DNA from: Aromatoleum petrolei
GTDB lineage: Bacteria; Pseudomonadota; Gammaproteobacteria; Burkholderiales; Rhodocyclaceae
NCBI RefSeq assembly: GCF_017894385.1
Contig: NZ_CP059560.1
Location: forward strand, 4,844,501 to 4,908,500
Length of the DNA stretch: 64,000 bases
Direction of reading: 5' to 3'
Part shown: one piece after another, positions 1 to 64,000 of the stretch
Layout of the letters: the number at the start of each line of letters is the position of its first letter
How positions within the stretch are numbered: the stretch's first letter is position 1
The notes under the pieces: generated by a model
The model's input: only the letters and a program-made list of their open reading frames with translations
Databases searched by the model: none
What the model was told of the DNA's origin: nothing
Position numbers and translations under genes: made by a program

Positions 1-483
1 TTCGCGCTGCCGGGCATGGTGCTCGCGACGCTGTTCGTGACCTTTCCCTTCGTCGCGCGCGAACTGATCCCGCTGATGCAGGCGCAGGGGCGCGACGAGG
101 AGGAGGCCGCGATCTCGCTCGGTGCTTCGGGCTGGCAGATGTTCTGGCGCGTGACGGTGCCGAATATCAAATGGGGTTTGATGTACGGCGTGATCCTCGC
201 CAACGCGCGCGCGATGGGCGAGTTCGGCGCGGTGAGCGTCGTCTCCGGCCACATCCGCGGCGAGACCAACACGCTGCCGCTGCACGTCGAGATCCTCTAC
301 AACGAATACAACCAGATCGGCGCCTTCGCTGCTGCCACCGTCCTCGCCTTCCTCGGCCTCGTGACGCTGGTCGCGAAGACGGTCGTCGAGTGGCGCATGC
401 GCAGGGAGACCGAAATGCTAACCGCCGATCTGCCCCCGGAAAAAACCGAACAGCCCCTGACCGTGGCCACGGAACGCCCATGA
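1..483 (+). CDS. cysW: Sulfate/thiosulfate ABC transporter permease CysW (5' end cut by window)
   Basis: This is the C-terminal 160 residues of an inner-membrane permease; the reading frame is open from base 1, so the start lies outside the window. The visible part has the cytoplasmic EAA-type coupling loop ([15 protein letters not shown], about residues 35-49 of the visible part) and the CysW-typical stretch [17 protein letters not shown], followed by a last membrane helix and a charged tail. CysW pairs with CysT (CysU) and two CysA subunits to import sulfate or thiosulfate. The stop overlaps the cysA start (ATGA), which supports one operon and the CysW rather than ModB assignment. Confidence 0.93.
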
Positions 484-1547
484 GCATCGAAATCCGCAAC
501 ATCAGCAAGTGCTTCGGCAACTTCGTCGCGCTCGACGACCTCTCCCTCGACATCCCGACCGGCGAGCTGGTTGCGCTGCTGGGGCCGTCGGGCTGCGGCA
601 AGACGACCCTCCTGCGCATCATCGCCGGCATGGAGACGCCGGATGCCGGCTCGGTGCTGTTCGGCGGCCAGGAGGCGACGCACGTCCACGCGCGCGAGCG
701 CCAGGTCGGCTTCGTGTTCCAGCATTACGCGCTGTTCCGTCACATGTCCGTGTTCGAGAACGTCGCCTTCGGACTGCGCGTGCGCCCGCGCAAGGAGCGC
801 CCGAGCGAGGCCGAGATCCGCGAGCGCGTGATGGGCCTGTTGAAGCTTGTCCAGCTCGACTGGCTCGCGCAACGCTATCCTTCGCAGCTCTCCGGCGGCC
901 AGCGCCAGCGGATCGCGCTCGCCCGCGCGCTGGCGGTCGAGCCCAAGGTGCTGCTGTTGGACGAGCCCTTCGGCGCGCTCGACACCAAGGTGCGCAAGGA
1001 GCTGCGCCGCTGGCTGCGCCGCCTGCATGACGAGATGCACATCTCCTCGGTGTTCGTCACGCACGATCAGGAAGAGGCGCTGGAGGTCGCCGACCGCGTC
1101 GTCGTGATGAACCGTGGCCACATCGAGCAGATCGGCTCACCCGACGAGGTCTATTCGAGTCCCGCGTCGCCCTTCGTCTATCAGTTCCTCGGCAACGTGA
1201 ACGTCTTTCACAGCCGCCTGCACGGAGCCTGGGCGGAGGTCGAGCGGGAAGGGGAGGCGCCGGCCGCGGGGTCGATCGCCTTCGTGCGTCCGCACGACAT
1301 CGAACTCGATGTGGCGCCGCTGGCTGGCGGGATGACCGCGGGCGTGCGACACGTCCATCGCATCGGTCCGCTGGTGCGCGTCGAACTCGAGCACGATGGC
1401 GAGACGATCGAGGTCGAGCTGACGCGCGAGCGCGCGGCGAGCCTGGATCTGCCGGTCGGCAGGACGGTGTGGATCAAGCCGCGGCAGGCCAAGGTGTTTG
1501 CCACCGAGGCGACGGCGCCAGCGGGAAAGCAGCCCTTCCTGTTCTGA
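480..1547 (+). CDS. cysA: Sulfate/thiosulfate import ATP-binding protein CysA
   Basis: A 355-residue ABC ATPase that powers sulfate/thiosulfate uptake. Walker A (GPSGCGKTT) is at residues 35-43, the signature LSGGQRQR at 137-144 and Walker B VLLLDE at 157-162. A C-terminal regulatory (TOBE-like) domain follows from about residue 240. The length is normal for CysA. The ATG at 480 overlaps the cysW stop by four bases, so translation is probably coupled; longer in-frame starts upstream would run through cysW. The gene ends the operon; the next gene is convergent 16 bp away. Confidence 0.95.
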
Positions 1548-1563
1548 TCCGCGGCCGGGGCTG

Positions 1564-2493
1564 CTAGTTCGTCATTCCCTGTGCGATGGCAACGATGTAG
1601 ACCGTATAAAGCGCGAGCAGTATGACGCCCCTGCGGCGGTTGATGAAGCCGTCGCGGGGCGGCCAGGTGACGGCAAGCGCGATCAGGCCACAGACGAGGG
1701 CGACGGCGACTTCGCGCCAGTCGGCTTCGATTGGGTGGATGATCGCCGCGACCGCGACGATGAGCAGTCCGTTGAAGATGTTGCTGCCGAGTATCGTGCC
1801 CAGGCTCACCTCGTCGTGGCCGCGCAGCTTTGCGATGACGGTGGTGGCGAGTTCCGGGGTGGACGTGCCGATGGCGACGAGGGTTGCGCCGATGATGAAC
1901 TCGTCGATGCCGTAGGTCGTCGCGATCCCCTTCGCGGAAATGACGATGATGTTCCCTGCGAGGACCAGGAACCCCAGCCCGACGACGGCGGACGCGATTG
2001 CCGCACCGGCGCGCGGGGTGCCGATCACGGCCTCGGCCGCGCTGCGCTGACGGCGAGCCTCGATCACGGCGGCACTTAGCCAGGCAAGGAAGAGGGCCAG
2101 CAGCAGCAGGCCGTCGACGCGCGACAGCACGCCGTCGAGGAACAGCACGCCGGTGATCACGGGTACGAGCAGTGCGACGGGAAAGTCGCGCCTGACGCTG
2201 TCGCGCGGACTCTGGATGCCGGCGATCACCAGCGCCAGCGCAAGGATCAGCGCGACATTCACGACGTTGCTGCCCAGCGCGTCGCCGAGCGCGATCTCCG
2301 GGGTCCCGTCGAGCGCGGAATTCACCGACACTGACAGTTCCGGGCTGGAGGTGGCAAAGGCGGCGACGGTGGCGCCGATGATGCCGGGCGAGATGCGCGC
2401 CCAGTGTGCGAGGCCCACCGCGCCGCGGACGAACAATTCCCCGCCGATGCCCGCGGCCACGATGCCCGCGACCAGGCCCAGGTAATCGTTCAT
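1564..2493 (-). CDS. Calcium/sodium antiporter family protein (YrbG/CaCA-like)
   Basis: A 309-residue membrane protein of the Ca2+:cation antiporter (CaCA) superfamily. It has the two inverted alpha-repeats of this family: the first with GATVAAFATSSPELSVSV and GDALGSNVVN (about residues 40-75), the second with GATLVAIGTSTPELATT and GTILGSNIFN (about 200-245). The acidic Pro-Glu in each repeat is the expected ion ligand. About ten membrane helices are apparent, with a charged break in the middle. It should exchange Ca2+ for Na+ or H+ across the inner membrane; the actual ion pair cannot be read from sequence. It lies 39 bp downstream of the VOC gene on the same strand. Confidence 0.88.
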   Translation of the reverse strand: MNDYLGLVAGIVAAGIGGELFVRGAVGLAHWARISPGIIGATVAAFATSSPELSVSVNSALDGTPEIALGDALGSNVVNVALILALALVIAGIQSPRDSVRRDFPVALLVPVITGVLFLDGVLSRVDGLLLLALFLAWLSAAVIEARRQRSAAEAVIGTPRAGAAIASAVVGLGFLVLAGNIIVISAKGIATTYGIDEFIIGATLVAIGTSTPELATTVIAKLRGHDEVSLGTILGSNIFNGLLIVAVAAIIHPIEADWREVAVALVCGLIALAVTWPPRDGFINRRRGVILLALYTVYIVAIAQGMTN

Positions 2494-2532
2494 CGGGAAG
2501 GCTCTCCGGTTTTGACCACCTGGGCTCGGCAG

Positions 2533-2955
2533 TTAGTCCGCGAGTTCGAGGTGCGGATTCCAGACCACTTCCCACAGGTGGCCGTCCGGGTCCGAGAAAT
2601 AGCCGGCATAGCCGCCCCAGAAGGTGTCTCCCGCCGGTTTCACCGTGCATGCGCCGGCCAGCCGGGCCTGCTCCATTACCATATCGACTTCCTCCCTTGT
2701 CGCAACGTTGTGCCCGAGCGAACACCGCGTCGCGGAGGAGCCTCCGACCGCCAGTCCCGTATCGTGCGCGAGGCTGCTCCTTGGCCAGAGCGCCAGCTTT
2801 ACGCCGTGCTGCAGGTCGAAGAACGCGACGGCGCCATGTTCGAACTCGGTGCCGATGACACCTTCCGTCGGAAAGCCCAGGCCGTCGCGGTAGAAGCGCA
2901 GGGCGCGCTCGAGGTCGTCCACGGCGAGGGTCAGTACTGTGAGTCTGGGTTTCAT
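2533..2955 (-). CDS. VOC (glyoxalase/bleomycin-resistance fold) family protein
   Basis: A 140-residue protein of the vicinal-oxygen-chelate fold. It opens with a typical strand and helix (LTVLTLAVDDLERALRFYRD, residues 5-24) and ends with the SDPDGHLWEVVWNP motif where the second-module glutamate ligand lies. Members include glyoxalases, dioxygenases and drug-binding proteins; nothing here picks a substrate, so only the fold is claimed. It is the first of two same-strand genes with the Ca2+/Na+ antiporter 39 bp downstream. Confidence 0.85.
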   Translation of the reverse strand: MKPRLTVLTLAVDDLERALRFYRDGLGFPTEGVIGTEFEHGAVAFFDLQHGVKLALWPRSSLAHDTGLAVGGSSATRCSLGHNVATREEVDMVMEQARLAGACTVKPAGDTFWGGYAGYFSDPDGHLWEVVWNPHLELAD

Positions 2956-2998
2956 GCTTTCCTCCTGGTGCTTGGGGCGCGTTACCCGGACACAAGGC

Positions 2999-3781
2999 TT
3001 AGCGTGTGGCGCCCTTGTCGCGGATCAGTTGGGCAACGCGTGTCCCTTCCGGCGTGTCGAGCCGGTTTGCCAGCGCTAGCGCGGTTTCGCCCTTGCGCGT
3101 GGTCGCGAAGATGTCCGCCCCGCGTTCGGCCAGCAACTCGGCGATGTCGAGCACCCCGCCCGACAGGGACAGGAGGAAGGGCGTATTGCCCAGCGGATCG
3201 CGCACGTTCACCTGGGCTCCGCGGAGGATGAGCGCTTCGGCGATGGTCCGGTAGCCCTGGGTCGGTTTGCCGCAGGCGACGAGGAGCGGTGTGAGCCCGA
3301 GGTGGTCACGGGCGTTCACGTCCGCGCCTGCGTTCACCAGGATGCTGGCGATCACCGTGTAGCCTCTCTTCAGTGCGAAGAGCAGCGGCGGCGTGCCGTC
3401 CACGTCGATGCCGTGGAAGGGGAATCGGGCGCGCACGAAAAGGTCGATGAGTTCGCGATCGCCGGCGCGCAAGGCGACAAGGAACGCCTCCTGGTCGACC
3501 GTGACACCGCGCTCGGCAAGTTCCCGGACCGCATGTTCGCGGCGCTCGGCCTGGCGGAAGGTCTCCAGTTCGCGGAATTCGCGCAGCGTGATGATGTCGG
3601 CGAGCACCAAGGGCGGGAAGCCCTGCCGTCCGCCGCGCTTGTCGATCAGCAGATCGCTAAAGTAATCGTGGATCTCGGGCGTGTCCCAGAGGAACTCGAT
3701 GCGCGTGAGGATGCGGTCGAATTTTTCTTCGAGATGGGCCGGATATCTGTCGCCAAGGCACTCGAAGAGGGGGTGTTTCAT
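2999..3781 (-). CDS. Ankyrin-repeat protein
   Basis: A 260-residue protein whose second half (about residues 130-255) is a run of ankyrin repeats, recognisable as DGTPPLLFALKRG, DHLGLTPLLVACG, DPLGNTPFLLSLSGG and KGETALALA, each followed by a helix ending in a GAD/GAQ turn. The N-terminal half is charged and helical and I do not recognise it. Ankyrin repeats bind other proteins; no enzymatic domain is visible. The start MKHPLFECLGDRYP is chosen because upstream in-frame residues are low-quality Arg/Ser-rich sequence; the ribosome site is weak. No signal peptide, so probably cytoplasmic. Function unknown. Confidence 0.78.
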   Translation of the reverse strand: MKHPLFECLGDRYPAHLEEKFDRILTRIEFLWDTPEIHDYFSDLLIDKRGGRQGFPPLVLADIITLREFRELETFRQAERREHAVRELAERGVTVDQEAFLVALRAGDRELIDLFVRARFPFHGIDVDGTPPLLFALKRGYTVIASILVNAGADVNARDHLGLTPLLVACGKPTQGYRTIAEALILRGAQVNVRDPLGNTPFLLSLSGGVLDIAELLAERGADIFATTRKGETALALANRLDTPEGTRVAQLIRDKGATR

Positions 3782-4123
3782 GGGGGAGCGTCCCGTCGCC
3801 GGTTGTTCGCGATTTGCGGACGACGTGCGAGCTCGGGGAGACTGTGCATCGCCGACGTCGTGCTGCGAGGTTGCGAGAATGGTTTGGATTCTCGCACACC
3901 TGCGGAGGAGCGGCATGCAGACGATGCCAGCGTACGAACCTTCTTGGGCGGGAGGGGCGCACCGCGCCCCGCCGATCCGGTCGCGCCGAATTCAGTTGAG
4001 CGCCGCGTGGCGGGATACGCATTCGGCCGCTCCCGCCCTGGGAATCCATGTCGCGCGGGTTGCTCTACCTGACGGGACCGCCTCCGGTGTCCGAATGCTT
4101 GCGCAACGCCGCCGACCGCGCGG
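3782..4123. other. Intergenic region with a perfect 9-bp inverted repeat
   Basis: About 340 bases between the ankyrin gene start and the sqr stop, both on the minus strand. Open frames here have poor codon quality and no recognisable protein. The one clear feature is TGCGAGAAT (3872-3880), a 7-base loop, and ATTCTCGCA (3888-3896). No T-tract follows on either strand, so it is either an operator for the ankyrin gene or a weak hairpin. No convincing -10/-35 pair could be assigned. Confidence 0.4.
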
Positions 4124-5398
4124 TTAGCGTCCCTTGAGTTTCATGACTCCGAGCGCATCCATGACGATCTTCTCGTAGATCGGTTCGGATTTGCCCTTGC
4201 GCACCTTGTACATGAAGTACTTTTCGAACGCGACCTTGGCCAGATGCACCCACTTCCCTTCGGAGACCCAGTTGACGTTGCGCGGGGGGATCTGCGGCAG
4301 GGCGATGAATGCCGCGCCCGAACTTCCGAAATCCGCGAGGCATACGGCATTCCATGTCGCCTTTTCGCCCGGTTCGTGGCCGTCGAGGGCGGCGCGGATG
4401 TTCTTCGCGGTCGCGGTGACCATCGATTCGATCATGAAGCCGGTCTTCGGCGTTCCGATCGGTACCGGGGTCGTTTCGACTGGCGGGATCGCGACGCACA
4501 CGCCGATCGCGTAGACGTTCGGATAGGCCGGGTTGCGCTGGTAGGCGTCGATGGGCACGAAACCGCGCGGGTTGCTCAGGCCCTCAACGCCGAAGACGGC
4601 GTCGACGCCCTTGAAGGCGGGCAGCATCATCGAGTAACGGAACGGCAACTCGTGTTCCTTCTTCGGCTTGCCTTCGTCGTCGTGCTCGGTCACGAACATC
4701 TTGCCGTCTTCGACACGCGTCACCTTGGCGTTGCAGATCCACTTGATGTGCCGCTCGCGGAACATCGATTCGAGCATGCCCTTGGAGTCGCCGACGCCGC
4801 CTAGCCCCAGGTGGCCGATGTAGGGCTCGGAGGTCACGAAGGTCATCGGCACCCGGTCGCGCAGCTTGCGCTTGCGCAGGTCGGTTTCCATGATGAACGC
4901 AAATTCGTAGGCCGGCCCGAAGCAGGAGGCGCCCTGGACGGCGCCGACGACGATGGGGCCGGGGTCGGCGATGAAGTCCGACCAGACGCCCGCCGCCGTC
5001 GTGGCGTGGTCGACGTGGCAGATCGACTGCGTATGCCCGTCGGGCCCGAGGCCGGGAATCTCCTCGAAGGCGAGGCGTGGTCCGGTCGCGATCACGAGAT
5101 AGTCGTAGTCGACGAAACTGCCATCGGCGAGCTCGACCTGATTTCGTCCGGGATGCACGCGGGCCGCAGCCTGCTGGATGAAGCGAATCTTGCGCGCGGC
5201 GAGCAAGGGAGCGATTTCGAGTTCGATTTCGCCACGCTTGCGCCAGTTGACGGCGACCCAGGGGTTGGATGGCACGAAGTGGAAGGTCGCCGTGTTCGCG
5301 ATCACCGTCACCTCGTCCCCCGGGCGCGCGAGCTGTTTCATTTCGTAGGCCATCGGCATGCCGCCGATGCCAGCCCCGATGATTACGATGTGAGCCAT
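4124..5398 (-). CDS. sqr: Sulfide:quinone oxidoreductase, type I
   Basis: A 424-residue FAD protein that oxidises sulfide to polysulfide/sulfur and passes electrons to quinone at the membrane. The N-terminal GxGxxG dinucleotide motif is GAGIGGMP (residues 8-15), and NPWVAVNW follows at 45-52. All three redox cysteines of type I SQR can be placed: Cys127 (SICHVDH), Cys159 (QGASCFGPAYEF) and Cys353 (NAVCLADFG), matching Cys128/160/356 of the Acidithiobacillus enzyme. The ATG at 5398 has a strong GGAGGAG site just upstream; longer in-frame starts are Arg-rich and unlikely. It is monocistronic, with an AT-rich palindromic promoter region. Confidence 0.93.
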   Translation of the reverse strand: MAHIVIIGAGIGGMPMAYEMKQLARPGDEVTVIANTATFHFVPSNPWVAVNWRKRGEIELEIAPLLAARKIRFIQQAAARVHPGRNQVELADGSFVDYDYLVIATGPRLAFEEIPGLGPDGHTQSICHVDHATTAAGVWSDFIADPGPIVVGAVQGASCFGPAYEFAFIMETDLRKRKLRDRVPMTFVTSEPYIGHLGLGGVGDSKGMLESMFRERHIKWICNAKVTRVEDGKMFVTEHDDEGKPKKEHELPFRYSMMLPAFKGVDAVFGVEGLSNPRGFVPIDAYQRNPAYPNVYAIGVCVAIPPVETTPVPIGTPKTGFMIESMVTATAKNIRAALDGHEPGEKATWNAVCLADFGSSGAAFIALPQIPPRNVNWVSEGKWVHLAKVAFEKYFMYKVRKGKSEPIYEKIVMDALGVMKLKGR

Positions 5399-5528
5399 TG
5401 TCTCCTCCGTTTGTCGATTGCGGGCGCCCGGTGACCGGGTCTGTCGGCGGCGGAGGGAGGCAGCGATTGCGCTTTCCCTCCGACTGCATCGGCGCGCCCG
5501 AAGGGCCCGACGTGCACGAACCGATAGT

Positions 5529-5550
5529 AACATTAGAATAGTCTAATGTT
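5529..5550. promoter_or_regulatory. Perfect palindrome upstream of sqr, candidate operator
   Basis: AACATTAGA (5529-5537), ATAG, TCTAATGTT (5542-5550): a perfect 9-bp inverted repeat in a strikingly AT-rich island, 131 bases upstream of the sqr ATG. The rest of the 315-base gap between mfd and sqr shows no gene. The ATTAGA...TCTAAT shape resembles sites bound by ArsR-type sulfide/persulfide repressors (BigR/SqrR group), which commonly control sqr genes; that link is inference. No such regulator gene is in the window. Confidence 0.55.
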
Positions 5551-5713
5551 TTAATCGGTGATGTGGGTTACAAAGCGAAGAGGGGGCAGGCGACGATGCG
5601 GCTTTCGGCTCGGCCTTGAGCGCGGCGGGCGTGTGTCAGCGTCGAAATCGCGGTTCCCCGCCCGGGGCTGTGCGGCCGCGCGAGTGCAAGGCCGGGGCGC
5701 GATACCGTGCGGA

Positions 5714-8700
5714 TCAGGCCCTCACGGCGTCCAGCAGCTCCCGGACGCCCTGCACGCGCTGCTTGAGGTTCGGCAGGCTCGCCTTGCGGATCAGGCGGTC
5801 GGGGCCGGACATCTTCGTGCTGCGATCCTTCTGGATCAGCATGATGACCTTGACCGGGTCGATCGGCGGGTTGGGGCCGAACTGCACGCTGATCTGCGCG
5901 TCGCTGGCGTCGAGCTTCGCGACACCGAAAGGCTTCACCAGCAGGCGCAGTCGGTGCGATTCGATCAGGGCCTGCGTCTGTGGCGGGAGCTCGCCAAAGC
6001 GGTCGATCAGCTCTTCCTGCAGGCTGCGCAGTTCGTCTTCCGCTTCGCAGTTCGCGAGTCGCTTGTAGAGCGTCAGGCGCTCCTGCACGTCGGGGCAGTA
6101 GTCATTGGGCAGCAGCGCGGGCGTGTGGAGGTTGATCTCGGAGACGACTTCCAATGGCTGGCTGAGGTCCGGTTCCTTGCCGGCCTGCAGGTCGCGCACG
6201 GCACGCTTGAGCATCTCGGTGTACAGGCTGAAACCCACCTGCTGGATCTCGCCGGACTGGTTTTCACCTAGCACCTCGCCCGCGCCGCGGATCTCCAGAT
6301 CGTGCATTGCGAGGTAGAAACCGGAACCCAGCTCCTCCATCATCGTGATCGCCTCGAGGCGCTTCTGCGCCTGCGTTGTCGGCTTCGCATGTGCGTCGGT
6401 CAACAGGTACGCGTAGGCCTGGTGGTGGCTGCGCCCGACGCGGCCACGCAGCTGGTGCAGCTGCGCGAGGCCGAAGCGGTCGGCGCGGTTGATGATGATG
6501 GTGTTGGCGGTCGGGATGTTGATGCCGGTTTCGATGATGGTCGTGCAAAGCAGCAGGTTGGCGCGCTGCGAGGTGAAGTCGCGCATCACACGCTCGAGCT
6601 CGCGCTCGGGTAGCTGGCCATGGCCGACGACGATGCGCGCTTCGGGCAAGAGCTCCGCCAGGTCGTTGCGCACGTTCTCGATGGTCTCGACCTCGTTGTG
6701 CAGGAAGTACACCTGTCCGCCACGCTTGAACTCGCGCAGCACCGCCTCGCGGACGATGCCCTTGCTCCAGCGCTGCACGAAGGTCTTGATCGCGAGCCGC
6801 TTCTGCGGCGCGGTCGCGATAACCGAGAACTCGCGCAGCCCTTCGAGCGCGAGGCCCAGCGTGCGCGGGATCGGCGTCGCGGTGAGCGTCAGGATGTCGA
6901 TCTCGCTCCGGAGTGCCTTCAGCGCCTCCTTCTGGCGCACGCCGAAGCGGTGCTCCTCGTCGATGATGACGAGGCCCAGGCGCTTGAACTGCACGTCCTT
7001 CTGCAGCAGGCGATGGGTGCCGATGATGATGTCCACCTTGCCTTCGCCGAGCTGCTTGAGGGCTTCGGTCTGTTCCTTGGCGCTCTTGAAGCGCGACAGC
7101 TCGGCGATGCGGATGGGGAAATCGGCGAAGCGATCGGAGAAGGTCTGGTAGTGCTGCTCGGCCAGCAGCGTGGTCGGCGTCAGCACGACGACCTGCTTGC
7201 CGTCGGCCACGGCGATGAAGGCCGCGCGCAGGGCGACTTCGGTCTTGCCGAAGCCGACGTCGCCGCACACGAGGCGGTCCATCGGGCGGCCGGACTTCAT
7301 GTCGGCGATGACGGCGTCGATCGCGCCCTGTTGGTCGGGCGTGGTCTCGAAGCCGAAGCCTTCGGCGAATGCGTCGAGGTCGTGCTGCTTGAAGTCGAAG
7401 CGATGGCCGGCGCGGGCCGCGCGTTGTGCGTACAGGGCCAGCAACTCGGCCGCGGTGTCGCGCACCTGCATGGCGGCCTTGCGCTTGGCCTTGTCCCACT
7501 GGCCGGAGCCGAGGCGGTGCAGTTCGACCGCCTCCGGGTCGGCGCCGGCGTAGCGCGAGATCACGTGCAGCTGCGCGACCGGCACATAGAGCTTGTCGCC
7601 GTTGGCGTACTCCAGGTCGAGGAATTCGGTCTGCCCCTCGCCGAGGTCCATGTGGATCAGGCCGAGGTAGCGGCCGATGCCGTGCGATTCATGCACGACG
7701 GGGTCGCCCGGTCTGAGCTCGGAGAGGTCGCGCAGCCAGCCCTCCATCGTCGCGGCCTTGCGCGCGTCGCGGCGGGCGCGCGTGCGTGTGGTCGCGGCGT
7801 ACAGCTCGGATTCGGTGACGATCGCGATCTTCGCGTCGGGCAGCAGGAAGCCGGTCGCGAGCGGGCCGACTCCCAGCGCGAGCGACTCGGCCGACGCGAG
7901 AAAGCCCGCGAAGTCCGCGCTTGCGGCAGGCTTCAGGCCGTACTCGGCGAAGAACTCCGAGATCGTCTCGCGCCGGCCCGGCGCGTCGGCCAGCACCAGC
8001 ACCCGACCGCCGCTCCCGGCCCAGTCGCCTTCGAGGAAAGCCTTGAGGCGGTGCAGCGGATCGGTCGCCTTGCGCTCCACGGACAAGTCGGGAAGCGCCG
8101 CCGCCGCGGCGGCTTCGGCGCCGGCATCGGGCGCGGCGATTTGGACGCGCGGGCGATCCTTGAGCGCGGCGTAGAAGGATTCCTGCCCGAGGAACAGCGC
8201 TTCGGGCGGCAGCACCGGGCGAGTGCGGTCGCCCTTGAGGAAGTCGTAGCGCGAGCGCGTGTCGCGCCAGAACTCGTCGATCGCGGTGGGAACGTCGCGG
8301 TGCAGGACCACCGCGGCATCGGCCGGCAGGTAGTCGAACAGCGTCGCCGTGTCGTCGAAGAACAGCGGCAGGAAGTACTCGATGCCCGCCGGCGCGATGC
8401 CGTTCGACACGTCCTTGTACAGCGACACGCGCGAAGGGTCGCCCTCGAAGGTCTCGCGGAAGCGGCTGCGGAAGTGCGTGCGTCCCTTCTCGTCCATCGG
8501 GAATTCGCGTGCGGGCAGCATGCGGATCTCGGGCACCGGGTAGACGGTGCGCTGAGTGTCCGGATCGAAGGTCTTGATGCTCTCGACCTCGTCGTCGAAG
8601 AGGTCGATGCGGAAGGGCAGGGCCGCGCCCATCGGGTAGAGGTCGACGAGCCCGCCGCGCACGGAGAACTCACCGGGGCTGACGACCTGCGTGACGTGGG

Positions 8701-9172
8701 TGTAGCCGGCGACCGCCATCTGGTTGCGCAGTTGGTCGACGTCGAGCTTCGCACCCTGCTTCAGGAAGAAGGTGTAGGCCGCGAGGAAGGCAGGCGGCGC
8801 CATGCGGTACAGCGCCGTGGAGGCGGGCACGAGGACGATGTCGGCCTCGCCGCGGCTCACCGCGTAGAGGGTCGACAGCCGCTCGGAGATCAGGTCCTGG
8901 TGCGGCGAGAAGCTCTCGTACGGGAGGGTTTCCCAGTCGGGCAAGAGGTGGGTGCGCAGGCCCGGCGCGATCCAGGCGATCTCGTCCTGCAGCCGCTGGG
9001 CGTCGAGCGGGTTGGCCGTGACCAGCAGCAGGCAGCGCCCGCGGGAGGCGAGCTGCGCGATGGCGACCGCATCGGCGGAGCCGGCGAGTGCTGGGAGGTC
9101 AAGGCGTGCGCCAGGTTTCGGAAAGGCGAATGAGGCGAGCTGCGGAATCAGGGCGTCGAGCGGTCGGGACAT
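5714..9172 (-). CDS. mfd: Transcription-repair coupling factor Mfd
   Basis: A 1152-residue ATP-dependent DNA translocase that removes RNA polymerase stalled at lesions and recruits UvrA. Seen in order: the UvrB-like N-terminal region (PLLVTANPLDAQR-type start and the DWETLPYESFSPHQDL stretch), the RNA polymerase interaction domain (HESHGIGRYLGL and LEYANGDKLYVPV, about residues 500-545), Walker A GDVGFGKTE near residue 637, the DEEH box (IDEEHRFGV) near 735, helicase motif VI region QLRGRVGRS, and the C-terminal TRCF domain. Length is the family norm. Transcribed alone or with the downstream sqr region separated by 315 bases. Confidence 0.97.
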   Translation of the reverse strand: MSRPLDALIPQLASFAFPKPGARLDLPALAGSADAVAIAQLASRGRCLLLVTANPLDAQRLQDEIAWIAPGLRTHLLPDWETLPYESFSPHQDLISERLSTLYAVSRGEADIVLVPASTALYRMAPPAFLAAYTFFLKQGAKLDVDQLRNQMAVAGYTHVTQVVSPGEFSVRGGLVDLYPMGAALPFRIDLFDDEVESIKTFDPDTQRTVYPVPEIRMLPAREFPMDEKGRTHFRSRFRETFEGDPSRVSLYKDVSNGIAPAGIEYFLPLFFDDTATLFDYLPADAAVVLHRDVPTAIDEFWRDTRSRYDFLKGDRTRPVLPPEALFLGQESFYAALKDRPRVQIAAPDAGAEAAAAAALPDLSVERKATDPLHRLKAFLEGDWAGSGGRVLVLADAPGRRETISEFFAEYGLKPAASADFAGFLASAESLALGVGPLATGFLLPDAKIAIVTESELYAATTRTRARRDARKAATMEGWLRDLSELRPGDPVVHESHGIGRYLGLIHMDLGEGQTEFLDLEYANGDKLYVPVAQLHVISRYAGADPEAVELHRLGSGQWDKAKRKAAMQVRDTAAELLALYAQRAARAGHRFDFKQHDLDAFAEGFGFETTPDQQGAIDAVIADMKSGRPMDRLVCGDVGFGKTEVALRAAFIAVADGKQVVVLTPTTLLAEQHYQTFSDRFADFPIRIAELSRFKSAKEQTEALKQLGEGKVDIIIGTHRLLQKDVQFKRLGLVIIDEEHRFGVRQKEALKALRSEIDILTLTATPIPRTLGLALEGLREFSVIATAPQKRLAIKTFVQRWSKGIVREAVLREFKRGGQVYFLHNEVETIENVRNDLAELLPEARIVVGHGQLPERELERVMRDFTSQRANLLLCTTIIETGINIPTANTIIINRADRFGLAQLHQLRGRVGRSHHQAYAYLLTDAHAKPTTQAQKRLEAITMMEELGSGFYLAMHDLEIRGAGEVLGENQSGEIQQVGFSLYTEMLKRAVRDLQAGKEPDLSQPLEVVSEINLHTPALLPNDYCPDVQERLTLYKRLANCEAEDELRSLQEELIDRFGELPPQTQALIESHRLRLLVKPFGVAKLDASDAQISVQFGPNPPIDPVKVIMLIQKDRSTKMSGPDRLIRKASLPNLKQRVQGVRELLDAVRA

Positions 9173-9230
9173 CGGGCTGTTGCGGCCGGGCCGCAGACGG
9201 ACGTATGGGAAGGGGGAAACGAGGGGCGAA

Positions 9231-9968
9231 TTATAGGGGATGCGACGACGCGGATTGGTCTGCCGTTCCGCACGATGCCGTTCCAGCGGCGGTGCCGTCG
9301 TGAATGCGTTGCTCGACCGGGCCGGGCGCGGGTAGTTTCTCCCGCAGCCAGTCGGCCGCGAGTTCGCCGAAGCGTTCGATGGCTTCCGGTTCGCGGAATC
9401 CGTCCGACACCCCCGCGATCACGTGCCAGTCGTGCGCGCAGCGCAGGTGTTCGACGGCCTGACGGATCATGTCGGCCTGCGGGTCGTCGCTGCCCACCAC
9501 CATGCGCAGCGGCACGGTGAGTGTGTTGAGCGGCGTCAGGCCGGCGAGATCGGGCCGCCCGGCGCGGCACACGATCGCCGCGAGTCGGTCGGCAGCCTTC
9601 CATCCAGCACGAATCGCTGCCCCGCTTGCGGTGTCCGAGGCGACCAGTCCCACCCCCAGTCCGGCGAGCGGCGGCTGATGGTCGATCCATTCGAGCACGG
9701 CCACCACCCGGTTCGCCATCTGCGGCACGTTGAAGCGGGCGTCCGGGTCGCGCGTTTCCTCGTAGGCGGTGAGCAGGTTGATGAGCAGGGTCGCAAAACC
9801 GGCTCGCTGCAGCTCGCGCGCCACGCGCAGGTCGCGCGACTGCGCGAACGGGCTGCCGGCCGGTCGCAGCACGACCGCGAGGCCGGCCACGTCGGGCGCA
9901 TGGACCAGTTCGCCGCTGAGCCAGATGTGCTCGAAGGGGATGCTGATGTCAGTGGTTCGCAGTTTCAC
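9231..9968 (-). CDS. Alpha/beta-hydrolase-like protein, last gene of the AmmeMemoRadiSam cluster
   Basis: A 245-residue protein resembling dienelactone-hydrolase-like proteins: the N-terminal LSGELVHAPDVAGLAVVLRP strand region, the helix ARELQRAGFATLLINLLT, and a C-terminal helix FGELAADWLREKL. The expected nucleophile elbow is blurred (VASDTASGAA) and the place where relatives carry the catalytic His reads SDGFREPEA, so the triad may be lost. Start GTG 9968 (VKLRTTDISI) is chosen because it lies 17 bases after the radical SAM stop; a longer frame would run into that gene. Probably cotranscribed with the three upstream genes. Activity unknown. Confidence 0.68.
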   Translation of the reverse strand: MKLRTTDISIPFEHIWLSGELVHAPDVAGLAVVLRPAGSPFAQSRDLRVARELQRAGFATLLINLLTAYEETRDPDARFNVPQMANRVVAVLEWIDHQPPLAGLGVGLVASDTASGAAIRAGWKAADRLAAIVCRAGRPDLAGLTPLNTLTVPLRMVVGSDDPQADMIRQAVEHLRCAHDWHVIAGVSDGFREPEAIERFGELAADWLREKLPAPGPVEQRIHDGTAAGTASCGTADQSASSHPL

Positions 9969-9985
9969 GGTCGGGCGAGTCCGGA

Positions 9986-11077
9986 TCAGGTTCTGGCGGG
10001 GGTGGCGGGCTGGCGATGGATGGCGACCGGAATGCGGCGCGAACCGAAGGGCGTTGAATAGTGACCGAAGCGGCCCGCGAGTGCCGTGCCGCACTTGCGG
10101 CAGGCGCCCTTGTCGTCGAGGGCGTAATCGAGGATCTCGTACCAGTCGCGCTCGATGACCGCCGCGCCGCAGTGCGTGCAGTGCGTGACGCCGCCTTCGC
10201 GGTCATGCACGTTGCCGGTGTAGACGTGCTTCAGCCCCTCCGCGAGCGCGATGCGGCGGGCGCGTGTCAGCGTCGCAGGCGGGGTGGGCGGAATGTCGGT
10301 GAGCTTGTAGTCGGGATGGAAGGCGGAAAAATGCAGCGGTACTTCACTGCCCAGCTCCTTCGCGACCCACTGCGACAGCGCGCGAATCTCGTCTTCCGAG
10401 TCGTTGAGCCCCGGAATCAGCAGCGTCGTGATCTCCACCCAGACATCGCTGTCGTGCACCAGCCACTTGAGCGTGTCGAGCACCGGCTGCAGATGTGCGC
10501 CGCACTCCTTGACGTAGAAATCGTCCGTGAAGGCCTTGAGGTCGACGTTGGCGGCGTCCATGTGGGCGTAGAAATCGGGCCGCGCGAGTTCGGTGATGTA
10601 GCCTGCGGTGACGGCGACGGTCTTTAGCCCGAGTTCGTGGCACGCCTTGGCGGTGTCGATCGCGTATTCGGCAAAGATCACCGGGTCGTTGTAGGTGAAG
10701 GCAACGCTGGCGCAGCCCCAGTCAGCGGCCGTGCGGGCAATTTCCTCGGGCGAGGCCGCGTCCATCAACTGGTCCATATCGCGCGACTTGGAGATGTCCC
10801 AGTTCTGGCAGAACTTGCACGCGAGGTTGCAGCCGGCCGTCCCGAACGAGAAGACGCTCGTGCCGGGGTAGAAGTGGTTGAGCGGTTTCTTCTCGATTGG
10901 ATCGATGCAGAAGCCGGAACTCCTGCCGTAGGTCGTGAGGACGATCGCGTCGCCCTCGCGCATGCGGACGAAGCAGGCGCCGCGCTGGTCGGCATGCAGC
11001 CGGCAGTAACGCGGACACAGGTCGCACTGGATGCGGCCGTCGTCAAGCAGATGCCAGTAGCGTCCAGGGTAGTTCAT
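9986..11077 (-). CDS. amrS: AmmeMemoRadiSam system radical SAM enzyme
   Basis: A 363-residue radical SAM protein with the 4Fe-4S motif CxxxCxxC at Cys83, Cys87 and Cys90 (GCNLACKFCQNW). Extra cysteine pairs occur at both ends: Cys18/21/25/35 near the N-terminus and two CxxC pairs in the last 80 residues (CTHCG, CRKCG) that look like a zinc ribbon. The family is related to pyruvate-formate-lyase activators and always travels with AMMECR1 and MEMO homologues; its substrate is unknown. The ATG starts one base after the stop of the AMMECR1 gene, which shows a shared transcript. Confidence 0.9.
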   Translation of the reverse strand: MNYPGRYWHLLDDGRIQCDLCPRYCRLHADQRGACFVRMREGDAIVLTTYGRSSGFCIDPIEKKPLNHFYPGTSVFSFGTAGCNLACKFCQNWDISKSRDMDQLMDAASPEEIARTAADWGCASVAFTYNDPVIFAEYAIDTAKACHELGLKTVAVTAGYITELARPDFYAHMDAANVDLKAFTDDFYVKECGAHLQPVLDTLKWLVHDSDVWVEITTLLIPGLNDSEDEIRALSQWVAKELGSEVPLHFSAFHPDYKLTDIPPTPPATLTRARRIALAEGLKHVYTGNVHDREGGVTHCTHCGAAVIERDWYEILDYALDDKGACRKCGTALAGRFGHYSTPFGSRRIPVAIHRQPATPART

Positions 11078-11078
11078 C

Positions 11079-11636
11079 TCACCGCTCCTTCCACTTGCGC
11101 ACCGTGTAGGTCGCCGCCATCAGGTTCGGCGCGGGGCGATCCGGTGCAAGGCCGGCCTTCTGCTTGAGTGCCGCGAGGAACATCTGTGGTTCCGGGAGCT
11201 GCTCCCATACCTGCGGCAGGAAGGTCGCGCTGCGACAGCCGGAAAACAGCAAAACCCCATCGACGCCGGGACGCAGCTTGCCCATCAGGTCGCTCTCGTC
11301 GGCGAACTCGACGAACTCGGGCGACGACAGGAGCGAAACCTCGATGTCGACCTTGTCGAGCTCGTCGCGCGACATCGGCGGGAATCGCGGATCCCGCGTC
11401 GCGGCGCCTACCGCATTGATTACGACATCTTCGCCCAGCGATCGTTGCGCGCGCACGCTGCCGATGCAGCCGCGCAAATCGCCTCCGCGCTTGATCGTCA
11501 CGAAGGTTGCCCCTCTTTCCCCCAGCCGCGGGTCGCCGTTGGGGGGGCACCTTTCGGCACCAAGTTCGTGCGCGATCGCGTGACGCGCACGCGCGAGCAG
11601 GATCTGGCCGAGTTCAGTGTCGGGCGGAAGCGGCAT
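11079..11636 (-). CDS. amrA: AMMECR1 homologue (AmmeMemoRadiSam system protein A)
   Basis: A 185-residue AMMECR1-domain protein. The family hallmark LRGCIG is at residues 54-59 (GGDLRGCIGSV), followed by the conserved DPRFPPMS region and the EVSLLSSPEFVEF strand. The human homologue is linked to a contiguous-gene syndrome but its biochemistry is unsettled. Start ATG 11636 gives the normal length and overlaps the end of the MEMO gene by 23 bases; longer in-frame starts would lie entirely inside that gene. The stop is one base before the radical SAM start. Confidence 0.9.
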   Translation of the reverse strand: MPLPPDTELGQILLARARHAIAHELGAERCPPNGDPRLGERGATFVTIKRGGDLRGCIGSVRAQRSLGEDVVINAVGAATRDPRFPPMSRDELDKVDIEVSLLSSPEFVEFADESDLMGKLRPGVDGVLLFSGCRSATFLPQVWEQLPEPQMFLAALKQKAGLAPDRPAPNLMAATYTVRKWKER

Positions 11637-12441
11637 GGCTGGATGATTCGCAAAAGGCGATGCTGGTGTAACCGACCACGCGCGATCGATCACCCGCCGT
11701 GTCGCCGGAGTTGCGCAGGTCGAGGAGGTGCGGTTCCACACCGTGACGAGCCGCGACACGCAGCAGGCCGTTGATCGGTGTCGCGCCGCACGCCTGTTCG
11801 TGGTCGAGGCCCGTGCGCAGCTTGAGGATCTGGTCGACCGAACTGCGATCGGTGCAGCAGGCTTGCGCATAGGGCTGATAGTGCGACAGGTCCGAGCTGA
11901 TGACGATCAGCGTTTCCGGCCCGCCCCACAGCGCGTCAAGGATCTCCGCCACCTGTTCGCCGCTGGCGCCGCCCACCAGCAGGGGAACGATCTCGAAGGC
12001 GTCGAGGATGGTTTGCAGGAAGGGGAGCTGGACTTCCAGACAGTGCTCCAGCGCATGCGGGCGGTCGTCGACGACGACATCGGCGCGCTGCTGCAGGGCG
12101 AGCCAGTCGGTGCGGCTGACCGGCACCGAGCCGAGCGGCGTGGAAAACACCTGCGCGGCCGGCAGTGCGAAGGATGCGACCGGCACGCGGTGGGCCGGCC
12201 CCAGCATCACCACGCGACGCACCACGTCGCGCAGTCCCGCCGCCACCGAGTAGGCGCTGGCTGCAACGGGACCGGAATAGACGTATCCGGCATGGGGCAC
12301 GATGAGTGCCTTCGGTGTGGACACCGCTTCCAGCGGGACGGCGGTGGATAGCATTTCGCCGATCTGGGCCTGCAGCACGTGTGGATCGTCGGGATAGAAG
12401 TAACCGGCGACCGCAGCGGGGCGAATGGAGGCAGTGGCCAT
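11614..12441 (-). CDS. amrB: MEMO1 homologue (AmmeMemoRadiSam system protein B)
   Basis: A 275-residue MEMO-family protein with a fold related to extradiol dioxygenases. Residues matching the metal/active-site set of human MEMO1 (His49, His81, Cys244) can be placed at His50 (VPHAGYVYSG), His84 (LGPAHRV) and Cys218 (EQACGATPIN). The conserved LEVQLPFLQ and SSDLSHY segments are also present. Start ATG 12441 follows an AAGGA site and gives the family length; the longer open frame upstream is Arg-rich and runs antisense to the next gene. It is the first gene of the cluster. Confidence 0.9.
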   Translation of the reverse strand: MATASIRPAAVAGYFYPDDPHVLQAQIGEMLSTAVPLEAVSTPKALIVPHAGYVYSGPVAASAYSVAAGLRDVVRRVVMLGPAHRVPVASFALPAAQVFSTPLGSVPVSRTDWLALQQRADVVVDDRPHALEHCLEVQLPFLQTILDAFEIVPLLVGGASGEQVAEILDALWGGPETLIVISSDLSHYQPYAQACCTDRSSVDQILKLRTGLDHEQACGATPINGLLRVAARHGVEPHLLDLRNSGDTAGDRSRVVGYTSIAFCESSSHAASARH

Positions 12442-12500
12442 GTAATTCCTTTCGGGTAAGGTGGCAGGACCGGACTCGTGGTTCAGCGTTTGCTGATAAA

Positions 12501-13772
12501 TTATAGGCTGCCCGGAAACATTGCGAGCCAGGCGATTCCGCCGCCCAGGCCGGCCGCGACCGCGCCCATGCCGCCGAGAATCTTCATCCCCAGCGGCCGC
12601 CCGCCCACCACGACGGCAATGCCGGTCTTGAACACGAGGTTGGCGATCATCGCCAGGCCGATGGCGATCACCGTGACGTCGAGCGCAAGTTTGCCGAGGT
12701 TGAAGAGGCGCATGCTCGATAGCGCGATGGCATCCAAGTCGGTGAGACCCGACACCAGCGCGAGGGCGTACATCCCCTGCTTGCCCGTGATCTCCGAGAG
12801 CCAGGCGGAGATGAACAGGACGACGGCGTACACCGCGCCGAAGCCGAGCGCGGCGCGCAGTTCGGTCGGGTTGCGCGTCTCCGGCATGAAGGCCTGGCCG
12901 CTCGTCTGTTCGCGCCAATACCAGAACAGGCTGAGTGCGCCGAGGAGCAGGGCAGGGGTGATCGCCAGCGCCAGCGACTTCATCACACCCGGAGCCACCA
13001 CCGCGGCGATCATCACGACGCGGGCCATCATCACCAGATTCGCGAGCACGATGACGAGCGCCGCCATCGGTGCGGAGGGCGGGGTTTCACGCGCATTGCG
13101 CGCATAGATCAGCGTCGTGGCGGTGCTCGATGCGAGACCGCCGGCGATGCCGACGAAGGCCGCGCCGTAGCGCGCACCCACCAGGCGCAGCGTCGCGTAG
13201 CCGGCGAGGCTCAGGCCCGAGATCAGCACCACCATCCACCACACCTGGCGGGGGTTCACGGCGTTGTACGGGTCGAAAGTCTCGTCCGGGAGGAAGGGTA
13301 GGATGACCAGCGACAGGACGGCGAACTGGAAGATCGAGATCCATTCCTTTGCCTCGAGCCGCGTCGCCACGCCTCGCAGTTCGGTCTTGAAGTAAAGCAG
13401 GATGGTCGTCGCCACCGACAGGATCACCGCCACCATCGCATGCCCGAGCCAGACGGCGACACCCAGGCAGTAGCACACCAGCAGCGCGGCCACTGAGGTC
13501 GTTCCCGGATCGACCGGGTCGGGGTGGCGTAGGTAGGCGGCGATGATCATCGCGCCGATGATCGCCATGCCGACGACGACCGGCGCGATGGAGGCGAGGT
13601 GGTCGCCGAGCATGCCGGCCAGCGCGCCCAGCAGTCCGACGAGACCGAAGGTGCGTACGCCGGCCCGCGCAGATGCGACGCGTTCGCGTTCGAAGCCGAT
13701 CAGCAGACCGATGCCGATCGCGATCAGAAAGGCCTCGATCTGCGCGAGATCGACCGGTTTGGCAAAAGGCAC
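12501..13772 (-). CDS. MgtC/SapB family membrane protein with DUF4010 domain
   Basis: A 423-residue integral membrane protein. The N-terminal part has the MgtC/SapB signature (IGIGLLIGFERER, then AGVRTFGLVGLLGALAG, about residues 15-60), and the C-terminal half is a DUF4010-type block of further helices ending in several Gly-rich segments. About a dozen membrane helices are visible. Function is unknown; MgtC proteins affect growth at low Mg2+ and ATP homeostasis. Start GTG 13772 is preferred because AAAGGAGAG sits 6 bases upstream; an ATG at 13793 would put that site inside the gene. Divergent from ispD. Confidence 0.8.
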   Translation of the reverse strand: MPFAKPVDLAQIEAFLIAIGIGLLIGFERERVASARAGVRTFGLVGLLGALAGMLGDHLASIAPVVVGMAIIGAMIIAAYLRHPDPVDPGTTSVAALLVCYCLGVAVWLGHAMVAVILSVATTILLYFKTELRGVATRLEAKEWISIFQFAVLSLVILPFLPDETFDPYNAVNPRQVWWMVVLISGLSLAGYATLRLVGARYGAAFVGIAGGLASSTATTLIYARNARETPPSAPMAALVIVLANLVMMARVVMIAAVVAPGVMKSLALAITPALLLGALSLFWYWREQTSGQAFMPETRNPTELRAALGFGAVYAVVLFISAWLSEITGKQGMYALALVSGLTDLDAIALSSMRLFNLGKLALDVTVIAIGLAMIANLVFKTGIAVVVGGRPLGMKILGGMGAVAAGLGGGIAWLAMFPGSL

Positions 13773-13920
13773 CTGGGCTCTCCTTTCGCACATTCCGTGC
13801 GGGTTCAGGGGGCGGCCGCGTCTTTCGTTACATATTGCCACTGTATTCCAATCGCAGCCGGCACGCACGCGGCGGGCGGAGTTTCGCCGGGTGCGGCGCG
13901 GCGCGGTTAGAATCCGCGCC

Positions 13921-14625
13921 ATGCAGAAATTTCATCCACGCCATTTCGCGATCGTCCCGGCTGCCGGCAGCGGCAGCCGCATGGGCGCATCGCAGCCAAA
14001 GCAGTACCTCGAGCTGCTCGGCAAGCCGCTTATTCGCCATTCGCTCGAAGTGCTGTGCGCGACGCCTCAGATCGACAAGGTCTTCGTCGTGCTGTCGGTG
14101 GGCGACGCGGAATGGAAGCGCCACGACTGGTCCGACCTCGACCCAAAGCTGGTGCCGTTGTTCTGCGGCGGCGCCACGCGCGCAGACAGCGTCCTCGGCG
14201 GTTTGCGCGCAATCGTGCGCGAGGCGGAGCAGTCGGACTGGGTGCTCGTGCACGATGCCGCGCGCCCCTGTCTCGCCCGCTGGCACATCGAAAAGCTCAT
14301 CCGCGAACTGGCGCACGACGAGGTCGGCGGCATCCTTGCGGTTCCCGTCGCCGACACGCTAAAACGTGCGGATGCCCACCGCCACGTACTCGAGACCGTG
14401 CCGCGCGACAGCCTGTGGCAGGCCCAGACTCCACAGATGTTCCGCTACGTGATGCTGCGACGGGCGTTGGAGGCCGCGAGCAACGTCACCGACGAGGCGA
14501 GCGCGATCGAGGCCGCTGGCCTGCGCCCGCGGCTGATCGAGGGCGACGCCACCAATCTCAAGGTCACCTATCCGCTCGACCTGCACCTGGCCGAGTGGAT
14601 CCTCACGAACAGGGATTCACGCTGA
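13921..14625 (+). CDS. ispD: 2-C-methyl-D-erythritol 4-phosphate cytidylyltransferase IspD
   Basis: A 234-residue cytidylyltransferase of the non-mevalonate isoprenoid pathway that makes CDP-methylerythritol from MEP and CTP. The nucleotide-binding loop [10 protein letters not shown] is at residues 13-22, followed by [19 protein letters not shown] and the DEASAIE segment near residue 195. Length matches the family. The ATG at 13921 is the first Met with family similarity. It is 1 base upstream of ispF, the usual ispDF pairing, and divergent from the DUF4010 gene over a 148-base promoter region. Confidence 0.96.
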
Positions 14626-14626
14626 C

Positions 14627-15124
14627 ATGAAAGTACCTTTCCGCATCGGCCAGGGCTTCGACGTGCATGCCCTGGTGCCGGGACGCCCGCTCATCGTGGG
14701 CGGCGTCACGATTCCCTACGAGCGCGGATTGCTTGGCCATTCCGACGCCGACGTGCTGCTGCATGCGCTGACCGATGCGTTGCTCGGTGCGGCCGGCCTG
14801 GGCGACATCGGGCGCCTGTTCCCCGATACCGACCCGCAGCACGCCGGCGCGGATAGCCGCGTGCTGCTGCGCGAGGCTTTTGCCGTCGTGCGCAAGGCCG
14901 GTTACGCGGTCGTCAACGTCGATGCCACGGTGATCTGCCGCGCGCCGCGGATCCTGCCCCATGCCCCGGCGATGGTCGCGAACATTGCCGCTGATCTGGG
15001 AATCGAGGATGCAGCGGTGAACATCAAGGGCAAGACCACCGAGAAGCTCGGCTTTACCGGACGCGGCGAGGGCATCGCCGCCCAGGTCGTGGCGCTGCTC
15101 GTGCGGGATGACGCGGCCGGCTGA
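14627..15124 (+). CDS. ispF: 2-C-methyl-D-erythritol 2,4-cyclodiphosphate synthase IspF
   Basis: A 165-residue enzyme that cyclises CDP-ME 2-phosphate to MEcPP and releases CMP. Zinc ligands correspond to Asp12 and His14 (GFDVHAL) and His46 (DVLLHAL). The conserved LGHSDAD and [12 protein letters not shown] segments and the C-terminal [16 protein letters not shown] follow. Length is normal. It starts one base after ispD and its last 17 bases overlap the next gene, so the three genes are probably one operon. Confidence 0.97.
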
Positions 15125-15725
15125 GCCCGCATCCGGCGCGCCGCAACGCGCACGGGTGTTTTTCGCCCTCTGGCCCGCCGCGGTGATGTCACGCCGGCTG
15201 CACAGGGAGGGCGAGCGTGCGCACGCAACTTCCGGCGGCCGGCGCATGCGCCGCGACACCCTGCACCTGACGCTCGCCTTCATCGGCGACATTGCGCGCG
15301 AGCGCCTCGACGCGTTGCGCGCGGCGGCCGACAAGGTCGTGTTCGCGCCATTCACGCTCCGGCTCGATCGCATCGTCGGTTGGCGCCACAATCACATCGT
15401 GTGGGCAGGAGCGACCGAGGTGCCTGCGGAGCTGGAATCGCTGGTAAGCCAGCTCAACGCGGCGCTCGCCGCGGGTGGTTTTCCGGTCGAACGGCGCAAG
15501 TTCGCCGCGCACGTCACGCTGCTGCGCAACGCACGCGGTGAGTTTCCTGCGGACGAACTCGATCCTCCGATCGACTGGCCGGTGCGCGAATTCGTGCTGG
15601 TCGAGTCAGATCTGCGCGTCGAGGGGGCGCAATACACCGTTGTCGCAAGCTGGCCCGGCGTGGGCGGAATGCGGGACCGAGCCCGAGGCGAGGAGGGGCC
15701 GGCAGGCTCGTCGCCGGCAGCCTAG
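15108..15725 (+). CDS. thpR: RNA 2',3'-cyclic phosphodiesterase (2H family)
   Basis: A 205-residue protein of the 2H phosphoesterase (LigT/ThpR) family. The two HxTx catalytic motifs are His53 (HLTLAF) and His135 (HVTLLR), about 80 residues apart as expected. Typical activity opens 2',3'-cyclic phosphates on RNA ends; the cellular role is unclear. The ATG at 15108 overlaps ispF by 17 bases in another frame. The last 25 residues ([17 protein letters not shown] region) are low-complexity and probably unstructured. Confidence 0.88.
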
Positions 15726-15837
15726 AATATATCGTCGGCGAATGCGCAAGGGGCGCCGCAGGGAGGGTTTCGTATCCCCACATTGCCAAGGGCGACGCAC
15801 AAGAATTGCCCGCACCTGATGACCAGGAGAGACTGCC

Positions 15838-16323
15838 ATGGCAATCCCGTCGAAAGTCCACGAGTTCATGATGGAGCACGGTCTGCGCTACGACGTGCTG
15901 AACCATCCCCATTCACACAGCAGCATGGATACCGCGCATCAGGCGCGCATTCCCGCGAACAGTCTCGCGAAATCCGTCGTCCTCGAAGACGACCACGGCT
16001 ACCTGATGGCCGTGCTGCCCTCGACCGAGCACGTGCAGCTCGGCATCCTGAGCCGGGCGATGCATCGCGAATTGCGGCTGGCGAGCGAATCGGAGCTCGC
16101 GTCGCTGTTCGAGGACTGCGAAGCTGGCGCGGTGCCGCCCTTGGGTTCCGTCTACGGCATGCGCATGATCGTTGATGAAAGCATCGCCGATCAGGAGGAG
16201 ATCTACTTCGAGGCCGGCGACCACGAGAAAATCATCCAGATGAGCCGCAGCGACTTCATGACCATGATGGAAATGGAGAATGCCGAGCGCATGCATTTCA
16301 GCGGGCGCCAGTGGCGGCATTGA
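15838..16323 (+). CDS. YbaK/aminoacyl-tRNA-deacylase-domain protein
   Basis: A 161-residue single-domain protein of the YbaK/ProX fold. The N-terminal MAIPSKVHEFMMEHG helix, the HSHSSMDTAHQARIPANSLAKSVVL segment (split here as HSHSSMDTAHQA and AKSVVLEDD) with the family lysine, and the GSVYGMRMIVDESI segment identify it. Relatives hydrolyse mischarged tRNAs in trans, but many single-domain copies have no proven substrate. The C-terminal MTMMEMENAERMHFSG tail is Met-rich. A GGAGAG ribosome site precedes the ATG. It ends near a strong hairpin. Confidence 0.82.
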   Translation: MAIPSKVHEFMMEHGLRYDVLNHPHSHSSMDTAHQARIPANSLAKSVVLEDDHGYLMAVLPSTEHVQLGILSRAMHRELRLASESELASLFEDCEAGAVPPLGSVYGMRMIVDESIADQEEIYFEAGDHEKIIQMSRSDFMTMMEMENAERMHFSGRQWRH

Positions 16324-16356
16324 GATGAACGCGCGCGAACCGAGCAGGTGAAAAAA

Positions 16357-16379
16357 AGCGGGGCGCCAAGCGCCCCGCT
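16357..16379 (-). terminator. Rho-independent terminator
   Basis: AGCGGGGCGC (16357-16366), CAA, GCGCCCCGCT (16370-16379): a perfect 10-bp GC-rich stem. On the minus strand it is followed by seven Ts (As at 16351-16357), so it terminates the host-attachment gene; on the plus strand it may also slow transcription from the YbaK gene, but without a T-tract. A second, weaker hairpin (GGACCG / CGGTCC) lies at about 16387-16405. Confidence 0.85.
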
Positions 16380-16447
16380 GCTCTTCGGGACCGCTCTTCA
16401 CGGTCCCATCGTCTCCTGAAGAGAGACGGTCGAAGAATCGGCTGGAA

Positions 16448-16888
16448 TCAGACGAACAGGCAGGACGCGAGGCGTTCGCGCAGCACCGGTTCGGGTTCCT
16501 TGGTGTAGTCCTTTTCGAAGCGATCCGTGATCAGTTGTGCGGTCGGGCTGTCGAGCACCGAATTGAGCATTCCCATGAATGCCGGCGGTGCGAAGACGAT
16601 GGCTCGGCCGAATGCGTTCGTGGCTCGTCCCTTGTATAGCTCCTGTGCAATCTCCTGCGCAAAGACCTTGGCCTCGTGGACCTTCGGCGCGGTCTGCGCC
16701 TGCTTCGAACCCGATGCGTTGCCTGCTGAGGGCGATGCCCCCGCGCGATCGGTAACGAGTTCGGAATTCTTCTGTCGACTTTCGGGGTGGATCAGCTCCT
16801 TAACCAGCGTCAGGCCCTTGTTGGGACCAAGGTTCGCGTACAGTTTGGCCAGGCTGGCATTGGCAACCAGAATCCAGGTAATCGCCAT
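16448..16888 (-). CDS. Host attachment protein family (PF10116-like)
   Basis: A 146-residue protein with the family pattern MAITWILVANASLAKLY at the start, a variable Ser/Ala-rich middle, and the conserved FAQEIAQEL helix and APPAFMGML segment near residue 105. The family name comes from a plant-associated bacterium where it affects attachment; the fold resembles eRF1 domain proteins and the molecular role is unknown. No signal peptide is seen, so it is probably cytoplasmic despite the name. The ATG at 16888 has a GGAGG site; upstream in-frame sequence is not conserved-looking. Confidence 0.82.
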   Translation of the reverse strand: MAITWILVANASLAKLYANLGPNKGLTLVKELIHPESRQKNSELVTDRAGASPSAGNASGSKQAQTAPKVHEAKVFAQEIAQELYKGRATNAFGRAIVFAPPAFMGMLNSVLDSPTAQLITDRFEKDYTKEPEPVLRERLASCLFV

Positions 16889-17104
16889 GAATCGTCCTCC
16901 GGGATTTGAGTCGAGTCGAACGGACAGCACGCTGCGGCTGCAGATGCAGCGATTCCAGCTTAGACCGGCTGTCACGGGATCGCAATCGAATTTCGTCTGT
17001 GAAGTTTGCGGCGATTGGCGAAACGCTTGCAGTACGCGGATGCAAAGGAGTTTCAGCACATCTGACATACGCCGGAAAACCGGAATGGAATATCCGGTCT
17101 TCCC

Positions 17105-17920
17105 TCATGGCGATTCGACGCCCGCGTCCTGCGGCGGTTCGCCATACACGCGCCGCTCGCCGGCCGCGGGGTCCGCGCCGTAGAACTGCCGCAACTGCTG
17201 GTAGATTGCCGGGAAGTCCTCCTGCAACAGGCATGGGGCCTCGAAGAAGGCTTCCGACGCCACCGCGAAGAACTCGCCCGGACTCTCGGAGCCGTAGGGG
17301 TCGAGCGCGGTCTCCTCATGCGCGTCGACCTGCCGGCAAAAATGTTCGTAGCCCGCCGAGAACGCCTCCGCCCAAGCCTTGCGCGACATCCCCGCGGGCA
17401 GCAGGGGCAGGCCGTCGACCTCGCCGTTCTCCATGTCCAGCTTGTGGGCGAACTCGTGGATCACCACGTTCACGCGTTCCGGCACTTCGGCCTCGTCGTG
17501 CCATGACACCACCACCGGCCCGCCTTCCCAGGCTTCGCCCAGCACCTCGTCGTCGTATTCATGCACGACGCCGGTCTCGTCCATGATCTTGCGCGGGATG
17601 ACGAAATCCCCGGGGTAGATGATCACGCCGACCCAGCCACGGTAGGGGCGCAGCCCGATGCGCAGCACCGGCAGGCAGGCCTGCAGGGCGATCGTGACGA
17701 TGACCTCGTCGGTCAGCGCGAAGCCGTGGGCGCCGTAGAACTGCTTCTCGGCGATGAAGGCGCGCGCCAGCTCGCGCAGCCGCGGGCGGTGTTCCGCCTC
17801 GAGGTAATCGAGGAAGGGCAGGCGCGCCTCGGCGCGCGCCCACATCTCGTCGGAAACCGCCACCGCATCCAGGCGGCGCGCCCTGCGCCAGCGGCGGAAC
17901 CGCTCCAGGATGCCGATCAT
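17105..17920 (-). CDS. mtfA: M90-family zinc peptidase MtfA
   Basis: A 271-residue zinc peptidase. The gluzincin motif HEFAH is at residues 155-159 and a third-ligand candidate glutamate lies in the downstream FAVASEAFFE helix. An N-terminal basic helix (RFRRWRRARR) precedes the YLEAEHRPRLRELARAF region typical of MtfA. In E. coli MtfA binds the repressor Mlc and so affects ptsG; whether Mlc exists here is not known. The gene lies 4 bases after the EamA gene, so the two are probably cotranscribed. Confidence 0.9.
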   Translation of the reverse strand: MIGILERFRRWRRARRLDAVAVSDEMWARAEARLPFLDYLEAEHRPRLRELARAFIAEKQFYGAHGFALTDEVIVTIALQACLPVLRIGLRPYRGWVGVIIYPGDFVIPRKIMDETGVVHEYDDEVLGEAWEGGPVVVSWHDEAEVPERVNVVIHEFAHKLDMENGEVDGLPLLPAGMSRKAWAEAFSAGYEHFCRQVDAHEETALDPYGSESPGEFFAVASEAFFEAPCLLQEDFPAIYQQLRQFYGADPAAGERRVYGEPPQDAGVESP

Positions 17921-17924
17921 CGCC

Positions 17925-18818
17925 TCAGCGTCCCGGGCCGCGGGTGGCGAGCAGGATGCCGGAAAACACCAGGGCGATCCCCGCGAAGTGGTACCACAGC
18001 GGCCGCTCGCCGAGAAAGACCGCTGCCAGCAGGGTGGTGAACACCGGCATCAGATGGATGAACTGCGCGCCGCGGTTCGGGCCGACGGCCGCCACGGCGG
18101 CGTTGTAGAACACATAGCCGAGGAAGCCCGGGAAGATGCCCGTGTAGAGGATGCCGGCAATCGACGCGGTGCTGACAGCGATCGTCTTTCCCGAGGCGAT
18201 TTCCCACAGAAAGGCGGGGATCAGCGGCAGGAGGCCGACCAGTGTGAAGGCGGCGAGCAGCAGCATCGGATCCACTCCCGCGGGGCGTCGCTGCAGCCCG
18301 ACGGTGTAGATGCCCCAGGTCAGGACCGCGAGCAGCATCCACAGATCGCCGAGGTTGAGGCTCAGCCCGAGCAGGATTTCGATGCTGCCGCGGCTCACGA
18401 TCGTCATGACGCCCGCAAACGACAGCACGATCGCCAGCACGTCCAGCCGGCCGAGGCGCTTGCCGAGGAGCAGGAAGGCCAGCACGATCGTCGCGATGGG
18501 CGTGAAGGAGTTGAGCAGCGTCGCGTTCGTTGCGGTCGTGTACTGGAGCGCGATGTAGGCGAAGGTGTTGTAGCCGCCGACGCCGACGAGGCCCAGGAAC
18601 ACGACCGTCGGCCAGCGCGCCCGCAGCTGCGGCCACTGGCTGCGCAGATGCGGCAGTGCGAAAGGGAGCATCAGGGCGAGCGCGATTGTCCAGCGCCAGA
18701 AGGCCAGCGCCAGCGGCGGGACCGCGCCGTGCAGGCCGCGGCCGACGATCATGTTGCCGGACCAGAACAGTACGGTTAGGGTGAGCAGGAGGTAGGGGTT
18801 GGCGAAGGCTTTTTTCAT
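17925..18818 (-). CDS. EamA/DMT-superfamily transporter
   Basis: A 297-residue membrane protein with ten predicted helices in two EamA repeats, each opening with a variant of the NPYLLLTLTVLFWSGN / LWMLLAVLTWGIYTVG pattern. Drug/metabolite transporters of this type export amino acids or metabolites; the substrate cannot be read from sequence. It starts 131 bases from relA on the opposite strand, and mtfA follows after 4 bases, suggesting a two-gene operon. Confidence 0.88.
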   Translation of the reverse strand: MKKAFANPYLLLTLTVLFWSGNMIVGRGLHGAVPPLALAFWRWTIALALMLPFALPHLRSQWPQLRARWPTVVFLGLVGVGGYNTFAYIALQYTTATNATLLNSFTPIATIVLAFLLLGKRLGRLDVLAIVLSFAGVMTIVSRGSIEILLGLSLNLGDLWMLLAVLTWGIYTVGLQRRPAGVDPMLLLAAFTLVGLLPLIPAFLWEIASGKTIAVSTASIAGILYTGIFPGFLGYVFYNAAVAAVGPNRGAQFIHLMPVFTTLLAAVFLGERPLWYHFAGIALVFSGILLATRGPGR

Positions 18819-18949
18819 TATGCGTGCGCGCCCGGGGCGAGTGGAGGCTCGGCCGTGGGGTGCATCCGTCGGGCCGCAGATGATCTCACAACACGCGGGT
18901 GTGGCGTGCTCCGCGCCGTGTTGGGGGCACCGTATGGGATAATCCGTCC

Positions 18950-21154
18950 ATGGTTTCCGTCACGCATGCAATCTCCCAGTCCGAGTCCGCAGCCCCCATC
19001 GACCTGCTCGCCGAAGGGCTGAGCACGGAGGAGCGCGCGGCCATTGTCGACGCCGTTGCCCTGGCCGAGGGCGTCTATGAAGGACATTTCCTCGGTACCG
19101 GCGAATCCGTCTGGACCCACGCGATCGGCATGGCCCTGATCGTGGCCTCGCTGCGTCTCGACGTGGAGACGCGGGTCGCCGCGATACTGTTCGCCGTCGG
19201 GGACTACATCGAGGACGCCACCGACAGGATCGCGGAAAAGTTCGGCGAGCCCGCCGCCCTCCTTGTCGATGGACTGCGTCGCCTGAACGGCCTGCGCCTG
19301 CTCACGCGCATGACCGCCACGGCGACCGCTCCGGAGATCCGGGCCCAGACCGAAGTCCTGCGCAAGATGCTGCTCGCGATGGTCGAGGACATCCGCGTTG
19401 TGCTGCTGCGGCTCGCGTCGCGTACGCAGACGCTGCGCTATTTCACCGAGCACAAGGTCGACGTCCGGGCGGACGTCGCGCGCGAAAGCCTCGACATCTA
19501 CGCGCCGTTGGCGAACCGCCTCGGCGTGTGGCAGCTCAAGTGGGAGCTCGAGGACCTTTCCTTCCGCTTCCTCGAGCCGGAAACCTACAAGCGCATCGCC
19601 AAGATGCTCGACGAGCGCCGGGTCGAGCGCGAGGAGTTCATCCAGTCGTCGATCGAGCGCCTGCAGAAGGAGATCGCAGCGGTGGGCATCAAGGCCGAGG
19701 TCTATGGCCGGCCCAAGCACATCTACAGCATCTACAACAAGATGCGTGCCAAGCGGCTCGACTTCTCGCAGGTGTACGACATTCGCGCGCTGCGTGTGCT
19801 GGTCGACAGCGTGCGCGACTGCTATACCGTGCTCGGCATCGTGAACCAGCTGTGGCAGCCCATCGGCCAGGAGTTCGACGACTACATCACGAACCCCAAG
19901 GGCAACAACTACCAGTCCCTGCACACCGCGGTCCTGGCAGGCGACGGGCGGGCGCTCGAAGTGCAGATCCGCACTTACGAGATGCATCGCCACGCCGAGC
20001 TCGGCGTCGCCGCGCACTGGCGCTACAAGGAAGGCAGCAAGAATCACGGCAGCGATTACGACGAGAAGATCGCGCTGCTGCGCAGCCTGCTGTCGTGGCG
20101 CGATGAGGTTACCGACTCGGCCGACTGGGTGGAGAAGTTCAAGCGTGCCTCGCTCGACGATGCGATCTACGTGCTCACACCGCAGGGCAAGGTCGTGGAC
20201 TTGCCGCGCGGCGCCACGCCGATCGACTTCGCCTACCGCCTGCACACCGACCTCGGCCACCGCTGCCGCGGCGCCAAGGTGGATGGCCACCTCGTCACGC
20301 TCAACACGCAGCTCGAGAACGGTCAGACCGTCGAGATCACCGCCGCCAAGGAAGGCGGCCCCTCGCGCGACTGGTTGAACCCGACGCAGCATTACGTCGC
20401 CACCAGCCGCGCGCGCAACAAGATCCGCCAGTTCTTCAGCCAGCAGGAAGAGGAAGAACTGCTCGCGCGCGGGCGCAGCTTCGTCGCGCGCGAACTGCAG
20501 CGCGAGCGTCAGTCGCGTGCCAACATCGACGAGCTTGCGGGCAGGCTGGGGTTCAAGAACGCGGAGTCCATGTATCTGGCCGCGGGGCGCGGGGAAGTGG
20601 GCGCGCGCTCGGTGCAGATGGCGCTACGCGAGGGCGAGGCGCCCGAAGCACCGACGCCGGAACCCGAGATCGTCATCGGCCGGCGCCACACCGACGAGTC
20701 CAACGACAAGGTGCTGGTCGTCGGCGTGGGCAAGCTCATGACCTCGCTCGGCCGCTGCTGCAAGCCCGCGCCGCCGGATGCCATCGAAGGATTCGTCACG
20801 CGCGGCCGTGGTGTTTCCATCCACCGCATCGATTGTCCCGATTTCCTGCGCCTGATGCGCGATCATCCGGAGCGTGTCATCAAGGCGGACTGGGGCGAAC
20901 AGGCCTTCAACAGCCGCGAATCGGTGTTCCCGGTCGATGTGGTCGTACAGGCAGCAGACCGGCAGGGCCTGCTCCGGGATATCTCCGAGGTCTTGTCGCG
21001 CGAGAAGCTCAATGTCATTGCGGTGAATACGATCACGAAGAAGGGGACGGCGTTCATGCGCTTCACCATGGAGGTCCATAGCGTCGCGCAGGTGCAGCGC
21101 GCGATGGCGCTCATCCGCGAAGTGCGCGACGTGATCGACGTACAGCGCAAGTGA
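18950..21154 (+). CDS. relA: GTP pyrophosphokinase RelA (synthetase-only type)
   Basis: A 734-residue long RSH protein that makes (p)ppGpp on starved ribosomes. The pseudo-hydrolase domain has lost the HD metal pair: where hydrolases have HDxxED this protein reads GDYIED (Gly84-Asp85). The synthetase domain has EFDD at residues 308-311, the acidic variant typical of RelA rather than the RFKD of bifunctional Rel/SpoT. TGS (PRGATPIDFAYRLHTDLGH), zinc-finger (GRCCKPAPPD) and ACT (DRQGLLRDISEVLS) domains follow. Start MVSVTHAISQ at 18950 gives the family length. A separate SpoT is expected elsewhere. Confidence 0.95.
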   Translation: MVSVTHAISQSESAAPIDLLAEGLSTEERAAIVDAVALAEGVYEGHFLGTGESVWTHAIGMALIVASLRLDVETRVAAILFAVGDYIEDATDRIAEKFGEPAALLVDGLRRLNGLRLLTRMTATATAPEIRAQTEVLRKMLLAMVEDIRVVLLRLASRTQTLRYFTEHKVDVRADVARESLDIYAPLANRLGVWQLKWELEDLSFRFLEPETYKRIAKMLDERRVEREEFIQSSIERLQKEIAAVGIKAEVYGRPKHIYSIYNKMRAKRLDFSQVYDIRALRVLVDSVRDCYTVLGIVNQLWQPIGQEFDDYITNPKGNNYQSLHTAVLAGDGRALEVQIRTYEMHRHAELGVAAHWRYKEGSKNHGSDYDEKIALLRSLLSWRDEVTDSADWVEKFKRASLDDAIYVLTPQGKVVDLPRGATPIDFAYRLHTDLGHRCRGAKVDGHLVTLNTQLENGQTVEITAAKEGGPSRDWLNPTQHYVATSRARNKIRQFFSQQEEEELLARGRSFVARELQRERQSRANIDELAGRLGFKNAESMYLAAGRGEVGARSVQMALREGEAPEAPTPEPEIVIGRRHTDESNDKVLVVGVGKLMTSLGRCCKPAPPDAIEGFVTRGRGVSIHRIDCPDFLRLMRDHPERVIKADWGEQAFNSRESVFPVDVVVQAADRQGLLRDISEVLSREKLNVIAVNTITKKGTAFMRFTMEVHSVAQVQRAMALIREVRDVIDVQRK

Positions 21155-21214
21155 TGCGCGGTTCCGCGGAAGGTGCAGGGAGCGTGGTGTGGTCCTGATG
21201 CAGAGCGCCTGATC

Positions 21215-24200
21215 ATGAACTCAGTGGACTGGTGCCGCCCGGACAGGCTGCATGCGAGCGTGGCGAAGTTGCTCGCCCGGTTCTTGCTCTTCCTTGCGGC
21301 CGCGTTCACCGTGCTCCACCCGGGCCTCCCGCGCGCGCAGAAGGCGCCTGCGGGAGGCTCTGCGGACGATGCCGTGGAGTTCGCGGTCCTGTCCTTCAGC
21401 CCGCTGCAGGAAACCCATGCGCGCTGGCAACCGCTCGTCGATTACCTGAATGGCACCGTCCAGGGTGCGCGCTTCGTTCTGCGCGTGCATCACCTCGACG
21501 AACTTGTCGCGACGCTGGCGGAGGGGCGGATTGACTTCGTCCTCGTCAATCCGGCGCTCTACGTGCAACTCACGTACGAGCACCACCTGTCCTCGCCGCT
21601 CGTCACGTTGGTGAACAAGGAGGACGGCGTGCCTGTCAGCGCCTTCGGCGGTGTCATCTTCACCCGTGCCGACCGCTCCGATATCGACTCCTTCGATGAT
21701 GTCGGCCGCGCGCGCGTCGCGACGGCGGGGCGCGCCGCCTTCGGCGCCTACCAGATGCAGGTGGCGGAGTTGCTGCGCGCGGGCGTGCGGCCGCCGCAGG
21801 AGCAGCTCCTCGTCGAGACGGGACAACCGCAGAATAGGGCCATCGATGCAGTGCTGGACGGGAGCGCCGATGTCGGCTTCGTCCGCTCCGGTCTCATCGA
21901 ATCGCTCGCCCTCCAGGGACGGCTCGACCCGGCGCGGCTCAAACTCATCGGCACGCGTCACTATCCCGGGTACCCGTTTCCGGTGAGCACGCGCCTGTAT
22001 CCGGAATGGCCCGTCGTCGCAATGCCACAGGTGCCCCATGATCTCGCGCGGCGCGTCACCGCCGCGCTGCTGTCCATGCCCCACGACCGCGAAGTCGCGG
22101 ACGCGCTGCGGATTTCCGGTTTCACGATCCCGGGCGATTACCGGCCCGTAGACGATCTGCTGCGCGAATTGCGCCTGCCGCCCTTCGACCGGGCGCCCGA
22201 ATTCACCCTCGTCGACGTCTGGCGGCGGTGGAAGCCGTATGCCGTAGCAGCGCTGTTGGCGGGCTTCGCGCTCGCCGCGTTCGCGACCTTCCGCCTTGTC
22301 CGGACAAACCGCCACCTTGCCCGTGCCCAGCAGGAGAGCCAGCGCCTCGCAGCAAATCTCTCGCAGGCGCAGTCGGTTGCACGGATAGGCAGCTGGAATT
22401 TCGACGTGCGGAGCGATTCGCTTCTGTGGTCGGACGAGACCTACCGGCTCTTCGGCGTCCGCCCCGGGACGCCCGTCCGATACGAGGATTTCCTGCAGTG
22501 CATACATCCCGACGACCGGGATGCGATCGACCGGGCCTGGCAGGCCGCGCTGAAGGGGGCCCCCTACGACGTGGAACACCGCATCTTGCGCAACGGCGGA
22601 ATCGTGTGGCTGCAGGAGCGCGCAGATCTGCGCCTCGACGCGGACGGCAAGCTTCTGGGCGCCATCGGCACGGTCCAGGACGTCACTGCGCGCAAGCTCG
22701 CCGACGAAGAACTGCGCAAGTTGTCCCTCGCCGTCGAGCAGAGCCCGGAATGCATCTTCATCACCGACCCGGCCGGAACCATCAAGTACGTTAACGACGC
22801 ACTGGTCCGCATCACGGGTTTTTCCCGTGAGGAGGTGTTGGGACGCAATCCGCGCATCTTCAAGTCGGGCAAGACCTCGAACGCGACTTTCCGCGAGATG
22901 TGGCAGACGCTTCAGCGCGGCGAAATCTGGCAGGGCGAGATCGTGAACCTGCGCCGCGACGGCAGCGAGATCATCGAGTACTCGATCATCGCGCCTGTGC
23001 GCGAGACCGGCGGCATGGTCAACCATTACCTCGCAATCCAGCAAGACATTACCGAGCGCAAGCAGGCGGCCGAGCGCATCCATCATCTCGCCTTCTACGA
23101 CGAGCTGACCGGCCTGCCCAACCGCAGCCTGCTGATCGACCGCCTCACGCAGGTTCTCGCTTCGCGTCAGCACCAAGGTTATCGGGAGGCCCTGCTGCTG
23201 TTCAACATCGACCGCTTCCAGGTCGTCAATGACGCACGTGGCAGCGTACTCGGCGATGCGCTGCTGAAGGCCGTTGCCGCGAGGCTGCGCGAGGTCGTGC
23301 GCGAAGGCGACACCGTGGCGCGCATGGCCGGCGACGAGTTTGCCCTGATGCTGCCCGTGGTCGACCGCACGGCCGAGGCCGCGAGCCGGCATGCGCTGCA
23401 GGTCGCCCGCAAGATCCAGTCGGCGCTCGAGACCCCGTTCGAGCTTGGCGGCGAGACCGTGCGCATCACCGGCAGCATAGGCATCACGCTGTTCCCCGAG
23501 GAGGATAGCGACACGGCGAGCGAAATCCTCCGTCGCGCCACGACGGCCCTGCATCGCGCCAAGCAGGGCGGCGGCGGTCACCCCGCCTTCTTCGAGGCCA
23601 GCATGGGAAAGTCCGCCGCCGAGAGCTTCCGCATAGAGCGCGAGTTGCGTGCCGGCATTCCGCGCGGCGAGCTTCGACTATTCCTCCAGCCGCAGTTCAG
23701 TGCGGCGGGCGACGTGGTGGGGGCGGAGGCGCTGGTGCGCTGGCAGCATCCGGAACGCGGTCTGGTTCCGCCGGGTGCCTTCGTGCCGGTCGCCGAGGAG
23801 TCCGATCTCATCGTCGAACTGGGTGTCTGGGTAATGAACGAGGCCTGCCGGCTGGTGGCGGTCGCGGAAGCGGCCGGTCAGCCCCTCGCGCTATCCGTGA
23901 ATATCAGTCCGCGGCATTTCCGCAAACCCGAGTTCAGCTCCTGGGTGCGAAGCGTGCTCGACCGTACCGGTGCGCCTCCCGCGCGGCTCACGCTCGAGAT
24001 TACCGAGGGTTTGATCATCGACAACGTAAGCGACGTGGTCGCGAAGATGCACGAATTGTCCGCCCTGGGTATCCGCTTCTCAATTGACGATTTCGGCACC
24101 GGCTACTCCTCGCTCGCCTACCTGAAGCGCTTGCCCATCGACGAACTCAAGATCGACAAGACCTTCGTGCAGGATGCGCCGCACGACCCCAGCGATGCCG

Positions 24201-24397
24201 CGTTGGTGGAAACCATCCTCGCGGTTGCATGCCAGCTGCAGCTGAAAGTGGTCGCGGAAGGGGTGGAAACGGCCGAGCAGGCCGAGTTCCTCAACAGCCG
24301 CGGCCAGGTCGTTCATCAGGGTTATCTTTTCGGCCGCCCGGCGCCCGCCGACGAGTGGCTCGCGCGCTGGGGCGCGGCAGCGGGCGCAGACGCCTGA
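21215..24397 (+). CDS. PhnD-like sensor, PAS-PAS-GGDEF-EAL protein
   Basis: A 1060-residue membrane sensor for c-di-GMP turnover. Order: signal peptide or anchor (about residues 14-42), a periplasmic PhnD/phosphonate-binding-like domain (about 50-310), a membrane helix (about 340-362), two PAS domains (about 385-500 and 505-625), a GGDEF domain with AGDEF at 705-709, and an EAL domain with EAL at 838-840, EITEG, IDDFGTGYSSL and VVAEGVET all intact. The EAL half looks catalytically competent; the GGDEF half has Ala for the first Gly. Start ATG 21215 is chosen for the signal peptide; a GTG at 21173 would extend it. Confidence 0.88.
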   Translation: MNSVDWCRPDRLHASVAKLLARFLLFLAAAFTVLHPGLPRAQKAPAGGSADDAVEFAVLSFSPLQETHARWQPLVDYLNGTVQGARFVLRVHHLDELVATLAEGRIDFVLVNPALYVQLTYEHHLSSPLVTLVNKEDGVPVSAFGGVIFTRADRSDIDSFDDVGRARVATAGRAAFGAYQMQVAELLRAGVRPPQEQLLVETGQPQNRAIDAVLDGSADVGFVRSGLIESLALQGRLDPARLKLIGTRHYPGYPFPVSTRLYPEWPVVAMPQVPHDLARRVTAALLSMPHDREVADALRISGFTIPGDYRPVDDLLRELRLPPFDRAPEFTLVDVWRRWKPYAVAALLAGFALAAFATFRLVRTNRHLARAQQESQRLAANLSQAQSVARIGSWNFDVRSDSLLWSDETYRLFGVRPGTPVRYEDFLQCIHPDDRDAIDRAWQAALKGAPYDVEHRILRNGGIVWLQERADLRLDADGKLLGAIGTVQDVTARKLADEELRKLSLAVEQSPECIFITDPAGTIKYVNDALVRITGFSREEVLGRNPRIFKSGKTSNATFREMWQTLQRGEIWQGEIVNLRRDGSEIIEYSIIAPVRETGGMVNHYLAIQQDITERKQAAERIHHLAFYDELTGLPNRSLLIDRLTQVLASRQHQGYREALLLFNIDRFQVVNDARGSVLGDALLKAVAARLREVVREGDTVARMAGDEFALMLPVVDRTAEAASRHALQVARKIQSALETPFELGGETVRITGSIGITLFPEEDSDTASEILRRATTALHRAKQGGGGHPAFFEASMGKSAAESFRIERELRAGIPRGELRLFLQPQFSAAGDVVGAEALVRWQHPERGLVPPGAFVPVAEESDLIVELGVWVMNEACRLVAVAEAAGQPLALSVNISPRHFRKPEFSSWVRSVLDRTGAPPARLTLEITEGLIIDNVSDVVAKMHELSALGIRFSIDDFGTGYSSLAYLKRLPIDELKIDKTFVQDAPHDPSDAALVETILAVACQLQLKVVAEGVETAEQAEFLNSRGQVVHQGYLFGRPAPADEWLARWGAAAGADA

Positions 24398-24409
24398 AGC
24401 AGGCATGTC

Positions 24410-24429
24410 GGCCGGCGGGGGTGCCGGCC
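24410..24429. terminator. Hairpin between convergent genes
   Basis: GGCCGGC (24410-24416), a GGGGGT loop and GCCGGCC (24423-24429) fill the 33-base gap between the EAL protein stop and the ppk stop. Neither side has a clear T-tract, so it is a weak or Rho-assisted bidirectional terminator candidate. Confidence 0.4.
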
Positions 24430-24430
24430 T

Positions 24431-26512
24431 TCAGTCGCCCTTTGCGAGCTCCGCCAGCAGAATGATCTGTGCCGCGCGATGCACGCCGCGTGGCGTCTTG
24501 TGCCGGTAGCGGCCATCTTCCAGCATTTCCCACGCCTGGCAGTTGTCGCCGAGGTAGGCGCGCAGGCCCTCCTTGATCACGCGCCGCTTGAGGCGTGGGT
24601 CGAGCACCGGGAAGGCGATCTCGATGCGGCCGAAGAAGTTGCGGTCCATCCAGTCCGCGCTGGATAGATAGACTTTATCCTCGCCACCCGAGCGGAAATA
24701 GAAAATGCGGTGGTGTTCGAGGAAGCGACCGACAATGGAGCGCACGCGGATGTTGTCCGAAAGGCCCGCAACACCTGGTCGTAGCGCGCACGGACCGCGC
24801 ACGATGAGATCGATCTCGACGCCGGCCTGCGACGCCGCGTAGAGCGCCTCGATCGTTTCCGGTTCGAGCAGCGCGTTCATCTTCGCCATGATCTGTGCGC
24901 GTCCGCCCTGGCGCGCGATCTCAGCTTCGGCCTTGATCGCCTCGACCACGTTGCGTTGCAGGGAGAAAGGCGCCTGCCAGAGATGCTTCAGGGTGGATGC
25001 CTGCCCCAGGCCGGTCAGTTGCTTGAAGACCTCGGCGACGTCCTGGCCGATCTCCTCGTTGCAGGTGAGGAGCCCGAAATCGGTGTAGAAGCGCGTCGTG
25101 CGCGGGTGGTAGTTACCGGTGCCCAGGTGCACGTAGCGGCGCAGCGCACCTTCCTCGCGCCGCACCAGCATCAGCAGCTTCGCATGGGTCTTGTAGCCGA
25201 ACACGCCGTACACGACGTGAGCACCCACCTCCTCGAGCTTGTTCGCCCAGGAGATGTTGGCCTCCTCGTCGAAGCGGGCACGCAGTTCCAGCACGACGGT
25301 CACTTCCTTGCCTTTCTGTGCCGCGCGGACGAGATGGTCCATCAGCACCGAGTCGGTGCCCGTGCGGTACACCGTCATCTTGATCGCGAGCACCTGCGGA
25401 TCGTCCGCCGCCGCCCGCAGCAGCTCGATCACGGGGCTGAAACTCTGGAACGGATGGTGCAGCAGGATGTCCTGGCGCCGGATCGCGTCGAAGATCTCGA
25501 CGCGCTGTTCCAGCGCCTTGGGCAGGCGCGGCTGGAAGGGCGGGTAGTTCAGGTCCGGACGGTTCACCCAGTCCGGCACCTGCATCAGGCGCACCAGGTT
25601 CACGATCCCCGGCGTGCGATACAGCTCCTTCGGCGTGAGGCGGAAATGCTGCAGCAGGAAGGCGGCCATCTCCTCCGAGCAGTTGTCCGCCACTTCCAGG
25701 CGCACCGCATCGCCGAAATGGCGCTGCTGCAGTTCGCCCTTCAGCGAGGCGCGCAGATCCTTCACCTCTTCCTCGTCGACGAAGAGGTCCGAGTTGCGCG
25801 TCACTCGGAACTGGTAGCAGCCGTTGACGTGCATGCCCGAGAAAAGCTCGCCGACGTGGCGGTGCAGAACGGAGGACAGGAACACGAAGCTGTACTCGTG
25901 CTCGCAGATCTCCGAGGGCAGGCGGATCACGCGCGGCAGCGCACGCGGCGCCTGTACGATCGCCGCGCCCGAGTCGCGGCCGAAGGCGTCCAGGCCTTCC
26001 AGCTCGACGGCGAAATTCAGGCTCTTGTTCAATACGCGCGGGAACGGATGCGCCTGGTCCAGCCCGATGGGGGTGAGCACGGGCATCACTTCGCGCATGA
26101 AGTAGTCGCGCACCCATGCCCCCTGCGCGTCGCTCCACAGGCTGCGGCGCAGGAACACGATGCCCTGCGCTTCCAGCGCCGGCAGGATGTCGTCGTTCAG
26201 CAGGGAATATTGCTCGGCGATCAGCGCGTGGACTTCCTGGCTCACGCGGTCGAGCAACTCGTTTGGCAGCAGGCCGTCGGTGCCAGGGGCACGGCTGCCT
26301 AGCCGGATTTGCTCCTTGATTCCCGACACGCGAATCTCGAAGAACTCGTCGAGGTTGCTCGACACGATGCACAGGAAGCGCAGCCGCTCGAGCAGCGGCA
26401 CCGTCTTGTCAGCCGCCTGCGCCAGCACCCTGCGCTGGAATTGAAGGAGCGACAATTCGCGGTTGATGAAGTGGTCGGTGGGGAATTGTTGCTGACGGGC
26501 TGGCCTGTGCAT
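24431..26512 (-). CDS. ppk: Polyphosphate kinase Ppk1
   Basis: A 693-residue PPK1 that makes inorganic polyphosphate from ATP. The N-terminal FINRELSLLQFQRRVLAQA is diagnostic, the autophosphorylated histidine is His443 (GYKTHAKLL; His435 in E. coli), and the phospholipase-D-like fold shows again in YLSSADWMDRNFFGR near the C-terminus. Length is normal. The start MHRPARQQQ at 26512 was chosen because upstream in-frame codons overlap the ppk/ppx promoter. Divergent from ppx, with a possible Pho box just upstream. Confidence 0.96.
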   Translation of the reverse strand: MHRPARQQQFPTDHFINRELSLLQFQRRVLAQAADKTVPLLERLRFLCIVSSNLDEFFEIRVSGIKEQIRLGSRAPGTDGLLPNELLDRVSQEVHALIAEQYSLLNDDILPALEAQGIVFLRRSLWSDAQGAWVRDYFMREVMPVLTPIGLDQAHPFPRVLNKSLNFAVELEGLDAFGRDSGAAIVQAPRALPRVIRLPSEICEHEYSFVFLSSVLHRHVGELFSGMHVNGCYQFRVTRNSDLFVDEEEVKDLRASLKGELQQRHFGDAVRLEVADNCSEEMAAFLLQHFRLTPKELYRTPGIVNLVRLMQVPDWVNRPDLNYPPFQPRLPKALEQRVEIFDAIRRQDILLHHPFQSFSPVIELLRAAADDPQVLAIKMTVYRTGTDSVLMDHLVRAAQKGKEVTVVLELRARFDEEANISWANKLEEVGAHVVYGVFGYKTHAKLLMLVRREEGALRRYVHLGTGNYHPRTTRFYTDFGLLTCNEEIGQDVAEVFKQLTGLGQASTLKHLWQAPFSLQRNVVEAIKAEAEIARQGGRAQIMAKMNALLEPETIEALYAASQAGVEIDLIVRGPCALRPGVAGLSDNIRVRSIVGRFLEHHRIFYFRSGGEDKVYLSSADWMDRNFFGRIEIAFPVLDPRLKRRVIKEGLRAYLGDNCQAWEMLEDGRYRHKTPRGVHRAAQIILLAELAKGD

Positions 26513-26540
26513 TGCCGTGGATTTTTCGCGCGAAATTGGT

Positions 26541-26558
26541 CCGACAATTATGTGACAT
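26541..26558 (-). promoter_or_regulatory. Candidate PhoB (Pho box) half-pair upstream of ppk
   Basis: On the minus strand the segment reads ATGTCAC, ATAA, TTGTCGG. The layout (7 bases, AWAW spacer, 7 bases) and the two TGTC cores fit the Pho-box consensus, but each repeat has mismatches. It lies 29-46 bases upstream of the ppk ATG. Phosphate control of ppk is known in other bacteria; here it is only suggested. Confidence 0.3.
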
Positions 26559-26703
26559 TTGTGTTGCGGAATCATGACGCAGTGCAATCGGCATGAACGG
26601 CGCTCTGTCGGTCGAGCTTGCCGCAAACCCCAGTGCGGGGCGACTTCCGTGTGGGGTGATAGAATGCCCTCTTGCCCCGTAGCCGTCGCCTTCGCCACTA
26701 TCC

Positions 26704-28212
26704 ATGATGCACGAGCTGATCGCCGCGATCGATCTCGGATCCAACAGTTTCCGGCTACAGGTCGGGAGGATCGTCAACGACCAGATCTATCCGCTCGACG
26801 GGCTCAAGGAAGCGGTGCGCCTCGCGGCCGGCTTGTCGCCCAACAAGCTTCTCGATGCTGCGGCCCGGGAGCGCGGTCTGGCCGCACTGCAGCGCTTCAA
26901 CGAACGCCTGCGCGGTTTCGACGGTGAATCCGTGCGTGCGGTGGCGACGAATACCCTGCGTGTGGCGAAGAATGCGCCGGCCTTCCTGGTGCAGGCGGAG
27001 GCCGCGCTGGGCGTGCCGATCGAAGTCATCGCCGGCCGCGAGGAAGCCCGGCTCATCTACGTCGGCGTCGCCCACACGCTGCCCGACCCGCACCGCCAGC
27101 AGCTCGTCGTCGACATCGGCGGCGGCTCCACCGAATTCATCATTGGCAAGAGCTTCGAGCCCCTCCTGCTCGAATCGCTGTACATGGGCTGCGTCAGCTA
27201 CAGCCTGCAGTACTTCCCGGATGGAAAAATCGACAAGCGCGGGCTGAAGGACGCCGAGATGGCCGCCAGCCGCGAGCTGCAGGCAATCGCCCACGCGTAC
27301 CGCGAGGTGGGCTGGGAAGTGGCCGTGGGGTCGAGCGGTTCGGCCAAGGCGCTGGTCGAGATCCTCGAACAGAACGGCCTGTCCGAAGGCGGCATCACGC
27401 GCGACGGGATGGAGCGCCTGAAAGCCATCCTGCTGCGCGCGGGCAGCCTCGACCGCCTGCAGCTTGCCGGGCTCAAGGGTGACCGCCTGCCGGTCCTGCT
27501 CGGCGGCTTCGCGATCATGTCGGCGGTCTTCAAGGAATTCGGCGTCGAGCGCATGGTGTTCTCGGAAGGTGCGCTGCGTCTGGGTGTGCTGTACGATCTT
27601 CTCGGGCGCTATCACCACCACGACCTGCGCGACGCCACGGTGTCGGCATTCGTCGCGCGTTACGGGGTGGATCGCCGCCACGCCGACGAGGTCGCGAACA
27701 CCGCAGCCCACCTCTTCGCGGGGCTCGTTCCCGAAAGCGTGCATGGTGAGGGTGCGCATCCCGACCTGCGTTACCTGCGCTGGGCGGCCCTGCTACACGA
27801 GATCGGCATATCGGTCGCGCATTCGAGCTATCACAAGCACAGCGCCTACATCCTTGCGAACGCGGACATGCCCGGCTTCTCGCGCATGGACCAGGGGCGG
27901 CTCGCGCGCCTCGTGCTTGCGCATCGCGGCAAGCTCGAGCGCGTGGCGGCGCTCGATCCCGACAGCCCCGACTGGCTGCTGATCGTCTGCCTGCGCTTGG
28001 CGGCCGTCATCCACCGCGCGCGCGACGGCCGCGGCGTACCTCCGATCCAGCTGCGGCGCGACGGCCGAGGTTTCATCGTGACGGCGAAGGAGGGCTGGCT
28101 CAAGCAGTTGCCGCTTACCGCGGCCGCGATCGACGAGGAGCAGCGGCAATGGTTTTCCGTCGGGCGCAGCCTCGTCCTGCATACGCACACAGGCCGCACG
28201 CTCGCCGCCTGA
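26704..28212 (+). CDS. ppx: Exopolyphosphatase Ppx (Ppx/GppA family)
   Basis: A 502-residue enzyme that removes phosphate from polyphosphate ends. The ASKHA phosphate-binding loop AAIDLGSNSFRL is at residues 7-18, a second loop VVDIGGGSTEF is near residue 137, and a C-terminal HD-like helical domain (LHEIGISVAHSSYHKHSAYI, in two parts LLHEIGISV and HKHSAYIL) follows, as in long-form Ppx. The second in-frame Met at 26707 is an equally possible start. Only 6 bases separate it from the following STAS-MlaE gene, so the lipid-transport operon may share its transcript. Confidence 0.94.
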   Translation: MMHELIAAIDLGSNSFRLQVGRIVNDQIYPLDGLKEAVRLAAGLSPNKLLDAAARERGLAALQRFNERLRGFDGESVRAVATNTLRVAKNAPAFLVQAEAALGVPIEVIAGREEARLIYVGVAHTLPDPHRQQLVVDIGGGSTEFIIGKSFEPLLLESLYMGCVSYSLQYFPDGKIDKRGLKDAEMAASRELQAIAHAYREVGWEVAVGSSGSAKALVEILEQNGLSEGGITRDGMERLKAILLRAGSLDRLQLAGLKGDRLPVLLGGFAIMSAVFKEFGVERMVFSEGALRLGVLYDLLGRYHHHDLRDATVSAFVARYGVDRRHADEVANTAAHLFAGLVPESVHGEGAHPDLRYLRWAALLHEIGISVAHSSYHKHSAYILANADMPGFSRMDQGRLARLVLAHRGKLERVAALDPDSPDWLLIVCLRLAAVIHRARDGRGVPPIQLRRDGRGFIVTAKEGWLKQLPLTAAAIDEEQRQWFSVGRSLVLHTHTGRTLAA

Positions 28213-28218
28213 GGACGA

Positions 28219-29343
28219 ATGCGCAGCCCCGAGATCGCCACCGATGCGGCGACTGCGCCCGGCGCACGCAGCCTGGTGCGCCTGCAGGGCGACTGGACGC
28301 TGCGCGCACTGGCCCAGCGGTTGAGCACCTTCCGCGAACAGCTGGCGGGCAGGCGCGACGACGTGGCGTGGTCGCTGAACGGCATTTCGCGCCTCGACAG
28401 CTTCGGCGCCGCGCTGATCTGGCACGCGTGGGACAAGCGCTGGCCCGAACGCATCGAAATCTCTGAAAATCTGCGCGCGATCATCGAGCGTGTGGCAGCC
28501 AGCGCGGAGTCGCCGCTGCCGCGGGTGCCGCGCTTCAACCTCGTGGACGCTGTCATCGTTCTCGGGAGCACGCTGCTTTCGTTCCGCAATCACGCGCTCG
28601 ACTTCACCCGCCTGCTCGGCCAGTTGTGCCTGGATCTCGCTTACCTCATGCGCCATTCGGCCGAGTGGCCCCTGCGCGAGATCTCTGCCAACGTATACAA
28701 GGCCGGCTTCAAGGCGATGCCGGTGGCGGCACTCGTGGGCTTCCTCATCGGCGTCGTCATGTCCTATCTTTCGGCGTTGCAGCTGCGCGCCTTCGGTGCG
28801 GACATCTTCATCGTCAACATCCTGGGGCTCGGCATCATCCGCGAGCTCGGGCCGGTGCTGGTGTCGGTGCTGGTAGCCGGCCGTTCCGGTTCAGCGATGA
28901 CCGCCCAGCTTGGCGTGATGCGCGTCACCGAGGAAATCGACGCCCTCTCGGCGATGGGGATCTCGCGCACCATCCGCCTCGTCCTGCCCAAGGTCATCGC
29001 GCTGACACTGGCGATGCCTTTGCTGGTCTTGTGGACCTCATCGGTCGCACTGCTCGGAGGTATGCTGTCGGCGTGGCTGCAGCTCGATCTCGGCATGGCC
29101 TTCTTCGTGGAACGCCTGCCGCAGGTCGTGCCGCTCGCGAACCTCGTCATCGGTTTCGCCAAGGGGGCGGTGTTCGGGCTGATGATCGCCCTGGTGGCCT
29201 GTCATTTCGGCCTGCGCGTCAGCCCCAACACCGAAAGCCTGTCGGCCAACACGACGGCCTCGGTCGTTTCGTCGATCACCGTCGTGATCCTGATCGACGC
29301 GCTGTTCGCGATCGCCACACGCTCGATCGGGGTGCCGCGATGA
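28219..29343 (+). CDS. mlaE: STAS-MlaE permease, lipid-transport operon 1
   Basis: A 374-residue permease of an MCE-type ABC transporter. It has an N-terminal STAS-like domain (about residues 18-95, LQGDWTLRALAQRL and LNGISRLDSFGAAL) fused to an MlaE domain (about 145-370) with the family motifs IIRELGPVLVSVLVAGR and VTEEIDALSAMGI. In E. coli the STAS protein MlaB is separate; here it is built in. MlaFEDB complexes move phospholipids between inner and outer membranes. The stop overlaps the ATPase start (ATGA). The second operon copy at 59166 has the same arrangement. Confidence 0.9.
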   Translation: MRSPEIATDAATAPGARSLVRLQGDWTLRALAQRLSTFREQLAGRRDDVAWSLNGISRLDSFGAALIWHAWDKRWPERIEISENLRAIIERVAASAESPLPRVPRFNLVDAVIVLGSTLLSFRNHALDFTRLLGQLCLDLAYLMRHSAEWPLREISANVYKAGFKAMPVAALVGFLIGVVMSYLSALQLRAFGADIFIVNILGLGIIRELGPVLVSVLVAGRSGSAMTAQLGVMRVTEEIDALSAMGISRTIRLVLPKVIALTLAMPLLVLWTSSVALLGGMLSAWLQLDLGMAFFVERLPQVVPLANLVIGFAKGAVFGLMIALVACHFGLRVSPNTESLSANTTASVVSSITVVILIDALFAIATRSIGVPR

Positions 29344-30119
29344 ACGCGAAGCCGGTGATCGAGCTGCACGGCATCGTCACGCGCTTCGGCGCCACGCGGG
29401 TGCACGATGGCGTTGACCTGACCGTGCATCGTGGCGAAGTGGTCGCGCTGGTCGGTGGGTCCGGCAGCGGCAAGACGACCCTGCTGCGCCACATCATCGG
29501 CCTCACGCGGCCGGCCGCGGGCGAGGTGTCGGTGTTCGGTGCGCCGCTGTTTTCCGGTAGCGTCCGCGAACAGCGCATGCGACGGCGCCGTTTCGGCGTG
29601 CTGTTCCAGCACGGCGCATTGTTCTCCGCGATGAATGTTGCCGATAACATCGGTTTCCCGCTGCGGGAACTGCGCGTCGCGACGGAAGCCGAGATTGCCA
29701 ACCTCGTCGCCCTCAAGCTCGCGATGGTCGAACTCGACCGCTCGACGGCACTACTGATGCCCGCGGAGCTCTCGGGCGGAATGGTCAAGCGTGTGGCCCT
29801 CGCGCGTGCCCTTGCGCTCGAGCCCGAACTGCTGCTGCTCGACGAACCGACGGCGGGCCTGGACCCGGACCGCAGCATGGCCTTCGTCGAACTCGTGCGC
29901 AGCCTGCAGCGTCAGCTCGGGCTGACCGTGGTGCTCGTGACCCACGACGTCGACACGCTCGCAGCGCTGGCGACCAAAATCGCGATACTCTCGGATCGAC
30001 GCATCGTGAGCTGCGTCTCGCTCGAGGAAACGATGGAACTGGACCACCCCTTTGTCGACGGCTTCTTCCGCAAACCCTTCGGCCTGCGCGCAGGCGTCCG
30101 GAGCGGAGGGGTGCGCTGA
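29340..30119 (+). CDS. mlaF: MlaF-type ABC ATPase, lipid-transport operon 1
   Basis: A 259-residue ATPase. Walker A GGSGSGKTT is at residues 39-47, the MlaF-style signature LSGGMVKRVALARAL near 145 and Walker B LLLLDEPTAGLDPD near 165. The LSGGM variant with a Met instead of Gln is characteristic of MCE-transporter ATPases. The ATG overlaps the permease stop, and the stop overlaps the next start (TGATG), so all four genes of this operon are translationally coupled. Confidence 0.92.
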   Translation: MNAKPVIELHGIVTRFGATRVHDGVDLTVHRGEVVALVGGSGSGKTTLLRHIIGLTRPAAGEVSVFGAPLFSGSVREQRMRRRRFGVLFQHGALFSAMNVADNIGFPLRELRVATEAEIANLVALKLAMVELDRSTALLMPAELSGGMVKRVALARALALEPELLLLDEPTAGLDPDRSMAFVELVRSLQRQLGLTVVLVTHDVDTLAALATKIAILSDRRIVSCVSLEETMELDHPFVDGFFRKPFGLRAGVRSGGVR

Positions 30120-31072
30120 TGGAAAACCGTGCCCATGCCCTTGCGGCGGGACTCTTCGCCATCGTTCTCGGCGCCGCGCTGCTCGCATCGCTGTGGTGGT
30201 TCGCCGACGACGGTGACTCGCAGCGCACCTACATCCTCGAGTCGGCCGGCACCGTCACGGGCCTCAACCTCGAGGCACGGGTGCGCTATCGCGGCATGGC
30301 CGCCGGGAAGGTCTCCGACATCGCCATCGACCCCGAGGATCCGCGCAAGATCCTCGTCCATATCCGCCTGCGCAACGACATTCCGCTGACGAAAGGCACA
30401 CGCGCCAGTCTCGCCTATCAAGGGGTCACCGGGCTCGCCTACGTCCAGCTCAACGACCGTGGCGAAAATCCGGAGCCACTGGTGGGGGAGGGCGATGAAC
30501 CACCGCGGCTGAAGATGGAACCTGGGACGATGGAGCAACTCTCCGACACGGCCCTCGACGCCGCGCGCAGACTCAGACTCGTTGCAGACAAGCTCGGCGA
30601 TCTCGTCACGGACGAGAACATCCGCCGGGTTGGAAATACCCTCCAGAAACTGGAGTCGGCGGCGGCGGGGGCGGACCGGACGCTGGCCGACGCGCCGAAG
30701 ACCCTGGCATCGATCCGTGCGGTTCTGAACCAGGAGAATCTGACCCGGCTGTCGAGTACCTTGCAGAATCTGGAGCGTGCGAGTGTCGACGCCGGGCCGG
30801 CCATCGGCGAACTCAAGATGCTGATGACCCGGCTGTACGGGCTCGCCGAGCGTCTCGATGCAGCGACTGCTGTTACGGGCGAGCAGGTGACCAACGAAAC
30901 CCTGCCGCAGCTCAACGCGCTGCTCGATGAACTGAAAGGAACCTCGCAACGTATCGGGCATCTCGTCGAGGAAGTCGACGCTTCTCCGCAGATGCTGTTG
31001 CTCGGACGCGATCCCGTCCCTGCCGGCCCCGGCGAAACCGGATTCAACGCCAACGCGTCCCCGACCCGATGA
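30119..31072 (+). CDS. mlaD: MlaD/MCE substrate-binding protein, operon 1
   Basis: A 317-residue inner-membrane-anchored periplasmic protein. One membrane helix (about residues 8-28) is followed by an MCE domain (about 38-118; SAGTVTGLNLEARVRYRGM and YQGVTGLAYVQL) and a long helical region predicted to form a barrel or needle that carries lipid. This C-terminal helical extension (about 150-290) is longer than in E. coli MlaD and resembles other betaproteobacterial MCE proteins. Its start overlaps the ATPase stop by one base. Confidence 0.9.
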   Translation: MENRAHALAAGLFAIVLGAALLASLWWFADDGDSQRTYILESAGTVTGLNLEARVRYRGMAAGKVSDIAIDPEDPRKILVHIRLRNDIPLTKGTRASLAYQGVTGLAYVQLNDRGENPEPLVGEGDEPPRLKMEPGTMEQLSDTALDAARRLRLVADKLGDLVTDENIRRVGNTLQKLESAAAGADRTLADAPKTLASIRAVLNQENLTRLSSTLQNLERASVDAGPAIGELKMLMTRLYGLAERLDAATAVTGEQVTNETLPQLNALLDELKGTSQRIGHLVEEVDASPQMLLLGRDPVPAGPGETGFNANASPTR

Positions 31073-31698
31073 ATTTTCACGGAACTCTCATGACATTTCG
31101 TAACTGGAAGCGGGGAGTGAGGATCCTCGCCGCGCTCTGCGCGGGTCTTGCGCTGGGTGCCTGCGGCGGTCTGCCGCAACGCTCGGCCGTGCCCGCCATC
31201 TACGATCTCGGCGTGGCCGAGGCCGCTTCCCCGGCGCCTGCCATCCTGCCGTCGAAAATCGAAGTCCGGGCGCCGTCCTGGCTCGCAACATCGGCAATGC
31301 AGTATCGGCTTGAGTACCGTCAGCCCGCGCAACGCCAGATGTTTTCCGAAAGCCGGTGGGCCGCCCCGCCGGCCGAAATGCTGCAGCGGCGGCTGCTTCA
31401 GGCCCTGTCGGCACCGTCTTCGACCGGCGGCGGCTGCCGCCTGCGCCTTGAAATCGACGAATTCACCCAGGCGTTCGACGCCCCCGAAGCCAGTGCTGCG
31501 GTCATCAACGCCCGCGCCGAACTGTTGCCGCCGAGAGGTGAGAATGCGGTCGCGCGGCGGACGTTCGCGATGCGCGAGCCTGCGCCCAGTGCGGACGCGC
31601 GGGGTGGGGTTACCGCATTCCGCAGGGCGGGCGAACGGCTCGCGAACGAAATCGGGCACTGGGGGGACGGGATCGGTGCGGGGGTGTGCGGCCGCTAG
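31069..31698 (+). CDS. ABC transport auxiliary lipoprotein (PqiC-like), operon 1
   Basis: A 209-residue lipoprotein. The signal peptide ends in the lipobox LGAC (LALGACGG), with the lipidated Cys at residue 32 from the ATG at 31069, or residue 25 if the ATG at 31090 is used, which gives a more normal n-region. The rest fits the ABC-type transport auxiliary (PqiC/YmbA-like) family, which docks on MCE needles from the outer membrane side. It closes the four-gene operon; the start overlaps the mlaD stop (ATGA). Confidence 0.83.
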   Translation: MNFHGTLMTFRNWKRGVRILAALCAGLALGACGGLPQRSAVPAIYDLGVAEAASPAPAILPSKIEVRAPSWLATSAMQYRLEYRQPAQRQMFSESRWAAPPAEMLQRRLLQALSAPSSTGGGCRLRLEIDEFTQAFDAPEASAAVINARAELLPPRGENAVARRTFAMREPAPSADARGGVTAFRRAGERLANEIGHWGDGIGAGVCGR

Positions 31699-31746
31699 TG
31701 CAGCGTTGTGCCCTATGTGGCACTCCAGTTTGCAGGGCGGACCTCA

Positions 31747-31763
31747 CGACCCTTCAAGGGTCG
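31747..31763. repeat. Short perfect hairpin in the gap before the crotonase gene
   Basis: CGACCCTT, C, AAGGGTCG at 31747-31763. It lies in a 213-base gap with no recognisable gene. No T-tract follows, so it is a weak terminator candidate at best. AT-rich sequence just before the next gene (31858-31910) is the likely promoter and leader. Confidence 0.35.
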
Positions 31764-31911
31764 GACTGGGGTGGGGAAGGGGGCGCTCCAAAATGCTCGC
31801 TGCAATTCCATCCCGGGAGCTGATCACGGCCCGGCACCTCCTCCGCTTCGTGGTCCGATAGGGCAAAATAAGAACTTCATTACACAGACAAACATCACGG
31901 GAGAGATAACG

Positions 31912-32715
31912 ATGAGCGCACTGCCTCAGCAATCCGACAACGCACCGATTCTTCTGCGCCGCGACGAGGGGGGCGTTGCATACCTGACGCTGAACCGGCC
32001 CGGCCAGTTCAACTCCCTCTCGCGTGCGATGCTCGAAGCCCTGATCGACGAGATCGACGCGATCGCGAAGGATACGAGCGTGCGCGTGGTCGTGCTGGCG
32101 GGCGAGGGCAAGGCCTTCTGCGCCGGGCACGACCTGAAGGAGATGCGCGGCAACCATACGCTGCAATTCCAGCAGGATCTCTTCCGCCTGTGCGGCAAGT
32201 TCATGGTGAAGCTCACCGAGCTGCCGCAGCCCGTCATCGCCCGTGTCCACGGCATCGCGACCGCGGCCGGCTGCCAGCTCGTGTCGATGTGCGACCTCGC
32301 CGTTGCCGTCGACGTCGCACGCTTTGCCGTATCGGGCATCAACGTCGGCCTCTTCTGCGCGACCCCCAGCGTGGGGCTGTCGCGCAACATGGGGCGCAAG
32401 GAAGCGTTCGAGATGCTGGTGACCGGCGACTTCATCGACGCCGCCGAAGCGCAACGCCGCGGCCTCGTGAACCGCGTCGTGCCGCTGGAGGCGCTCGACA
32501 CCGAGATCGCCAAGCTCGCCTCCGCGATTTGCGCCAAATCGCCTCTCGCGATCCGCATGGGCAAGCAGATGTTCTACCGCCAGCTCGAGATGGGCATGGA
32601 GGCCGCCTACCAGATGGCAGCGGAGACCATGGCCTGCAACATGATGAGCGAGGACGCGGCCGAAGGCATCGATGCCTTCATCGCCAAGCGCAGACCGGAG
32701 TGGCGCGGGCGCTGA
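31912..32715 (+). CDS. Enoyl-CoA hydratase/isomerase-family (ECHDC3-like) protein
   Basis: A 267-residue crotonase-fold protein. CoA-binding segments FCAGHDLKEM (residues 69-78) and GIATAAGCQLVSMCD (114-128) are intact. The two glutamates that do hydration in true enoyl-CoA hydratases are absent: the first site reads Gln122 (GCQL instead of GCEL) and the second lies in VSGINVGLFC with no Glu. The GIATAAGCQL and INVGLFCATP pattern matches the ECHDC3 group, whose reaction is unsettled. Start MSALPQQSDN has a GGGAGAG site upstream. A TatD gene follows after 43 bases. Confidence 0.85.
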   Translation: MSALPQQSDNAPILLRRDEGGVAYLTLNRPGQFNSLSRAMLEALIDEIDAIAKDTSVRVVVLAGEGKAFCAGHDLKEMRGNHTLQFQQDLFRLCGKFMVKLTELPQPVIARVHGIATAAGCQLVSMCDLAVAVDVARFAVSGINVGLFCATPSVGLSRNMGRKEAFEMLVTGDFIDAAEAQRRGLVNRVVPLEALDTEIAKLASAICAKSPLAIRMGKQMFYRQLEMGMEAAYQMAAETMACNMMSEDAAEGIDAFIAKRRPEWRGR

Positions 32716-32758
32716 CCGCAACGGGGCAGGGGGTGCCCGCAACCCCGGCGCCGCTCCA

Positions 32759-33529
32759 ATGCTCGTCGATACGCACATCCACCTCGATGCCGTCGAGTTC
32801 GACGCGGACCGCGCGGCGGTAATCGCGGCCGCGCGCGCGGCGGGCATTGCACGCTTCGTCGTGCCCGCGGTCGAGGTCGCGAATTTCGACAGGGTTGCGG
32901 CGCTCTCGGCCACCAATGCCGACATCGTCCACGCCTTCGGCATCCATCCCATGTATGTCGGTGGCGCGCGCGGGGAGGATCTCGACATCCTGCAGGAGCG
33001 TCTCGCGCATGGGCGGGCCGTCGCGGTCGGGGAGATCGGCCTCGATTTCTACGGGGAGGATTTCGACCGAGCGACGCAAGAGCAGTATTTTGTCGAACAG
33101 CTCAAGCTCGCCCGCCGTTTCGGGCTTCCCGTCATCCTCCATGTCCGGCGCGCAGTCGATGACATTCTCAAGCAGCTGCGCCGGATCGAGGTGCCTGGCG
33201 GCATCGCTCACGCCTTCAATGGCAGTCGCCAGCAGGCAGATGCCTTCATCGCGTTGGGGTTCAGGCTCGGGTTCGGCGGGGCGATGACTTTCGACGGCTC
33301 GCGCCGAATCCGCAACCTCGCGGCGACGCTGCCATTGGACTCGATCGTGCTCGAAACGGACGCGCCGGACATCCCCCCCGCCTGGGCCCAGGGAAGGCGC
33401 AACGAGCCGGCCGATCTGCGTCGCTTTGCCGAGGTGCTGGCCGGACTGCGCGGCCTCTCCGTCGCCGAAGTCACAGAGGCCACGGGACGGAACGCCTGCG
33501 CCGTCCTCCCTGCGCTGGCTTGCGGCTGA
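32759..33529 (+). CDS. TatD-family metal-dependent deoxyribonuclease
   Basis: A 256-residue amidohydrolase-fold nuclease. The N-terminal metal motif is DTHIHLD (His6, His8), the glutamate ligand lies in VGEIGLDFY, further histidines in LHVRRA and IAHAFNGS, and the terminal ETDAPDIPP segment carries the last Asp. TatD proteins cut DNA from 3' ends and act in repair or DNA degradation. The start ATG 32759 gives the usual length. It follows the crotonase gene closely and is convergent with tetR. Confidence 0.88.
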   Translation: MLVDTHIHLDAVEFDADRAAVIAAARAAGIARFVVPAVEVANFDRVAALSATNADIVHAFGIHPMYVGGARGEDLDILQERLAHGRAVAVGEIGLDFYGEDFDRATQEQYFVEQLKLARRFGLPVILHVRRAVDDILKQLRRIEVPGGIAHAFNGSRQQADAFIALGFRLGFGGAMTFDGSRRIRNLAATLPLDSIVLETDAPDIPPAWAQGRRNEPADLRRFAEVLAGLRGLSVAEVTEATGRNACAVLPALACG

Positions 33530-33583
33530 TTCGGGAGTGTCCAGGCAAAATGACTGGTCCGCGAGCAGCGGCGTCGGGGGGCC

Positions 33584-34195
33584 TCAGCCGCTGGTCGCGG
33601 CAGCCTTGCGCTTCATGCTCGCCGACTGCGCGATGAGCTCTGCGATATCGCGTTTCAGGCGTGTCACGTCGCTGTCGAACTTGTCGTAGATCATCAGCGA
33701 GATGCCGAACACGTAGGCATATAGCAGCATGCAGCGGCTCGACGCTTCCTCCATCGGCACCCCGCACGCGAGGAACAGATCGCGCGCGCAGCGCAGGCGG
33801 ATGTCGTCGACTTCGGCGACGATCGCCGCCGCGTCGGCGTCGCGACGCGCCCAGTCGCGCACTGCGAGTTCGATTGCGGCACCGCGCCGGCTGCGGCTCG
33901 TGCTATAAACATCGATTACGTGATAAATCTGCTCCAGCTCCCGGCCGGGCTGGGCGCGCGTCTGCTTGACGATGTCGCGGATCCGCCCGTCCTTCCACAC
34001 ATGAAGGACGGCCAGCAGCAGATCCCGACGATCCTGGAAGTGCCAGTAGAAGCTGCCTTTCGTGACCTTCAGGCGCTTTGCGAGCACTTCCACGCGAAGT
34101 CCGGCGATGCCCTCTTCGGCGAGGACCTCGGTGGCGGCGCTTACCCATGCGTTGCGGTCGAGCTGGACGCGCGGTTTTAGAGGCTTGTTTTCCAT
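33584..34195 (-). CDS. TetR/AcrR-family regulator, divergent from etfBA
   Basis: A 203-residue repressor-type protein with an N-terminal helix-turn-helix (AATEVLAEEGIAGLRVEVLAKRL, seen as VLAEEGIAGLRV and LKVTKGSFYWHF, residues 23-55) and a helical ligand domain. Two palindromes lie in its 184-base divergent region with etfB, so it probably controls itself and the electron-transfer flavoprotein genes. The ligand is unknown; acyl-CoA or a related fatty-acid signal would fit the neighbours. This regulatory link is inference. Confidence 0.85.
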   Translation of the reverse strand: MENKPLKPRVQLDRNAWVSAATEVLAEEGIAGLRVEVLAKRLKVTKGSFYWHFQDRRDLLLAVLHVWKDGRIRDIVKQTRAQPGRELEQIYHVIDVYSTSRSRRGAAIELAVRDWARRDADAAAIVAEVDDIRLRCARDLFLACGVPMEEASSRCMLLYAYVFGISLMIYDKFDSDVTRLKRDIAELIAQSASMKRKAAATSG

Positions 34196-34222
34196 ACCAC
34201 CCAGTATTGACTAAAGGATTAC

Positions 34223-34260
34223 CATACGGTACCGTATGCACTCCATACCCATGCGTATGG
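34223..34260. promoter_or_regulatory. Two palindromes between tetR and etfB, candidate operators
   Basis: CATACGGTACCGTATG (34223-34238) is a perfect 16-base palindrome. CCATAC, 6 bases, GTATGG (34243-34260) is a second. Both share the CATAC/GTATG arms, so one protein may bind both. They lie 28-65 bases upstream of the tetR start and about 120-157 bases upstream of etfB, where a TetR repressor would control both directions. Confidence 0.6.
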
Positions 34261-34379
34261 AACGATTTTTTCGGTCGGCGGTCAAGTGTTCATCGCAACG
34301 GCGTATTTTTGGTCTGGTGGCGGTAACATGATTCCCTTTCCACAATTTCGACCGACCTAACACGCAAAGGAGCGCGGCA

Positions 34380-35129
34380 TTGAAGATCCTGGTACCCGTC
34401 AAACGCGTAGTCGATTACAACGTCAAGGTGCGAGTCAAGGCTGACGGCACGGGCGTCGATATCGCGAATGTGAAGATGTCCATGAACCCCTTCGACGAAA
34501 TCGCCGTCGAGGAAGCAGTGCGGTTGAAGGAAGCCGGCATCGCCACCGAGGTCGTGGCGGTGAGCTGCGGCGTTGCGGCCTGCCAGGAGACGATCCGTGC
34601 CGCGATGGCGATCGGTGCCGACCGCGGCATCCTGGTCGAGAGCGACGCTGACCTGCAGCCGCTGGCCGTGGCGAAGCTGCTCAAGGCGCTGTGCGACAAG
34701 GAGCAGCCGACGGTCGTGATCTGCGGCAAGCAGGCGATCGACGACGACTCGAACCAGACCGGCCAGATGCTGGCCGCGCTGATGGGCTGGCCGCAGGCCA
34801 CCTTCGCCTCCAAGGTTGCGCTCAGCGACGGCGTCGCCAACGTGACGCGCGAGATCGACGGCGGTCTTGAAACCCTCGAGATGAAGCTGCCGGCGGTCGT
34901 CACCACCGACCTGCGCCTCAACGAGCCGCGCTACGCGACGCTGCCGAACATCATGAAGGCGAAGAAGAAGCCGCTGGAGACCGTGAAGCCCGCGGACCTC
35001 GGCGTCGATGTCGCGCCGCGCCTGGCGACGCTGAAAGTGGCCGAGCCGCCCAAGCGCAGCGCCGGCGTGCGCGTTGCGGACGTCGCGCAACTCGTCGACA
35101 AGCTCAAGAACGAAGCGAAGGTGATCTGA
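34380..35129 (+). CDS. etfB: Electron transfer flavoprotein beta subunit
   Basis: A 249-residue AMP-binding ETF subunit. The family pattern [19 protein letters not shown] (residues 1-19), [14 protein letters not shown] and the signature region [17 protein letters not shown] near residue 120 are present. ETF carries electrons from acyl-CoA dehydrogenases to ETF:quinone oxidoreductase. The start is TTG, supported by AAAGGAG 7 bases upstream and by the Met position of relatives. Two bases separate it from etfA. Confidence 0.96.
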
Positions 35130-35131
35130 AC

Positions 35132-36064
35132 ATGGCGATCCTGGTTATTGCAGAACACGACAACGCGAGCCTGAAGGCCGCCACCCTCAACACCATCTCG
35201 GCCGCGGCGAAGCTCGGTGGCGAGGTTCACGTGCTGGTCGCCGGCGCCAACTGCGGCGGTGCCGCCGAGGCTGCTGCGAAGATTGCAGGCGTGGCGAAGG
35301 TGCGCGTCGCCGACGCCGCCCACTACGAGTCCCAGACGGCAGAAAACGTCGCCGCGCTCATCGTCGCCAATGCTGCGGGCTACACCCACATCCTCGCGCC
35401 CAGCACCGCCAACGGCAAGAACGTGGCCCCGCGCGTCGCCGCGCTGCTCGACGTCGCGCAGATTTCCGACATCGTCGCGGTGGAATCGGCCGATACCTTC
35501 GTGCGCCCGATCTACGCCGGCAACGCGATGGCGACTGTGAAGTCGTCCGACGCCGTGAAGGTGATGACCGTGCGCACGACCGCCTTCGAAGCAGCAGGAC
35601 AGGGTGGCTCGGCCGCCGTGGAAGCCGTCGCGGCTGCTGCGGATTTGGGGCTGACCAGCGTCAAGGGTCGCGAGCTCACCAAGAGCGCGCGCCCCGAACT
35701 CGGCGCCGCCAAGATCATTGTCTCCGGCGGCCGCGGTCTGGGCAACAGCGAGAACTACCACAAGCTGCTCGAGCCGCTCGCCGACGCCCTGGGCGCGGCG
35801 CTGGGTGCCTCGCGTGCCGCGGTCGACGCGGGCTACGTGCCGAACGACTACCAGGTCGGCCAGACCGGCAAGATTGTCGCGCCGCAGCTCTATATCGCGG
35901 TCGGCATCTCGGGCGCGATCCAGCACCTCGCCGGCATGAAGGACTCCAAGGTGATCGTCGCGATCAACAAGGATCCGGAGGCGCCGATCTTCCAGGTGGC
36001 GGATTACGGCCTCGTCGGCGATCTGTTCGAAGTCGTGCCGGAGCTGGCCAAAGCCGTCGGCTGA
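35132..36064 (+). CDS. etfA: Electron transfer flavoprotein alpha subunit
   Basis: A 310-residue FAD-binding ETF subunit. The C-terminal FAD domain shows [31 protein letters not shown] and [12 protein letters not shown], then [19 protein letters not shown]. The N-terminal half is an ETF fold. The start at 35132 is 2 bases after etfB. It forms a functional pair with etfB; the acyl-CoA dehydrogenase two features downstream is its likely electron donor. Confidence 0.96.
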
Positions 36065-36096
36065 ATGCTTTAGAAATATAAAAAAGTTGGACAAGG

Positions 36097-36118
36097 ACTG
36101 CGCCCGAATGGGCGCAGT
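36097..36118 (+). terminator. Hairpin between etfA and the acyl-CoA dehydrogenase gene
   Basis: ACTGCGCCC (36097-36105), GAAT loop, GGGCGCAGT (36110-36118), followed by only TTTC. The stem is 9 bp and perfect. It may end part of the etfBA transcripts or act as an RNA-stabilising element that lets etfBA be expressed above the dehydrogenase gene. Confidence 0.55.
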
Positions 36119-36150
36119 TTCACAATAAGCAGGTCTCGGGAGAAGAACAC

Positions 36151-37947
36151 ATGAGTCAATACACTGCGCCGATCCGCGACATGCAGTTCGTCATGCGTGA
36201 GCTGGCCGGCCTCGACGAAGTCGCGAAATTGCCCGGCTGCGAGGAAGTGTCCGCGGATCTGGTGGACGCGATCCTCGATGAGGCGAACAAGTTCGCCAGT
36301 GGCGTCCTCGCGCCCCTGAACCGGACTGGCGACCAGGAAGGTGCCAGATGGGACAAGGGCGAGGTCCGCACCGCGCCGGGCTGGAAGGAAGCCTACAAGC
36401 AGTTTGCCGAAGCCGGCTGGACCGCTCTTGCGTGCGAACCCGAATTCGGCGGCCAGGGGCTTCCCAAGCTTGTCGCGACCGCAGTGATGGAAATGTGGAA
36501 GGCCTCGAACATGGCCTTTTCCCTGTGCCCGATGCTGACCAGCGGCGCGATCGAAGCGGTCACGCTCAGTGGCACCGACGAACAGAAGGCAGCGTATCTG
36601 CCGAAGATGGTGAGCGGCGAATGGACCGGCACCATGAACCTGACCGAACCGCAGGCCGGTTCCGACCTCGCGGCGGTGCGCACGCGCGCCGAACCGCAGC
36701 CTGACGGCACCTACAGGATTTTCGGCCAGAAGATCTTCATCACTTACGGCGAACACGACATGACGGACAACATCGTCCACCTCGTGCTCGCCCGCCTGCC
36801 GGACGCCCCGGAAGGCGTGAAGGGCATCTCGCTCTTCGTCGTGCCGAAGTTCCTGCTCAACGCAGACGGCACGCCCGGTGCACGTAACGACGTCCACTGC
36901 GTGTCGATCGAACACAAGCTGGGCATTCATGCCAGCCCGACCTGCGTGCTCGCATTCGGCGACCACGGTGGCGCGATCGGTACCCTTGTCGGCGAGGAGA
37001 ACCGCGGCCTCGAGTACATGTTCATCATGATGAACGAAGCGCGCTTCGCCGTCGGCATGGAAGGCGTGGCCCTGTCCGAGCGTGCCTACCAGCATGCGCT
37101 GGCCTATGCCAAGGATCGCGTGCAGGGCACAGAGATGGGCGTGCGCGGCGGCCCGAAGGTGTCGATCATCCATCACCCCGATGTGCGCCGCATGCTGATG
37201 TCCATGAAGTCGCAGACCGAGGCCATGCGCGCGCTGGCCTACGTCGTGGCAGCGGCGAACGACGCAGCGCATCGCGATCCGGACGCCGCGGTGCGCGCGG
37301 AAAACCAGGCTTTCGTCGACCTCATGATCCCAGTCGTGAAGGGCTGGTCGACCGAGAACTCGATCGACATCGCGTCGACCGGCGTGCAGGTGCACGGCGG
37401 CATGGGCTTCATCGAGGAGACCGGTGCGGCGCAGCACCTGCGCGATTCGCGCATCACGACGATCTACGAGGGCACGACCGCGATCCAGGCGAACGACCTC
37501 ATCGGCCGCAAGACGGCGCGCGAAGGCGGGGTGACCATCAAGGCCCTGATCGCGGAGATGCGCGGCGTGCTCCCCCTGCTCGCCGAAAGGGGTAGCGACG
37601 AGTCGTTCGTGGCGATCGGCAAGTCCCTCGAGTCGGGCATCGCCGCACTGGAAGCCGCGGTCGAGTATGTGCTCGCCACCTACGGCAAGGACATCAAGGC
37701 CGCTTCCGTGGGCTCGGTGCCTTTCCTCAAGCTTCTCGGCATCGTTGCGGGCGGCTGGCTCATGGCGCGTGCCGCGCTGGTGTCGTCGCAGCGCATCGCC
37801 GAAGGCTCCTCGGACGAGTTCTACAAGACCAAGATCGTCACCTCGCGCTTTTACGCCGACCACGTCCTGCCGCAGGCGCAGGCGCTGTCCTACACGGTCG
37901 TGAATGGCGCCGCGGGTGCGCTGGCGCTCGACGAAGCGCAGTTCTGA
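36151..37947 (+). CDS. Acyl-CoA dehydrogenase, long (about 600-residue) subfamily
   Basis: A 598-residue FAD enzyme with the acyl-CoA dehydrogenase fold plus an extra C-terminal domain, as in the FadE5/DmdC-like long subfamily. Seen in order: N-terminal helical domain, NLTEPQAGSDLAAVRT in the middle domain, GEENRGLEYMF, and the catalytic base Glu440 in TIYEGTTAIQANDL. The last 130 residues are the subfamily extension. Its substrate cannot be fixed from sequence. It lies 86 bases after etfA on the same strand and ends at a strong bidirectional terminator. Confidence 0.93.
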   Translation: MSQYTAPIRDMQFVMRELAGLDEVAKLPGCEEVSADLVDAILDEANKFASGVLAPLNRTGDQEGARWDKGEVRTAPGWKEAYKQFAEAGWTALACEPEFGGQGLPKLVATAVMEMWKASNMAFSLCPMLTSGAIEAVTLSGTDEQKAAYLPKMVSGEWTGTMNLTEPQAGSDLAAVRTRAEPQPDGTYRIFGQKIFITYGEHDMTDNIVHLVLARLPDAPEGVKGISLFVVPKFLLNADGTPGARNDVHCVSIEHKLGIHASPTCVLAFGDHGGAIGTLVGEENRGLEYMFIMMNEARFAVGMEGVALSERAYQHALAYAKDRVQGTEMGVRGGPKVSIIHHPDVRRMLMSMKSQTEAMRALAYVVAAANDAAHRDPDAAVRAENQAFVDLMIPVVKGWSTENSIDIASTGVQVHGGMGFIEETGAAQHLRDSRITTIYEGTTAIQANDLIGRKTAREGGVTIKALIAEMRGVLPLLAERGSDESFVAIGKSLESGIAALEAAVEYVLATYGKDIKAASVGSVPFLKLLGIVAGGWLMARAALVSSQRIAEGSSDEFYKTKIVTSRFYADHVLPQAQALSYTVVNGAAGALALDEAQF

Positions 37948-38007
37948 CGACGCAGCGGAGGAGGGTGACAGCCCTCCTTCGCGTGTTTCGGGATGAAGTG
38001 ATGCAAA

Positions 38008-38041
38008 AAAGGGCCGCCCCGATCACTCGGGGCGGCCCTTT
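38008..38041. terminator. Bidirectional Rho-independent terminator
   Basis: GGGCCGCCCCGA (38011-38022), TCAC loop, TCGGGGCGGCCC (38027-38038), flanked by As before and TTT after. It serves the convergent acyl-CoA dehydrogenase gene (plus) and the ppi-type gene (minus, whose stop is at 38061); six As at 38005-38010 give a T-tract on the minus strand. Confidence 0.9.
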
Positions 38042-38060
38042 GCGTTTCAGCTCGGGATGC

Positions 38061-38846
38061 TTACTGGACTTTCGCCTTGGCGCGCAGATCCATGATGTGC
38101 TTCTCGATCTTCTGCTGTTGCAGGCGCTGCTCCAGCTGCGGCTTCACTTCCTCGAAGTCGGGTGCCTTCAGGTCGCGCACGTCGTCGAGCTGGATCACGT
38201 GATAGCCGAAGTCGCTCTTGACCGGCGTCTCGCTGTACTTGCCCTTCTCGAGCTTGACCATGGCATCGGAGAACGGTTTCACGAACATGCCCGGATTGCT
38301 CCAGCCGAGGTCCCCGCCGTTGTCCTTGGAGCCGGGGTCCTTGGACTGCTTGGCCAGCGCGTCGAACTTCTCTCCGGCCTTCAGCTTCGCGATGATCGCC
38401 TTGGCTTCGTCCTCGGTCTCGACCAGGACGTGGCGGGGCTTGTATTCCTTGGAGCCCATCTTGCTCTTGACGCTGTCGTATTCCTTCTTCAGGTCGGCGT
38501 CAGTGATCGGGTTGGCCTTCACGTAGTCCTGAATATAGGCGCGCAGCAGCACGGCCTGGCGGGCGAGGTCCATCTGGGCCTGCACTTCGCTCTTCTTGTC
38601 GATACCCTTCTTTGCGGCCTCCTGGGCCAGAACTTCGCGGCGGATCAGTTCCTCGCGCACTGCGTCGCGGAGCTGCTGGTTGTCCGGAGCGCCCTGGGCA
38701 CGCTGCTCGTTGAACATCACGTCCGCGCGCGCCGCGGGGATTGCCGTGCCGTTCACCGTGGCGGCCGGGCCGGCCGCATGGGCTGCCTGGCCGATCAGGC
38801 CGGCCATGAGACAAAGAGCGAGACGGCTGGGAAAGCGAATCATCAA
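38061..38846 (-). CDS. Parvulin-type peptidyl-prolyl cis-trans isomerase, exported
   Basis: A 261-residue protein with a signal peptide ([19 protein letters not shown] then AAHAA, cleavage near residue 25), an N-terminal chaperone-like helical part and a parvulin domain (about residues 130-225; YKPRHVLVETEDEAKAII and DLGWSNPGMFVKPFSDAM). It should act on outer-membrane protein folding in the periplasm, like PpiC/SurA relatives. A Gln/Lys-rich tail ends the protein. The start overlaps the bolA stop, so the two are coupled. Confidence 0.9.
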   Translation of the reverse strand: MMIRFPSRLALCLMAGLIGQAAHAAGPAATVNGTAIPAARADVMFNEQRAQGAPDNQQLRDAVREELIRREVLAQEAAKKGIDKKSEVQAQMDLARQAVLLRAYIQDYVKANPITDADLKKEYDSVKSKMGSKEYKPRHVLVETEDEAKAIIAKLKAGEKFDALAKQSKDPGSKDNGGDLGWSNPGMFVKPFSDAMVKLEKGKYSETPVKSDFGYHVIQLDDVRDLKAPDFEEVKPQLEQRLQQQKIEKHIMDLRAKAKVQ

Positions 38847-39133
38847 AGTTCCTTTCTGGTGGGTTGAGTGTTGGCCTCTTCGGCCGTCAGGGCGCGAATG
38901 GCGAGGGCATGGATGCGGGTGCGCATCAGCTCGCCCAGCGCGCCGTATATGAGTCGGTGGCGTGCCACCGTATTCTTGCCGATAAATGCGTCCGACACCA
39001 TCGTCATGCGGTAGTGTCCTCCGCCGCCTTTCGCGCCGGCATGTCCGGCGTGCAGGGCACTTTCGTCCTCGATCTCGATCGAGAGTGGATTCAGCGGCGC
39101 GAGCCGGTTCCTGATCTCGTCAATCACGCTCAC
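38843..39133 (-). CDS. BolA-family protein
   Basis: A 96-residue BolA protein with the class II-like KH-type fold: the helix [14 protein letters not shown], the metal-site loop [21 protein letters not shown] (only partly quoted: [14 protein letters not shown]), and the [13 protein letters not shown] helix near residue 65. Class II BolA proteins cooperate with monothiol glutaredoxins in iron-sulfur trafficking. It overlaps the YciI gene and the ppi gene by four bases each. Confidence 0.9.
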
Positions 39134-39429
39134 GGCAGGACCTTCTTGTACGGGCGGACGCTGGTGCGGGCGAACACGCCATTCGCGACGTAGGGGTCTG
39201 CTGCGAGCCAGGCTTCGGCTTCGGCCTGCGAGGGGAATTCGGCGATCACGAGGCTGCCGAAGAAGCCGGCCGGGCCGGGGTCTGGCGAGTCGATCGCGGG
39301 CATCGGCCCGGCGACAACGAGTCGTCCCTCGTCACGGAGCTTCTCGAGGCGTGCGAGGTGTGCGGGGCGCACGGCCATGCGGACGTCGAGTTGGCCCGGG
39401 GCGTCTTCGCCCGTCAGCACGTAAAGCAT
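39130..39429 (-). CDS. YciI-family protein
   Basis: A 99-residue YciI-like dimeric alpha/beta-barrel protein. It shows the family core [22 protein letters not shown] and [23 protein letters not shown]. The catalytic His-Asp pair of the family is suggested by RPAHLARL and DPY, but no reaction is established. The start overlaps the yciB stop (ATGA) and the stop overlaps bolA, so it sits in one operon with yciB and bolA, an order seen in many betaproteobacteria. Confidence 0.88.
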
Positions 39430-40037
39430 CAGCTGGTTTCCTCCTGGATGTGTTTGGAGAGGTAGAGGCCCTGTGCCAGGACAAACAGTAGCATCAGGCC
39501 CATTCCGCCGAAGAGCTTGAAGTTGACCCAGGCCTCTTCGGAAAAGTTGTAGGCGACGTAAAGGTTGAGGACGCCCATGCTGATGAAGAACGCCGTCCAG
39601 GCATGGCTGAGGCGCCCCCATACCGGCTCGGGCAGGCGTACCTGCGCTTCGAGCATCTTGCGGATCAGGTTGCGCCGGAACAGCAGTTCCGAGCCCGCCA
39701 GCGTAATGCCGAACAGCCAGTACAGCGCGGTCGGTTTCCACTTGATGAAGGTGGGGTTGTGGAAGAACAGCGTTGCGCCGCCGAACACGACGATGATCGC
39801 CAGACTGACCCATAGCATCGTGTCGACTTTGCGGTGCCTGAACCATACCCAGCCGATCTGGCCGATCGTGGCGAGGATTGCGACCGCCGTTGCTATGAGG
39901 ATCGGTGCCTGTGCAGTCTCGATGCCGTTGCCGAGAATCCTGCTGGCGAGTTCGTGCGCCGCAGCCGGATCGTGTCCTGCGAACTTGTAGGCGGCAAAGA
40001 AAAGGATGACGGGAAGCAGGTCGAAAAGAATCTTCAT
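39429..40037 (-). CDS. yciB: Inner-membrane septation protein A (YciB/IspZ)
   Basis: A 202-residue membrane protein with five or six helices. The start [17 protein letters not shown] is diagnostic for the YciB family, as are [11 protein letters not shown] and [18 protein letters not shown]. The protein affects cell-envelope and septum functions; mechanism is unknown. It lies 41 bases after envZ on the same strand, so transcription may continue from ompR-envZ. Confidence 0.93.
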
Positions 40038-40078
40038 GCGCGGGGATTATAGCGAGTCGGCGCTGCAAGCGGTTCGCT

Positions 40079-41530
40079 CTACTCGCTTCCAGCCTCGCTG
40101 CCGGCGGCGAGCATTCTCCCGCGTCTGGGTCCTTCGAGCGGCAGGTGGATGACGGCGCGCAGGCCGCCGCCGCTCCGGGCACGCAGTTCGAGACGGCCCT
40201 CGTGGGAGGCGACGATGCGTTCGACGATCGCGAGGCCGAGGCCTGCGCCCTTGGTATTCGAGCGGGCCGTCTCGAGGCGGGTGAATGGATGGCGCATGCG
40301 GTCCATGTCCGCCTCGGGAATGCCCGGGCCACGGTCGGCAACCTCGATCAGGGCTTCGTCGCCGCGGCTCGAGAGGATGAGGCCGATCGGGCTTTCCTCG
40401 CCCGCATAGCGCACGGCATTGTCGATCAGGTTGCGGACCGCGCGCCGAAGCGGCAGGGTGCGCACGGGTGCGGAGAGGCTTGGCGGCGTGTCGAGGTGCA
40501 CCTTGATGCCGCGCAGCCGATAGGGTTCGGCGATGTCGGCGAGCAGGCCGACGAGGTCTTCAAGCTGGAGGGGCTCCTGCGGCTCGCCGCGGCCGAAATC
40601 GAGGAACTGGCCGATGATGCGGTCCATCTCCTCGACGTCGGTGACCATCGCTCGGACATCGGTTTCGGGGGCGCCGGACATCTCGATGCCGAGCCGCAGG
40701 CGTGCAAGGGGAGTGCGCAGGTCATGCGAAACACCGGCGAGGATCAGGGCGCGGTCGGCGTCGGTGCGGGCGAGGTCGCCGGCCATCTGGTTGAATGCCC
40801 GTGCAACGGTGGCGATCTCCAGCGGCCCGTTCTCGGGCAGGTGCGGCGGGGTGCGCCCGCTGCCGACGACGCGTGCCGAGCGAGCCAGGTTGCGCAGCGG
40901 GACGCCGATGCGCGAAACGATCATGTAGGCACCGATCAGCGCGGCGAGGAGCGCGCCGCCGCCCCATACGAGCCATTCCAGGGCGCCGGTCTGCTCCAGC
41001 CGTTCCGACGGGAGCATCAGCCAGAAGTCCTGTTCGTCGTCGGGGTCGAGACGGAAACTCACCCAGAAACCGTCCAGCGCCTTCCAGCGCGAGGCGAATC
41101 GGGTGTGGGTGCCGAGTTGGCGGCGGACCTCGTCAGTCAGCAGCCGCATGCCGCGGGTGTTGGGCAGTGGCTCGAGCTCGTCGCTTGGTTCGGCCGGGTA
41201 AATGCGCATGCCTTCCAGCGCGGCGAGTTCGATCAGCAGTTCGGTGCGCCGCTCGACTTCGGCATTGATGAGCGCCGCGCGCGTGAGGTTCACCACGCTG
41301 GCGACCATCTGCGCAAGGCGGCGTGCGCGCGCCGGCTCCTCGAAATGGCTGAAGATCTGCGACCAGGTCGCGAGCGCGAGGGTAAGGAGCAGGGCAATAA
41401 GGAAGAAGGTCTGCCACAGGAGCGTGCGCGGCAGGAGCCGCGCGATGCGCGACTCCTGGCCGGGGGCCGCCGAAGCCTCCCCCGCTTCCGACACGGACAG
41501 CTCAGGCTTCGTTGGCAGGCTTCGATTCAT
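40079..41530 (-). CDS. envZ: EnvZ-like sensor histidine kinase
   Basis: A 483-residue osmosensor-type kinase. Two membrane helices (about residues 37-57 and 187-207) flank a periplasmic domain; HAMP follows, then HisKA with phospho-acceptor His269 ([15 protein letters not shown]) and an HATPase with [11 protein letters not shown] and [11 protein letters not shown]-terminal extension of about 30 residues is Ser/Glu-rich. The start overlaps ompR by 29 bases, so the pair is coupled. It should phosphorylate OmpR. Confidence 0.93.
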
Positions 41531-42239
41531 CCGGCACGAATACGTATCCGAAGCCCCACACAGTCTGGATGTAGCGCGGTTTGGCGGGGTCTTCCTCGAC
41601 GAGCTTGCGCAGGCGGCTCACCTGCACGTCGATCGCGCGGTCGAAGACCCCGTATTCACGGCCTCGCGCCAGTTCCATGAGCTTGTCGCGGGACAGCGGC
41701 TGGCGCGGATGCTGGAGCAGGACCTTGAGCAGGGAGAACTCGCCGGTGGTCAGCGAGATCTCCTCGCCGTCGCGAACGAGCGAACGCACGCCGAGGTTGA
41801 CCTGCACGTTGCCGAACTTGACGACTTCATCCTCGATCGTCGGCGCTCCGGGCAGCGTCGGCGGTTGCCGGCGCATCACCGCGTGGATGCGGGCGACGAG
41901 CTCGCGCGGATTGAACGGCTTGGCGAGGTAGTCGTCGGCGCCCATCTCTAGGCCGATGATGCGGTCGACGTCGTCGCCTTTGGCCGTGAGCATGATGATG
42001 GGGATGGCGTTCTGGTCGCCCCGCAGGCGGCGACAGATGGCGAGACCGTCTTCGCCGGGAAGCATCAGGTCCAGCACCATCACGTCGTAATGCTCGCGGT
42101 GCAGGGCACGATCCATGGACGCAGCGTCCACGACGGCCTTGACGGTGAAGCCCTGTTCCTGGAGGTAACGCGACAACAGTTCGCGGAGGCGAGCGTCGTC
42201 GTCGACCAGCAATACTCGATATCGGATCTTGGTGTTCAT
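41502..42239 (-). CDS. ompR: OmpR-like response regulator
   Basis: A 245-residue response regulator. The receiver has the acidic pair at residues 13-15 (VDDD), phospho-acceptor Asp57 (MVLDLMLPGEDGL) and Lys in LTAKGDD; a winged-helix DNA-binding domain follows (RGREYGVFDRAIDVQVSRLRKLVEEDP and IQTVWGFGYVF, each shown in part). It controls outer-membrane porins and envelope genes in relatives. The tandem GGGTAAC GGGTAAC repeat 57-71 bases upstream (42297-42310) may be its own site. Confidence 0.94.
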   Translation of the reverse strand: MNTKIRYRVLLVDDDARLRELLSRYLQEQGFTVKAVVDAASMDRALHREHYDVMVLDLMLPGEDGLAICRRLRGDQNAIPIIMLTAKGDDVDRIIGLEMGADDYLAKPFNPRELVARIHAVMRRQPPTLPGAPTIEDEVVKFGNVQVNLGVRSLVRDGEEISLTTGEFSLLKVLLQHPRQPLSRDKLMELARGREYGVFDRAIDVQVSRLRKLVEEDPAKPRYIQTVWGFGYVFVPDESKPANEA

Positions 42240-42296
42240 GGTGCGAATCCTATCCGGTTACATTTTCGCGTGCCAGCGCCGGACCCGAAGATTGGC

Positions 42297-42310
42297 GGGT
42301 AACGGGTAAC
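42297..42310. repeat. Tandem heptamer upstream of ompR
   Basis: GGGTAAC occurs twice in direct tandem at 42297-42303 and 42304-42310, and a further GGTTAC lies at 42256-42261. Direct repeats are how OmpR-type regulators bind DNA, so this could be an autoregulatory site. It lies in the divergent region before a small exported-protein gene. No experiment is implied. Confidence 0.3.
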
Positions 42311-42450
42311 GTTTCGTAAGGGCTTGGGAAATACGCAACACGCCCTTACACGTTGGCCTCTAAATCTTCCTCCGAGAGCGCCGTAAATACCAATACAAGG
42401 GTATGGTTTCATCGTCCGAAAGTGCAATGCCTACTCCGCCCGCAGCGATC

Positions 42451-42834
42451 ATGGAAAACAGCAGTTCAACTTCCTGTACGGCATGTTCACCCTGTGACCG
42501 CGGGTCGCAGGGGCAACAAGCTCGACGTCGGGCGACGGGGATCCTGACTTTCCTGTTCGCCCTTGCGTCGACACTTGCTGCCGGCCCCGGCTTCGCTCGC
42601 GAAAGTCCGCCGTCGCACGCGGTCAAGGAAAGCGTAACGTCTCAAGGGCATGCAAGCACACGGGAGAAACGGCGCGCCGAGCTGCGCCGTGCGCTCATGA
42701 GCGGCCCTGAAGCCCCACGCCCTGTCGCGCCGGAGCCGCGACGACTGTCTCGCGAGCAGCGCGAGACACTCTACCAGGAGCTGCGGCAGGCGATGCGCGA
42801 TGCGGATCGCCCGCGCAGCGTGACGGAGCGCTGA
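42451..42834 (+). CDS. Small exported protein, unknown function
   Basis: A 127-residue protein that I do not recognise. An N-terminal Ser/Cys-rich stretch is followed by Arg residues and a hydrophobic segment (GILTFLFALASTLAAG) with an AGPGFARE-type cleavage site near residue 50, so it looks exported but with an unusually long n-region. The remainder is charged and helical (REKRRAELRRALM and LSREQRETLYQELRQAM). The ATG at 42403 could be used instead. It is divergent from ompR, which may control it. Confidence 0.6.
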   Translation: MENSSSTSCTACSPCDRGSQGQQARRRATGILTFLFALASTLAAGPGFARESPPSHAVKESVTSQGHASTREKRRAELRRALMSGPEAPRPVAPEPRRLSREQRETLYQELRQAMRDADRPRSVTER

Positions 42835-42918
42835 GCGGAGCTCGTCCGCGTTTCCGCGGCATGCATACCCGTTGCGGGCGCTGCGCAGATGGGCCGCTGC
42901 CGGTAAAATGGGCGGCTT

Positions 42919-43611
42919 ATGAAAATCCTCTCGATCGAGACCTCGTGCGAGCACGCGAGCGTCGCCCTGTTGTTCGACGGCGAGACCGTGGAACGAAGCC
43001 TGGAAGGGCATTCGAATCATTCCGAACGCCTGCTGCCCACCCTGAAGATGCTGCTGTCCGAGGCCGGGATTGCGCTGGGTGCGCTCGACGCGGTCGCGTT
43101 CGGGGCCGGGCCAGGAGCCTTTACGGGCTTACGCCTCGCGTGCGGGGTGGCGCAGGGACTGGCGATGGGGGCAGATCTCGGGGTCGCGCCGATCTGCAGC
43201 CTCGAGGCGCTGGCGTTGCAGGGTTCGGGGGATGACATCTATGTCGCGACCGATGCCCGCATGGGTGAGGTGTACTCGGCGGCCTGTCGGTTCGTCGGCG
43301 GACTCCCCGTCATGCTTGCCCCGCCGACGTGCTGCCCGCCCGAAATGCTGGCATTGCCTGCCGGAGGGCGGTGGACCGGAATCGGATCGGCCTTTGCAGT
43401 CTATGGCGATCGCATTCCGCGCGAGGTGCTCGATCGGCTGGACCCTTTGCAGGGGGGGGCAGTGCCGCGCGCGTCAGATGTCGCGAGACTGGCGATGCGC
43501 ATGGTCGAAGGCGGGATACTGGTCGCCGCCGATATCGCCGCGCCACTGTATGTGCGGGACAAGGTTGCGCTGACGACTGCCGAGCGCCTTGCGCGCGGAG
43601 GGCGGGCGTGA
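42919..43611 (+). CDS. tsaB: tRNA threonylcarbamoyladenosine biosynthesis protein TsaB
   Basis: A 230-residue TsaB, the ASKHA-fold partner of TsaD in t6A37 tRNA modification. The MKILSIETSCEHASVAL start, HSERLLPTLKMLL and the FGAGPGAFTGLRLACGVAQGL segment (in parts) are diagnostic. It overlaps rimI (GTGA), an order common in proteobacteria because RimI and TsaB are often co-encoded. Confidence 0.95.
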   Translation: MKILSIETSCEHASVALLFDGETVERSLEGHSNHSERLLPTLKMLLSEAGIALGALDAVAFGAGPGAFTGLRLACGVAQGLAMGADLGVAPICSLEALALQGSGDDIYVATDARMGEVYSAACRFVGGLPVMLAPPTCCPPEMLALPAGGRWTGIGSAFAVYGDRIPREVLDRLDPLQGGAVPRASDVARLAMRMVEGGILVAADIAAPLYVRDKVALTTAERLARGGRA

Positions 43612-44060
43612 GCGGGGGATTCGCCTTCGTGCCCATGACGGACGCGGATCTGCCGTGGGTGGTTGAGAACGAGCGCGAACTGCATGCGTTTCCGTGGAGC
43701 GAAGGCAATTTCGCGGATTCCCTGCGCGCGGGCTACAACTGCTGGGTGATGTGCAACGACGCAGGCCCGGTTGCCTATGCGGTGATGCTGACGGTGATAG
43801 ACGAGGCGCACCTCCTGAATATTAGCGTTACTCGGGGGGCACAGCGCAACGGCATTGGCGGGAAGTTGCTCGAACACCTGTTCTCCGTGGCACAGCAGAC
43901 GGGAGCGACGCAATTCTTCCTTGAGGTGCGCCCGTCCAATACGCCTGCACTTGCTTTGTATGAGGGGCGCGGATTCGTCGCGGTCGGGCGGAGAAAGGGC
44001 TATTACCCGGCGCTCGACGGCGGGCGGGAGGAGGCGATCGTGATGAGGCGCGAACTGTGA
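43608..44060 (+). CDS. rimI: Ribosomal protein S18 N-acetyltransferase RimI
   Basis: A 150-residue GNAT acetyltransferase that acetylates the N-terminus of S18 (and possibly others). The acetyl-CoA loop RGAQRNGIGGKLLEHL and the RPSNTPALALYEGRGF segment are clear. The start is GTG at 43608, overlapping the tsaB stop, and gives the family length. It overlaps the following uracil-DNA glycosylase gene at 44057 (GTGA again). Confidence 0.93.
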   Translation: MSGGFAFVPMTDADLPWVVENERELHAFPWSEGNFADSLRAGYNCWVMCNDAGPVAYAVMLTVIDEAHLLNISVTRGAQRNGIGGKLLEHLFSVAQQTGATQFFLEVRPSNTPALALYEGRGFVAVGRRKGYYPALDGGREEAIVMRREL

Positions 44061-44983
44061 GGCACGCGCGGCGCGATAGCGTGCTCCGCGAGATGGGCCT
44101 CGCTCCCGTGTGGCGATTGCGTGCAGGGCGCGCGGAGGAAAGTAGGGATCAGGGCGCGGACGGGGGGGCGACAGAACCCGTAGAGGCCTTGCCGGAGCCG
44201 GCGCCGGTCGCAACCGGTCCGGGTCGCGGCAGCGCGGCCTCGCCCCTGTCCGCGCCGCCCCAGACGGCGGCACTGTTGCCGGCACGTGAGGCGAATCGCG
44301 CGCGGGTGGCGCTTCCCCCCCGCGATCCGAAACCGCACCCGACGGCGGCTGCTGCTGTAGCACCATCCAGAGTGCGAAGGGCGGAGGTCGATCCTGCCCG
44401 GGCCGGCCGCATCGCGCGGATGGACTGGGACGAGCTGGAAGCCGATATGCGCGCCTGCGGGGCATGCCGCCTGTGCGAGAAGCGCAGGCAGGCGGTCCCC
44501 GGAGTGGGCGATCGCGGGGCTGAGTGGATGTTCGTCGGGGAGGGCCCCGGGTCCGAGGAGGATCAGCGCGGCGAGCCCTTCGTCGGTGTCGCGGGAAAGC
44601 TGCTCGATGCAATGCTGGCCGCAATCGGCCTCAAACGGGGCGAAAACGTCTATATCGCGAATGCGGTGAAATGCCGGCCGCCGCACAACCGCACGCCGCA
44701 GGCCGACGAGATCGCGACCTGCCACCCCTATCTGGCGCGCCAGATCGAGCTGGTGCGCCCGCGCATCCTCATCGCGCTTGGCCGCCCGGCGGCGCTTGCA
44801 TTGCTGGATGCGGAGATCAGCATCGGCGCGTCGCGTGGCCGGGTGTTTCATCGTGGAGATACGCCCGTGGTCGTGACCTATCATCCCGCATACCTGCTGC
44901 GGAACCAGGCCGACAAGACCAAGGCGTGGGAGGATCTTTGCTTTGCGCGCCGCCTGATGCAGGAGCTTGCCGGGCAGGCGTGA
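44057..44983 (+). CDS. Uracil-DNA glycosylase, iron-sulfur (family 4-like)
   Basis: A 308-residue glycosylase. The C-terminal 180 residues are a family 4 domain: CGACRLCEKRR with cluster cysteines, VGEGPGSEEDQRGEPFVG, NAVKCRPP, TCHPYLARQ and VVVTYHPAYLLRN. The N-terminal 120 residues include RRDSVLREMGLAPVWRLR, then a Pro/Ala-rich, probably disordered linker (about residues 40-118), which is a common feature in this lineage. Start GTG 44057 overlaps rimI. It removes uracil from DNA. Confidence 0.9.
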   Translation: MRHARRDSVLREMGLAPVWRLRAGRAEESRDQGADGGATEPVEALPEPAPVATGPGRGSAASPLSAPPQTAALLPAREANRARVALPPRDPKPHPTAAAAVAPSRVRRAEVDPARAGRIARMDWDELEADMRACGACRLCEKRRQAVPGVGDRGAEWMFVGEGPGSEEDQRGEPFVGVAGKLLDAMLAAIGLKRGENVYIANAVKCRPPHNRTPQADEIATCHPYLARQIELVRPRILIALGRPAALALLDAEISIGASRGRVFHRGDTPVVVTYHPAYLLRNQADKTKAWEDLCFARRLMQELAGQA

Positions 44984-45022
44984 GGCGAGCCGGGCGGGCC
45001 GCGAGGGCGGCCCGTGCCGGGG

Positions 45023-46276
45023 TCAGTGCCTGTGGTCTTCGAGCAGCGCGACCGAATCGACTTCGCGCTGGTTGAAGTTGTGGCGCCGCAGCACGAGGTA
45101 CATCGTCCCGGCTACGAACAGTCCGAACATCACGATCACCGCGGTGATCGACAGCCCCGACATGATCAGCAGGGCGTACAGGCCGGTCATCATCAGGATG
45201 GACAGGTTCTCGTTGAAGTTCTGCACGGCGATCGAATGGCCCGCGCCCATGAGGATGTGGCCGCGATGCTGGAGCAGGGCGTTCATCGGCACCACGAAGA
45301 AGCCGGCCAGGCAGCCGACGACGACCATCAGGACCATCGCCAGCGTGGGCTGGGTGACGACGACCATGACCATCACCACCAGGCCCATGGCAATGCCCAG
45401 GGGGATGACCTGGACGGAGCGGCGCAGGCTGATCAGGCGTGCGGCCAGCACGGAGCCGAGCGCGATGCCGACGGCGACGACGCCCTGCATCATCGACGCC
45501 TTGGAAAGGTCGAAGCCGAGATTGTGCTCGGCCCATTTGATCACGATGAACTGCAGCGTGGCGCCAGCGCCCCAGAAGAGGGTGGTGACGGCGAGGGAGA
45601 TCTGGCCGAGCTTGTCGCGCCACAGCAATTTCATGCAGTGCACGAAATCGTGGACGAGGTAGATCGGGTTGTTCTTGAGCGGCTTGTGGTCGACGCCGGT
45701 GTCGGGGATGCGCAGGTTGAACGCGGCTGCGGCAAGGTAGAGCAGTCCGACGATGGCGATGGTCGACTGCAGGGCGTTCCCGCTGACCATGGGCAGGCCG
45801 AGACTGGCGATCCAGTTCCCGACGTCGGGACGGATCAGCACGCCGCCGAGGACGGTGCCGAGGATGATGGCGCCGACGGTGAGGCCCTCGATCCAGCCGT
45901 TGGCGACGACCAGCAGGCGATGGGGCAGATATTCGGTGAGGATGCCGTACTTGGCTGGGGAGTAGGCAGCGGCGCCGAGCCCGATTACGGCGTAGGCGAA
46001 GAGCGGATGCGCGCCGAGGAGCAGCATGAGGCAGCCGCCGATCTTGATGGTGTTGCTGATGAACATCACCCGCCACTTGGGCATCGAGTCGGCAAAGGCG
46101 CCGACGAATGCGGCAAGCGCGACGTAGGAGACGGTGAAGAACAGCTTCAGCAGCGGTTCGTACGTTGCCGGGGCGGACATCTCGCGCAGCAGCGCGATGG
46201 CGATGATCAACAGCGCATTGTCGGCCAGCGCAGAGAAGAACTGCGCCGCCATGATGATGTAGAAGCCGAGCGGCAT
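45023..46276 (-). CDS. lplT: Lysophospholipid transporter LplT
   Basis: A 417-residue major-facilitator-type permease with about twelve helices. The start MPLGFYIIMAAQFFSALADNALLI is diagnostic (first 20 residues MPLGFYIIMAAQFFSALADN), with the KYGILTEYLPH segment near residue 115. It flips lysophospholipids inward for reacylation by Aas. In many genomes aas is next door; here its neighbours are a uracil glycosylase and, divergent, a LysR regulator, so Aas must be elsewhere. Confidence 0.92.
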   Translation of the reverse strand: MPLGFYIIMAAQFFSALADNALLIIAIALLREMSAPATYEPLLKLFFTVSYVALAAFVGAFADSMPKWRVMFISNTIKIGGCLMLLLGAHPLFAYAVIGLGAAAYSPAKYGILTEYLPHRLLVVANGWIEGLTVGAIILGTVLGGVLIRPDVGNWIASLGLPMVSGNALQSTIAIVGLLYLAAAAFNLRIPDTGVDHKPLKNNPIYLVHDFVHCMKLLWRDKLGQISLAVTTLFWGAGATLQFIVIKWAEHNLGFDLSKASMMQGVVAVGIALGSVLAARLISLRRSVQVIPLGIAMGLVVMVMVVVTQPTLAMVLMVVVGCLAGFFVVPMNALLQHRGHILMGAGHSIAVQNFNENLSILMMTGLYALLIMSGLSITAVIVMFGLFVAGTMYLVLRRHNFNQREVDSVALLEDHRH

Positions 46277-46316
46277 CGGGTGGGAGACGGCCGTCTGAAG
46301 GTGAAGCGCGGTTTAT

Positions 46317-46344
46317 ATCACGACATGTGTCAGTTTGTTGTGAT
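46317..46344. promoter_or_regulatory. Imperfect palindrome between lplT and the LysR gene
   Basis: ATCACGACA (46317-46325), ten bases, TGTTGTGAT (46336-46344): inverted repeat with one mismatch. It is AT-rich and lies 41 bases upstream of lplT and 111 bases upstream of the LysR start. LysR proteins bind such T-N11-A-like sites; autoregulation is likely but unproven. Confidence 0.4.
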
Positions 46345-46454
46345 TTGACTCATTGCCACGGTTCGCGCGGAGATGTCAGGTGAGTGTGAGACATTTCACG
46401 TCGCGCATGAGCTGTGCTTTAATGCAGTGCATAAACGAGACTTATGGAGTTGCC

Positions 46455-47372
46455 GTGGCTGATCGCAGACTTCAGGTATTCAGTGCCGTGGCCAAGTACG
46501 GTTCCTTCACCCGGGCCGCGGAACATCTTTTCATGACCCAACCGGCCGTGACCTTCCAGATCAAGCAGCCGGAGGAGCATTTCAACACGCGCCTGCTCGA
46601 GCGCGGGCACGGGCGAGTGAGCCTGACGCCGGCCGGGGAGGTGGTGCTCGCCTACGCGGACCGGATCCTGGATCTTTCGGACGAGCTGGAGTCGCGGGTG
46701 TCGGAACTGACCGACGAGCTCGGCGGCGCGCTCAACATCGGGACCAGCACGACGATTGCGGCGTACTGGCTGCCACAGCTGCTGGAAGGCTTCAAGCGCA
46801 AATATCCGCGCGTGGTGCCGCGCGTGGTGGTGGGCAATTCGCAGCTGACCGAGGACCGCGTCGCGTCGCGCGAGCTCGACCTCGGGCTGATCGAGATCGT
46901 TTCGGAACAGCCGGCGATCGAGCGCATGACGGCGACGCGCGACGAACTGTTCGTGATCTGTTCCCCGAAGGATGCGCTGGCGAAGCACAAGAGCCTCAGC
47001 GCCAAGGTGCTGAAGGACCATCCGCTGATCACCCGCGATCCGGGCAACGCCATCCGCGTACTGGCCGAGGATTTCTTTGCCGCCGCGGGCATCGGCATCG
47101 ACGAGCTGACGATCTGCGCTGAGCTGGGAAGCCTCGCGACCGTGAAGCATCTCGCAGCCGAGGGGATGGGGTTCGCGATCGCGTCGCGCGCGGCGATCCA
47201 GCGCGACCTCCGCGACGGGCGCCTGGTCGGGATTCCGCTGGAGCCGCGTCAATACACGCCGCTGGAGGTGATCGTGCCGCGCGACAAGTTCCGTTCCCGT
47301 CTGATCACGACCTTCGCGGAGTATGCGGTGGCCGAGTTCAAGCGCATGGCGGTCGATGACGTGGGCGCGTGA
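46455..47372 (+). CDS. LysR-family regulator with CysL-like architecture
   Basis: A 305-residue LysR protein: winged helix-turn-helix (residues 1-60, FSAVAKYGSFTRAAEHLF) and a substrate-binding domain (about 90-300; GTSTTIAAYWLPQLLEGF). The wing position normally Leu in IKQLEEHF reads Pro39 (codon CCG at 46569). The start GTG has GGAG 5 bases upstream; the longer frame would be poorly conserved. The effector is unknown. It ends overlapping radA (TGATG), an unusual pairing that probably couples their translation. Confidence 0.85.
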   Translation: MADRRLQVFSAVAKYGSFTRAAEHLFMTQPAVTFQIKQPEEHFNTRLLERGHGRVSLTPAGEVVLAYADRILDLSDELESRVSELTDELGGALNIGTSTTIAAYWLPQLLEGFKRKYPRVVPRVVVGNSQLTEDRVASRELDLGLIEIVSEQPAIERMTATRDELFVICSPKDALAKHKSLSAKVLKDHPLITRDPGNAIRVLAEDFFAAAGIGIDELTICAELGSLATVKHLAAEGMGFAIASRAAIQRDLRDGRLVGIPLEPRQYTPLEVIVPRDKFRSRLITTFAEYAVAEFKRMAVDDVGA

Positions 47373-48745
47373 TGGCGAAGGCGAAGACGAGCTTCGTCTG
47401 CAGCGAGTGCGGCGGACAGGCGCCGCGCTGGCAGGGCCAGTGCCCGCAGTGCAAGGGCTGGAACACGCTGGTCGAGACCGTGATCGAGGCCGCGGCGCCG
47501 GGTAACGGCCGGTTCGCGGCGCTGGCCGGCACGACCGGCAGGCTGCAGTCGCTCGCGGAGCTCGAGCCGCGCGAGGAACCGCGCACGCCGACGGGGATCG
47601 AGGAGTTCGACCGCGTACTCGGCGGCGGCCTGGTTGCCGGTGGCGTGGTGCTGATCGGCGGCGATCCCGGCATCGGCAAGTCGACGCTGCTGCTGCAGGC
47701 GCTGTCTGCGCTCGCGGCACGGCAGGCGGCGATCTATGTGAGCGGCGAGGAGTCGGGCGAGCAGGTGGCGCTGCGCGCGCAACGCCTGCAGCTCGATCCG
47801 GCGGGGCTGAAGCTGCTGCCCGAGATCAACCTCGAACGCATCCTCGCGACGCTCAAGGAGGCGAAGCCGCGCATCGCGGTGATCGACTCGATCCAGACGG
47901 TGTATTCGGAGGCGCTGCAGTCGGCGCCCGGTTCGGTGGCGCAAGTGCGCGAATGTGCGGCGCAGCTTACGCGCTTCGCCAAGCAGAGCGGCACGAGCCT
48001 GATCATGGTCGGCCACGTGACCAAGGACGGCACGCTCGCCGGGCCGCGCGTGCTGGAGCACATCGTCGACACGGTGCTGTATTTCGAGGGCGATACGCAT
48101 TCCAGCTTCCGCCTGGTGCGGGCGTTCAAGAACCGCTTCGGCGCGGTGAATGAGCTGGGCGTGTTCGCGATGACGGAGCGCGGCCTGCGCGGCGTGAGCA
48201 ATCCGTCGGCGATCTTCCTGTCGCAGCACAGCCAGCAGGTGGCGGGCAGCTGCGTGCTGGTGACGCAGGAGGGCACGCGCCCGCTGCTGGTGGAGATCCA
48301 GGCGCTGGTCGACGGCGCGCATAGCCCGAATCCGCGTCGCCTGTCGGTCGGCCTGGAGCAGAACCGGCTGGCGATGCTACTCGCGGTGCTGCATCGGCAT
48401 GCGGGCGTGGTGTGCTTCGATCAGGACGTGTTCGTGAATGCCGTAGGCGGCGTGAAGATCGCCGAACCGGCGGCGGACCTTGCAGTGCTGCTGGCGATCG
48501 TGTCGTCCTTGCGCAGCCGGGCGCTGCCGCGCGAGCTGGTGGTGTTCGGCGAGGTGGGTCTGGCGGGCGAGATCCGTCCGGCGCCGCGTGGCCAGGAGCG
48601 TCTGAAGGAAGCTGCCAAGCTCGGCTTCACGGTCGCTATCATCCCGAAGGCCAATGCGCCCAAGCAGGCCATCCCCGGCATGCGCGTGATTGCGGTGGAC
48701 CGCATCGAGGAAGCGATCGAGCAGGCGCGTGAGATCGAAGCCTGA
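47372..48745 (+). CDS. radA: DNA repair protein RadA (Sms)
   Basis: A 457-residue RecA-related ATPase for recombination intermediate processing. The N-terminal zinc finger uses Cys10, Cys13, Cys24 and Cys27 (VCSEC, CPQCKGW); Walker A GGDPGIGKST is at about residues 96-105; the RadA motif KNRFG is at about 253; a Lon-like C-terminal domain follows. Length is normal. Start ATG 47372 overlaps the LysR stop by one base. Confidence 0.95.
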   Translation: MAKAKTSFVCSECGGQAPRWQGQCPQCKGWNTLVETVIEAAAPGNGRFAALAGTTGRLQSLAELEPREEPRTPTGIEEFDRVLGGGLVAGGVVLIGGDPGIGKSTLLLQALSALAARQAAIYVSGEESGEQVALRAQRLQLDPAGLKLLPEINLERILATLKEAKPRIAVIDSIQTVYSEALQSAPGSVAQVRECAAQLTRFAKQSGTSLIMVGHVTKDGTLAGPRVLEHIVDTVLYFEGDTHSSFRLVRAFKNRFGAVNELGVFAMTERGLRGVSNPSAIFLSQHSQQVAGSCVLVTQEGTRPLLVEIQALVDGAHSPNPRRLSVGLEQNRLAMLLAVLHRHAGVVCFDQDVFVNAVGGVKIAEPAADLAVLLAIVSSLRSRALPRELVVFGEVGLAGEIRPAPRGQERLKEAAKLGFTVAIIPKANAPKQAIPGMRVIAVDRIEEAIEQAREIEA

Positions 48746-48880
48746 GGTCCGTAGTCGGGCGCCGGGGAGCGCCACGGCAGTTGCACAAATCCGGACAGGG
48801 CAGGGTTTCACCGCGCCCTGCGTCGCGTAGCGGGATGGGGCGGATCAGACGGGTGTACATCTGAGTTTGCTTATACTAAG

Positions 48881-48902
48881 CTAGTAAGCGATTACTTACT
48901 AG
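48881..48902. promoter_or_regulatory. Perfect palindrome upstream of a TetR gene, candidate operator
   Basis: CTAGTAAG (48881-48888), six bases, CTTACTAG (48895-48902): a perfect 8-bp inverted repeat that ends 12 bases before the TetR ATG. A related TACTAAG lies just upstream (48874-48880). It is the likely autoregulatory site of the TetR protein and controls the exporter operon downstream. Confidence 0.65.
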
Positions 48903-48914
48903 CAAGGTGTCACG

Positions 48915-49526
48915 ATGGACTCCCCGCGCATCCGGCGCTCGACGGAACTCAGGCGGGCCGAGATCGTTCAGGCCGTGCTCGACCTGGCGGCCGAAAGCGG
49001 CCCGGCGGACGTTACGACCGCACGCATCGCGGCCGCCATGCACCTGACGCAAGGGGCGGTTTTCCGTCATTTCCCGACTAAGGAGGCGATCTGGTTGGCG
49101 GTGGCTGACTGGATCGAAGAGAACCTGCTGGGAGCGATCGAGGAGGCGTCGCTTTCGAGCAGCGAGCCGATAGCGCAGCTCCGTGCGATGTTCCGTGCGC
49201 ACATCGATTTCGCGCTTGCCCATCCGGGGGCACCACGCCTGATCTTCCACGAACTGCAGCAGCCGGGCGACAGCGCGGTGAAGCGGCGCATCCGGGCGCT
49301 GCTCGGCAGTTACCGGGGGACCTTATTGCAGGTCCTGAAATGCGCAAGGGAGCGCGAGGTCGTTGGGCGCGAGCTCAACGCGGAGCACGCTGCGACCCTG
49401 TTCGTCGGTGCAATCCAGGGATTGGTGATGCAGTCGATGCTCGCCGGCGGGATGCGCGGGGTGGAAGAATCGGCCGAAGGGGTGTTCGAGGTCTATCTCT
49501 CGGGAATTGCGGGGAGGCGGGCATGA
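48915..49526 (+). CDS. TetR/AcrR-family regulator of the DevBCA-like exporter
   Basis: A 203-residue regulator: helix-turn-helix residues 16-60 (VLDLAAESGPADVTTARIAAAM in parts, LTQGAVFRHFPTKEAIW) and a helical ligand domain. It overlaps the adaptor gene by four bases, so it is the first gene of the operon it is expected to repress, with a palindrome just upstream. The ligand and transported compound are unknown. Confidence 0.86.
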   Translation: MDSPRIRRSTELRRAEIVQAVLDLAAESGPADVTTARIAAAMHLTQGAVFRHFPTKEAIWLAVADWIEENLLGAIEEASLSSSEPIAQLRAMFRAHIDFALAHPGAPRLIFHELQQPGDSAVKRRIRALLGSYRGTLLQVLKCAREREVVGRELNAEHAATLFVGAIQGLVMQSMLAGGMRGVEESAEGVFEVYLSGIAGRRA

Positions 49527-50707
49527 GGTGGCAGATACTGCGAGTGGTGGGTCTGACCGTTCTCGGGATCGGCCTGCTGGCAGGTTTCATCCTGTTGATG
49601 GTTCGGAGCGGACCGTTGGCACCCGTGCGAGTGACGCTGGCAACAGTCGAGCGGGGGACATTCGAGAATGCCGTGTTCGGGGTCGGCACGGTGGATGCGG
49701 AGAGGAGTTACGCGATCGGTCCGACGGTTCCGGGGCGCGTGCTCGCGGTGCACGCGGATGTGGGCGGCATGGTGCGCGCGGGACAGTTGCTCGCCGAGAT
49801 GGATCCGGTGGAGCTGGACGCGCGCCTGTCGGCGTCTCGGGCGGCGTCGGCACGCGCTGTTCACGCCCTGGAGGCGGCCCGGGCTCAGGTGCGCGATGCC
49901 GAGGTCCGTCAGGCGCTCGCGGGACGGAACGCGCGGCGCTATGCGTCGCTCGGCGAGCAGGCCTTTTTCAGCGATGCGGCGGTCGAGGCGAAGCGGCAGG
50001 AGGCGGACTCCGCCGGAGCGCAGTTGCAGGCTGTGCGGGCGCAGCTCGACGCGGCACGAATGGATGTGGAGCGGCTCGAAGCCGAGCGCGTCGCGGTGGA
50101 GCGGCAGCGGGCGAATGTGCGCCTTGTCGCGCCGGTGGCTGGTGTGGTGACGGCGCGCGATGCGGAGCCGGGAACGACGCTCGTGGCCGGGCAGACGGTG
50201 CTGCGCATGGTCGATCCCGCGAGCGTGCGCGTGCGGACGCGCATCGACCAGGGGCGCGCCGGCAGCGTGCGTGCCGGGCAGGCGGCTTCGATCGTGCTGC
50301 GTTCGCGGCCCGGCCTGGCCTTGCCTGGGCGGGTTTCGCGCGTGGAACTCAACGGCGATGCGGTGACGGAGGAGCGCATCGTGCAGGTCGTGTTCGACGA
50401 AGTGCCGCAGGATTTCGCCTTCGGGGAGCTGGCCGAGGTGACGATCGCGACGACTCGTGGCGCGGACGTGCTCGCGGTGCCCGGCGCGGCTGTGCATGAT
50501 CGCGGCGGACGGCGCGGCGTATGGACCGTTGCGGACGGGGCTGCGGCTTTCGTGCCGGTGCGCACGGGGGAAACCGCGCTCGACGGGCGGGTCGTGGTGC
50601 TCGACGGACTGCAGGCGGGCGACCGCGTCGTCGTCCATAGCGCGCGCGAACTGGAGGCGGGCGACCGGGTGAGTCCGACCGAGTCGCTGGTCGCGGTGAA
50701 GCGATGA
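49523..50707 (+). CDS. HlyD-family membrane fusion/adaptor protein
   Basis: A 394-residue adaptor: one membrane helix (residues 7-28), a lipoyl-like domain split by a coiled-coil hairpin (about 70-215; ASRAASARAVHALEAARAQV on one side), then a beta-barrel domain (SVRVRTRIDQGRAGSVRAG) and a C-terminal barrel. It bridges an ABC exporter to an outer-membrane channel. Together with the next two genes it forms a DevB-DevC-DevA-type or MacAB-like exporter. Start overlaps tetR (ATGA). Confidence 0.88.
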   Translation: MRWQILRVVGLTVLGIGLLAGFILLMVRSGPLAPVRVTLATVERGTFENAVFGVGTVDAERSYAIGPTVPGRVLAVHADVGGMVRAGQLLAEMDPVELDARLSASRAASARAVHALEAARAQVRDAEVRQALAGRNARRYASLGEQAFFSDAAVEAKRQEADSAGAQLQAVRAQLDAARMDVERLEAERVAVERQRANVRLVAPVAGVVTARDAEPGTTLVAGQTVLRMVDPASVRVRTRIDQGRAGSVRAGQAASIVLRSRPGLALPGRVSRVELNGDAVTEERIVQVVFDEVPQDFAFGELAEVTIATTRGADVLAVPGAAVHDRGGRRGVWTVADGAAAFVPVRTGETALDGRVVVLDGLQAGDRVVVHSARELEAGDRVSPTESLVAVKR

Positions 50708-51897
50708 TCAGCCTTGCGGGACGCGACATCCTCCATCACTGGGCGAAGTATGTCTTCACCGGCGTCGGGCTGGGGCTGTTGATCGGCGTGACGCTGTCGA
50801 TGGCGGGGATCTATCGCGGCATGGTCGATGATGCGCAGGTGCTCCTGCGCAGCAGCGGGGCAGATATCTGGGTGGTGCAGCAGGAGACCCTGGGGCCATA
50901 CGCGGAGCCTTCGAACCTGCGCGACGATGTGTACCGCGCGATCCTGGGAATGCCGGGCGTGGGCGAGGCGTCGAACGTGACTTACCTGACGATGCAGATC
51001 CGCCAGGGCGAGCGCGACGTGCGCGTGATGGCGGTGGGCTTCGAGCTCGGGCGCCCCGGCGAGCCGCCCTTCCTCGTGGCCGGCCGACGCATCGTGCGCA
51101 GCCATTACGAGGTGGTCGCGGACGTTCGCACGGGCTTCGGGCTCGGCGAGCGGGTGCGGATCCGGCGGCACGAGTACGAGGTCGTGGGGCTCACCCGACG
51201 CATGGTGTCGTCGAGCGGGGATCCGATGGTGTTCCTGTCGCTCAAGGATGCGCAGGAGGCGCAGTTCCTCAAGGACAACGATGCGATCGTGAACGAGCGC
51301 GCGCGCACCGCGGCGAATCCGGCGCTGAACCGTCCGGGGGTGCCGGGGCTGCTCGATGCGATCCTGACGTCGCAGACGGCCAGCCGCAGCGTCAATGCGG
51401 TGCTGGTCAGGGTCGCCGACGGCCATGACGCGGAGCAGGTGGCAGAGAACATCCGGCGCTGGAAACATCTGGAGGCCTACACGTCCGCCCAGATGGAGGA
51501 GATCCTCGTCTCCAAGCTGATCGAGACCTCGGCCCGGCAGATCGCGACTTTCCTGGTGATCCTGGCGATCGTGAGTGCGGCGATCGTGTCCTTCATCATC
51601 TACACGATGACGCTGGGCAAGGTGCGCGAATTGGCGGTGTTGAAGCTGATCGGCACACGCAACCGCACGATCGCGGCGATGATCCTGCAGCAGTCGCTCG
51701 GGCTCGGGTTGATCGGATTCGTGATCGGCAAGACGGTCGCGACGCTGTGGGCGCCGTATTTCCCGAAGTACGTGCTGTTGCTGCCGGGGGACGCGGTACG
51801 TGGGCTGCTTGCGACCATGGTGGTGTGCGCGATCGCGAGCCTGCTGGCGATCCGGGTTGCGCTGAAGGTCGATCCGGCAACGGCGATCGGGGGCTGA
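50704..51897 (+). CDS. ABC exporter permease (FtsX/MacB/DevC-like)
   Basis: A 397-residue permease with an N-terminal helix (about residues 16-40), a large periplasmic domain (about 45-265) and three C-terminal helices (about 275-390; FLVILAIVSAAIVSFIIYTM). This is the MacB/FtsX fold, which moves substrates from the periplasm or inner leaflet rather than through the membrane. A separate ATPase gene follows. The start overlaps the adaptor stop by four bases. Confidence 0.88.
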   Translation: MISLAGRDILHHWAKYVFTGVGLGLLIGVTLSMAGIYRGMVDDAQVLLRSSGADIWVVQQETLGPYAEPSNLRDDVYRAILGMPGVGEASNVTYLTMQIRQGERDVRVMAVGFELGRPGEPPFLVAGRRIVRSHYEVVADVRTGFGLGERVRIRRHEYEVVGLTRRMVSSSGDPMVFLSLKDAQEAQFLKDNDAIVNERARTAANPALNRPGVPGLLDAILTSQTASRSVNAVLVRVADGHDAEQVAENIRRWKHLEAYTSAQMEEILVSKLIETSARQIATFLVILAIVSAAIVSFIIYTMTLGKVRELAVLKLIGTRNRTIAAMILQQSLGLGLIGFVIGKTVATLWAPYFPKYVLLLPGDAVRGLLATMVVCAIASLLAIRVALKVDPATAIGG

Positions 51898-51898
51898 A

Positions 51899-52606
<708 letters not shown>

Positions 52607-52632
52607 CAAGGCGCCAATCAAACACCCCTGTA

Positions 52633-52687
52633 CGCCCTGAGCCTGTCGAAGCCCAGCTGAACCGGACCCTTCGACAGTCTCAGGGCG
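52633..52687. repeat. Extragenic palindromic repeat (REP-like)
   Basis: CGCCCTGAGCCTGTCGAAG (52633-52651) pairs with CTTCGACAGTCTCAGGGCG (52669-52687): 19-bp arms with a single mismatch and a 17-base loop. The CTTCGACAG-CTCAGGGCGAACGG type core is a familiar intergenic repeat in many proteobacterial genomes. It sits between two convergent genes and may act as a terminator or mRNA-end hairpin. Only one copy lies in this window. Confidence 0.7.
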
Positions 52688-52729
52688 AACGGGGGTGATC
52701 TATTCAACTGCCGCGTTAATCATGGGGGG

Positions 52730-54418
52730 TCATTCCCCGCGTCCGCCGTGCCAGATCGACAGGAGCAGCGCCACTCCGCCCGCCACGGCCCCGGCGAAGC
52801 CCAGCAGCCCCAGCGTATCGAGCGCGGCGAAACCGGGATCGCCCACCACGGTCATGACGATGGCCGAGCCGATGATCAGTGCCGCAGTGACGATCCCGAT
52901 CGTCATGCGCGTGGCCGCACGGTCGACCTGATCGCCGAGGCGTTTGAGCGAAACGATGTCGACCTGGACCTGTAGTTTGCCGCGTCGTGCCGAACGCAGG
53001 AGTTGGCTGAGGTCGCGCGGCAGGTCGGTGACAAGATCCATGGCCTGAGCCAGTGTGCGCCAGCCGCGCTTGGCGACCGCACCAGGGGCGTGGTGCGCTA
53101 GCAGCACGCGTCGCAGGAAGGGGGCGGCTTCGGCGCCCATGTCGAAGTCGGGATCAAGCTGGCGCCCCATTCCTTCCAGCGTGATGAAGGCCTTGATCAA
53201 CAGTGACAGGTCCGAGGGCAGGGCGATTCCGTGCTCGCGCAGGATCATCACGAGATCTGACAGCATCGCGCCGATGTCGAGTTGCTTGAGGGGAACGCCC
53301 TTGTACTGGTCGACGAAGGTGTCGATCTCGTGGCGCAGGAGTTCCGGCTCGGTTTCCGGCGCTTCGGAGTCTCGCCATTCGAGCAGGACGTCGGCCACAG
53401 TGGCGGCGTCGTTCGAGACGAGGCCGTTGAGCAGCATCGCGAGCTCGTAGCGGCGCGTCTCCGAAAGCCGGCCGACCATGCCGAAATCGATGAAGGCGAT
53501 GCGGTTGCCGTGCAGGTAGAACACGTTGCCGGGGTGGGGGTCGGCGTGGAAGAAGCCGTCCTCCAGCATCATCTTCAGCACCGCGGATGCACCGCGTCGC
53601 GCGAGGAGTTTGCGTTCCAGCCCCGCGGCATCGACGGCGGCCAGGTCGCGGCCGGGGATGCCCTCGACGTAGTCCTGGACGTTCAGGCGCTCGCCGCACC
53701 ACTGCCAGTGCACGCGCGGGATGACGATCTCCGGGTGGCCGATGAAGCTCGCCGCGACGCGTTCGGCGTAGCGGCACTCGGCGGCGAAGTCGATCTCGCG
53801 GCGCAGCGACAGCGTGAACTCTCGCACGACCTGGCAGGGGCGGTAGCGGCGCAGGTCCGGCGCTTCCGCCTCGACGATCTCGGCGAGGCGGGCAAGCAGC
53901 CGCAGGTCGGCCTCGATGGTCGGGCGAATGCCGGGCCGGCGCACCTTGAGGATCACCGGGCGGCCGTCGGCTAGCCGCGCACGGTAGACCTGTGCGAGCG
54001 AGGCCGCCGCGAGCGGCTGGGTGTCGAGTTCGGCGAAGGCGGCTTCGGGCGCTTCGCCGAGGTCCTCGGTGAGCTGTTCGCGCACCTGTTCGAAGGGAAC
54101 GGCCGGGGCCGAATCCTGCAGGCGACCGAACTCGGCGATCCATTCGGGTGGAAACAGGTCGACGCGCGTGGCGAGGATCTGGCCGAGCTTGATGAAGGTC
54201 GGGCCGAGCTCTTCGAAGGCCCGGCGCACGCGCGCTGGGGGTTCGAGGCGCGCCAGTTCCTCGGGTTCGGTCCAGTGCAGCGCCTTGCCGGCGCGCTCCA
54301 GCGTGTCGGCAAGGCCTATGCGGCGTACGAGATCGCCGAAGCCGTAGCGGATGAGGACGGCGGCGATGTCGTGGGCGCGTGTCAGCTCACGCGCCGCACC
54401 GAGCGCTTTCCACAGCAT
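52730..54418 (-). CDS. ubiB: UbiB-family atypical kinase/ATPase
   Basis: A 562-residue UbiB protein needed for ubiquinone synthesis. The family KxGQ motif is Lys77-Gln80 (PTFIKLGQIL), the Ala-rich loop is AAASLAQVY, the catalytic loop shows FHADPHPGN and the metal loop IDFGMVG. Two C-terminal membrane helices (about residues 505-555) anchor it to the membrane. It is expected to act as an ATPase extracting coenzyme Q intermediates. Start overlaps the upstream DUF6781-like gene by one base of ATGA type. Confidence 0.93.
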   Translation of the reverse strand: MLWKALGAARELTRAHDIAAVLIRYGFGDLVRRIGLADTLERAGKALHWTEPEELARLEPPARVRRAFEELGPTFIKLGQILATRVDLFPPEWIAEFGRLQDSAPAVPFEQVREQLTEDLGEAPEAAFAELDTQPLAAASLAQVYRARLADGRPVILKVRRPGIRPTIEADLRLLARLAEIVEAEAPDLRRYRPCQVVREFTLSLRREIDFAAECRYAERVAASFIGHPEIVIPRVHWQWCGERLNVQDYVEGIPGRDLAAVDAAGLERKLLARRGASAVLKMMLEDGFFHADPHPGNVFYLHGNRIAFIDFGMVGRLSETRRYELAMLLNGLVSNDAATVADVLLEWRDSEAPETEPELLRHEIDTFVDQYKGVPLKQLDIGAMLSDLVMILREHGIALPSDLSLLIKAFITLEGMGRQLDPDFDMGAEAAPFLRRVLLAHHAPGAVAKRGWRTLAQAMDLVTDLPRDLSQLLRSARRGKLQVQVDIVSLKRLGDQVDRAATRMTIGIVTAALIIGSAIVMTVVGDPGFAALDTLGLLGFAGAVAGGVALLLSIWHGGRGE

Positions 54419-55092
54419 CAGGCCTGCGGATCGCCCGGTCCGCCCCTCGCATTGTCGGAACCCGGCGGGTGCAGGCGGTCGGCGATGCCCCTGAGCATCC
54501 CCGAGGCGAGTGCGGCGAGCAGGCCCGCCTCGTTGCGCAGCGTCTGAACGCCGCTTTGCAGCTGCTCGCGGGTGAGCTCTGCGACGGCACGCGTGAGGTC
54601 GGCTCCCGCGTTCGCGACGCGGCCGCCGACCGCGGTGCCGCTGTTGCGCGCGTGCTCGGCTAGTTCGTGGAGAGTGGAGCGCGCGAGTCCGGTTGCGCCA
54701 CGCCCCGCGTCGGCCAGCGTGCGCAGGAAGTTCGATTCCATCGCCCCAAGCTGGTCGAGCGTGCCGCGGATTTCCTGGCGCGAATACTCGCTGCCGCGTC
54801 CGACGGCCTCCTTCACGGCGAGCAGTGTCGCCTGGGCGGCTGCTGCGAGGGCCTCGTCCAGCCCGCGCACCGCTTCGCGGATGGCTTCGGTGCGTTCGCG
54901 GTCGGGGCGCTCGATGCCTTGTTGCGCGCCCCTGAGCACGGCATCGGTGACCTGTTTGAGCGCGTCGGTGTCCAGCTTGCCGTGCGACAGTGCCCCGAGC
55001 GTGATCGTCCGTACACGTTCGGCCACCTTGGCCGGGTCGCCGTCGATCGCGGCACCCACGTCGCGTTCGATGTTTTCGAAGTCCTGGTTCAT
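54418..55092 (-). CDS. Helical DUF6781-like protein coupled to ubiB
   Basis: A 224-residue protein I do not recognise by function. It is almost entirely amphipathic helix with repeated Ala/Glu/Arg patterns (TITLGALSHGKLDTDALKQV and AIREAVRGLDEALAAAAQA, in parts), a shape reminiscent of phasins or apolipoproteins; such proteins coat lipid or polyhydroxyalkanoate surfaces. No signal peptide. Good ribosome site GGGGAAGG before ATG 55092. It overlaps ubiB (ATGA), implying a shared role, possibly at the membrane. Assignment to DUF6781 is tentative. Confidence 0.6.
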   Translation of the reverse strand: MNQDFENIERDVGAAIDGDPAKVAERVRTITLGALSHGKLDTDALKQVTDAVLRGAQQGIERPDRERTEAIREAVRGLDEALAAAAQATLLAVKEAVGRGSEYSRQEIRGTLDQLGAMESNFLRTLADAGRGATGLARSTLHELAEHARNSGTAVGGRVANAGADLTRAVAELTREQLQSGVQTLRNEAGLLAALASGMLRGIADRLHPPGSDNARGGPGDPQA

Positions 55093-55293
55093 GACCTTCC
55101 CCCGTTCGTACGGCGTCCGGCGGGGCGCCGATGCTGTTGCCACACATTTAAAGTATGGCCTCAGGAAAGGTGGATGGCGATGGAATTTTTGGCGCCATCC
55201 AGTCTGCAAGGGCCAGTTGCCGATCGTGCCCTGCGGTCTGGCTGGCTTACCATTGCGCACTTGACCGCTTTGACCGTCCTCGTGCTCCCTGCC

Positions 55294-56781
55294 ATGTCCG
55301 ATTCCGCTTCGCCCGTCTTCTCTGGCCTCGAACCTGCCCCCGTGTGGGCGCATTTCGCCACGCTGTGCCGTATCCCGCGCGCATCCAAGGCAGAGGGCGC
55401 GCTGCGCGACCTGCTGCGCGAGCGCGCTTTGGCGCACGGACTGGAGGTATCGATCGATCCGGCGGGCAACCTGCTGATCCGCAAGCCCGCGAGTCCGGGC
55501 TGCGAAGGGGCGCCGGGCGTCGTGCTGCAGGCGCATCTGGACATGGTGTGCCAGAAGGCGGCCGAATCGGCGCACGACTTCTCGCGCGACGAGATCCGCG
55601 TGGTTCGGGACGGCGACTGGCTCGCCGCCGCGGAGACCACGCTCGGTGCCGACAACGGCGTCGGCGTGGCGCTAATTCTTGCGGCACTGGAGGACGATTC
55701 GCTCGTGCACGGGCCGCTCGAGGCCTTGCTGACGGTGGATGAGGAAGCCGGAATGGGCGGTGCGCAAGGGCTCGACGCCAATGTGCTGCGAGGTCGGCTG
55801 ATGCTGAACCTGGACACGGAGGAATGGGGAGAGTTCTATATCGGCTGCGCTGGGGGACTGGACGTGAATGTTCGCCGTGAGGGGCGGGCGGAGCAGCCGC
55901 CGGTTGGGACGGAGCAGTGGCAGGTCGAGCTGCACGGCCTGCGCGGCGGGCATTCTGGCGTGGACATCCATGAGGAGCGGGGCAACGCGATCAAGCTCCT
56001 GGTGCGCGTGCTGCGCGATCTGGAGCGCCGCTTCGACCTGCGTCTCGGTGCGGTCGAAGGTGGTTCGGCGCGCAACGCGCTGCCGCGCGATGCGCGCGCG
56101 CGGGTGGCGCTGCGGGCCGGATCCGGCGATGAGTTGGCGCTCGTGCTGGCAGCGTGGCAGGAACGGTTGCGCGAGGAGTTGAAGGGCGTCGATGAGGGCG
56201 TGAGCCTGCGGGCGGTGCCCGTCACGGAGGCCGAACCGGTGATGTCAGCGGCGGACCAGGCGGTGTGGCTCGCGTCGCTCCATGCGGCGCCGCATGGGGT
56301 GCGTCGCCGCAGTCCGAGCGTGCCGGGTGTCGTCGAGACGTCGAACAACCTCGGCATCGTCGCGCTGGAGCCGGATGGCGGTACATCCAGCTTCATGGTG
56401 CGCTCCCTGCTGGACGGTGCGGCAGGCGCGCTCGGCGACGAGATCGTCAGCCTCTTCGCGCTGTCGGGAACGGCGGCCGAGGCATCGGGGCATTACCCGG
56501 GCTGGGCGCCGAAGACCGACTCGCCACTGCTCGCGCTGTGCCGCGAAGTGTATCGGCGCGAGCACGGGGTGGAATCGCGCGTGCAAGTGATCCATGCCGG
56601 GCTCGAATGCGGGCTCATCGCGGCGAAGTACCCCGACATGCAGATCGTTTCCTTCGGCCCCACCATACGCGGCGCCCATGCGCCGGGCGAACGCGTCGAG
56701 ATTGCTTCGGTGGGGCGCGTGTGGCACCTGCTGGGGGCGATTCTCGCGGCGATCGCCGGAGAGCGTGCGGAGGCCGCGTGA
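55294..56781 (+). CDS. pepD: Aminoacyl-histidine dipeptidase PepD
   Basis: A 495-residue M20C metallopeptidase that cleaves Xaa-His dipeptides such as carnosine. Metal-site segments are VVLQAHLDMVCQK, LGADNGVGVAL, VDEEAGMGGAQGL and NLDTEEWGE, with GGHSGVDI in the dimerisation part and HAGLECGLIA near the C-terminus. Length is normal. Start MSDSASPVFS at 55294 is preferred over an ATG at 55180. Its last bases overlap the DUF3820 gene (GTGA). Confidence 0.94.
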   Translation: MSDSASPVFSGLEPAPVWAHFATLCRIPRASKAEGALRDLLRERALAHGLEVSIDPAGNLLIRKPASPGCEGAPGVVLQAHLDMVCQKAAESAHDFSRDEIRVVRDGDWLAAAETTLGADNGVGVALILAALEDDSLVHGPLEALLTVDEEAGMGGAQGLDANVLRGRLMLNLDTEEWGEFYIGCAGGLDVNVRREGRAEQPPVGTEQWQVELHGLRGGHSGVDIHEERGNAIKLLVRVLRDLERRFDLRLGAVEGGSARNALPRDARARVALRAGSGDELALVLAAWQERLREELKGVDEGVSLRAVPVTEAEPVMSAADQAVWLASLHAAPHGVRRRSPSVPGVVETSNNLGIVALEPDGGTSSFMVRSLLDGAAGALGDEIVSLFALSGTAAEASGHYPGWAPKTDSPLLALCREVYRREHGVESRVQVIHAGLECGLIAAKYPDMQIVSFGPTIRGAHAPGERVEIASVGRVWHLLGAILAAIAGERAEAA

Positions 56782-56987
56782 ATCCGGAGAATCTCGAAGC
56801 GCTGGTGAGCACTGCGATGCCGTTCGGTAAGTACAAAGGGCGGCTGATTGCCGATCTACCGGGGCATTACCTGAACTGGTTCGCGCGCGAAGGCTTTCCG
56901 CCGGGCAAGCTGGGACAACTGCTCGCGTTGATGCACGAGCTGGATCACAACGGCTTGTCCGGATTGCTCGCGCCGCTGCGGAAGTGA
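56778..56987 (+). CDS. DUF3820-family small protein
   Basis: A 69-residue protein with the DUF3820 pattern: MPFGKYKGRLIADLPGHYLNW (in part: MPFGKYKGRL) followed by FAREGFPPGKLGQLLALMHEL. Similar proteins are annotated as quorum-sensing-related or helicase-associated, without proof; the family resembles the small domain in exonuclease/helicase C-termini. Start GTG 56778 overlaps the pepD stop; 90 bases separate it from ada. Confidence 0.82.
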   Translation: MNPENLEALVSTAMPFGKYKGRLIADLPGHYLNWFAREGFPPGKLGQLLALMHELDHNGLSGLLAPLRK

Positions 56988-57077
56988 TTGTGGTGTTGTC
57001 GAATTCGAAAGCAAGGACCGGAGTGCGTCCGGGGGTACGCATGTCTACAGTGGGGCTCATCGGATTCTGACGAGGCG

Positions 57078-58157
57078 ATGAACATGTCCAGGCAAATCGA
57101 GGCGCGTGCTGCCGCGACAGCGGCCGATCCGCGCTGGGCGGCGGTGCTGGCACGCGATGCGACGGCTGACGGGGCGTTCTGCTACGCGGTGCGGACCACG
57201 GGCGTGTATTGCCGGCCGTCGTGCGCGGCACGCACCCCGCGGCCGGAGAACGTGGAGTTCTTCGCAACGGGCGAGGAGGCGCTCCGTGCGGGATATCGCG
57301 CGTGCCTGCGCTGCGCACCGGACGGGCCTTCGCTCGCACAGCAGCATGCCGAAGCGGTTTCCGTCTTGTGCCGGCAGATCGAACAGGCGGAGACGCCGCC
57401 GACGCTGGAGGCTCTTGCAGGACTCGCGAACATGAGCGCTTTCCATCTGCACCGCGTCTTCAAGGCGGTCACGGGAACGACCCCGCGCGCCTATGCGAAA
57501 GCCTGCCAAGCGGCAAGGATGCGGGCGAAACTCGACGACGGGGCATCGGTGACCGACGCGCTCTACGCGGCGGGCTACGGTTCGAGCGGGCGCTTCTACG
57601 AAGACTCGGGGCGGACGCTGGGCATGACGGCGAGCAGCTACCGCGCCGGCGGGGCGCGGCAGCAGATCCGTTTCGCGGTCGGCCAGTGCTCGCTGGGGGC
57701 AATCCTCGTAGCCAGCACTGCGCGTGGCGTCTGCGCGATCTTCATCGGCGACGATCCCGACACGCTCGTGCGCGACCTGCAGGACCGCTTCCCGCGCGCC
57801 GAATTGATCGGCGGGGATGCGGATTACGAACGCATCGTGGCGACGGTGGTCGGTTTCGTCGAGGTACCGAAGCTGGGGCTGGACCTGCCGCTGGACGTGC
57901 GCGGCACGGCTTTCCAGATGCGCGTGTGGCAGGCGCTGCAGGAGATCCCGGCGGGTGCGACCGCGAGCTACACGGAGATCGCACGGCGCATCGGCGCACC
58001 CGCGGCAGTGCGTGCGGTCGCCGGCGCATGTGCGGCCAATGCGCTCGCGGTGGCGATTCCCTGCCATCGTGTGGTGCGCAGCGACGGCGGCTTGTCCGGG
58101 TATCGGTGGGGCGTCGAGCGCAAGCGCCTCCTGCTCGCGCGCGAAGCGGCGCAATGA
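57078..58157 (+). CDS. ada: Bifunctional methyltransferase/regulator Ada
   Basis: A 359-residue protein that repairs alkylated DNA and activates its own regulon. The N-terminal zinc site is Cys45, Cys49, Cys76 and Cys79 (YCRPSC and CLRC), the methyl-phosphotriester acceptor region; an AraC-type helix-turn-helix follows (LANMSAFHLHRVFKAVTG), and the C-terminal O6-methylguanine domain has Cys329 in PCHRVV. The layout matches E. coli Ada (Cys38/42/69/72 and Cys321). It overlaps alkA by four bases. Confidence 0.94.
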   Translation: MNMSRQIEARAAATAADPRWAAVLARDATADGAFCYAVRTTGVYCRPSCAARTPRPENVEFFATGEEALRAGYRACLRCAPDGPSLAQQHAEAVSVLCRQIEQAETPPTLEALAGLANMSAFHLHRVFKAVTGTTPRAYAKACQAARMRAKLDDGASVTDALYAAGYGSSGRFYEDSGRTLGMTASSYRAGGARQQIRFAVGQCSLGAILVASTARGVCAIFIGDDPDTLVRDLQDRFPRAELIGGDADYERIVATVVGFVEVPKLGLDLPLDVRGTAFQMRVWQALQEIPAGATASYTEIARRIGAPAAVRAVAGACAANALAVAIPCHRVVRSDGGLSGYRWGVERKRLLLAREAAQ

Positions 58158-59056
58158 CGCGCCAGGCTGCCGTCGCGATCGCGCTCCCTGCCGGGTTCCG
58201 TCCCGGCGACATCCTCGCGTTCCATCGGCGCGACACGCAGGAGCTGGCCGAACGTGTCACCGGGGATTCGCTGTGCAAGGGGTTGTTGTGGGACGGGATC
58301 CCCGCCTGCCTGAACGTGCGATTCGCCGACGGGGTGGCGAGCGCGGAAATCGTGCTCGACGCGGAGCCAGCGCGCGACCTCGAGCCCCGCTTTGGGACGA
58401 TGGTGCGGCGCATGCTGGGGCTGGACCAGACGGTCGAGGCATTCGAGGAACGCTTTCGCGACGATCCGGGCATCGGTTCGCTGATCTCGGCGCAGAAGGG
58501 GCTGCGCGTGCCGGTCACCACAACGCCCTTCGAGGCGCTGAGCTGGGCGGTGACCGGCCAGCAGATCTGCGTTGCGGCCGCCGTGTCGCTGCGGCGACGA
58601 CTGATCGTCGCCGCAGGGATCCGCCACCGCTCGGGGATGTTGTGTTATCCGGACGCGGGAGGTCTCGCGCACCTTGCGGAGGACGATCTGCGCGCCGCGG
58701 GCTTTTCGACCGCGAAGGCGCGCACGCTGCTGACGCTCGCGCGGCGGGTGGGGGTCGGGGAACTGCCGCTCGACGCGTGGGCGGAAACGGCATCCATCGA
58801 GGAGATTCGTTCCCGCCTGCTCGCGGTACGCGGCGTCGGACCGTGGACCGTCGATTACGTGCTGTTACGCGGTTTCGGCTGGCTCGACGGATCCTTGCAC
58901 GGCGATGTTGCTGTACGTCGGGGACTGCAGGCGCTGCAGGGAACGGAGGGCAGGGTGGGCGAAGCCGAGGCCAAGGAGTGGCTCGCCCGCTATGCGCCGT
59001 GGCGCGCGCTAGTGGCGGCACACCTGTGGGCTGCGGGGAAAGCTGCTGCGTATTGA
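58154..59056 (+). CDS. alkA: DNA-3-methyladenine glycosylase II, AlkA-like
   Basis: A 300-residue HhH-GPD glycosylase. The helix-hairpin-helix VRGVGPWTVDYV and the catalytic Asp251 (LHGDVAVRRGL) are clear, and QQICVAAAVSLRRRL supports the fold. An N-terminal AlkA-type domain (residues 1-100) precedes it. It removes alkylated purines and forms an operon with ada (ATGA overlap). Length is normal. Confidence 0.9.
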   Translation: MTRQAAVAIALPAGFRPGDILAFHRRDTQELAERVTGDSLCKGLLWDGIPACLNVRFADGVASAEIVLDAEPARDLEPRFGTMVRRMLGLDQTVEAFEERFRDDPGIGSLISAQKGLRVPVTTTPFEALSWAVTGQQICVAAAVSLRRRLIVAAGIRHRSGMLCYPDAGGLAHLAEDDLRAAGFSTAKARTLLTLARRVGVGELPLDAWAETASIEEIRSRLLAVRGVGPWTVDYVLLRGFGWLDGSLHGDVAVRRGLQALQGTEGRVGEAEAKEWLARYAPWRALVAAHLWAAGKAAAY

Positions 59057-59165
59057 CGGGCCTGTGCCCGTGGATTTATTTGTACGATTACGCCGACATG
59101 ATCACGTACCTCAACATGAAGGATTTCGCGATGCGCGAGCGCGACAGGGAGGGAGCCCGCGGCCG

Positions 59166-60287
59166 ATGACGGAACCGGCATTCATCGACATCGACGGCCG
59201 GCAGGTGCGCCTGCGGGGCGACTGGACGCTTGCGAACCACGCCGCGCTCGCGGCCGATGTCGCACGCCTGCGCCCCGGGATCGCCGATGCCGTCGTGGTC
59301 GATCTCGGCGACGTCGGCGAACTCGATACCGCCGGTGTCAGCCTCATGCACGACCTGCTGGGCAAGGATCGGCTCGCCGCGCTGGCCGCGGACGGGAGCC
59401 CGCTGCCGCCCGAACGCCGTGCCCTGCTGCAGGCGGTGGTCGGCGTGATCGATGCTGCCGCACCCGCGCCAGGCGTCGCAGGCTACGCCTTCGGCGACAT
59501 AATGGAGCGCGCGGGCATCGGCATGCTTGCGTTCTGGCGCCACGTGATCGACATCGCCGGCTTCATCGGCATCACGCTGGAGACCTCGTTCCATGTGATG
59601 CTGCGCCCGCGGCGCTGGCGCATCACCTCGCTCGCCGCGAACCTCGAACGCACGGGCCTCGACGCCGTGCCCATCGTCGCGCTGCTGACCTTCCTTGTCG
59701 GCGCGGTGGTCGCCTTCCTCGGCGCCACGGTGCTGGCCGATTTCGGCGCCAGCATCTTCGCCGTCGACCTCGTCGCGTTCTCCTTCCTGCGCGAGTTCGG
59801 GCCGATGCTCACCGCGATCATCGTCGCCGGCCGCACGGCAAGCGCCTTCACGGCGCAGATCGGTTCGATGCGCGCGAACGAGGAGATCGACGCGATCCGC
59901 GTGGGCGGCTTGAGCCCCGTCGAGCTGCTCGTCGTGCCGCGCGTCGCCGCGCTGCTGCTCGCCCTGCCGATGCTCAGCTTCATCGCGATGATCTCGGGCA
60001 TTGTCGGCGGCATGCTGGTGTGCGCGATGACGCTAGAGATCTCGCCTACGATGTTCCTGTCCGTGCTGGAAAGCCACGTCGGGCTCCGGCACTTCATCAT
60101 CGGCATCGCCAAGGCACCGATCTTCGCCTTCCTGATCGCGGTCATCGGCTGCCTGGAAGGCTTCAGGGTCGAGGGCAGCGCGCAGTCCGTCGGCGAGCAC
60201 ACGACCTCGGCCGTCGTGCAGTCCATCTTCATTGTGATCGTCGTCGATGCGGTGGCGGCGCTCTTCTGCATGGAGATGGGCTGGTGA
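59166..60287 (+). CDS. mlaE: STAS-MlaE permease, lipid-transport operon 2
   Basis: A 373-residue permease with the same layout as the first operon copy: STAS-like N-domain (about residues 8-95, VRLRGDWTLANHAAL, VDLGDVGELDTAGVSL) fused to an MlaE domain with FLREFGPMLTAIIVAGR and ANEEIDAIRVGGL. It is a paralogue rather than a recent copy, since the two sequences differ widely outside motifs. Start ATG 59166 is chosen because the longer frame upstream is not conserved-looking. It overlaps the ATPase gene (GTGA). Confidence 0.9.
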   Translation: MTEPAFIDIDGRQVRLRGDWTLANHAALAADVARLRPGIADAVVVDLGDVGELDTAGVSLMHDLLGKDRLAALAADGSPLPPERRALLQAVVGVIDAAAPAPGVAGYAFGDIMERAGIGMLAFWRHVIDIAGFIGITLETSFHVMLRPRRWRITSLAANLERTGLDAVPIVALLTFLVGAVVAFLGATVLADFGASIFAVDLVAFSFLREFGPMLTAIIVAGRTASAFTAQIGSMRANEEIDAIRVGGLSPVELLVVPRVAALLLALPMLSFIAMISGIVGGMLVCAMTLEISPTMFLSVLESHVGLRHFIIGIAKAPIFAFLIAVIGCLEGFRVEGSAQSVGEHTTSAVVQSIFIVIVVDAVAALFCMEMGW

Positions 60288-61093
60288 CCAACATTATCGA
60301 AGTGCGCGGCGTTCGCAACCAGTTCGGCCGTCAGGTGGTGCACGATGGCCTGGACCTCGACGTGCGGCGCGGCGAGATCCTGAGCGTGGTGGGCGGCTCG
60401 GGTACCGGCAAGTCCGTCCTGCTGCGCACCATCGTCGGCCTCAACCGCCCGGCGGCCGGTCGCGTCAGCGTGTTCGGCGAGGATCTGCTCGCCCTGCCTG
60501 CGCTGCGGCGGGCCGCCATCGAGCGGCGCTTCGGCGTGCTGTTCCAGAAAGGGGCACTGTTTTCCTCGCTGACTGTGGCGGAAAATGTCGCCCTGCCGCT
60601 GATCGAGCATGCCGGGCTCAAAGCCGCGGACGCCGCCCGGCTCGCCGCGCTGAAGATCGCGCTCGCGGGCCTGCCCGCCAACGCAGGCGAGAAGTATCCG
60701 GCAGACCTCTCCGGCGGCATGATCAAGCGCGCGGCCCTCGCGCGCGCGCTTGCGCTCGACCCCGACATCCTGTTTCTGGACGAGCCGACCGCAGGGCTGG
60801 ACCCGATCGGCGCGGCCGCGTTCGACGCGCTCATCCTGACCCTGCGTGATGCGCTCGGCCTCACCGTCTTCATGGTCACGCACGATCTCGACACCATCTA
60901 CACCATCACCGACCGCGTTGCCGTGCTCGCGCAAAAGCGTGTGCTCGTGAACGAGCGTCTCGACGTCGTCGTGGACGTCGACGACGCCTGGATCCGGGAA
61001 TACTTCCACGGTCCGCGCGGACGTGCCGCGGCGCAGGCGGTTTCTTCTGCGCACGGTGTGTCGCACAAACTTTCCCATGGGGGGCAGAGCTGA
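60284..61093 (+). CDS. mlaF: MlaF-type ABC ATPase, operon 2
   Basis: A 269-residue ATPase: Walker A GGSGTGKSV at residues 37-45, signature LSGGMIKRAALARAL near 142, Walker B ILFLDEPTAGLDPI near 160. The signature Met again marks the MCE-transporter group. The C-terminal tail (residues 245-269) is longer and low-complexity compared with the operon 1 copy. Start GTG 60284 overlaps the permease stop. Confidence 0.91.
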   Translation: MTNIIEVRGVRNQFGRQVVHDGLDLDVRRGEILSVVGGSGTGKSVLLRTIVGLNRPAAGRVSVFGEDLLALPALRRAAIERRFGVLFQKGALFSSLTVAENVALPLIEHAGLKAADAARLAALKIALAGLPANAGEKYPADLSGGMIKRAALARALALDPDILFLDEPTAGLDPIGAAAFDALILTLRDALGLTVFMVTHDLDTIYTITDRVAVLAQKRVLVNERLDVVVDVDDAWIREYFHGPRGRAAAQAVSSAHGVSHKLSHGGQS

Positions 61094-62035
61094 ATGGAAA
61101 CACGCGCCCATCACATATTGATCGGATTCTTCACCCTGCTGGTGGTCGGCGCGGCGCTGATGTTCGCGCTGTGGCTCGGCAAGGCCGACAGCGATAAGCA
61201 GTTCCGCACCTACGACGTGGTCTTCCAGGAGGCGGTCACGGGCCTCTCCAAGGGTAGCACGGTCGAGTTCAACGGCATCAAGATCGGCGACGTGTTCAGT
61301 CTGCGGCTCGATCCGCAGGATCCGCGCCGAGTGTTCGCGCGCGTGCGTGTCGATGCCGAGGCCCCGGTGCGCAGCGACACTCGTGCGCGCCTGGTGCCTG
61401 CCGGGATCACCGGCATCTCGGTCATCCGCCTGAGCAGCGGCGACGATCCGGCGAGCAAGCCGCTGGAGGGTGAAGCCGGGCAGGTCCCGGAGATCGTCGC
61501 CACGCCGTCGCCGCTCAGCAAGCTGCTGGCCGACGGCGAGGATGCCATGCTCAACGCGAATCAGGTGCTGCTGCAGGTGCGCGAGCTCTTTTCCGCACAG
61601 AACGTCGAGAGCGTCGGCCGCATGCTGCAGAGCCTGGAGCAGGCGACCGGGGCGATCGCCGCCCAGCGCGAAGACCTCGGCCGTGCGCTGAAGGAACTAG
61701 CCGGGGCCAGCGAGCAGGCGAATACGACGCTGGCCGAAGCGGCGAAGCTGGCCAAGGCGACCAACCGGCTCGTCGATGAGCGTGGCGTGCAGACGCTGCA
61801 GAGCGCGCAGAATGCGATGGCCGCCTTCGAGCGCGCGATGCAGAACGTCGACGCGCTGCTCGCCGAAAACCGCGCCCAGTTCGCCTCCGGTGTACGGGGC
61901 GCGGCGGAACTGGGGCCCGCACTCACCGAACTGCAGGACACCCTCGTGTCGGTGCGGACGATCGCCCGGCAGCTCGAAAACCGTCCCGCGGACTACCTGC
62001 TGGGCAATGAGACGATGAAGGAGTTCAAGCCATGA
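61094..62035 (+). CDS. mlaD: MlaD/MCE substrate-binding protein, operon 2
   Basis: A 313-residue MCE protein: an N-terminal membrane helix (about residues 9-27), an MCE domain (about 38-118; VVFQEAVTGLSKGSTVEF and AGITGISVIRLSSG) and a long helical tail. It follows the ATPase stop directly and overlaps the lipoprotein start by four bases (ATGA). Partner of operon 2; the length and order match operon 1. Confidence 0.9.
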   Translation: METRAHHILIGFFTLLVVGAALMFALWLGKADSDKQFRTYDVVFQEAVTGLSKGSTVEFNGIKIGDVFSLRLDPQDPRRVFARVRVDAEAPVRSDTRARLVPAGITGISVIRLSSGDDPASKPLEGEAGQVPEIVATPSPLSKLLADGEDAMLNANQVLLQVRELFSAQNVESVGRMLQSLEQATGAIAAQREDLGRALKELAGASEQANTTLAEAAKLAKATNRLVDERGVQTLQSAQNAMAAFERAMQNVDALLAENRAQFASGVRGAAELGPALTELQDTLVSVRTIARQLENRPADYLLGNETMKEFKP

Positions 62036-62685
62036 CCACCGATTGCCGGAGCGCCCGGCGCGGTGGGAGCGGGATGCGCCGCGCGGCCTGGCTGGCCGCA
62101 ACGCTACTTCTCGGCGCGTGTTCCGTGCTGCCGAAGGCGGAGCCGGTCGACACCTTCCTCCTTCCCTTCGCCCCGGCGCCTGCCGCCGTGACCGCCACGC
62201 CGCTTCCCGTTTCATTGCGCGTGGCCAAACCCGCCAGCGGTGTGCATCTTGCCGGACAGCGCATCGTCGTCATTCCTCAGGACAACCAGGTGAGCGTGTA
62301 CCAGGGCGCGAGTTGGAGCGAACCCGCACCGGTGCTGATGCGCGATCGGCTGATCGACGCCCTGCGTGCGGATGGCCGGATCGCCGCGTTGAGCAGCGAC
62401 GAAGCCCGGCTGCAGGCGGATTACGAAATCGTCAGCGACCTGCGCGCCTTCCAGAGCGAATACCGCGGAGGGGTTCCAGAGGCGGTCGTGCGGCTTGATG
62501 CGCGCCTGGTGGAGCGCGAAAGCAGGCGCATTCTCGCGAGCCGGACCTTCACGTCAGGCGAGCGCGCAACGGCTAGCGATGTCCCGGCCGTCGTGAATGC
62601 ACTGGGGGTGGCGTCGACGCGCCTCGCGACTGAAGTCGCAACCTGGGCGGTGGACGAAATCCGGCAGACCCCGCTGCGGCAGTGA
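62032..62685 (+). CDS. ABC transport auxiliary lipoprotein (PqiC-like), operon 2
   Basis: A 217-residue lipoprotein with lipobox LLGAC (LLLGACSVL, Cys near residue 27) and a PqiC/YmbA-like body (VPAVVNALGVASTRLATEVATW in parts near the end). Signal peptide preceded by a charged n-region; the gene starts within the mlaD stop. It is the operon 2 counterpart of the lipoprotein at 31069. Confidence 0.83.
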   Translation: MTTDCRSARRGGSGMRRAAWLAATLLLGACSVLPKAEPVDTFLLPFAPAPAAVTATPLPVSLRVAKPASGVHLAGQRIVVIPQDNQVSVYQGASWSEPAPVLMRDRLIDALRADGRIAALSSDEARLQADYEIVSDLRAFQSEYRGGVPEAVVRLDARLVERESRRILASRTFTSGERATASDVPAVVNALGVASTRLATEVATWAVDEIRQTPLRQ

Positions 62686-62686
62686 C

Positions 62687-62707
62687 GCCGCCCGCCCTGG
62701 GGGCGGC
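62687..62707. terminator. Hairpin after the second lipid-transport operon
   Basis: GCCGCCC (62687-62693), GCCCTGG, GGGCGGC (62701-62707), starting right at the lipoprotein stop in the 46-base gap before the convergent MarR gene. No T-tract, so weak. Confidence 0.4.
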
Positions 62708-62731
62708 AAGCTCGGGCGGCTGGGTGGGGCA

Positions 62732-63187
62732 CTACTTTCGGTGCGACTCCTGCCACTTGTCCAGCGAAACCAGCACCCTGTCGAGCAGGATGTGCAGGTG
62801 CTCCCAGTCCTCCCTGCTGAGATCCGCGAACATCTCGCGTTCGAGCCCGCGACCGATCTCTTCACCATCGCGCCAGACCTGCATGCCAAGCTCGGTCAGC
62901 GCGAGGTGCTGTTGACGGTTGTCATTGACGTTGGGGCTGCGCGTGATGAGGCCGCCGTCCTCGAGAAACGCGATGTTCTTCGACAACAGGGTCTTGTCGA
63001 GGACCAGCATGTTGCCGAGATCCTTCGCGGTGATGCCGGGGTGGTCGTGCACGAGACGCAGAACGCGCAGCTCGCGGACGCCAAGGCCGAAGGCCTTTTT
63101 GAAGTACGTATTGCCCGCCTTGATCGAGATGGTCTTGATCAGGTCGAGCTTGTAGGTGAGATAGGGCGCGTTGGTGTCGTTCATCAT
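62732..63187 (-). CDS. MarR-family regulator
   Basis: A 151-residue MarR-type regulator: helix-turn-helix about residues 30-95 (LRLVHDHPGITAKDLGNMLV and LLSKNIAFLEDGGLITRSP, in parts). It is convergent with the lipoprotein gene. Start: two consecutive Met codons at 63187 and 63184; upstream frame is not conserved-looking. Target genes are not evident in the window. Confidence 0.82.
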   Translation of the reverse strand: MMNDTNAPYLTYKLDLIKTISIKAGNTYFKKAFGLGVRELRVLRLVHDHPGITAKDLGNMLVLDKTLLSKNIAFLEDGGLITRSPNVNDNRQQHLALTELGMQVWRDGEEIGRGLEREMFADLSREDWEHLHILLDRVLVSLDKWQESHRK

Positions 63188-63238
63188 GATGCGTTGCCGG
63201 CACGATGTCGCCCGGAATGCTCCGTTGGCGTGAAAAAA

Positions 63239-63266
63239 GGGCAACTCCATTATGACGGAGTTGCCC
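63239..63266 (-). terminator. Rho-independent terminator for the recJ transcript
   Basis: GGGCAACTCC (63239-63248), 8-base loop, GGAGTTGCCC (63257-63266). On the minus strand six Ts follow (As at 63233-63238). It lies 52 bases upstream of the MarR start, so it separates recJ transcription from marR. The 251 bases between this hairpin and the recJ stop contain no gene I can support. Confidence 0.88.
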
Positions 63267-63517
63267 CGGCCGGAACAGCGCGAGCCGTGATTGGCAGGAC
63301 TCGGCGTAGGAAAGATTCCGCAAGTGCGACCCAATATGCGCCCCCGATCGGCAGGTTGCGGTTGTGGAAGGCATATCGGGGGGCACCATCGGCGACTCGG
63401 CGTCGCCGGTGAGGAATACGCCGACCGATACGACCGCGGAATCGAGCGGGGCGAGCGGCGTGCCGGGACGAAACGCGAGGGGTGAGCTGGCGCCGGAGCG
63501 GGCGCCGCAAAGTCGGC

Positions 63518-64000
63518 TCAGGCCGCTTCGAAATGCTCCAGCATGAGCTGCAGGCTGGTGACGCCGTTATACTCGTTCGGCGCCAGGCGGAACGCCGCGC
63601 GGATCTGCTGCGGCGCACCCTCGGCAAAATTGAAGCGGATCCCGTCGAAGCGCACGTTGTTCCTGGACAGCTGCAGCTTGAGGTGCTTGTCCTTCAGCAG
63701 TCGTTGGTTGTCGACGCGGAACACGTCGTCGAACAGCGGTGCCGGAAAGCCCTGGCCCCAGATATCCTGCTCGATCAGCCGTGCGGCTTCCAGGCTCATG
63801 TAACCGGTTTCGAGCGGCCCGTCGGTGTCCAGCGTGCGCGTCAGGTCCGCGGGTGCCACGAGGGACTGAACGGCTTCCTCGAACACGCGCTGAAAGCGGT
63901 CATAGTCCGCCTCGCGGATCGTCAGGCCCGCGGCCATCGAGTGCCCGCCAAAGCGCAGAATCAGGTCGGGATGCTGCTTGCTGACCAGATCGAGGGCATC
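63518..64000 (-). CDS. recJ: Single-stranded-DNA exonuclease RecJ (partial, start beyond window)
   Basis: The C-terminal 160 residues of RecJ, open to the right window edge. It contains the DHHA1-domain motif LRFGGHSMAAGLTI (from about 63917 to 63958 in the genome) and the OB-fold part with DVFRVDNQRLLKDKHLKLQL. RecJ degrades single-stranded DNA 5' to 3' in recombination and repair. The catalytic DHH part lies outside the window. Confidence 0.93.
   Translation of the reverse strand, partial: DALDLVSKQHPDLILRFGGHSMAAGLTIREADYDRFQRVFEEAVQSLVAPADLTRTLDTDGPLETGYMSLEAARLIEQDIWGQGFPAPLFDDVFRVDNQRLLKDKHLKLQLSRNNVRFDGIRFNFAEGAPQQIRAAFRLAPNEYNGVTSLQLMLEHFEAA

Follow-up and report, generated by a model that had tools for sequence, protein, structure and literature searches.

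What does a gene for a hydrolase-like protein that appears to have lost its active site do beside the AmmeMemoRadiSam genes, and does it say anything about the chemistry of that system? The question is raised by a four-gene cluster in the window, i.e., the whole stretch of 64,000 nucleotides of Aromatoleum petrolei DNA analysed here. MEMO1 and AMMECR1, two of the three proteins of the set, are also found in humans, and we know of no reaction for the set that they form with a radical SAM enzyme. The primary molecular function of MEMO1 was still called unknown in 2024 (PMC11081632), and the genes of the trio are named amrA, amrB and amrS in PMC9062700. A hydrolase linked to the trio was not reported among the matches listed from the open-licence PMC literature.

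The cluster and its three conserved proteins

The trio and the fourth gene all lie on the minus strand, where they were first read, and the coordinates bear out both the gene set and the spacing of the original prediction. The cluster and its flanking genes are as follows.

12501..13922, minus strand: MgtC/DUF4010 protein (PF13194 1.7e-60, PF02308 9.3e-21), 59 bases upstream of the MEMO1 gene
11614-12441, minus strand: MEMO1 homologue (AmmeMemoRadiSam protein B), 275 aa
11079-11636, minus strand: AMMECR1 homologue (AmmeMemoRadiSam protein A), 185 aa; 23-base overlap with the MEMO1 gene
9986-11077, minus strand: AmmeMemoRadiSam radical SAM enzyme, 363 aa; 1-base gap to the AMMECR1 gene
9231-9968, minus strand: fourth gene, dienelactone-hydrolase-like, 245 aa, GTG start; 17-base gap after the radical SAM gene
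5714..9172, minus strand: mfd (TIGR00580 over cut-off, TRCF domain), 58 bases downstream of the fourth gene

The start of the fourth gene at 9968 agrees with its homologues, many of which have MKLR as N-terminus. This spacing suggests that the four genes form one transcript. The scan for terminator-like sites returned four, against a shuffle mean of 4.2, with none in any gene junction, and promoter-like sites numbered zero in the cluster scan against a shuffle mean of 0.6. In the window, the ispD and ispF genes, recognised by Pfam, are oriented divergently from the cluster.

The three conserved genes make up an ordinary AmmeMemoRadiSam set, each of the three curated families being matched over its cut-off in one tight cluster. 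The MEMO1 homologue matches TIGR04336 at 5.2e-77 (258.7 bits, cut-off 26) and PF01875 at 1e-46; its residues H50, H84 and C218 align with the metal ligands of the human protein—H49, H81 and C244 in PMC11081632—and these metal-site residues are invariant across 13 aligned rows. The AMMECR1 homologue matches TIGR04335 at 9.4e-53 (178.2 bits, cut-off 99) and PF01871 at 5.5e-43, with 1wsc, 1zq7 and 1vaj as solved relatives. The radical SAM enzyme matches TIGR04337 at 2e-191 (635.4 bits, cut-off 220), and its closest solved chain is the pyruvate formate-lyase 1-activating enzyme 3c8f (1e-8). The extra cysteine clusters predicted for this enzyme are present, with four residues on each side of the CxxxCxxC motif (C83/C87/C90): C18, C21, C25 and C35 towards the N-terminus, and C300, C303, C326 and C329 towards the C-terminus.

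A hydrolase fold without its triad

AlphaFold2 predicts an alpha/beta-hydrolase fold for the fourth protein (pLDDT 92.3, pTM 0.86). Its best Foldseek match is 2o2g (E 6.5e-19, rmsd 1.6, 217 alignment columns, 33% identity), a dienelactone hydrolase that is also the closest solved relative of the protein and is matched at 9.6e-46 by a profile built from 30 relatives. The protein has no match in NCBIfam at E 0.1 and a single sub-threshold match in Pfam (0.12). In the triad columns, Asp112 occupies the Ser position, Asp189 the His position and Asp162 the acid position. Since the Ser and His positions of this hydrolase-fold protein are both Asp, the claim that it had lost the catalytic His and a clean nucleophile is right. 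Judged by its residues, the window protein is a triad-less relative of the 2O2G family, not an active member. Four other residues, W16, D74, D76 and Q98, are invariant in the window's subgroup (30 rows, compared with 66 mostly active rows) and are not kept in more distant degenerate copies, e.g., L081-L083.

Linkage to the radical SAM gene

Within the window's family, 113 genomes have the radical SAM gene, and in 61 of them a homologue of the fourth gene follows it directly; within the order, the count is 42 of 118 genomes (12 families; 0-230 bases between match ends). Both counts include the window's own locus and are lower bounds from scoring part of the first-look candidates. A fourth gene that recurs in this position in related genomes, the neighbourhood check set by the original prediction, is not a chance neighbour. 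Elsewhere in the class, same-strand adjacency was seen in 0 of 93 sampled genomes with a radical SAM gene, a comparison made by eye between two tables in which most pairs lie on different contigs. The trio thus manages without the fourth gene.

No adjacent copy is present in 52 of the 113 family genomes, two of which (G037 and G041) have a homologue 4.5-5.7 kb downstream. Twenty of these 52 loci were read and contained no homologue in any frame; the control for this search was found in 40 of 40 cases, partly with sequences used to build the profile. One of the 52, from a genome of the same genus, has by eye a C-terminal remnant only, between the radical SAM gene and mfd. Five family genomes (G013, G051, G057, G059 and G075) have a degenerate copy but no trio: neither MEMO1 nor AMMECR1 is matched, and no radical SAM gene reaches the cut-off; in a further genome, G109, the degenerate copy and the radical SAM gene are on different contigs. 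As the five trio-less genomes keep the copy, and one pair of them, G013/G075, is constrained (dN 0.100, dS 1.04), the protein seems to act without the trio. The fourth gene is not an obligate AmmeMemoRadiSam component. The original interpretation is thus partly supported: the linkage recurs, but these genomes speak against a strict partnership, and the role first suggested for the protein, as a substrate-binding or maturation partner, is a putative one.

These observations also bear on a different explanation, namely that the gene is part of the ispDF-mfd neighbourhood, has a function independent of the trio and adjoins it because the whole stretch is inherited together. In the family, the surroundings of the radical SAM gene were retrieved for 60 loci, of which 46 have ispD/F and 29 have mfd in view; all five trio-less genomes have ispD or ispF in the same 13-kb stretch as the degenerate copy, two of them also mfd; and the G013/G075 pair is under constraint. 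However, 11 of the 20 loci read outside the window's family but within its order have neither ispD/F nor mfd in view, so that a shared place beside mfd does not by itself account for the link. The short gaps moreover recur across 12 families, and in one near case from another order (G522) the genes for MEMO1, AMMECR1 and an intact hydrolase share a strand but are arranged differently. We regard this explanation as unlikely, though deserving of serious consideration.

For the Memo superfamily, Burroughs is said to have suggested isoprenoid or base modification in 2019. An isoprenoid link was considered and rejected: ispD and ispF are nearby, but around MEMO1 genes of one archaeal phylum (30 loci, 1.5 kb flanks, 66 of 78 flanking frames scanned) 61 families matched, and the 25 of these that were listed include no isoprenoid family. 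MEMO1 was found in 28 of the 29 genomes of that phylum.

Intact and degenerate copies

In the order's other families, the trio-adjacent copy mostly retains Ser and His, as it does at 19 of the 20 loci that were read; Nitrosomonas, Methylophilaceae, Herminiimonas and Gallionella are groups with such a copy beside the trio. In the window's family, both residues are gone, by alignment, from 49 of the 53 adjacent copies read, the Ser position of the degenerate copies being mostly Gly (32) or Asp (9), and four adjacent copies retain them. The degenerate partner of the original prediction is thus true of most of the window's family but does not hold for the order at large. As the neighbour is mostly intact in other families, the clue that it offers is probably a hydrolase that later lost catalysis, and the window's family offers, at a single locus, a natural gradation between intact and triad-less proteins.

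The dN/dS of the window copy against its nearest relative is 0.14; over 13 degenerate pairs it ranges from 0.10 to 0.53, against 0.15 and 0.25 for two control pairs of intact copies, all of them point values with several dS near saturation. On the strength of these low ratios, the degenerate copies are judged to be under purifying selection. A quick tree of 138 rows places 56 degenerate rows to one side of a starred branch. Held-together trees scored above it, and by the AU test neither a tree uniting all linked rows in one clade (p 0.644) nor one uniting all triad-lacking rows (p 0.915) was rejected.

What the fourth gene may do

We lean towards the view that a once trio-linked hydrolase has been repurposed non-catalytically and is kept under purifying selection in the window's family. 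Its ancestor would have been a serine hydrolase with intact catalysis, of the dienelactone-hydrolase-like 2O2G type, which became linked to the AmmeMemoRadiSam trio within the window's order. In other families, the intact copy may hydrolyse an ester, thioester or lactone that comes from, or is left over by, the trio reaction. Linked copies in the window's family have mostly lost the nucleophile and His with the fold kept, and may now bind a ligand or regulate without catalysis, the trio being no longer strictly needed. A neighbour that recurs and whose active site can be recognised would narrow the chemistry of the trio to something hydrolysable. A more specific version seems rather doubtful to us: the compound or modification made by the trio would contain an ester, thioester or lactone open to hydrolysis, perhaps through an oxidative opening of a ring by MEMO1; the hydrolase would resolve it in the order's other families, and the triad-less copy of the window's family would have become its sensor or carrier. 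If true, the intact hydrolases would provide a direct handle on the product of a system that shares two proteins with humans.

Ring opening can also be considered by itself. MEMO1 is related to the class III extradiol dioxygenases, and in the meta-cleavage pathways of aromatic degradation a dioxygenase step is followed by an alpha/beta-hydrolase. By analogy, the radical SAM enzyme would prepare a substrate whose ring MEMO1 opens, and the hydrolase would cleave the product, a hydrolysis later dropped in the window's family. The neighbour is indeed a dienelactone-hydrolase relative, the metal-site residues of MEMO1 do not vary among the aligned rows, and the iron coordination of human MEMO1 resembles that of extradiol dioxygenases; in the same paper (PMC11081632), however, the third ligand is Cys and not Glu and the human protein is without detected dioxygenase activity, and the hydrolase is adjacent in none of the 93 other class genomes with a radical SAM gene. 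We consider this scheme improbable. That the degenerate copies are pseudogenes being lost, as the same-genus remnant and the 52 genomes with no adjacent copy might indicate, is very improbable, mainly because of the dN/dS values and because each of the 49 degenerate copies beside the trio has an open frame, 195-257 residues long (frames collected from 150 residues upwards), and the confidently predicted fold also argues against it.

Comparison with known systems

Three known systems come closest to this locus. The window trio is like the AmmeMemoRadiSam system, with all three families matched and tightly clustered; that system consists of the trio, whereas the window and many relatives in its order add a hydrolase-like gene, an adjacency seen in 0 of the 93 genomes sampled elsewhere in the class. 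With the 2O2G dienelactone-hydrolase-like family, the window protein shares the fold, the GRPDLAG motif and the acid residue, but where that family has a Ser-Asp-His triad the window protein has D112/D162/D189. The few intact relatives examined that are not linked to the trio either have other neighbours or carry a fused erythromycin-esterase domain. Finally, alpha/beta-hydrolase pseudoenzymes likewise keep the fold after catalysis is lost, as exemplified by the gibberellin receptor GID1, in which the hydrolase fold is used for binding; GID1 chains turn up as weak matches, and the kinship claimed is one of fold.

The four-gene cluster

The AmmeMemoRadiSam trio (MEMO1-family, AMMECR1-family and radical SAM genes) and a fourth gene were found on the minus strand at 9231-12441 of the window, with the coordinates and spacing of the original prediction.

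11614-12441, minus strand, MEMO1-family gene (TIGR04336 over cut-off)
11079-11636, minus strand, AMMECR1-family gene (TIGR04335 over cut-off)
9986-11077, minus strand, radical SAM gene (TIGR04337 over cut-off)
9231-9968, minus strand, fourth gene (GTG start)
58 bases downstream of the fourth gene, minus strand, mfd
59 bases upstream of the cluster, minus strand, MgtC/DUF4010 gene
13543-15124, divergent from the cluster, ispD and ispF

The MEMO1 and AMMECR1 genes share a 23-base overlap, a gap of 1 base separates AMMECR1 from the radical SAM gene, and 17 bases lie between the latter and the fourth gene. IspD and ispF belong to the non-mevalonate isoprenoid route; outside the window's family they were also observed near the trio, at 7 of 20 loci. 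The predicted extra cysteine clusters of the radical SAM enzyme are present as four residues before (C18, C21, C25, C35) and four after (C300, C303, C326, C329) the C83/C87/C90 cysteines. The metal site is kept in the window's MEMO1 protein, whose H50, H84 and C218 align with H49, H81 and C244, the metal ligands of the human protein (PMC11081632).

Two full-length AmmeMemoRadiSam radical SAM genes per genome were observed in G062 (contigs C40 and C2) and in G117 (both on C58). At archaeal loci such as L281, L284 and L296, the MEMO1 match lies inside an open frame of ~460-540 residues, a length that leaves room for fusion to another domain, possibly AMMECR1.

A degenerate dienelactone-hydrolase-like protein

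NCBIfam yielded nothing for the fourth protein at E 0.1, and its one Pfam match was below threshold; a profile built from 30 relatives matched the dienelactone hydrolase 2o2g at 9.6e-46. The same structure was the top Foldseek match (E 6.5e-19, rmsd 1.6, 33% identity) of a model computed from 66 aligned sequences (mean pLDDT 92.3, pTM 0.86). In the alignment of 66, D112 occupies the column of the catalytic serine (Ser in 60/66 rows), D189 that of the histidine (His in 61/66 rows), and D162 is the acid position; together with the fold, these replacements bear out the earlier description of the protein as a degenerate hydrolase.

Selection on the degenerate form was estimated by the Nei-Gojobori method. 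Between the window and its nearest relative dN/dS was 0.14 (dN 0.056, dS 0.39), and over 13 degenerate pairs it ranged from 0.10 to 0.53, the ratios being rough in several pairs with dS near or above 1; two intact control pairs, with both Ser and His, gave 0.15 and 0.25. In the window's subgroup (30 rows), W16, D74, D76 and Q98 are invariant, and their columns are neither invariant nor nearly so in the mostly active set; the four are not shared by more distant degenerate copies (e.g. L081-L083).

Recurrence beside the trio

Among 150 genomes of the window's family, Rhodocyclaceae, where the window's nearest named relatives in the tree were Aromatoleum and Thauera, 113 carried a radical SAM gene over the cut-off and 82 a fourth-protein homologue at E 0.001, homologue counts being lower bounds throughout as only part of the first-look candidates was scored per genome. 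In 61 of these genomes, the window's own included, a homologue immediately follows the radical SAM gene in the same orientation, with 9-333 bases between match ends. The order sample (Burkholderiales, 300 genomes) yielded 118 genomes with the radical SAM gene over the cut-off and 76 with a homologue at E 0.001; in the comparison, restricted to rows above ~40 bits (65 genomes), adjacency was found in 42 genomes of 12 families, again counting the window's own. The fourth gene thus recurs beside the trio in related genomes and is a real companion of the trio in one order. Within the class sample (185 genomes; radical SAM gene over cut-off in 94, homologue in 26), comparison of the two match tables revealed same-strand adjacency in none of the 93 radical-SAM genomes besides the window's. 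In G522, MEMO1, AMMECR1 and an intact hydrolase share one strand and the radical SAM gene is divergent. The phylum sample gave a match in 39/249 genomes. The loci read were the 14 strongest, each from a different genome, with 16 weaker ones (L316-L331) set aside; apart from the window's own, none of them (13 loci) had a trio gene within 1.5-kb flanks. A scan of named genomes with one GRPDLAG-like pattern gave at least 579 relatives; among the 80 best, a trio gene is in view at 20 loci, including Aromatoleum anaerobium, two Thauera, Nitrosomonas, Nitrosovibrio, Methylophilaceae, Sulfuricella, Gallionella and Herminiimonas.

Intact and degenerate copies

Triad state was scored by alignment in 53 of the 61 adjacent Rhodocyclaceae copies: 49 lack both Ser and His and four (G010, G064, G073, G121) retain both. 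Outside Rhodocyclaceae, 20 of the 39 adjacent copies were scored: 19 have both residues and L266 has neither. Because Ser and His are present in 19/20 copies elsewhere and gone in 49/53 within Rhodocyclaceae, the degenerate state looks derived and mainly a feature of this family. Non-adjacent Rhodocyclaceae copies (n=19) comprise 10 intact ones, eight without both residues and one (G037) without Ser only. At the 20 named loci, Ser is gone in L141-L145 and present in the other 15, L160 among them by alignment; L144 retains His.

The four intact adjacent copies lie at L039, L040 and L044 (G121, G073 and G010) and L034 (G064). Since a quick tree places three of the four close to another genus's non-adjacent copies, the place at the locus may have been refilled. 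The few intact relatives examined away from the trio have varied neighbours, among them gamma-glutamyltranspeptidase, NorB, an ABC protein and, for L073, a phosphoribosyltransferase. Two of these relatives, from named genomes, carry a fused erythromycin-esterase domain (PF05139; L158 7905-9938 and L206 705-2711).

Partnership or inheritance of the locus

Several genomes depart from a strict partnership. In eight (G013, G042, G051, G057, G059, G075, G098, G147) neither MEMO1 and AMMECR1 nor a radical SAM gene over the cut-off was found, G075 having a weak radical SAM match. Five of them (G013, G051, G057, G059, G075) retain a degenerate homologue, and the stretch that holds it also contains ispD or ispF in all five and mfd in two; the G013/G075 pair has dN 0.100 and dS 1.04. 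No adjacent copy was found in 52 of the 113 Rhodocyclaceae genomes with a radical SAM gene: in G037 and G041 a copy lies 4.5-5.7 kb downstream, and none of the 20 loci read among the 52 holds a homologue in any frame. G109 carries its degenerate copy and radical SAM gene on different contigs, and G100, of the window's own genus, has the trio but a fourth gene reduced to a C-terminal remnant, seen by eye with the radical SAM gene on one side and mfd on the other (L078 5625-5830). In Thauera linaloolentis and in G093 it is the radical SAM gene that gave no match: MEMO1, AMMECR1 and the fourth gene stand together with none between them (L142 6624-8540 and L080 6621-9895, respectively), and no radical SAM gene of the AmmeMemoRadiSam type was found elsewhere in either genome, that of G093 being 52% complete.

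Since ispD/F is in view at 46/60 and mfd at 29/60 of the Rhodocyclaceae loci anchored on the radical SAM gene, inheritance of the ispD/F-mfd stretch as a block could explain much of the linkage in this family. However, at 11 of 20 loci of other families neither is in view and the hydrolase still stands directly behind the radical SAM gene. We read the hydrolase as having been linked to the trio and as having later become independent in the window's family; a single clade of all linked rows is neither rejected nor demonstrated by the tree (AU p 0.644).

Elsewhere in the order, the hydrolase would act on an ester, thioester or lactone tied to the trio's product, and its descendant in the window's family might bind that compound or one related to it, or have a regulatory role, without cleavage. 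A ring-opening sequence, in which MEMO1 as a relative of dioxygenases would work with the hydrolase, is a long shot because no dioxygenase activity has been seen for human MEMO1 (PMC11081632). The trio is an already known system and the literature matches listed contained no description of the fourth gene beside it; to this system, the intact hydrolase form in the order adds a usable clue.
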